Assembly (NCBI RefSeq): GCF_000003605.2
Contig: NW_003116950.1
Location: forward strand, 143,821 to 179,004
From: Saccoglossus kowalevskii
Taxonomy: Eukaryota > Hemichordata > Enteropneusta > Harrimaniidae
Direction of reading: 5' to 3'
DNA length: 35,184 nt
In this document: piece after piece, positions 1-35,184 of the stretch
How positions within the stretch are numbered: the stretch's first letter is position 1
How the letters are laid out: each line of letters begins with the position of its first letter
Notes under the pieces: generated by a model
The model's database searches: none
Seen by the model: only the letters and a program-made list of their open reading frames with translations
Told to the model about the DNA's origin: nothing
Program-made: the position numbers and the translations under genes

Positions 1-645
1 ATCCCTCACTTATTGTGACACCATCAAATTGACTGATTTCCATTCCCCTCAAAAGTCAACATGGTATTTTCCTCTATTTTACGCCACAACTCTAAACAGT
101 CTTTTTTTGCTTGACGTGTTCATTTGCCTTCAATTACGTTTCAGTGGGTATCACTGTCGTATTCTGAGTCTTGCCGATAACATTTCGGATCAAATTCACG
201 TAGCTATCGCCGAAAAAATTCGAAAATTTGTTCAACTAAACCGGAAGTCGGTCAAATTAGCATAACAACGCTTTTGGCCTTTGTCGTGTCGCGCCATATT
301 GAATTTTTCACTGCATTAAATTGCGTTCGCCGTGCCAGGCAATCAAAAAATGTATTTGCACTAAAGTATGTTCAAGATCTGCACTTTTTCATAACATAAG
401 TAGTTTCTCACCTCTCGGTTATTATTGTCGTCCAAATCACGTCCCAAATTTGGGTTCCCTGGCGCCTCTAATAAATAAGCTATATTACCGCTGGGTTGAA
501 TCAATGAATATATCACCCAAAAAATGGATGATTGGATTTTTTTTTACCTAACATTTTTCGCTCAGAAAGCTATTCACGGTAAATTTTGATTCCCCGGGCG
601 CCTCTAATAAATAACCTATCTGAGCGCTGGGCTGAATCATTCATA
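1..645 (+). repeat. Left arm of a diverged inverted repeat
   Basis: Reverse-complemented, this segment aligns along its whole length with about 3935-4752, at roughly 75-85% identity by eye. Anchors include the outer end ttattgtgacacc, the block ttaaattgcgttc near 316, gcactaaagtatg near 358, and the GGCGCCTCTAATAAATAA block, which occurs twice (about 470 and 598). It may run past the left edge of the window. It could be one arm of a foldback or TIR element, or an independent inverted copy of a dispersed repeat. Confidence 0.7.
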
Positions 646-1371
646 TCTCCAAATAAACATGGAAGAATGGGCGAACATTCGAAATATTCGCCGTGATATT
701 GCATTACTTGCATTACATTGCCTTTTTGTCATGCCATAAATTGTGTTTTTAGAGTCCCTCAATTTTGATTCAAAGACTGCAGTCGCACAGAGATAACCAT
801 GACGTTAAATTCACGTGCAGTAAGTTACGTTTTCGGATTCCCTTAGATTTGTTTTTAACTTTGTCACATATTCCCACATCAAAGTGAATTATAGCATTAA
901 AATTTGTTCTTGGCAACGTTATTATTTTCGTGATCTTGAATATATAGAACATGTCCTATTCAAATGAAGGATTTTGATAAGCCAATCGAACAACTTCGTA
1001 CTGGAACGTCTCCAGTATAAAAATTCATCTACTCTCCAAAATTGGCAGTGACAACTAGCCCAAAATGGACTTTCTTTTCAACGCGTCTTAAATGTAATCA
1101 CAGTGTTGAGGAACTGTGACGTAATAATGTTGACGTCACCGTACGTAAAACGAACTTGACAACATTCAGTCTCGGACAACTAAGCAAATGAATGGAAATA
1201 TCAGTTAAAACTCATGATTCGGTTGATGGCCGGAATACTTTTTTTTACTATTCTGACATTTTCTCGGTCGAATTTTACACTGATAAGTAAATATTACGTA
1301 AGTAAACGATCCGGCGCATAGTCAACATGAGACTTAAGATACATGCGATAACAGTCAACATACCCCTCTAA

Positions 1372-3137
1372 CTATCTTTATTTGACAAACTGATAAGACT
1401 CATTATTGTATACGGTAGTGATGTTTGGAGTGATGAAAGCACAACTAAGTCTGCAATTGAGGATGTCCATCTTTCATTTTGTCGGTTCATTCCTTGTCTC
1501 TCCAAATTCACACCAACAATGGCTGTTTATGGTGAGCTAGGAAGGTACTGACTGTTTTATCAAGAAACAACGACTTAAGTACTTCAATCGGGTAACAAAC
1601 TCTGATAACACATTATTAAGAGAAGCCTACTGGTAAATAAGAATGTAAAATAAAGTAAATGGTTTACAAGTGTAGAAACCCTCATATTGATATTGATGTT
1701 GTCACCATTGTAAACTCGAGTAAAATAATGAATAAGTAAATCTTGATTTTATTCATAAAAAAATTAATAAATCATTTGAAAACCAATGGATTTTAGACAT
1801 GCATCATGATAATAGAAAACAAATCATTTGAGAACCAATGGATTTTAGACATGCATAATGATAATAGAAAACAAATCATTTCAGAACCAATGGATTTTAG
1901 ACATGCATAATGATAATAGAAAACAAATCATTTGAGAACCAATGGATTTTAGACATGCATAATGATAATAGAAAACAAATCATTTGAGAACCAATGGATT
2001 TTAGACATGCATAATGATAATAGAAAACAAATCATTTGAAAACCAATGGATTTTAGACATGCATAATGATAATAGAAAACAAATCATTTGAGAACCAATG
2101 GATTTTAGACATGCATAATGATAATATAAAACAAATCATGTGAGAACCAATTGATTTTAGACATGCATAATGATAATAGAAAACAAATCATGTGAGAACC
2201 AATTGATTTTAGACATGCATAATAATAGAAAACAAATCATTTGAGAACCAATGGATTTTAGACATACATAATGATAATAGAAAACAAATCATTTGAAAAC
2301 CAATGGATTTTAGACATGCATAATGATAATAGAAAACAAATCATTTGAGAACCAATGGATTTTAGACATGCATAATGATAATAGAAAACACATCATTTGA
2401 GAACCAATGGATTTTAGACATGCATAATTATAATAGAAAACAAATCATTTGAAAACCAATGGATTTTAGACATGCATAATGATAATAGAAAACAAATCAT
2501 TTGAGAACAATGGATCTTAGACATGCATAATGATAATAGAAAACAAATCATTTGAGAACCAATGGATTTTAGACATGCAAAATGATAATAGAAAACAAAT
2601 CATTTGAGAACCAATGGATTTTAAACATGCATAATGATAATAGAAAACAAATCATTTGAGAACCAATGGATTTTAGACATGCATAATGATAATAGAAAAC
2701 AAATCATTTGAGAACCAATGGATTTTAGACATGCATAATGATAATGGAAAACAAACCTTGGCTAAAAACAAACTATGAACATACAAATTTTTTAAACAAG
2801 ATTTAAAAATTGAAAATTACTTAATCAATATGCAGAACCATGGTCTTAGAAGGTTAATTTCAAAATTCAGGACAAGCAACCATGACCTTAAAATTGAGAA
2901 AGGCAGACATAATAATGTGCTGCTGGATAAATGAACGTGTCATATGTGCAGCAAAAATATAATTGAGGATGAGCAACATTATGTAATGAAATGTCCAGCT
3001 TACAGTCATCACAGGGACAAATTATTCCTGACTGCACAAATATAAAGAAAACAGTAAATTCATATTTATGGGAAACCATACTCTAGCACCAGCCGTAGCT
3101 GATTTTATGCGTCTAATAAATATTATTGTTAGGTAGG
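1372..3137 (+). mobile_element. Dead non-LTR retrotransposon (LINE) fragment, C-terminal part of ORF2
   Basis: Conceptual translation at 1372-1548 reads LFDKLIRLIIVYGSDVWS, then IEDVHLSFCRF and MAVYGELGRY, typical of the region after the reverse transcriptase domain in LINE ORF2 proteins. A frameshift leads to KKQRLKYFNRV and LLREAYW (about 1565-1632). After the minisatellite, 2770-3050 encodes FFKQDLKIENYL, LISKFRTSNHDLKIEKGRH and a zinc-finger-like C-x2-C...EDEQHYVMKC, ending near 3137 with LAPAVADFMR. Several stops look like CGA to TGA decay (for example KL*TYK and DK*TCHMC). It is 5' truncated, frameshifted and inactive. The clade is not assigned. Confidence 0.8.
1764..2756 (+). repeat. 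52-bp minisatellite, about 19 units, inside the LINE fragment
   Basis: Successive TTTTAGACAT landmarks fall at 1791, 1843, 1895, 1947 and so on at 52-bp spacing; I count 19 to about 2723. Units are nearly identical, with sporadic substitutions and one 3-bp deletion near 2220. The first and last units read in frame with the LINE flanks (SFENQWILDMHHDNRKQ at the left end, DNGKQTLAKNKL at the right), so the unit is LINE coding sequence amplified in place. Confidence 0.9.
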
Positions 3138-3892
3138 ACCTGAAGATAGCATCAACATACAGCATTAATGGGCAAGTATCATTGAGTGACAATCTCCTTT
3201 TTTAAATCTCATTTATTAGGATTTCCGCATGAAGAAGTAACACGTTATCTTTATAGCAAAACAAATACAAATTTCTTTTATCTAGGTTGTATAATGGTTC
3301 TAAAATTATTAATATATCATGGGTATTTTTGTAAAGTGTTCCTTTATGTATTACCGGTAAAATATGTCTTCCATTAAAATGATAAAACCTCGACCGTAGT
3401 ACACATACAGAGTAAACACAATTATCGAGAGTGAACGTCATTTGCACGTGCCATGAGAGCCGCAGAATCAAAAACAATCTGTTACCCTTCGCCGCCCAAA
3501 GCATTGATATGACTTTACATTGCATAGAAATGAACACTAAATGCAGCTATCCCGGCCAGCATTCGAATAACCAATCTTCATGATTTATGCAAGTGGTATT
3601 TCCATCTATTTGGTTAATGATTTGAACGTGAATATTGTCAAGTTCGAGAGTGTTTTTGGACGTACAGTAAAGTCCATCTTGGGCTAATTGCATTGCCAAA
3701 TTTTAAAGAGTACATGAAATGTTTCAGTAAGGAATTGTTATGCATATCAACATCCATTATTGAAACAGAACATGTCATACATTCACCAAAATAATGTTGC
3801 TATTTTTCTAGGCATACTACGAATTGGAAACAAAAGAAATTGTCCGATCCAAACGACCTGCATGATCCTTGAAAATATAGTCTTATCGCCTT

Positions 3893-4752
3893 TGCCTTTC
3901 GAGCGAAAAAAAGGTCGAGGTCAAAAATAGAACAGGTTATTTATTAGAGGCGATCGGGAACCAACATTTGGAACGTGAATCATTGTTGACTGTAATAATC
4001 ACAGGTCCTGTGAATAACCAATGGGTGAGAGACTATTTGCCAAATCCAAAATTTAGCGTGAAAGCCTTTCCGAGCAAAAAAATATCGAGATAAAAAAAAG
4101 AAAAGAAAAATCCCAATTTCACCTAATCATCCATTTTTGGGTGATATATCATTGATTCAGCTCAGCGGTAATTTAGCTTATTTATTAGGGGCGCCCGGGA
4201 ACCAACACTTGGGACGTGAATGACTTGGACAAAATAATAACCAAAAGGTGAGACATTGCCTACCGTGGCGATAGCTACGGTGATTGCGACCCAAATCATA
4301 TGTTGCTTTTAGTAATCGAGGGTAAAAACCGTGTTTATGTTATGAGAAAGTGCAGATCTTTTAATGAACGTACTTTAGTGCAAATACATGTTTTCATTGC
4401 CTGGCAGGGGAACGCAATTTAATGCGAGTAAATTTCCCTACTAAGCTTTAGATGTTGTAGTTGTTTGTGGTGTCCAAATCTAATATGGCGTCAAATGGCA
4501 AAAGCATTATTATGCAAATTTTCTTTAGTTGAAAACTTGTTTTCTTGGAGATAGCTACGTGAATTTGAACCAAATTCTTATCGGCAAGACTCAGGATAGT
4601 ACAATGACAGCCACTGAAACGCAATTGAAAGCAAATTAACACGTCAACCAAAAAAGACTGTTTCGAGTCGTGGTAGGAATATACCATTGTTGACTTTTGA
4701 GGGGAATGGACTCGGAAATCAGTCGATTTGAGGGTGTCACAATAAGCAAGGT
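3893..4752 (-). repeat. Right arm of the inverted repeat, with internal direct repeats
   Basis: Inverted relative to 1-645; homology stops near 4750 on the outside. An internal direct repeat of about 240 bp period is visible: TTATTTATTAGAGG at 3937 and TTATTTATTAGGGG at 4178, each followed by a CGGGAACCAACA block and then ACGTGAAT. Subterminal repeats of this sort are common in non-autonomous DNA transposons. No transposase is seen between the arms. Confidence 0.65.
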
Positions 4753-5145
4753 AGCAAATCGTTTTTATGCTACAAAAAAGTGAAGACCTTTAACCTACTT
4801 TTTGGACTTTAGTACAACGTAATTTTTGTTTGATTACCTAACGTTTTTAGGTTTCATGTGCTGCAAGTTACAGAGCACATACCTAAGCGACTGTCCCTCA
4901 GCAAATAATTAAGCCAAGGCATTTTCGATGTCGAAATCGCAAAACTCTCCCTTTTTACGCAAACTTGGAAGTTCGAATTAATAAACGAAGTACAGGACGA
5001 CGAAGCTTAAATATTCAGGAACCAACACATACCAAAAACTATATCTCAAAAGTGAATATTCGTGGTGTATTTTAAGTCTAACCTGACCAAAAGTGGGAAT
5101 TTGTTAGTACTCTAAATATCCAAACATATTTTTGTATTAAGGTAG
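4753..5145. other. Intergenic, nothing recognised
   Basis: No coding exon, RNA gene or repeat that I can support. Confidence 0.4.
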
Positions 5146-5835
5146 TAATGAATAGAAATAATGTAAGTTAAAATGTTACTATGGTACCCGTTTATTGTGT
5201 TGCTTGGAAAATTAGCAGTATTACTGATGTTACAGGAAAAAAGACAAAATAACCTCGTACAAAATTAATGTAAATGTACATACTGATGCAAAATAATCAA
5301 TTACAGTGCATGTACTTTAGTATCTGCATGTAATTTATGATAATCACAGAGTCCAAATAATTAAAAATAATTTAATTTATTGAACAGGTTGATTTATCAC
5401 AGATAAATAATTCCTAAAAATACTTTTTTTCTAGTATTGAAGAAATATTTAGACCAGTATAATATGTATTTTAGAGGAACGCGTTTGTACACAACTCAAC
5501 ACAGCATACAGAAAATATTATTTTGGCAGATATCAAATTGGTTGGTTCTATTTTTCGATGCACGCTACTTATTGATTCGCAATGGATACGATTAGTAAGT
5601 ATTTTGATAACGACTTACCAGTATATTGTAAAACAGCGGCGGTGACAACAACATCAAAAGAACTCCATGAAAACAAAAATAAAAAATACTTGGGCAACAA
5701 AAAGACAATAACAGCAACAGTAACGAAATTGTGATTATGAACATTTACAATGGCATACCGGTAAGCTATAACGACAACTTCCCATTACCAAATAACTTTA
5801 ATGGACGCTCTCCACTACATGTAAATTACAGATAG
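5146..5835 (+). repeat. Direct repeat R, copy a (upstream of copy 1 exon 1)
   Basis: Aligns in the same orientation with 7382-8020. Shared blocks include tttattgtgtt, aaataattaaaaataattt, acacaactcaacacagcat, ttggttctatttttcgatg and acagcggcggtgacaac. It contains about 80 bp (around 5290-5370) missing from copy b. The identity of the element is unknown and no coding capacity is seen. Confidence 0.75.
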
Positions 5836-6539
5836 TATTATATTATAATACCGTGCGAATTTACATACCCAAAACTGATTCTTTTATACATCTGTGTAAG
5901 TCCTTGTAATTATTAAGTTATTTCATCTGGGATTGGCGTTCATTACATCAGAGGTTATTGTATTATAAAAAAATTAAGTAAATAAATGATTGTAAATTAA
6001 ATAGTTACATGTATTATATTTTGAAGACAAACTGCTCGTGCCTTCCCTGACATTATTGGATTTGAACATACTATTGTCAATCCAAATATTTATAAACAAC
6101 ATACATGGACAAAAATTGAACAACAACAACACCACCAAAACCAAAACTGTTGTATTTTCATTTATGTTTGAAACATTATGTCGTTAAGTGCCCTAACATA
6201 ATTATTTAAACATAGCTTTATCGGATATGATCGAAAATTCAAAATTATATTTTTTCAATCGTCTATTGAGAACCGTCAGTATTTATTGTAGTGACCTCAA
6301 ACTCAGCATGTGGTTAGTGTATACTTAATGTTACGCACAATCAATAAAATATCAAAAAACTGAATTTGTCTTATAATGTCTTTCGCAGTAAATACATCAT
6401 CTAATTGCCATTAGCCATTTTTTTCTAAATAACACCTATAATAATACGACAAATACGATAATCTCTGAGTTACATCATTTGACCACATCGAGGCGGTTAA
6501 TCTAACACGCTGCAGATTAGTAGTTGAATAGGTCTCTCC
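5836..6539. other. AT-rich flank with a single minisatellite-like unit
   Basis: No gene is visible. The segment 5845-5905 resembles 11045-11100 (ccgtgc...catacccaaaactg against ccgtgc...catcactcaaaactg). At 5886-5930 lies one isolated unit resembling the 35-bp array at 11252-12350. The remainder is AT-rich without structure I can name. Confidence 0.4.
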
Positions 6540-6684
6540 TGATTGGCTAGTTTTCAGTTACCTCGCGATCAAAAATTTGGCGTTTTTATTTTTGACTCGT
6601 ACAACGTTTTGCTGGTTCATGTTTGAGAGCTCATTCCATTGTAGCCATACTAGATATACAGTCCAGTACACAGATTCCTCAGAC
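6540..6684 (+). promoter_or_regulatory. Copy 1 upstream region: CCAAT-type, no TATA/CRE pair
   Basis: An inverted CCAAT box (GATTGGCT, 6541-6548) stands about 140 nt before the ATG. There is no TATATAT box and no TGACGT site at the position used by the other three copies, and no similarity to their leader. Its regulation therefore probably differs from that of copies 2-4. Confidence 0.3.
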
Positions 6685-9600
6685 ATGGATGCATCTGTAC
6701 CATTAGAATATAAAGAAGAGTTTTGTCCAGACAGTTACCTCAAACTCTATTATCCACGTATAGAAAATACCACTGGTGTGTCACCATCCAATATTTTTTT
6801 ACTGGATACTCTGCATAATATTTTCAATAACGGTAAGTACATAATTTAGATAATGGTTTATGCATGCTATATATTTGGATACACGTACAGACAGAAGTGA
6901 CATCATTTTCATATTGTAATATAAGGCTCGTTTTATTCAATACTTACATAACGTGACTTATATCTCTAATACTTTTATTGATATTGTTAACAAACAGCCT
7001 CGACAATATGAACATCTGGCAAAACATGCCAAGTGTAGCCATCTTTATTTCATTTCAGGTGCGTATAAAATAATGTATACAATACATTATGATAAAACCG
7101 ATCGCTTGTCGATGTTTTCTCAGACCCGAGTTTAAATCCTACTTGGTGACTTTGTGGAAGCCTTGTTCAAGACTCACAGATATTGGTGTTCCAGTTAACA
7201 CCGGGATATCACATTACATTGCCATAATGACATTATTGTAGGTAGATGAGCATGTCACGTTGCCACAAACATGCCATATAGTTACTGTCAGTATTCGCAC
7301 ATAATAAAATACACAGAAGACGACGGCGGCGACATTTAGTATCTGGAACTGTCGCCTGACACAACAATATTCAATAGAACATAAATGAATAGACGCAATG
7401 TAAATTTAAAATGCTGCTGTGGTAATCGTTTATTGTGTTATTCGGAAAATGAGCAGTATTACATAAAAAAAAAACTAAATAATCTCGTAAAAATATAAAT
7501 GTACATACTGAGACAAAATAATCAATTACTGTTTCCAAATAATTAAAAATAATTTAATTTATTGAACAGGTTAATTCATCTCTGGTAAATAATTGTATTA
7601 AAAATACTTTTTTCCCAGTATTTGGGGAAATTTTTAGACCATAGTAATAATGTATTTTAGAGCAACACGTTTGTACACAACTCAACACAGCATACAGAAT
7701 TAAAGAGGTTGGTTCTATTTTTCGATGAACGCTACTTAGTGATTCACACTGGATAGGATTAGTAAGTATTTCGATAACGACTTACCAGCATATTGCACAA
7801 CAGCGGCGGTGACAACGACATCAAAAGAACAACACCATAAAAACAATAAAAAAACAAAACAATAAAAATAACAACTCTGGCAAAAAACGACAATAACAAC
7901 AAAAATAACGAAATTGCAATTATGAATATTTACAATGGCATACCGGTAAGCTGTAACGACAACTCCCCATTACCAAATGACACTCCTGGATGCTCTCCAC
8001 TACATGTAAAACATAGATAGACGCCATTATTCGTATAACATCTCACAGTAATAAAAAGTTATGGAATCTAAATTTGTATTAGCTTATTTGTCTTTACATC
8101 GATTGCTTTATGATAGGTTTTGTTACATATTGTATTTTATTTAACACGACTTAGGTCTATAGTAAATACCACTCACGTTAAAATAAAAGTTTGTGTGAGT
8201 AAACAAGATATCATATCTACTGTCTCAACTCCCTAGCGCACAGTAACCAGTTTTCAGGGTTTTTTTTTATAAAAAAATATTGCAAAAGTCACATCTTTAC
8301 AAAGCGAGCGCAATAATACAATTTTTATAATTGAATAATTAAAAAAAAAACGTCGATCTCTGCGTCCACGTGTGTTGTAAAGGCAGATGGAGACTCATTA
8401 TCATTTCAAATATGCTTGGGATATTACCCAGGAAATCATGGAGGGTGAATTTAAACAACATGGCTAAACTAGAAAACTTTTCCACATTCTTATTAGAGGG
8501 TGTGTCTGGTAATCGTCTGATTGACATTGGTTCTGGGCCGTGCGTTTATCAATTCATCTCTGCGTGTACAAAGTTCAATGAAATTATTGCCGCTGATATA
8601 AGCAGTGGGAACCAAGAGGCAATAAGACGATGGATAAGTGAAGATTCTGGTGTTTTTGATTGGAAACCCTACGTTAAATATGTCTGTGAACTAGAAGGAC
8701 ATCAGTAAGTGATATACATTTATATTTATACTAGCCCTGCTAATTGTAATCTTACCGGTTGTGATAAAGAACGATGTTTTGACTTATCGAGCATGTGTTT
8801 TCATTTACGAGACCCATAAAATATCCCCATTCAGTTTTCGTTTTTCCATGGTTGGAAGGATTTACTACAGATTGATTGCCGTTAAATATGTAGTAGAGGT
8901 TGTTGCTATTGCAATTGCATAGCACATTTCTGAAGTAACATATTCTTTGAATCACACCAAGTTATATATTTTCAGAAAGCTTATTTTTCATACAATCTGA
9001 AAAAAAATAGAGAGTTGTTATTTTCATAGAAACCGAAATAAACAACATAAATGATGTTCGTGGTACTGAGAGATACTATAAAAGGTTTGAATTCAATTTC
9101 CCAGTTCGTCTACTGTTGCATTTACTAGATTTTGACAACGTTGTTTTGAAACATGATACCCCGTGTCACAGTCCGCAAAGGGGGGAGTTGTGTAATATTT
9201 TCTAAAGTAAAAGTGGTAGACAAACTATCGTTGCCAGATTTCATTAACAGCTATCAGAGAATACCTATGCCAAAAATCATGGTCGTGGAGAAGCTGGGAA
9301 CTCTCTAGACTAACCCCAAATACCGATGTTTCCTTACGCGTGAAAAATCACAAAAAAACACTGTATTTCAGATTAACTCAAAATGTATTGCCCTCTCAAA
9401 CCATCGCTACAATTGTTTTCTCTAGTTGAATGCATGCTTCATATATGTGTGTGTTTATTTTTTGGTTTCTTTTTCTCTCCATACAACAGAAATGTTTCAG
9501 AACGAGAGAAGATAATTCGTAGATCAGTGAAAGATGTCATCCATTGTGACATTTCTAAAGAGTACCCAGTCGGTTCGAGTGTTTCCCCACTATACGATTT

Positions 9601-9904
9601 CGTGATTTCAGGTTTTTGCATTGAATGCATTGCTAAAAGCAAACAGCAATGGGTGCAATACTTGAAGAATGCGTCCAACCTTCTGAAGAGTGGTGGATGG
9701 TTCATACAACTTTGCCAGCCAGCTGATTTCTACGTAATTGGAGACGAGCGGTATACATGCTTCAACGTCGATGATGAATTCGTGACGCAAGCGATACGAG
9801 AAGCTGGGTTTTTGGTAGTGAAAAGTTTTCTCAAGAAATACACAGATGTGCGTAGTTATATGAACTACGATTTCACAATAGTGGTATTAGCAAAGAAAAC
9901 GTAA
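6685..9904 (+). CDS. NNMT/PNMT/INMT-family N-methyltransferase, copy 1 (three exons)
   Basis: Predicted cytosolic SAM-dependent N-methyltransferase of 256 residues (human NNMT is 264). Exons are 6685-6832, 8497-8704 and 9490-9904, with introns of 1664 and 785 bp; donors are GTAAGT, acceptors AG, phases 1 and 2. What shows the family: an N-terminal YLKLYY motif (residues 18-23), SAM motif I LIDIGSGPCVYQ (57-68), the ribose-binding acidic residue D83, YVCELEG before intron 2, CD at 138-139, and LLKSGGWF (183-190). The start is the first ATG after an upstream stretch that has no family similarity and gives the normal length. C194 and C209 sit where NNMT has Asp197 and Ser213, so I leave the substrate open. 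This is the most diverged of the four copies, has the longest introns and lacks the TATA/CRE promoter of the others. Family assignment is firm; substrate is unknown. Confidence 0.9.
7382..8020 (+). repeat. Direct repeat R, copy b (within intron 1 of copy 1)
   Basis: Same-strand copy of 5146-5835, diverged but alignable throughout. With copy a it brackets exon 1 and its upstream region, and it accounts for over a third of the 1664-bp intron. Confidence 0.75.
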
Positions 9905-10030
9905 TGATAGCCACATAATTATTGTACGCAATTCTGTTTGATGGTCATCCACATTGCATGCAATATATTGTTGCGATAAGTTGTTCAGTCTGGATATATT
10001 ATATCGGTATTCAAGAACATATGTTATGAA

Positions 10031-10880
10031 ATTGTCATTTAATATTAGTTGGTACCTCATCTTCCATCTTTCTAGGTTATTACATCTCTGGTTGATTATG
10101 GTAACATTTGTTTAATGAAAGACTTTACATTTGTGGTTGGTATTACATTGTAGTGTGGATTTTTTTTATTATATTTACTGTTATTACTGCATATAAAGTT
10201 AAACCGTGACTCCCATGGATTGCACTCGTTCGTTACGGGTAGTGAAATTTTTAATTATCTACCCATCGTTAACTATGTATCCTACCGTTATAGAAAATAC
10301 CATGTGTGCTTACGTGTTTGTAAATTTACATGTCTTAAAATAACTGTCACAAAAAGTTTCCAACATTTTAGTTTGAGAAAGCTATTATTACCAGTATTGT
10401 CATCAGCAGTTTGTGTTTTGGAATTGTAATGATTTAATATTAGTTGGTACCACATCCCCACAACCAATATGTGTTTAACATGTTTACCTTTTCGGTCAAT
10501 AGTTTACAAGATCTTGATAGAGCTTATTGCATTTGCGATTGTTACTACATGTTATGGTATATAAATAAGTGTAAGGTTGTTTTATCTATTGTTAATTATG
10601 GTTATTTTTAAAGGATATTACACTTGCAGTTAGTGTTACAATGTAGTTGAGAAATTATTATATTGATAGTGGTTACTGAATTTTAGATTAAACCGTGACT
10701 CACAAGTTGGTTATGGGTAATATAATAACCTACTCATCGTTTACTATACATACAATCGTTATCGAAAGTATTATGCGTACATCATTTAATATCATGAAAT
10801 GAGGTTTTGTCTTAAACAGTTTAGATGAACATTTTAATTTGCATAAACCTATGATTATCAGTATTGTCACAAACAGTTTG
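10031..10880 (+). repeat. Diverged tandem duplication, two units of about 395 and 455 bp
   Basis: The block aatattagttggtacc recurs at 10041 and 10436, aaaccgtgac at 10201 and 10690, and cagtattgtca with cagtttgt at 10392 and about 10858, all in order and on the same strand. A partial third unit probably follows (the aattttgag-like block near 10900). The region lies just past the 3' end of copy 1 and has no coding potential I would trust. Confidence 0.7.
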
Positions 10881-11251
10881 TACCAACCAACAACATTATA
10901 ATTTGAGTAAACAACATTTATTCTCGTCAATTTTAGACGATATTTACGCTTAAATCCTACCCGGCTAGTATTATATTTATGTAAATAAAGCAGGTCAACA
11001 CTTAACAACAGTATTGTCGGAACTATTGATTTCATTTCGAGATAAATAATCACAATGCCGTGCAATTTGCATCACTCAAAACTGTGTTTTTTATACAGCC
11101 GGAACAGTGTTTGAAGAAGATATAACATTTATGTTTCATTTTGCATTTAAAATTTGAATAAACTTTAGGTCAGTTGCCAATACATTGCTGGACGTTTGTG
11201 GTTGGTTACATTTTGGTTAAGCACTAATTAAATTTATATTCGATAGTTAAA

Positions 11252-12350
11252 ACGTTATTACATTTGTGTAAGTTATTTTAGTTAATGAGTTATTACATCT
11301 GTGTAAGTTATTTTAGTTATTAAGTTATTACATTTGTGTAAGTTATTTTAGTTAATAAGTTATTACATTTGTGTAAGTTATTTTAGTTAATATGTTAATA
11401 AATTTGTGTAAGTTATTTTAGTTAATAAGTTATTACATCTGTGTAAGTTATTTTAGTTATTAATTTATTACATTTGTGCAAGTTATTTGTATTAGTTAAT
11501 AAGTTATTACNNNNNNNNNNNNNNNNNNNNNNNNNNNNNNNNNNNNNNNNNNNNNNNNNNNNNNNNNNNNNNNNNNNNNNNNNNNNNNNNNNNNNNNNNN
11601 NNNNNNNNNNNNNNNNNNNNNNNNNNNNNNNNNNNNNNNNNNNNNNNNNNNNNNNNNNNNNNNNNNNNNNNNNNNNNNNNNNNNNNNNNNNNNNNNNNNN
11701 NNNNNNNNNNNNNNNNNNNNNNNNNNNNNNNNNNNNNNNNNNNNNNNNNNNNNNNNNNNNNNNNNNNNNNNNNNNNNNNNNNNNNNNNNNNNNNNNNNNN
11801 NNNNNNNNNNNNNNNNNNNNNNNNNNNNNNNNNNNNNNNCTGTGTAAGTTATTTTAGTTATTAATTTATTACATTTGTGTAAGTTATTTGTATTAGTTAA
11901 TAAGTTATTACATTTGTGTAAGTTATTTTAGTTATTAAGTTATTACATCTGTGTAAGTTATTTTAGTTATTAATTTATTACATTTGTGTAAGTTATTTGT
12001 ATTAGTTAATAAGTTATTACATTTGTGTAAGTTATTTGTATTAGTTAATAAGTTATTACATTTGTGTAAGTTATTTTAGTTAATAATTTATTACATTTGT
12101 GTAAGTTATTTTAGTTATTAAGTTATTACATCTGTGTAAGTTATTTTAGTTATTAAGTTATTACATTTGTGTAAGTTATTTTAGTTATTAAGTTATTACA
12201 TCTGTGTAAGTTATTTTAGTTATTAATTTATTACATTTGTGTAAGTTATTTGTATTAGTTAATAAGTTATTACATTTGTGTAAGTTATTTGTATTAGTTA
12301 ATAAGTTATTACATTTGTGTAAGTTATTTTAGTTAATAATTTATTACATG
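11252..12350 (+). repeat. 35/38-bp minisatellite, interrupted by an assembly gap
   Basis: The basic unit is gttattacatttgtgtaag followed by ttattttagttaataa, 35 bp; a 38-bp variant has ttatttgtattagttaa. Seven units are visible before the gap and 14 after it. TTACATCTG and TTACATTTG units and 35/38-bp forms recur in a patterned order, suggesting higher-order repeats. The array ends in ttattacatgtgcagttagtg, which matches atattacacttgcagttagtg at 10611, so it grew within the neighbouring repeat family. Confidence 0.9.
11511..11839. other. Run of 329 N inside the minisatellite
   Basis: Unsequenced gap flanked on both sides by the same 35-bp repeat. The true array length is unknown, and any open frame drawn across it is an artefact. 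Confidence 0.99.
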
Positions 12351-13430
12351 TGCAGTTAGTGTATCATATGGCGACTAAGAAAATAAATAATTGTCAATGA
12401 AATAATTATAGTTTACCGTTTTACAAAGAATATATGATTGAGATGTTTATGACGTCATGCCTTTACGATAAGTAATATATGTAATCTTTGGATACGACTA
12501 AGTTTATAGTCATGTTAGTATTATGTGTAAATTAACTGTTACAGCATAGGCATGTCTGGGAAAGATACTGCAATAACCTTGTTAACTACAGGATGAACCT
12601 CTTCATCCCACTTACTCAACGACCACGTCTTGTTTATCATTTGGTGCATGAATTGTGGTGGCATTAACGGAAATGATCGTCGTTGATGTCATTATACAGT
12701 AAATCTGTAATTTGACAAAGGATGTATCTGTGTGTTCATAGCATCCATGGTAGCATGAATATGCTGATTGAGAACACTTATACTTATAATGGGAAATCTG
12801 ACTGATAACTGCTCTTATTCACATTTAGAATAAGTGAAAGTCTGGAATCCATGAAAACACAGTTTCCATCATTTTTGATAAAACAATCGAAACTAATTCA
12901 TGTACAAATTACCTGGTCATTCTCACATTTTGAATATTATAAACCTTGTAGATATCTTGATGGATAAAGACTAAACCCAAATTGGCCAAAACAACATTGC
13001 ATTTAGTTATCTTGTTATACTTTACTAAATGGAACATATTTTAGCATGATCAGGGTTGGAGGAAACGTCACATTGTTTAGTCAGATCAGAAATATTTGCA
13101 GAGAGAATTAAATGCCTTCAAACCACTTTATTGGTTTCACGGGTACAAGACAATTCCAAAACCCATACATGTCTCTGAATCATACTTAATCGAGTTGAAA
13201 ATGGAGTAGAATATTTAGTTTTTAATGATATGATTCTCAATTTGGATTTTACTAGTATAAATACTAATGCATACTAACATATTTTTACTGAATACAATAT
13301 TCTTGTTTTGGTAGATTGATATGTGATTTGTATTGGACAATTAGCTAAAACTTCGTCAGGAGTGTTGCAATTCACTCTGCGCCAGGTGTATCTTCTGTAT
13401 CTTGCAGTTGCCAGGGTTTAAACTTTCGAA
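12351..13430. other. Intergenic, nothing recognised
   Basis: AT-rich sequence without a supported exon, RNA gene or repeat. Confidence 0.4.
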
Positions 13431-13438
13431 AGTCCAAA

Positions 13439-13941
13439 TTGCAGAAAACCAACGCCTGGTTTCAGGGAGGGAAATATACCGGTGAGGTGATGTTTTCCAT
13501 CCCTCGCACAAACGCTGCACCAAGATCAGGCAATGTAAACAGGGCTTTCTGCTTCAACAACACTACACCAACTGATGAGCACAGATATATTATTTTATGT
13601 GCATGGTTTGCGTGCATGCAGCACCCACATTATCCGAATGCAGGGCAGCTACCGTCGAGAGAATATGTCGATACCGCTCTGCATTGTTTGACTATATCTG
13701 GTCACCTGTTGGTCAGGGTGGCCTTCATTCAACCCTGTCTGACCAATTCAATTGCGACAGTTGCTTTACATCTCAGTTTACTGTGGACCTATCGGTGCCA
13801 AACACTCAACATCAAGTGCAAACTTCTCTGGCCAGTTGTGCCGCATTTGTAGGTGCACAGCAGACTCCACAGAGCACGGAATTGACACATAGCCTTAAAA
13901 TCATAGTTTATAAAAAGTTTGAGTGGTATCATTTTAAGTAA
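13439..13941 (+). other. Higher-GC segment with two overlapping open frames, not recognised
   Basis: Two plus-strand frames stay open here: 13439-13852 (137 codons, no ATG at its 5' end) and 13597-13941 (114 codons, ATG start). They overlap in different frames, so at most one is real. The second contains cysteine- and serine-rich stretches (CDSCFTSQFTVDL) but no domain I recognise. There is no clear promoter or splice context. It could be an exon fragment, a decayed transposon ORF, or chance openness of a GC-richer patch. Confidence 0.2.
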
Positions 13942-14740
13942 TTGATTCGAAATTATTAGTTGATCTGGATGTGTGAGGGTTGATCATTACTGCACAATTT
14001 AAAATTATCGGGGTGTAATATGGCTGCCTTTTATTACCGACTTTTCGTTTTGTAGATTATTAGCACCCTCTCATTTACAAAACTTTAATTGAACTGCAAT
14101 AAAAATTAATTGAGTTTGTGTGTATTTACATAGCACATGTACTCACACTTTATATCACTCTAATGGTTAATGGTTGTATAAGGCACATTATATATTATAT
14201 TGTTCACATTTATTTTGATGTAAACTACAATTAAAATTGTAATTGTAATCTGCTACAACATTTAATGTTCAACAGATGCAATCAAACAAATGTCGGGATA
14301 CAGTTTGTTGATACAGTTCGCATAGACTTTCGCTTATATGATTTCCGCTTCAATGGGGCATCAGCGTCATTTCCTTTTGCATTTGCTTCAGTGCGGCTAC
14401 AGCATTGTGACATTATTATACACTTTAAATTTTGTGATCGAACAGATGTTTTAATGGCGAGGTTTGAAGATACGAGTATTTTATTCTATGTGTATTTCTG
14501 GGAAAGTTGATTTCGAATGCTGTTTGAAATATTGCTACACATTGAATCGTTTGAGAAACGCAAGTTGAAATGTGGCCCAATTGTTACGTGATTCGGATAA
14601 CTTAATTGCGACATTATGTTGGGCGTAGTGGCAGAAAAAATAAGACAGAGAAACGTAAACTTTGCAAAAAAACCGACGAAACTAAGTATGTTTGATTAAA
14701 TGTAACAGCGTCACGAGAGCAGCTTTATTAGTTATTAGTT
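13942..14740. other. Intergenic, nothing recognised
   Basis: AT-rich. An 81-codon open frame at 14265-14510 has no recognisable similarity, and I treat it as chance. Confidence 0.35.
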
Positions 14741-15700
14741 GAGCCCCCAAGGATGGGCTCAATTACACATTTATATGTATATCTCTGTAAAACCTTGCTC
14801 GTAAACAAAAATATGTACATATACGTGAAAATGACGGACAGGAGCTCTGGGAAAATATAACCAAGATAAATTATTTACATAGACAGTACAGCGAAGTATC
14901 GACCGACACGAAGCAGAGGTCGATGCGACGGCGTACTTTGAAGTATCCTCGTAATAACCCCATATTATTCTAACCTTCTACATAATTATACAAAAATAAC
15001 GTATAACATGATCACCCCCATCTACCAGCGTATTTACATTTAACTATTTGATCATATGTCAATAAACTTTAACATAGAGCTTGACACAGTGACCTGCTTA
15101 TTGCTAATTAGAGGGCATCCACAGAACTCACACTAGACAGAAGGTTCTTTCACTGCTAGAATGGGGCAGACAAGACAATAGTACTATGAAATACACATAC
15201 ACCAAAATATCGAGTTAAAGCTCCTGGCTTCAATACCTCTCAAAGTAATAACAAGAAATAAACCACAGAAAAATACAATGAATAAAGTCACCAAAATAGG
15301 GGATTGCTTTAATAGGGAAGTGTGCATTGGTGATAACTCACAGTTCCAGGATGTAGAAATGGATGACAGTCAATCTTCTGCAACACAACGAAGAAATACA
15401 GGAGTCTTGCTTGCCGAAGAATGTTAATATTCTGGAGGGCTCCGAGGAAAGCAGGAGATCGCAGAGCAGTCTCATACAAGTCTCACAGAATGATGATTAA
15501 AGCCTGTATTACTTGTCTCACAATATCGTAGCAGAAACACACAGGGTACACAGTAAAAATGGTGGACCACAATTGTTCTCAGTGTAGCCTATTTATAGGC
15601 CTAAATGACCCACATTCAGGGACACCACCTGGGTTTCCACATGAGCCAATCAGAATGTATTTTTTCTAGCAGCTGTCTCACGTAGGAAAGTCAGTAGATC
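14741..15700 (-). mobile_element. Possible LTR-like or promoter-bearing repeat (minus strand)
   Basis: Read on the minus strand there is an ATTGG box (15650-15646), then TATAAATA (15597-15590) inside the near-palindrome GCCTATAAATAGGC, at a spacing typical of a Pol II promoter or LTR U3. Far downstream, TTGGGGGCTC (14750-14741) resembles the start of a tRNA-Pro-type primer binding site, but only over 9-10 bases. The same place forms a hairpin (GAGCCC 14741-14746 with GGGCTC 14755-14760). No second LTR or coding domain is seen. Tentative. Confidence 0.25.
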
Positions 15701-16140
15701 ATACACATCCTTTGTTATTCAAATAACAGCACACCTGGTATATTCCAATTGTCCTTCGAGAGTTGAAAACAAGTATGACTTGTCAATTACCCTTATGAAA
15801 GTTATCACACGGCAATACACACCGTTTTTTCCCATGATTCCATGTACACTTCTATTTGCAGGGTTTGAGGTAATATGGCAAAAACATAGAATATAGGATG
15901 CTGACAAGGCTTTTCAAATTTCAGAACAGACATTTGTACTAAAACCGTACTTTTCAGTCTGAAAATGACCCTTGTTTGTATAGTTCATCAATGTGTGTGC
16001 TTTACGTATACTTATATGCAGTGTACTATTTCCTCTGACATGTCACGGGCGTACACTTGTTTATATCTGCGACGAATGCTGTCGTTGACATGATGTGGTT
16101 TGAAATTTAAAATTTTAAAATTTGGTTCAAATACATGAAT
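15701..16140. other. Intergenic, nothing recognised
   Basis: No supported exon or repeat. Confidence 0.35.
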
Positions 16141-16144
16141 CGTT

Positions 16145-16362
16145 TGGTTTTAGGGTCGGTATTTCCGACACAGAGGGCGCCAAGGACTGTCAAGTCAGCT
16201 GTGTATTGTGGTCCACGTTTAGCCTCGATTAACCTCGATTTTTACTTTTATCTTTCTGTTTAAAATTACTGAACGATTATGGTAAACCCATAATTCGGCC
16301 TTCAAGAAGACATTAGTGATTGTTCAATAGGTTTGGTGTTTTTCAACTTATTCTTTTCCACT
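16145..16362 (+). repeat. Dispersed repeat D, copy a
   Basis: Same-strand match to 27443-27672, about 70-80% by eye. Shared blocks are ttttagggtcg, tccgacacagagggcgcc, tttttactttt, tttaaaattact, gaacgat.atggtaaa and tttttcaact. It contains the CTCF-core-like string AGAGGGCGC. Its class is unknown and it has no coding capacity. Confidence 0.7.
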
Positions 16363-16835
16363 TCATTTTTCTCTGAACAAATCACCCTTTTCAACAGGTA
16401 ATCCACTTTTCTCAACTGTAATATATTTTTGATCTGTTCTACCCTACCATGTAGCCTGGTAAATCACGCAGAAGACAGGAGTATGACACACCGCATTGCA
16501 TTTTCATTCGAATCACGTACCCCCTGAGTTGTACGAACATTTTATTTATGGTAGTCATAGAGAATGACTCACACCAAATAAATTGACCTTCGTTGTTCAG
16601 TAAAAATAATGCCATTTTCGAAAAATGTTCATGAAGCACGGACATAAATCAAGGATTCACAGTCAATTTGTCCCAAATCACATTTAATAGTCCCATTTTT
16701 GGTAAGCATTACGATCTTGGTCATACTATCAGTTGTACAAGTAAAAGAAACAACATCAATCTACGGTTTATATTATGTCGTGCTTACAATCATCGCCTCC
16801 ATTTTGTTTGACCAAGATTGTACCATTCACCGTCG
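16363..16835. other. Intergenic, nothing recognised
   Basis: No supported gene. A short inverted pair (gatcttggtcat near 16713 and ttgaccaagattgtac near 16808) is the only structure seen. Confidence 0.3.
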
Positions 16836-16950
16836 ACTAGTGGGACGAATCGACTAGTGAGACGAATCGACTAGTGGGACGAATCGAATAGTGAGACGAA
16901 TCGATTTTGGAACGAATCGACTTGGAACGAACGTGATTTAGGACAAATCG
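16836..16950 (+). repeat. 17-bp degenerate tandem repeat
   Basis: Four clear units of actagtgggacgaatcg or actagtgagacgaatcg at 16836, 16853, 16870 and 16887, followed by about three decayed units (attttggaacgaatcg and so on) to 16950. G and A alternate at one position between successive units. Confidence 0.85.
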
Positions 16951-17565
16951 ACCGTCCCTCAAATCAATATTGCCATCGACATATTGGAAACATTACTTGA
17001 TCGAGCCTGTTCTCGATATTGTTATTTTCCTATTGGTAAGATTATGGAATACAATATTTGAATCATGTTTCCGAATGGCAGGTTAAATACCTCAATTGTG
17101 AAGAAATTAGTAGTTGTATTTTCTTGATTGTGCAATTAAAACTGGAAACGAGTAATGACATTTCATTCGGTACGCAGTATAGCCTGAAATGGATGTCGCG
17201 GTTGCTTGTCAGGGTTTCGTCAGTCTACGCTTTGCCACGCAGCATTGTGTTTTCGGCTTCTTTCATGAAGTGTTATTTCCGAGGTTGCTATTAAGCATAG
17301 TATTTTCAAAGTTAAGATTACAGCATTATTTGTTTATTGCAGTAATCATACTCGTGTGGTTGTACTGTACAATTCCACTACATGCATACCGAGGGGTGAA
17401 ACCCGCCCCCGCCCTCAGGTGCATTCGAGCATTGTGGCGGCTGCAGATTTCCAGAGGTTTTTTGTCCCGTCATTAATCGGGTTTGTATTTATGTTTTTTT
17501 TTCTACATGGCTTGTACGCCGCTTACAGTGATCGCAGTTTTTCTATTCTGTTCAATTTCCTTCTT

Positions 17566-17946
17566 TCATGTATAGTCAACTGCCACAGATTCGATAATAA
17601 ATCCCGAGTTTCGTGTGCTCGTGGCAACGGCATTACACTCTGATTGTCGGTGTGTGCGTGGTTTTATGGTGTGCCAGTGTGAACCTAATTTGTTCGAAAA
17701 TAAACGACGATCATTTCTATTCGAATAAGTTTCGTACCTTGCCCAAACTCGTGTTTCTTCACGGCCAAGAGTGATGTCAAAAATCATATGCACATGGTCA
17801 CATATGCGAACATTGGTCTTACCCCGTAATAATCTCCTTCCCATAGGTTTTTGCGTTTTACTGTTCGGAGTTCGACCCCGTATATTTACAATGGCACATG
17901 ACGCAACATTTGAGAATACTGTAAAACATGTCTTTTTAGCTAGCAT
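17566..17946 (-). other. Unrecognised 126-codon open frame
   Basis: The longest ATG-initiated open frame of the 12-18 kb interval: ATG at 17946 (minus strand), stop at 17566. The predicted peptide is basic (segments such as GRRLLRGKTNVR and SNRNDRRLF) with no domain, signal peptide or membrane segment I recognise. Three or four shorter plus-strand frames overlap it. Given the total length scanned, a chance open frame is quite possible. Confidence 0.15.
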
Positions 17947-17969
17947 GTTATTTTAGCTAATCTGAATTT

Positions 17970-18025
17970 CGCCAATAGGGGATTTTCCGTACAATTGCGA
18001 GATCTCGCGGGATGTATAAAAAACG
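17970..18025 (+). promoter_or_regulatory. Promoter-like cluster without an identified gene
   Basis: CCAAT near 17973, TCTCGCGGGA near 18003 (one base off the TCTCGCGAGA core-promoter motif known in animals), then TATAAAAAA near 18016, all on the plus strand at plausible spacing. The next kilobase has no coding exon I can recognise. Confidence 0.25.
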
Positions 18026-18654
18026 CGCGTCGAACGTCTGCCGCAAAAATCGAACGATTTGATTTTGAACTAGAATTTCTTTATTTCGTAACTCACATCG
18101 ACCGGCCGATCTTCGACAGAGGAATATTGCTTCCGAATACCCTTACTTAATCAAAATTGCCTATCATCAAATGTGGACAGCACATTATTAAGCATGGAAA
18201 TGTCCCCCAAAATACTTCGCGTTTGTCGAATCCCACGCGATGTTTGACGCCACTACGACGCTATGACCTTTGTTTGTCCTGTTTTTTCGTTCGATTTCAC
18301 GCATAACGCGTGATTCTCGCAGTGAACGGAAAATGGTCTATTCAAGATGCAGATAATTTAACAGTATGAAGTATAATCTCACAGGGAGATAGTGAACACT
18401 TTAGCTAAATTAAAATTTATGTTAATTCATGCCAAGAGTCGAATCTGCTAAAATTGCATGCAGCTATTTTGACGTGTTCTATAGTAAGTTGATAGTACAC
18501 AGATTCAAAAAAAAAAAATATGCTTGATATCAACTTGCGCGGAATTTTAATTAAAATCAATATGGACAAATAAAATAAAGACTAAGATTCATAACTTAAA
18601 TTATGAAATATTTCATTATATTTACCTTTAATTTATGACTAAACATGTGAGTCA
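18026..18654. other. Intergenic, nothing recognised
   Basis: No supported gene or repeat between the promoter-like cluster and the copy 2 duplication block. Confidence 0.35.
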
Positions 18655-19207
18655 TTATGTGCATTCATAGCAATCATATACTGTAACATTGCAAAAAAAA
18701 AACTATTTATGATACTAACAATTCAGAATCCTCCGTAACTGAAGACGTCAGTCAGTGGCAATGACTATTTACTAACTGATACACTGTCTCACTCACTCGC
18801 TCATTCTGAAACTACCCAGCATGCTACAGTAATTGTGTTTGCTAATCTAAACCGATGTTCAGAATAAATGTGATGACATTCAATAATAAATCATTAAGTG
18901 ATACTAGACTGGTATCAATAAATCTAAACTGATATAACTGTTAAACAACAACAACCATGAAAGGTAATATAATTGATTGAAATTACAATAAATATAGCCC
19001 ATCAAATTAACAACATGGGTCACCGGCCATCATGAAATGAGTTTGATGATTGTTCAAACAGGATTTACAACTGAATCGACTCTTGATTACTTCAAACAAC
19101 GATCTACATTATTTTGTTTTTGTACTTAATAAAACACATACTGCAACATTTCCTGTTTCCTCAATACAGTAAATATTTGAAACTGTAATAAGGTAAATAA
19201 ATAGCTA

Positions 19208-20342
19208 TTATAGTTTTCTGGCTAAAACCACCATTGTGAATTCATAGTTCATATAGCTACGCGTAGAAGTGTGTTTTGTGAGATAACTTTTCACAACCAT
19301 GAAGCCAGCCTCCTTTAATGCCTTTAGTACAAACTCTTCATCAACCTTGAAACATGACATCCGGGTATCTCCAATCATGTAAAAATCAGCTGGCATGCAA
19401 AGTTGTACAAACCAACCACCACTCTTGAGTAGGTTTGACGCATTCTTCAAGTATTGTACCCATTGTTGTTGGCTGTTGACGATGCATTCAATGCAAAAAC
19501 CTGTCAGCACACAGTCGTAGAGCGGCGAATCACTCGAACCAACAGGATAATTTTTAGAAAAGTCACAATACGTGACGTTTTGTATTGCTTTACGCATTTG
19601 CTTTTCTCGGTCCGCTGTATTTCTGTTTGAATTGGAAAAAAAAAACTTAGATAAGTGACCTAAACTTTCAGAACCTACTCATAATGAACATTCAATCTGG
19701 ACACAGAACTCTGATTTGTCTAATTATCAAAACTAAACTCTGAAGTTTCATTACTATAATCGTTTTGTATGAATGTATGTTATAAAATAAAATATGTTCT
19801 ACTTACTGATGTCCTTCTAGTTCACACACATATTTCACGAACGATTTCCATTCAAAGGCACCATGATCTTCATTCACCCAGCGTTGTATAGCGTCTTGGT
19901 TTTCTTTGCTTATATCAGTCGCAACAATTTCATTAAACTTTGTACATGCCGAGATGAATTGATAAACGCATGGCCCAGCACCAATGTCAATGAGACGATT
20001 ACCAGATACTCCCACTAGTAAGTACGTAAAAAAAAGGTTTACATAATTATACTTCAAAATAAATTGATGTAGTTGTAAAAGTCACGATGTCTGTAAATCC
20101 GGCATGCTAGTTGAATACATCATACACTGAATATATATACTCGAAGCTACTTCGTCTATATACAGTACTATTAAATTATACTTACCAGAATTGAAAATGT
20201 CGTGCAGACTTTCCAGTAAAAATATATTGACCAGAGACTCGTTAGTAGATTTGTCTAAATCTGGGTAATAATGTTTAAGATAGGTGTCCAAGCCAAATGC
20301 AGTGGTGTCATCGTTACAGTCTAATGTTGCCGGTGATGACAT
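19208..20342 (-). CDS. NNMT/PNMT/INMT-family N-methyltransferase, copy 2 (three exons)
   Basis: Minus-strand gene of 259 residues. Exons in transcript order are 20342-20186, 20014-19807 and 19622-19208; introns are 171 and 184 bp. Visible family motifs are YLKHYY (residues 21-26), LIDIGAGPCVYQ (60-71), the acidic SAM residue in ATDIS, YVCELEG, YCDF, and LLKSGGWF. The start is in the context AACCATGT, shared with copies 3 and 4. The residues aligned with the nicotinamide-binding Asp and Ser of NNMT are C197 and C212. It is head to head with copy 3 across about 2.8 kb and tail to tail with copy 1. It is almost identical to copy 4 in exons 2 and 3 although the introns have diverged. No frame break is seen. 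Likely intact; the methyl acceptor is unknown. Confidence 0.9.
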
Positions 20343-20399
20343 GGTTCTTTGTGAACAACGAATTGAACAAGTGAATGAAATGCTGTGTGATTCTCTCTT

Positions 20400-20426
20400 A
20401 ATATATACCCACACAGAAAGACGTCA
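20400..20426 (-). promoter_or_regulatory. Copy 2 core promoter: TATA box plus CRE-like site
   Basis: On the minus strand TATATATT (20407-20400) lies 58-65 nt before the ATG. A near-complete CRE, TGACGTCT (20426-20419, 7 of 8 bases of TGACGTCA), is immediately upstream. Copies 3 and 4 have the same arrangement. The predicted start site, 25-30 nt past the TATA box, leaves a leader of only about 30 nt. Confidence 0.6.
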
Positions 20427-20941
20427 CTCTCACTTGTTCACGGGTAGCGTGAAATCAATCAATACCCATTAATCACGTATTACTAAGCAGTGAATTGATC
20501 CATGCAAGTTATAGGGGATCGTTTACACATGTCACAATGACATCGCTGCGGAATCATTGACATGATGAATGCTGGTGTTATCTGTTCACGAACTCTGTAA
20601 CATCGGTTCAGACGTTCTTCTAATTGTTTACTACAAACTTTTGTTTTGCTATTATCGGCCCGTATTCAAGTCTTCATCAACCCCTATGATGGCACTTTGC
20701 AACAAAGTTCGTGACATATTTGAAAAATAACGAATATATTGATATATAACACACTCGTGGCATGGCTGTTTTTGACATGATTGCAAACATGTCATGGGAT
20801 GGATGAGTATTTCAAATTTAAATGTCATATATCATATTTTTTTTAGATATTCAAGATATTAAATCATTCATCCTTTAACAGCGGTTTCGGCTGTATAAAA
20901 TAGAGGTTTGCAAATCTCGGCCTGTGTCGATGAGACCGGAG

Positions 20942-20955
20942 TCGGCACGTGCCGA
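20942..20955. promoter_or_regulatory. Perfect 14-bp palindrome centred on an E-box
   Basis: TCGGCACGTGCCGA is fully self-complementary and contains CACGTG. Related half-motifs recur nearby (acgtgccgag near 21044, acggcacga near 21072). A TATAAAATAG box lies about 50 bp upstream (near 20894). Confidence 0.4.
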
Positions 20956-21666
20956 AACGTGCGTGTGAATGGTCGGAACCGGGTCTCCAAGTGCCAATAA
21001 AAATCGATCAAGGTCCTAATAGACAGCTGAGACCGAAACTCGATACGTGCCGAGATTTGATGTCAGAACTCACGGCACGAACCGAAATCACGCCCTCGGT
21101 GTTGAACTTTTATGAGCAATTAAGGGCGAACAGACACGAGCCAAGTGGGTTCCAAGTGGGTCCCGACTAACGTGAACGCAACTGATGTAATCGTTTTCCA
21201 AACATAAAAGATTACAAATTTTAGCACATGCGAGATCCCGTAACGTAAACGTAGCTGATGTGAGAGATGTACTAAACTATCTGCCCGACCACTAAGTGGG
21301 GACTGAAAATATCAGCTCCATGACCACAATGTAAAATGTACATAAATCACGAATAAACTGCTGTACAATTTATCAGTGACGACCCGTATGAGGCACGACT
21401 GGCAGTTAGGGATACAAACGGTTACATGTCTGGCAACACACTATTATATCACTTAGTTTTGTTTGACCACAACATAATCAGTTCAATAAGTTGCTACTTG
21501 CGCTGAATATATCTGTCACCAGTCAACAAACAAACACACAGTCTCGATTTTGTAATGTTTGTGAAGTCATTTTTACCCCTTACATTTGTCATTGCATTAT
21601 TAGAGGTCCAAGTACTAAGTTAGAAACCGTGATACTAAACGGCATTAAATAAAAACTAAGGTTTAG

Positions 21667-21689
21667 CATGGAACTATAATAGTTCCATG
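21667..21689. repeat. 23-bp near-perfect palindrome
   Basis: Arms CATGGAACTAT (21667-21677) and ATAGTTCCATG (21679-21689) pair perfectly around one central A. Symmetry stops at the flanking bases. Confidence 0.8.
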
Positions 21690-23083
21690 GGTTTAGTGAC
21701 GTACGTACTTGCACGGTTGAACAAAGCGTGTCACTACGTCCTTTCAATATATATAATAGTGTAGCGAAAGGTGTCAGCAACAACGGTTGAAATAATAACA
21801 GCCGTGTACCAAGTAAACAACTGGGCTGGCCATGCAAATTGCGTTCCCAATGACGCCATTGCTCAATCCCGTGGCCGAAGAGCCACACTTTTTGAACTGT
21901 TTCAAATTTTAATTAATTAGATACACTAGTATCATTGCCATAACAATGTAATCATCACCACTCAGTAATATGCGGGTAATGGAAATTGTGACATAACTCT
22001 GAATCGGGGTGATGTTCAATAAACTTAAAAACTGTTGAAATATATTTTGAACTTTAAATATGGTTCTACAACGTGTAATCGCCAACGGGGTAGCGTGGGT
22101 CACCCAACAAATCAGGCGACCGGTCACAGAAAAAGATGGGAGGATTCTGAATATGATTTCTTGGAGTAACGAAATAACAATGTGGTCAAACAACACAAAA
22201 GTGTTCATACGTAACTGTATTCCACACACACATTCAGTGCAATACCATTAAACCTGTTTCAAGACTTAATAACAATTGGACAAACAAGATACGATAACAT
22301 ATGCAATGTCGGGCATAAATAGTTAGATAAATCTTCCCTGTGAGTCCCTGTGGTTATGTATACTTGAGTAGCGATGTTTGTGACCAGGATAACACTGATT
22401 CTAATTGTCATTGGTTAGACAGTGATATAATCTAGCATTGAATAATATTAATAACGCCAAAATATGATATTTATGCTAAATTTTCCGATACTAATTTAGC
22501 TTAGCAAACATAATCAATTGTAGGCTGCTAGATGATTCTAGAATGAGTGATAGAATAGTTAATAACGACTTGTCATTCAATGTCGACTTTAACTATGAAG
22601 ATATCTGGTATTATAAATATGTTTTATTGAATTCTTATGATAAATGGTTGCTATGCAACACTCACGTGACTATATTAAATATTTATACATGTATTATGAT
22701 AAATACAATAAAATAATTCAAAACTGAGATTGTTCATCAACTTTGAGTCTTTGTTATTATTAAACGCAAAATTCCGCAAAGGTAGTGATATTAAAAATGA
22801 AAATAAAATGAATTTACCCCAATAATTTGAAGTATCCGTGTAGTAAAAACACTCTCATACCAAATAACTATCATGTTAGAAAGACGTTTACTATTCAGTG
22901 GAGTGTTCCAAGCGTGGACAGATCAAACGAAAATGAATTAAATTAATTTAATTTTATGAGGGTTTGTGTATTAATTGTTTTATTTTAATTTTATTAATAC
23001 GGGCTCAATTAATGACACAAATCATGAATATTAATTGTTCCTTTACACAAATTAAGTTGATTGTACAATGCATGCTGGTGGAA

Positions 23084-23115
23084 ATCACGTCTTTTTGCGT
23101 GAGTGAGTATATATT
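23084..23115 (+). promoter_or_regulatory. Copy 3 core promoter: TATA box plus CRE-like half site
   Basis: TATATATT at 23108-23115 lies 54 nt before the ATG. A TCACGTC element sits at 23085-23091, where copies 2 and 4 have TGACGT. About 85 bp from here to the ATG aligns with the copy 2 promoter, including the leader ending AAAGAACC before the ATG. Confidence 0.6.
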
Positions 23116-23168
23116 AGGATTCATACAGCATTTTACTCACTTGTTCGCTTCCTTGTTCACAAAGAACC

Positions 23169-24282
23169 ATGTCAGCACCGGCAACATTAGACTGTTACGA
23201 GAGCGCCAAGGCATTTTGCTTGGACACCTATCTTAAAGAATATTACCCTGATTTAGACAAATCCACTGGAAAGGCACCGGTCAATAGATTTTTACTGGAC
23301 AGTCTGCACGACATTTTCAGTTCTTGTAAGTGTAATTAAACTTGGTGGCTTCGTGTATGCCATGAATTATATTTATTGTATGTTCTATTCAATAGTAAAT
23401 TCATATTAGGATATTCACATGGGCTTTGGACATACAGATAATCACCTCTGAAATCTAATCAACTGATTTTTTTACATTTTTACTAGAGGGGATATCTGGT
23501 AATCGTCTGATTGACATTGGTGCTGGGCCATGCGTTTATCAATTCATCTCAGCATGTACAAAGTTCAATAAAATTATTGCGACTGATATTGATAAAGAAA
23601 ACCAAGACGCTATACAACGCTGGGTGAATGAAGATGCTGGTGCCTTTGAATGGAAATCATACATGAAATATGTGTGTGAACTAGAAGGACATCAGTAAGT
23701 AGAACATATTTTATTTTATAATATACACGCATATGAACCGATTACAGTAGCACTTCAGATTGTACTTTTCATTACATGACAACCAGCCTTATCTGCCAAG
23801 ATTACAGGTATATATATTACGTGAGATTGGTCACTTATCTAAGGTAATTTTTTTCTATTTATAACAGAAATATAGTGGATCGAGAAAATAAATTGCGTAA
23901 AGCAATAACGGATGTCGCTTATTGCGACATAACTAAACAGTATCCAGTTGGTACGAGTGATTCGCCACGCTACGACTGTGTGCTGACAGGCTTTTGCATC
24001 GAAGCCGTTGCCAATAGCCGACAACAATGGGCACAATACGTGAAGAATGCGTCAAATCTTCTAAACAGTGGTGGATGGTTTGTACAAATTTCCATGCCAG
24101 CTGATTATTACGGGGTTGGAGACAAGCGGTTGCACTGTTTCAAGGTTGATGAGAAATTTCTGCTAAAGTCATTAAAGGATGCCGGACTCGTCGTTGAGAA
24201 AACGTATCACACTAAACACACTACTACGTGTAACTATATGAACTATGAATTCACAATGGTGATGATAGCTCGAAAGATTTAG
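23169..24282 (+). CDS. NNMT/PNMT/INMT-family N-methyltransferase, copy 3; stop codon formed at the exon 1-2 junction
   Basis: Exons are 23169-23325, 23487-23694 and 23868-24282, with introns of 161 and 173 bp. All exon lengths match copies 2 and 4. The protein has YLKEYY, LIDIGAGPCVYQ, YVCELEG, YCDI and LLNSGGWF, and ends TMVMIARKI. No frameshift or stop lies within any exon. However, the last base of exon 1 is T (G in the other copies) and exon 2 opens with AG, so the GTAAGT donor and its phase-1 acceptor make codon 53 a TAG. A weak donor at 23320 (GTTCTT) would restore the frame by dropping two codons. Residues aligned with NNMT Asp197 and Ser213 are S197 and C212. It is therefore either a very young pseudogene, an alternatively spliced gene, or a sequence error. 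It shares its core promoter with copies 2 and 4. Confidence 0.78.
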
Positions 24283-24774
24283 TGATGATATCATAATAGC
24301 CATTCACCTACATCATATTAGTTGATTGAGTAGTACAGTAGTCTTCGTTCTTTCATTATTTTGTTTACTGTGTTTTGTGTTGTGAAAGTAATATTTGGTC
24401 AATGTTATACAATAGTCAATAGACGCATCTCATGGTGGTCAATATTGTTGAATTGTAGTATATTTAAAGTCAATAACGTATTCAATCCACCAAGCTACAA
24501 GTGTTGAACAGTGTGGGAAACTTACCACTTGCTTATTTGGGTTCGAGTTAAATTTCTTGAAAGTTTATGTATTCCAATCGATTGTGATACGAATCAAATC
24601 GCTGTGCCGCATCATTGGTGTGACCGGCGTTTACAATTGTCATTATTTGCTTGGATTTTAAACACGAATGTCTAATAAGTTTTCTTCACTGATATTTCGC
24701 GTTTATTTAGTATGTCAATATCATATATACTAACTTTAGTGACAGGGTAGATGAATAACGATTAACTTCATATT

Positions 24775-24844
24775 AATAAAACTCTGTATTGCACTGTATT
24801 GTACTGTGATTGTTGTTGTTACTGGTGAAGTGAAATAAAATAAA
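24775..24844 (+). terminator. Candidate polyadenylation region for copy 3
   Basis: AATAAA occurs at 24775-24780, followed within 50 nt by a GT-rich tract (tgtgattgttgttgttac). Two overlapping AATAAA hexamers follow at 24834-24844. Use of the first would give a 3' UTR of about 500 nt. I found no equally clear signal for the other copies. Confidence 0.4.
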
Positions 24845-27442
24845 ATACGATCGCGGAATAACAATGGGCATATGAGTATCGATTTTTGAACCTACAAAAT
24901 ACAGTTTTCTATATATTTTGAAGCATGCCGTAGATTATTTCGGCAGATCTTGCTGGTAGTTTGTTGACACACGTTAACCTGAAGATTCCCGAACGCACTC
25001 ACATTTACCTTCTTCGTGTGTTTCGTAATGTCATTCTAGTGCCAAACGCACAGGCGCCTAGTTTTACATCTAACCGGAAACTGAATCTGTGTGTTTTGAC
25101 CATTCGATCGTCGTTGTTTCTGTTCAAATCGGTCATTTTTTGTACTCACGCAACTAAGCGATTGAAATCATTGCATACTAATATTCAATGGAAGTTTTAA
25201 TGAAGCATACATTTTTGCTATCTCTATTTTTGTTTGGTTCATAATTACAGATGTTTTGTCGAATTTATTTTTATTATTCAACCAAGAAAAAAAACGAACT
25301 ACGACCCAACTAATATTATTGTGTCCATCACTTTTCAAGGTACAGTGTTTTGGTATATATCCAATGCCGTCTTTGCCAATAGAATTAAAACATTTTCTTC
25401 CCCTTCAAAACTACGTATGTTGGCGGTACAAGGCTATTAAAGCGGGACACTAACTGCAATGAGATCAGGCTGTTAATAATAGAAGTGCGCCGTCTATAAA
25501 CATGTTGTAAACAAAGTGATTCCATAAGTTGATCTTGTTACTCACTTTTGTCAAAAGTTCAGTATAAGTTATGTAATTCTCAAGATAATCACCCAAATGT
25601 TTGACCCTTGACCCCATACTGTTGCATTTGATATTAAGGGAAGGGTACGACCTACCCATAATCCTTCCGATTTTTGAAGATTGATTTTGGTGTTTGCTCA
25701 TAAAAATGTAGCCAGTGAGCAAGGGAACTGAACCCCTTCTTGCGAGTAATTAAAAATGCTACGTCGTCATTGTAAGCAGTGAGTGAATCTAAGCAGGCAG
25801 TATGTATGAGCATGGCTTTATTGTAGCATTACAGACACGTTTACGCAAAACGGAACTTGGAATGTTTTCAAATTACGTCACCCAGTCGCGTTCCTTCCGG
25901 CCGACAAAACCCGCTCAAATGGAACAATATGGCGATTACTAGTTACCTGCGTCCTACCTGCCATTCGCAAAGGACGCCGGGAACCAGCGAATTGTTAGGT
26001 CTGAGGTATTTTCATCATTCCTGATATTATGAAGTTTTGCTCGAATAGCTATGACGTAGAGGGCAGTGGACATTGAACAAGCTTGCCTCCTGCCCGGGCT
26101 ACTGTACTGGGTGTAGTGAGGGCGCAATTAACGCGGACCAGGAAATGGGCATTGGTATATATGAAGCAAGTGTATGAATCGCAACGGTCACCAAAACCAA
26201 TAGCAGAAAGTGTATTAAAAAAATATCCACAACAATGGCCAAGGACGAGTTAGTTAATTCAGTTTGGCAAAGTCAAGTTATCAAGATGAAGATTAGTATT
26301 GTCATGAATGTGTACATACGGGACGCTGCAAGTTTGGTCTGGTTTCAATTTCAAAAATCTGTTTTTCTGTTTCGTATTCATCTTGGGTGAATGCAAAGTA
26401 TTGTTGTGTTAATAATTTAATTTTCTTGCCAATAATCCATCATGTCGGTATATTTACAGTTTTTGCGAAGTGCTTGCCACTGCGCCCAAAAATTCAGCCG
26501 CATAGACGCGTAAAGCATCACACAGGGCTGTTGTTGTTACTACCACCATTGGCGAAGTTGATGTGGACAACAGAATGATCGGAAAAGTCTAACGCACCAT
26601 TACTTATATCGATTTATTTCGCTAACACGTTTTGAAATCTAAAGCAATGTTGACATTAAATGTACCGCCTTTAATTGTGGACCAAAACACAGCTATTTGG
26701 TATCATATGCCGCTGCTGAGTTAGAAATAGCGATGTAATTTGCAGTAGAAAATTGAATTTGTGAATTAAATATTGTTTTTCGGTTGAATCAAATAACATT
26801 AATTTTTCACTGTTATTGTCCACGGAATAAGCCACAAATAATACTTGTCAATCGTAAGAAAGTAGTACATAGTTTGAGTGGTAAACACTTAACCTTACAA
26901 AGCATATTAAACCTGACAACAATTTTAAACCCGAGGTAAAATGTTATGTTCAGTGAGTAATTGATTAAAAGAAAACGAAAACATGAAACAATACTCAACA
27001 GAAACGCGGCGGTACCCGATTAGACAAAGTAGGCTTCAAGTCATTCAAACAACTGCTGTGCATTTTTATGAAAATTTGAGGGAAGTTTTAAAATGACCCC
27101 ATAGCTTATTGATGTGCTTGACACAATTAATTTGATATGTTCGTACATTAGATCGTTAGTCTGTGAACATTTTCCAGAAAACATTATTGAAAATAAAACT
27201 CGTTGGCAAAGTCTAGTTTAAACTAATACCTTCTTTAGACTATAGTCTGTACTAGTAGAGAGAATGTGTTTCAACCCAAATTATCATTCGCCAGCTTCGT
27301 CCTAGTTTTGATACGTCACGGTGTAAATGTGGGTCTGACGTATTGTTATTTAATTTGACATAATATGGTTTTGGAAATGAAAATACGGTAATACCTGTTT
27401 TCATAATTTGTACATACCGGTGGTACATAAATCGTAAATTCG
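24845..27442. other. Intergenic spacer between copies 3 and 4, left part
   Basis: No gene recognised. Open frames of 79 codons (24961-25200) and 85 codons (25722-25465, minus) carry no known motif. A GC-richer patch at about 25860-25945 has a TTACGTCA site, a CTTCCGG (ETS-type) site and an AATATGGCG (YY1-like) site, which would fit a TATA-less promoter, but no exon follows. Confidence 0.3.
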
Positions 27443-27672
27443 GTTGATTTTAGGGTCGATATATCCGACACAGAGGGCGCCGTGCTGTCAAATCATCTGT
27501 GGCTTATGGGCGAAGATTAGCATCAATTATACTATATTTTACACCCGGGATTTTTACTTTTTGCTTCTTTTTAAAATTACTCTTCTGAACGATCATGGTA
27601 AAACCATAAATCACGTTCAGTCTATTTTCAATAGATTTAGAATTTTTCAACTGCTTTGATGTTTTCGCTCAA
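27443..27672 (+). repeat. Dispersed repeat D, copy b
   Basis: Partner of 16145-16362 in the same orientation, with the same cacagagggcgcc block near 27469-27481. An open frame of 71 codons overlapping it is not supported as a gene. Confidence 0.7.
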
Positions 27673-28594
27673 CCTAGTACTGGACATAGAGTGACATAAC
27701 TCATGATATTTTCACTTCTATAAAAATAATCATCGGATAACCCACGTGCTGGTATGATAATACTGAATATTTGTTGTTATTGTTTTTAGGTCACCCCATT
27801 AAATGCGTTAGAGTTCATCCAAAAACACTAAAGATTAAATAAATAAATATAAATATGCTGGTGGATTCACAATGACGTATATATAATGAGTGAAAGGCCG
27901 GGCAAGGTGGTGTAAAAACACAAGCATAATATATTAGGGAAATTATAACCGTTACAAAAGCATTTTCGACATCTCGGTCAGCCTCTTTTCACATAGAAGT
28001 CCGCGACAATAGTACTGCTGTTCTTAAAGCAGTAAACTAAAGCACTAAACTGACTATCGTACACGTGTGTGACGCAACGTATTTTTTTTGTTATCTCATT
28101 ATTCTGCACATACTATGTCAACCATCACATTATTTATCAGGGGTTGCCCTGACTGGACCTGCCTTTTATCAAAATTTACATATTTTTGGGAACGAATGTC
28201 CGGGTATTTTCACCGCCTGGCAGCACCACCGACGGAAAAAAACGTCCGAAAACTTAAAAAAATTGCCCTTTGGGACATTTGTTGAAACTCACCCGAATAT
28301 CGTACAATATATAAACTTAGTTTTTCTTGATTATCTCAAAATTTTGTTTGTGCTGTTTTCCCGACTTTAGCTGGCTTCACCGGCTCTTAGAGCGGCGTCC
28401 CACAGCAGCTCGCCCAGGGCGTATAGAGATACATGGTAGAGTGGTGGGCGTCTAAAAAACGTTCTGTGACCTAGCCCGCCCCGAGAATACGTTGCTTGGA
28501 ACTGGAGATTGTACAACTCAGATTCGAATAATACAAATTGTTGACGGCATTTCACTTGTAATGTAATTGTATTTACATTGATACATGTCTATGT
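27673..28594. other. Intergenic spacer between copies 3 and 4, right part
   Basis: No gene recognised. A 101-codon frame (28065-28370) and an overlapping 65-codon frame occupy different frames with no domain. A GC-rich patch at 28370-28490 has a weak tRNA A-box-like string but no cloverleaf. Confidence 0.3.
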
Positions 28595-28623
28595 ACACTC
28601 ATTACAGCCATATACTATAACAA

Positions 28624-28667
28624 TGCAAAAACAAACAAAAAACAAAAAAAAACAAAAAAAAACAAAC
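28624..28667 (+). repeat. A-rich simple repeat
   Basis: CAAAAACAAACAAAAAAC-type low-complexity tract. The matching place in the copy 2 block (near 18692) has a short run of A only. Confidence 0.8.
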
Positions 28668-29183
28668 ATACTTATCATACCAGGAATGCAGAATCCTCAG
28701 TAATTGAAGACAATAAATGGCTCATTCTGGACCCATCCAGCATGCTACAGTAATTGTGTTTGCTGAGCTAAACCGATGTTCAGAATACATTTGATTATAT
28801 AACATTGAATAATAAATCATTAAGTTATAAACGGGTATCAATAAATGTAAACTAATATAATTGATAAACAATAACAACCAAGAAGGGCAATGTAATTGAT
28901 TCTTAAATAGTGACAGTTGAATTTCTAATAAATATAGTCCATCAAATTAACAATATAAACCTACACTTTAAATATACCACAAGACTACGATATAGTCCTG
29001 ATGAAATGAGTTTGGCGATTATTCATACAGGTTTACAATTTAATTGGCTTTTGCTTACTTCAAACAATGATACATTATGTTGTTGTTTTTGAACGTACAT
29101 GCAATAAAACACGTAGTGCAACTTTTCCTGGTTCATTGATACAGTAAATATTTGAAACTGCAATATGGTAAATGAAATTGCTA

Positions 29184-30886
29184 TTATAGTTTTCTTGCTA
29201 AAACCACCATTGTGAATTCATAGTTCATATAGCTACGCGTAGAAGTGTGTTTCGTGAGATAACTTTTCACAACCATGAAGCCAGCCTCCTTTAATGCCTT
29301 TAGTACAAACTCTTCATCAACCTTGAAACATGACATCCGGGTATCTCCAATCATGTAAAAATCAGCTGGCATGCAAAGTTGTACAAACCACCCACCACTC
29401 TTGAGTAGGTTCGACGCATTCTTCAAGTATTGTACCCATTGTTGTTGGCTGTTGATGATGCATTCAATGCAAAAACCTGTCAGCACACAGTCGTAGAGCG
29501 GCGAATCACTCGAACCAACTGGATATTTTTTGGAAAAGTCACAATACGTGACGTTTTGTATTGTTTTACGCATTTGCTTTTCTCGGTCCGCTGTATTTCT
29601 GTTTGAATGGAAAAAAAAACTTAGATAAGTGACATAAACTTTCAGAACCCACTCACAATATAATGCAATCTTGACACAGAATTGTTGTTGGGCTAATAAT
29701 CAACAATCTACAATCTGAAGAGTTATCACTACTGGATTTTTTTATGATGGGGGAAATTCTTCTCCTCTGGGGTTCTCCAACACGTGTCAGGGGGGGGGGA
29801 ATACACGTCTGTCTCTATATCACGTCTGCTTGAGGTACCGGACCGGGAAAGTCACTTAAACTTTACAGTCAAATAGACGCACACAACGAAATACGTTTCA
29901 ATAGCTAACCTTAAGAAGCCACATCGAGAACGCCTCGAGGCGAACTGCCTCGTCGGGGTCTCTGCCCAGCACTGACCAAGACTCTCTCGCCTCGTGGAAT
30001 TCTCTCTCTCTCTCTCTCTTTGACCAAGGGCTCAGACCTTTTATTACAAGTCAAAACTTAACCAATTACAAAACAGTTAAAAGACTCTAAGGCGTGGCCT
30101 TCACACATTCAACTTACACAGCCAATCAAACTAAGTACTGAACACGTCATATCTTTTGATTAATCGTTCACTATATTACTAACTGCAAATACCAACTGTC
30201 AGAAATAGCGGTCCGGATGACAACGGTTATATTAGTTCCAAATCAAGTTAAGTTCCGTCCAGGACCTCGCATGAGCTTAAATGATGACAGATATAACACA
30301 GCCATTCACTAGTAATCAGCTAAATAAGTCGGTCAACGGATACGCAAAAACTAATTCTTGACATTTGTATGAATATCTGTTATAAAATAAAATATGTTCT
30401 ACTTACTGATGTCCTTCTAGTTCACACACATATTTCACGAATGATTTCCATTCAAAGGCACCAGGATCTTCATTCACCCAGCGTTGTATAGCGTCTTGGT
30501 TATCTTTATCTATATCAGTCGCAACAATTTCATTGAACTTTGTACATGCCGAGATGAATTGATAAACGCATGGCCCAGCACCAATGTCAATGAGCCGATT
30601 GCCAGATACTCCCACTAGTAAGAATAAAAAAAAACATTGTGTTATTTGCACATGTAAATATGACATGTTAGCTAAATGTTGAATACATTATGTATTAAAT
30701 ATTTTGCATGGAATACACATAACACTTACCAGAATTGAAAATGTCATGTAGACTGTCAAGTAGAAATATATTGACCAGAGACTCGTCAGAGGATTTGTCT
30801 AAATCTGGGTAATAATGTTTAAGATAGGTGTCCAAACCAAATGCAGCGGTGTCATCGTTACAGTCTAATGTTGCCGGCGATGTCAT
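29184..30886 (-). CDS. NNMT/PNMT/INMT-family N-methyltransferase, copy 4 (three exons)
   Basis: Minus-strand gene of 259 residues. Exons in transcript order are 30886-30730, 30614-30407 and 29598-29184; introns are 115 and 808 bp. Motifs are as in copy 2: YLKHYY, LIDIGAGPCVYQ, an acidic residue in ATDID, YVCELEG, YCDF and LLKSGGWF; the last 80 or so residues are identical to copy 2. C197 and C212 replace the NNMT amide-binding Asp and Ser. Intron 2 is about 620 bp longer than that of copy 2 because of a probable solo LTR (29745-30363). The splice sites around it are intact, so the gene should still be functional. It is tail to tail with copy 3. Likely an active paralogue; substrate unknown. 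Confidence 0.9.
29745..30363 (-). mobile_element. Probable solo LTR in intron 2 of copy 4
   Basis: This 619-bp segment is absent from intron 2 of copy 2; removing it leaves 189 bp against 184 bp there. On the minus strand it starts TGTCAAG and ends CCATCA (TG...CA ends). It holds two inverted CCAAT boxes (30126-30122 and 30066-30062), then TAATAAAAGG as a TATA- or polyA-like element, and a GC-richer downstream part. No coding sequence or second LTR is seen. Flanking target duplications are not clear because both flanks are T-rich. Confidence 0.5.
29997..30021 (+). repeat. (TC)n microsatellite
   Basis: About 11 uninterrupted TC dinucleotides inside the probable solo LTR. Confidence 0.9.
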
Positions 30887-30943
30887 GGTTCTCTATGAAC
30901 AACGAATTGAACAAGTGAATGAAATACTGTGCGATTCTCTCCC

Positions 30944-30970
30944 TATATATACTCATTCAGAAACACGTCA
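30944..30970 (-). promoter_or_regulatory. Copy 4 core promoter: TATA box plus CRE-like site
   Basis: On the minus strand TATATATA (30951-30944) is followed by GGGAGAGAATC and a leader close to that of copy 2. TGACGTGT (30970-30963) is the CRE-like site just upstream. Spacing to the ATG at 30886 is the same as in copy 2. Confidence 0.6.
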
Positions 30971-31265
30971 CTCTCGCGTGTTCCCACCATACATTATACA
31001 GACGGGCAATTTTGCGGGTAGCGTGAAATCTATTAATACACATTAATCACGTATTATTGCGCATTAAATGATTCATGTAAGTTACAGGGGAACGTTGACA
31101 CATGATATATAATTTGTGTATAATGGTCTGAACTCTGTAACATCGGTTCAAATGTCCTTCTAATTGTTAAATATGACTGTTTGTTTTGCTTTTATTTAAA
31201 GGGTATTTTCAAAAAACCCTATGTTGACATATCGTAACACAATTCATGACATATCTAAAAAAAAT

Positions 31266-32070
31266 TGTCTGCTGTAGATACTTGAATAAACATAACAGCA
31301 ACTAGTAGATAAATTAATATTGTGAATTTCCCTAAAATTATATTTTGTTTACTGTAAAACCATTTATTTTTACTGGCATTTAATTTCACTAATTTGATGT
31401 TTTGAGTGATTTCATTAGGTTTTAATTTCACGAACTTGAAAGGAAAACAATGAGATGTATTCTTATTCGAATTTTACATATCAACGGATATATCGAAATT
31501 AAATCGTTCTCCGTACGGTCACATTTCTGAAATTCACCCCTTACCCACATACCGGCAATATGTGACCATCGAAGGAGACTTTTTCTCTTTGAAAAAACGT
31601 AACGGTGAGTGTTTTCATCCCCACAATACGATGATACCAAGAGAGATGTAATTTGTATGATGAATGTTGTGTCAATGTATATGTAAATCCTGTTTATTTT
31701 CAGTTATTTATGTCAATCCTTGAAATTCATCAAGTTCAATGAATTTCATCACTTTTTTACATACAGAGGTGACGCAACGGCCTGGCTGAATTGTGGTTTC
31801 ATCTGTGACACACGAATCAGCATGCGTTGATATGTCATTACTCATATATCTATTTCCCCAAATGCAACACCGCAATGACGTGAATGCAAAGGCAGTCTGT
31901 TAAGGTTCGCCTGTTAACAGGGAATCTTGCGTCCGTGCATGTGCATGCCCTTGGATGGGAATATTGTTAGTAACTTTGGGGAGTATAATGTCATACCAAG
32001 GCGGCATTTTGGTAGTTAATTAATTAAATGGATGTGCTTTTCTGACAGGAAGGAAGTTGACTTTGATCGA
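31266..32070. other. Intergenic; includes a decayed common repeat
   Basis: At about 31352-31440 the string ctgtaaaaccatttattttt, followed by repeated taatttcac blocks, resembles a widespread short non-autonomous repeat type seen in many invertebrate genomes. No gene is supported; a 70-codon minus-strand frame at 31640-31428 has no known motif. Confidence 0.3.
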
Positions 32071-32143
32071 TAAAAAGCAAAAAAAAAAAAAAAAAAAAAA
32101 TCACTCCCAAGTGCCCACGAACCTGCATCTCTACTATAAAGGT
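32071..32143 (+). repeat. Dispersed repeat E, copy a, with 22-A tract
   Basis: taaaaagc, a run of 22 A (32079-32100), then tcactcccaagtgcccac and aacctgcatctctac. It matches 34859-34912 in the same orientation. Confidence 0.75.
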
Positions 32144-34858
32144 TAAACCATTGCCGGGACCAACATATTTATATAGTGACTGACACAGTTTAATATATCT
32201 GCTGGTCTTGGCTTGTCGACAAATAAAGTGCTTGTCGATTAGTTATATTTCACATCAGATGACCTCGATTACAGGAAGTGTTACAAGTTCATGTTGTCGA
32301 CTTCGTAACTTACCGGTTCCTAACAACAACGGAACCCTCAATCGTGCACTTTAGGCTGAGTGGCATCCGTATCTCTGACCCCACGTACCGTCATATAAGT
32401 ATATATGTATAAGTATAGACATGAGTGTAATGACTTGCATGTTTGATTCGTAGTAGAGATTCACTGACACGCACTCCCCAGTTGTCAAATCTAATCTAAA
32501 TGTGTAGACCTTTGGCTGCGGTCATTCTTAATGTCAGTGTTTCCAGACGTGTTCAGCAGGCACCGACATTGCTAAAATTATAAAAAATGACCATTGTAAA
32601 ATACAAAATATTGTGGTGATGGCAATACTAGTTTAACAATAACTGGGATTTGGTTGCGTCGATCAAAAATCTTCCGACCTGACCGACAGTGCGACGGGTT
32701 TCATCTGTTTTTACGCTAGATCAACTGTGACGCAGTATCATAAAATTGACAATGTGTAAGCATGTAACTGCGATGGAAACCGACGTGCACGTGACTCTCA
32801 TGCTAATTGTGTTTGTGTGATAAGCACGTTAGATGTGTTATACGGGAATTGTAAGCAGTTGATATTTTTGCAGAGCAGGATGTTTTATTTAAAAAAAAAA
32901 GTGATACTTACGTATCAAAGAGAATGCACACGTGTATGACAATGGTACATTCAGTTCATATTCTAGAATATAAATCCCCGGTGCAATGATACTATGTCTC
33001 AAATGAGTGAGAGTTCATTTAAAAAGAAAACCATTACACAGTTGAATTTAAATATACTGGTACACGCACAGTGTTAGTCTGGAAAATTCGACCATACTGT
33101 ATTTAAAACTGAATGATGGCAATATAACGAGAAAGGTCGTTGTAGGTGATGGAATATGCACGCAAGCGTAATGTTCTAAGATAAGTATGCGTTTGCGCCG
33201 TTCGGCTTCAAAGAGCCTACCGCTCCGAATATGCTAACAATAGCCCACATTTTCCCCGTAAACCGATACTCACAAACAATTGAATAGTACTGCTGTATGC
33301 AAAAGCGCAGTGTAATACTAGTAAGTATCACATTTCATTTCCATCGCCCTGACTATTATTGGATTAGTGTTGTACATATCTTACAGGTCGACACATTTAT
33401 TTAAACAAAACATAAATTATATTTCACTTCAGGACAATTAAATCTTATTTTCAAAGCTGCATAAGAAACTCAATATGCACATTACAAACATGTATACTTA
33501 TTTTTTAAAGGTTGTTGAAAGTTTGTAAGTAAAAAAGTATGCAGTCTGTTTTACATAATTTAGTATTAAGTCACACTGTGGAGATAAACACACGATGTAT
33601 GTATATAATACTTAACATATCACAACGGACAAGCAGTATATTCATTTCAATAATTCTGTACTCGATAAATTGAGTGATTCACACTGCTGAAACACTGTTG
33701 ACTGAAAGTAACATTTACTGAGTGTATTTCGCAGTTTTGTTAGCAAACAATGCATGTATGCTATTGAGTAATGTGAAACGTGTTATAATATATGAAATAA
33801 AACATTGCATACTTCAATATAAGTGTTGTTAGTTTATGAGAGAACGGGTGTGAGAGATGTATGTTAGGTGTTTGTCTGTTCGATATGATAAACTAAACAC
33901 ATGGTCATTCGGGCAACAACACGATTTGTTTTCTGCCCTCTGGCTATTGCTCATGCCCATAATATTGATGATGCCATCGCCTTCGACTGTGGTATCATCT
34001 ATATTATGCTCATAACCACCATCGTGATATTGCCCTCACAAATATGTGTTATTATTTAAATATTTAATAATAACAGCTGCCAACAACGCCGTTATTACAT
34101 CTTCGAAGGCAAACAACCGGTTCTTGTGAACAAATGCGATGACATGTATGGTGAAAGCGTTCCAATGCAAAACAGTTTTAATTCTCAAGATATCAAGTTT
34201 TCAACATGTGATCTTTTAAGGAAGAGATGCAGTTTACCTGACAGGTATTTTAATTAGTTAATTAGGAAACCAAGATGATCTCCTTTGTCCACAAAACTAT
34301 ATTTTTGAAAACTGTCTACCAGTTGTCAATTTTGCATGGCAGCAGCTCAAATTTCACTACTTCAAGTTTATGCATAAATTAACACCCAGGCTAGTTGTCT
34401 GTACGATTGTTGTAACACTGTTCAACCAAAAACAATGTCCCGACTGCGTTTTGAAGATAAACATAATCATTCATTTGTGAAAATTTCAAAACAAAAGGTC
34501 AAAGCGTCTAGGAGCTATTTTTTTTAAAGTTCTGGGATGTGCACTAAAAAGAAGCTGAGATAATTGCTAATTTGCATAACAATTCACTCAGTAAGAAGTT
34601 CGATAATACTCATAATTAAAATGGCTGTAGCAGTTCCAAATTTAAAAGTATTATCGTTTTGTTAAAAGTTAAATACAGTGCATATTATGAAGATCTCGTC
34701 ATTTCTTTTTTACCATGTTTCTTTTTGATTATTTATGTACAGCCTTGCTAAATCTTGCAAAGCATTCAAAAGAGAGAATGCTTGAACCTGTTATTTATAT
34801 TTTAAAATCGTTTTTTCGAGCATGTTTTCACAGTATTTAGCCAAGACTGTTTGGATAA
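32144..34858. other. Intergenic; contains one strong hairpin
   Basis: No gene, RNA gene or transposon domain recognised. The only notable structure is the inverted repeat at 33959-34007. Confidence 0.35.
33959..34007. repeat. Hairpin with 18-bp arms
   Basis: ATAATATTGATGATGCCA (33959-33976) pairs with 33990-34007 at 16 of 18 positions around a 13-nt loop. A GCCCTC hexamer flanks the structure on both sides as a direct repeat (near 33935 and 34033). It may be the core of a small palindromic transposon. Confidence 0.5.
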
Positions 34859-34912
34859 TAAAAAGCAAAAAAAAAATTCACTCCAAAGTGCCCACAAACC
34901 TGCATCTCTACC
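34859..34912 (+). repeat. Dispersed repeat E, copy b
   Basis: taaaaagc, a shorter A run, then ttcactccaaagtgcccac and aacctgcatctctac. Same order and strand as 32071-32143. Confidence 0.75.
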
Positions 34913-35184
34913 TTAATTGAGTGAAATCTCAAAGACAAATAATACATTGCTATTAGACACAGATACTATTTGTGTGTGTGTGTCTAACCTCAATCTAATT
35001 TCAGTCTATAGAAGGTGTGGTGAGACGTTTTGAACTGGTAGGTTATTAAGACAACAACATATTTTTGTGACAGCACCACTGAAATCTAGTTCACACGGTA
35101 AGGAACTGAAAATATGATTAATCACCGACCATTTTTCCTGTTAATCACTGATTGCAATGCTAACAACAACAGACTGTGACGAAA
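34913..35184. other. Window edge, nothing recognised
   Basis: Contains a short TG microsatellite (near 34970-34982) and no supported gene. Confidence 0.35.

Follow-up and report, generated by a model that had tools for sequence, protein, structure and literature searches.

A methyltransferase-type gene of Saccoglossus kowalevskii, which we call copy 3, carries an in-frame stop codon that exists only once exons 1 and 2 have been spliced together. We place a probability of about 0.6 on the reading that copy 3 is a recently lost gene, or a segregating null, derived from a fast-evolving duplicate of the NNMT/PNMT/TEMT type.

The DNA that we analysed (the window, 35,184 nucleotides) lies on a 405-kb contig in an assembly of 572 Mb and 4830 contigs. 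Four three-exon methyltransferase genes, copies 1-4, are clustered in it. They have in common a phase-1 intron 1, an exon 2 of 208 nt, and an exon 3 of 415 nt, and their exon 1 measures 148 or 157 nt. The genes are listed below, with a slash marking the exon junction inside the split codon.

6685..9904, plus strand: copy 1, intact; exons 6685-6832, 8497-8704, 9490-9904; split codon G/AG
19208..20342, minus strand: copy 2, intact; exons 20186-20342, 19807-20014, 19208-19622; split codon G/TG
23169..24282, plus strand: copy 3, TAG at spliced codon 53; exons 23169-23325, 23487-23694, 23868-24282
29184..30886, minus strand: copy 4, intact; exons 30730-30886, 30407-30614, 29184-29598; split codon G/TG

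These three-exon genes belong to the NNMT/PNMT/TEMT family (PF01234). The whole protein of copy 2 matches this profile over residues 7-258 with 207.2 bits (curated cut-off 25 bits), and exons 2 and 3 of copies 1-4, each scanned singly, score 74.0-87.8 bits, with 8 of 8 above the cut-off. Copy 2 also matches solved nicotinamide N-methyltransferases (E down to 2.9e-47); these enzymes (e.g. 2iip) belong to the same family, and the solved NNMTs shown in the comparison have a D before ALKSS at a place where copy 2 has a gap. In exon number, the one feature compared, copies 1-4 resemble human NNMT, which has three exons according to the available text of PMC8956669. Because the published phylogeny, as presented in the available text of PMC10244343, makes NNMT, INMT, and PNMT proper vertebrate genes, the window copies would best be called relatives, rather than nicotinamide N-methyltransferases proper. 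The NCBIfam equivalog GntF matched as well (72.3 and 81.8 bits; cut-off 60) and was set aside as a bacterial model cross-matching a relative. The genome search returned more distant relatives on contigs C763, C2792, and C805; one of these, at C805:392557-392868, is a distant exon-3 relative (26% identity) with one TAG inside the match. Further genome-contig and viral-contig collections gave no confirmed relatives (90 and 24 pattern matches, respectively), and Rfam and tRNA scans of the window gave no matches.

The features of copy 3 and its immediate upstream sequence are as follows.

23108..23116, plus strand: TATATATTA, TATA-like element; similar elements stand upstream of copies 2 and 4
23169..23325, plus strand: exon 1, 52 codons and one base, last base T; aligned with copies 2 and 4
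23320..23325, plus strand: GTTCTT, candidate donor; its GT is in frame and precedes the normal donor by 6 nt; poor U1 match
23325, plus strand: T peculiar to copy 3, opening the split codon; the four other close copies have G
23326..23486, plus strand: intron 1, 161 nt; donor GTAAGT, acceptor ...TTTTTACTAG
23487..23694, plus strand: exon 2; its initial AG completes TAG; contains RLIDIGAGP, which we take to be a SAM-binding segment
23868..24282, plus strand: exon 3, open up to its own terminal TAG (24280-24282)

Exon 1 of copy 3 ends in TTCAGTTCTT/GTAAGT, with T at 23325, and exon 2 opens with AG at 23487-23488, preceded by ...TTTTTACTAG. Joining T to AG makes codon 53 of the spliced sequence TAG, just as the original prediction had it. 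That prediction also held that exon 1 ends in G in copies 1, 2, and 4; we confirmed this and found the same base in a fifth close copy, which brings G to 4 of the 4 others. It further described copy 3 as otherwise open and family-like and its lesion as invisible in the genomic reading frames, and both statements held up: the remaining 258 codons of the 780-base coding sequence are open with the PF01234 match retained, and the unspliced frame runs into exon 2 as ...F-L-L-E-G-I-S-G, the stop being hidden because intron 1 also ends in G. On parsimony, it would be the exon-1 base that changed in copy 3, with AG, as in copy 1, retained. We found no further lesion in copy 3, and that the spliced TAG is alone is a point in favor of recent loss. 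With a TAG at codon 53 and introns of 161 and 173 nt still in place, copy 3 has the form of an unprocessed pseudogene. Like duplicated (unprocessed) pseudogenes with one nonsense lesion, it has kept its introns, stands beside intact paralogs, and bears one premature stop; unlike them, it has that stop split between two exons and unseen in genomic frames. No spare exon 1 was detected elsewhere in the window by tblastn or blastn (no match at E <0.01 outside the known exons).

The fifth close copy, copy 5, is intact and lies outside the window on contig C908 (10,179 bases; L018 4923-5975, minus strand). Its intron-1 acceptor is a TAGTAG doublet, which would allow one extra codon. If the second AG is used, the exon lengths match those of the window copies; the split codon is G/TT, or G/TA followed by GTT if the first AG is used. 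On the strand opposite copy 5, L018 2713-2860 matches no more than the promoter and the initial 86 nt of exon 1, and it resembles a dead fragment from the methyltransferase family. Contig C908 itself appears to be either misassembled or duplicated in inverted orientation, because two of its parts (L018 995-1446 and 7144-7595) match one window stretch (32162-33167) in opposite directions.

Codon 53 varies among the copies, with G or T contributed by exon 1 and AG, TG, or TT by exon 2, and only 1 of the 6 possible pairings, T with AG, gives a stop. Such an incompatibility between the halves of a split codon could allow exon exchange, by gene conversion or recombination, to silence or restore duplicates without a new mutation, and copy 3 may use the GT at 23320 as an escape; we regard this scenario as improbable. 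We rejected gene conversion of exon 2 as a source of the stop: in copy 3, 3 of the first 6 exon-2 bases depart from copies 2 and 4, and its silent differences from copy 2 (4 of 24 in exon 2, 10 of 35 in exon 3) are not clearly separated between the exons.

Splice-site strength was estimated from duplexes with the 5' end of U1. The copy 3 intron-1 donor (CTT/GTAAGT) retains all six intronic U1 pairs and gives -4.9 kcal/mol, compared with -8.6 to -8.8 kcal/mol for the intron-1 donors of copies 1, 2, and 4 (-8.6 for copies 2 and 4) and -5.1 for the intron-2 donor, a value shared by copies 1-4. The copy 3 donor is therefore weaker than those of its sisters, yet about equal to the intron-2 donors on which the family depends. 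We also scanned GT/GC donors in 23169-23486 against 8 AG acceptors in 23340-23600, with introns of at least 40 nt. The frame of copy 3 is kept by 25 of 190 donor–acceptor pairs, only 1 of which has a strong donor; this pair (acceptor 23553) leaves out 22 codons, among them the presumed SAM-binding segment, and the other frame-keeping pairs have poorer donors (-3.0 to +1.1). We reject rescue of copy 3 by other splice sites on these grounds, namely poorer donors or loss of the presumed SAM-binding segment. Because the normal donor is near intron-2 strength, GTTCTT is weak, and rescue with a strong donor loses that segment, the TAG would be expected in most copy-3 mRNA.

The original prediction had offered GTTCTT at 23320 as a possible rescue donor, which would create an AAG junction and a protein two residues shorter. 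The frame would indeed be open (257 residues), copies 1, 2, and 4 lack the GT (codon 51 is AAT in them and AGT in copy 3), a point that the original prediction did not make, and with T at 23325 the old donor is left well below the strength that it has in copies 2 and 4. That few nonsense changes could land at the junction by chance also speaks for it. GTTCTT reaches only -1.2 kcal/mol, however, with a full GTAAGT about as strong as the intron-2 donors 6 nt away, and the sole in-frame alternative with a strong donor is the pair that deletes the presumed SAM-binding segment. Nor is the end of exon 1 unusually altered: copy 3 is unlike both copies 2 and 4 at 21 exon-1 positions, and 2 of these lie in the last 7 bases (p 0.24). 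We consider rescue through GTTCTT quite unlikely.

How much weight the position of the stop deserves can be put in numbers. Per window copy, 109-123 single-base changes would create a stop, 1-2 of them in a split codon. A nonsense change needs no special cause, and its place at the junction is a coincidence of 1-2%, picked after the fact. The split-codon position slightly favors accounts in which the junction itself matters, and as a point against our reading it gives the hypothesis of other splicing a little weight; we rest no conclusion on it, since it was the position that drew attention to the case.

The protein of copy 3 has changed faster than those of its sisters. In pairwise relative-rate tests with copy 1 as the outgroup, which is distant and has a branch near saturation, copy 3 has 31-32 derived replacements, compared with 11 in copy 2 (p 0.0014), 11 in copy 4 (p 0.0020), and 14 in copy 5 (p 0.0080); at fourfold sites it is not faster (2-4 vs 5-8). 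The branch dN/dS of copy 3 is 0.69-0.78 under three topologies, against 0.23-0.24 elsewhere (p 0.0009-0.0022), and is not significantly below 1 (p 0.32-0.52). By exon, the values are 4.1, 0.74, and 0.57 (p 0.019, 0.24, and 0.03 vs other branches), and a fit with exon-specific branch lengths gives 0.76. By strict codon parsimony, copy 3 has 8 silent and 15 replacement codons and the stem leading to copies 2 and 4 has 4 and 3, a difference that is not significant (p 0.39). Before the stop arose, copy 3 was either relaxed or adapting.

The coding sequence has nonetheless kept its frame. Compared with copies 2 and 4, copy 3 shows 0 gap events in 780 coding bases, with 122 coding differences from copy 2. 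Noncoding sequence has 29 gaps in 1062 aligned bases against copy 2 and 36 in 929 against copy 4; the comparison with copy 2 counts 470 differences in those 1062 bases, in an alignment that is partly unreliable. Between copies, gap events number 0.06-0.11 per noncoding difference. A fully neutral copy-3 branch with the length obtained in the fit would be expected to carry 5.5-11 indels and about 5 stops (400 simulations); the probability of no indel under neutrality is 1.5e-5 at 0.10 indels per substitution and 0.004 at 0.05, and that of at most one stop is 0.043. The replacements are also mild, with a mean BLOSUM62 score of +0.55 for 31 copy-3-derived changes vs -0.41 for random nonsynonymous changes (p 0.0009). 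Exon 3 of copy 3 scores 87.8 Pfam bits (86.2, 85.8, and 74.0 in copies 2, 4, and 1), while simulated neutral controls, made by placing an equal number of random replacements (43) in copy 2 exon 3 without creating a stop, scored 21.7-48.8 bits in 10 of 10 cases. Exon 2 counts against our reading by a little, since at 80.0 bits copy 3 is narrowly the lowest of the four (82.7, 85.0, and 80.2 in copies 2, 4, and 1).

Because coding gaps are absent, stops are few, replacements are mild, and profile scores are retained, we conclude that the copy 3 protein was under selection for much of its branch. The stop probably arose late. At 0.10 indels per substitution, the gap-free frame limits the unconstrained part to less than about one-third of the branch (P 0.036 at 0.30), and at 0.05 to less than about two-thirds (P 0.024 at 0.67). 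An old pseudogene that had drifted neutrally since duplication would account for a dN/dS indistinguishable from 1, and that value, taken alone, would fit an older loss than the recent one we propose. Such a pseudogene would leave unexplained the missing coding gaps, the single stop where about 5 are expected, the conservative replacements, and an exon-3 family score not below those of the intact copies. Indels and stops in copy 3 do not keep pace with neutral divergence, and we reject an old neutral pseudogene as highly improbable.

Neither is copy 3 a fully constrained gene suddenly dead, because its protein changed faster than its sisters'. Arithmetic on the fitted rates shows that if the whole replacement excess were drift after the loss, about two-thirds of the branch would be unconstrained, an account disfavored because the indels are missing. 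The young pseudogene of the original prediction is accordingly the best supported description as regards its one lesion, gap-free coding sequence, and retained profile, but it needs amendment in that copy 3 was not fully constrained before the loss, with a dN/dS about 3 times that of its sisters.

An isolated lesion in a gene that is otherwise open and fits its family could also mean that copy 3 is an intact gene and that the T at 23325 reflects a wrong base or consensus call, as the original prediction also allowed, or else a rare allele that the assembly happened to capture. The single 329-N gap in the window and the division of the assembly into 4830 contigs speak for this. Against it, the change is a substitution in non-homopolymer sequence and not an indel in a run, and the raised replacement rate sets copy 3 apart already. 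When the 572-Mb assembly was searched at the DNA level, copy 3 came back a single time, with no second version or allele of the locus; the other 8 matches, among the best candidates scored, are only 70-81% identical and were rejected as a second allele. We think an error or captured allele unlikely. For a segregating null, a parallel is found in the polymorphic pseudogenes surveyed in human (PMC11576641, in its available text), which like copy 3 have an otherwise intact coding sequence and one inactivating change; copy 3 is seen in one assembly.

We propose the following course for the recent loss that we favor. Copy 3 would have arisen as a duplicate of the small-molecule methyltransferase type within a local cluster of four and evolved quickly, yet as a real protein during much of its history. 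A single substitution in the final base of exon 1 would then recently have silenced it. The pre-mRNA is presumably still spliced at GTAAGT/TAG, and translation would halt at codon 53, before the SAM-binding core, leaving a predicted 52-residue fragment. Premature stops more than 50-55 nt upstream of a final exon junction generally mark an mRNA for nonsense-mediated decay; because the exon 2–exon 3 junction lies 206 nt past the stop, the copy 3 mRNA would be expected to be such a target as well.

The proximal promoter of copy 3 is still alignable with those of copies 2 and 4, which speaks for a recent loss. It would also suit a gene now acting through a peptide of 52 residues or through its RNA, perhaps as an unproductive decoy within the family; other gene families are known in which duplicates give rise to unproductive transcripts. 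Nothing in the sequence calls for such a role, though, and a Pfam scan of the 52-residue product of exon 1 gave no match at E 0.001. We give this idea hardly any credence.

The first 28 nt of intron 2 (23695-23722) are identical at 27 of 28 positions between copy 3 and copies 2 and 4, although what is left of the introns is strongly diverged. Intron 2 of copy 4 (29599-30406) is 808 nt long vs 173 in copy 3 and 184 in copy 2; its insert has a GA-repeat run, and parts of it recur in L018. The window also holds a long tandem array of 52-nt units in 19 copies (1769-2755), a second of 35-nt units interrupted by the 329-base N gap (11244-12349), and a dispersed repeat pair (5342-5835 and 7524-8020), one member of which lies within intron 1 of copy 1.

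Among the literature matches listed, judged by their titles and the beginnings of their abstracts, none plainly describes this case. The stop of copy 3 most likely records an ordinary, recent loss of function in a duplicate that was evolving fast; all that sets it apart is that an intron divides the stop codon. Because the lesion appears only after splicing, copy 3 could pass as intact in gene prediction carried out one exon at a time. In an otherwise routine step for a duplicated gene family, copy 3 illustrates a duplicate changing fast under real but weak constraint before its loss.
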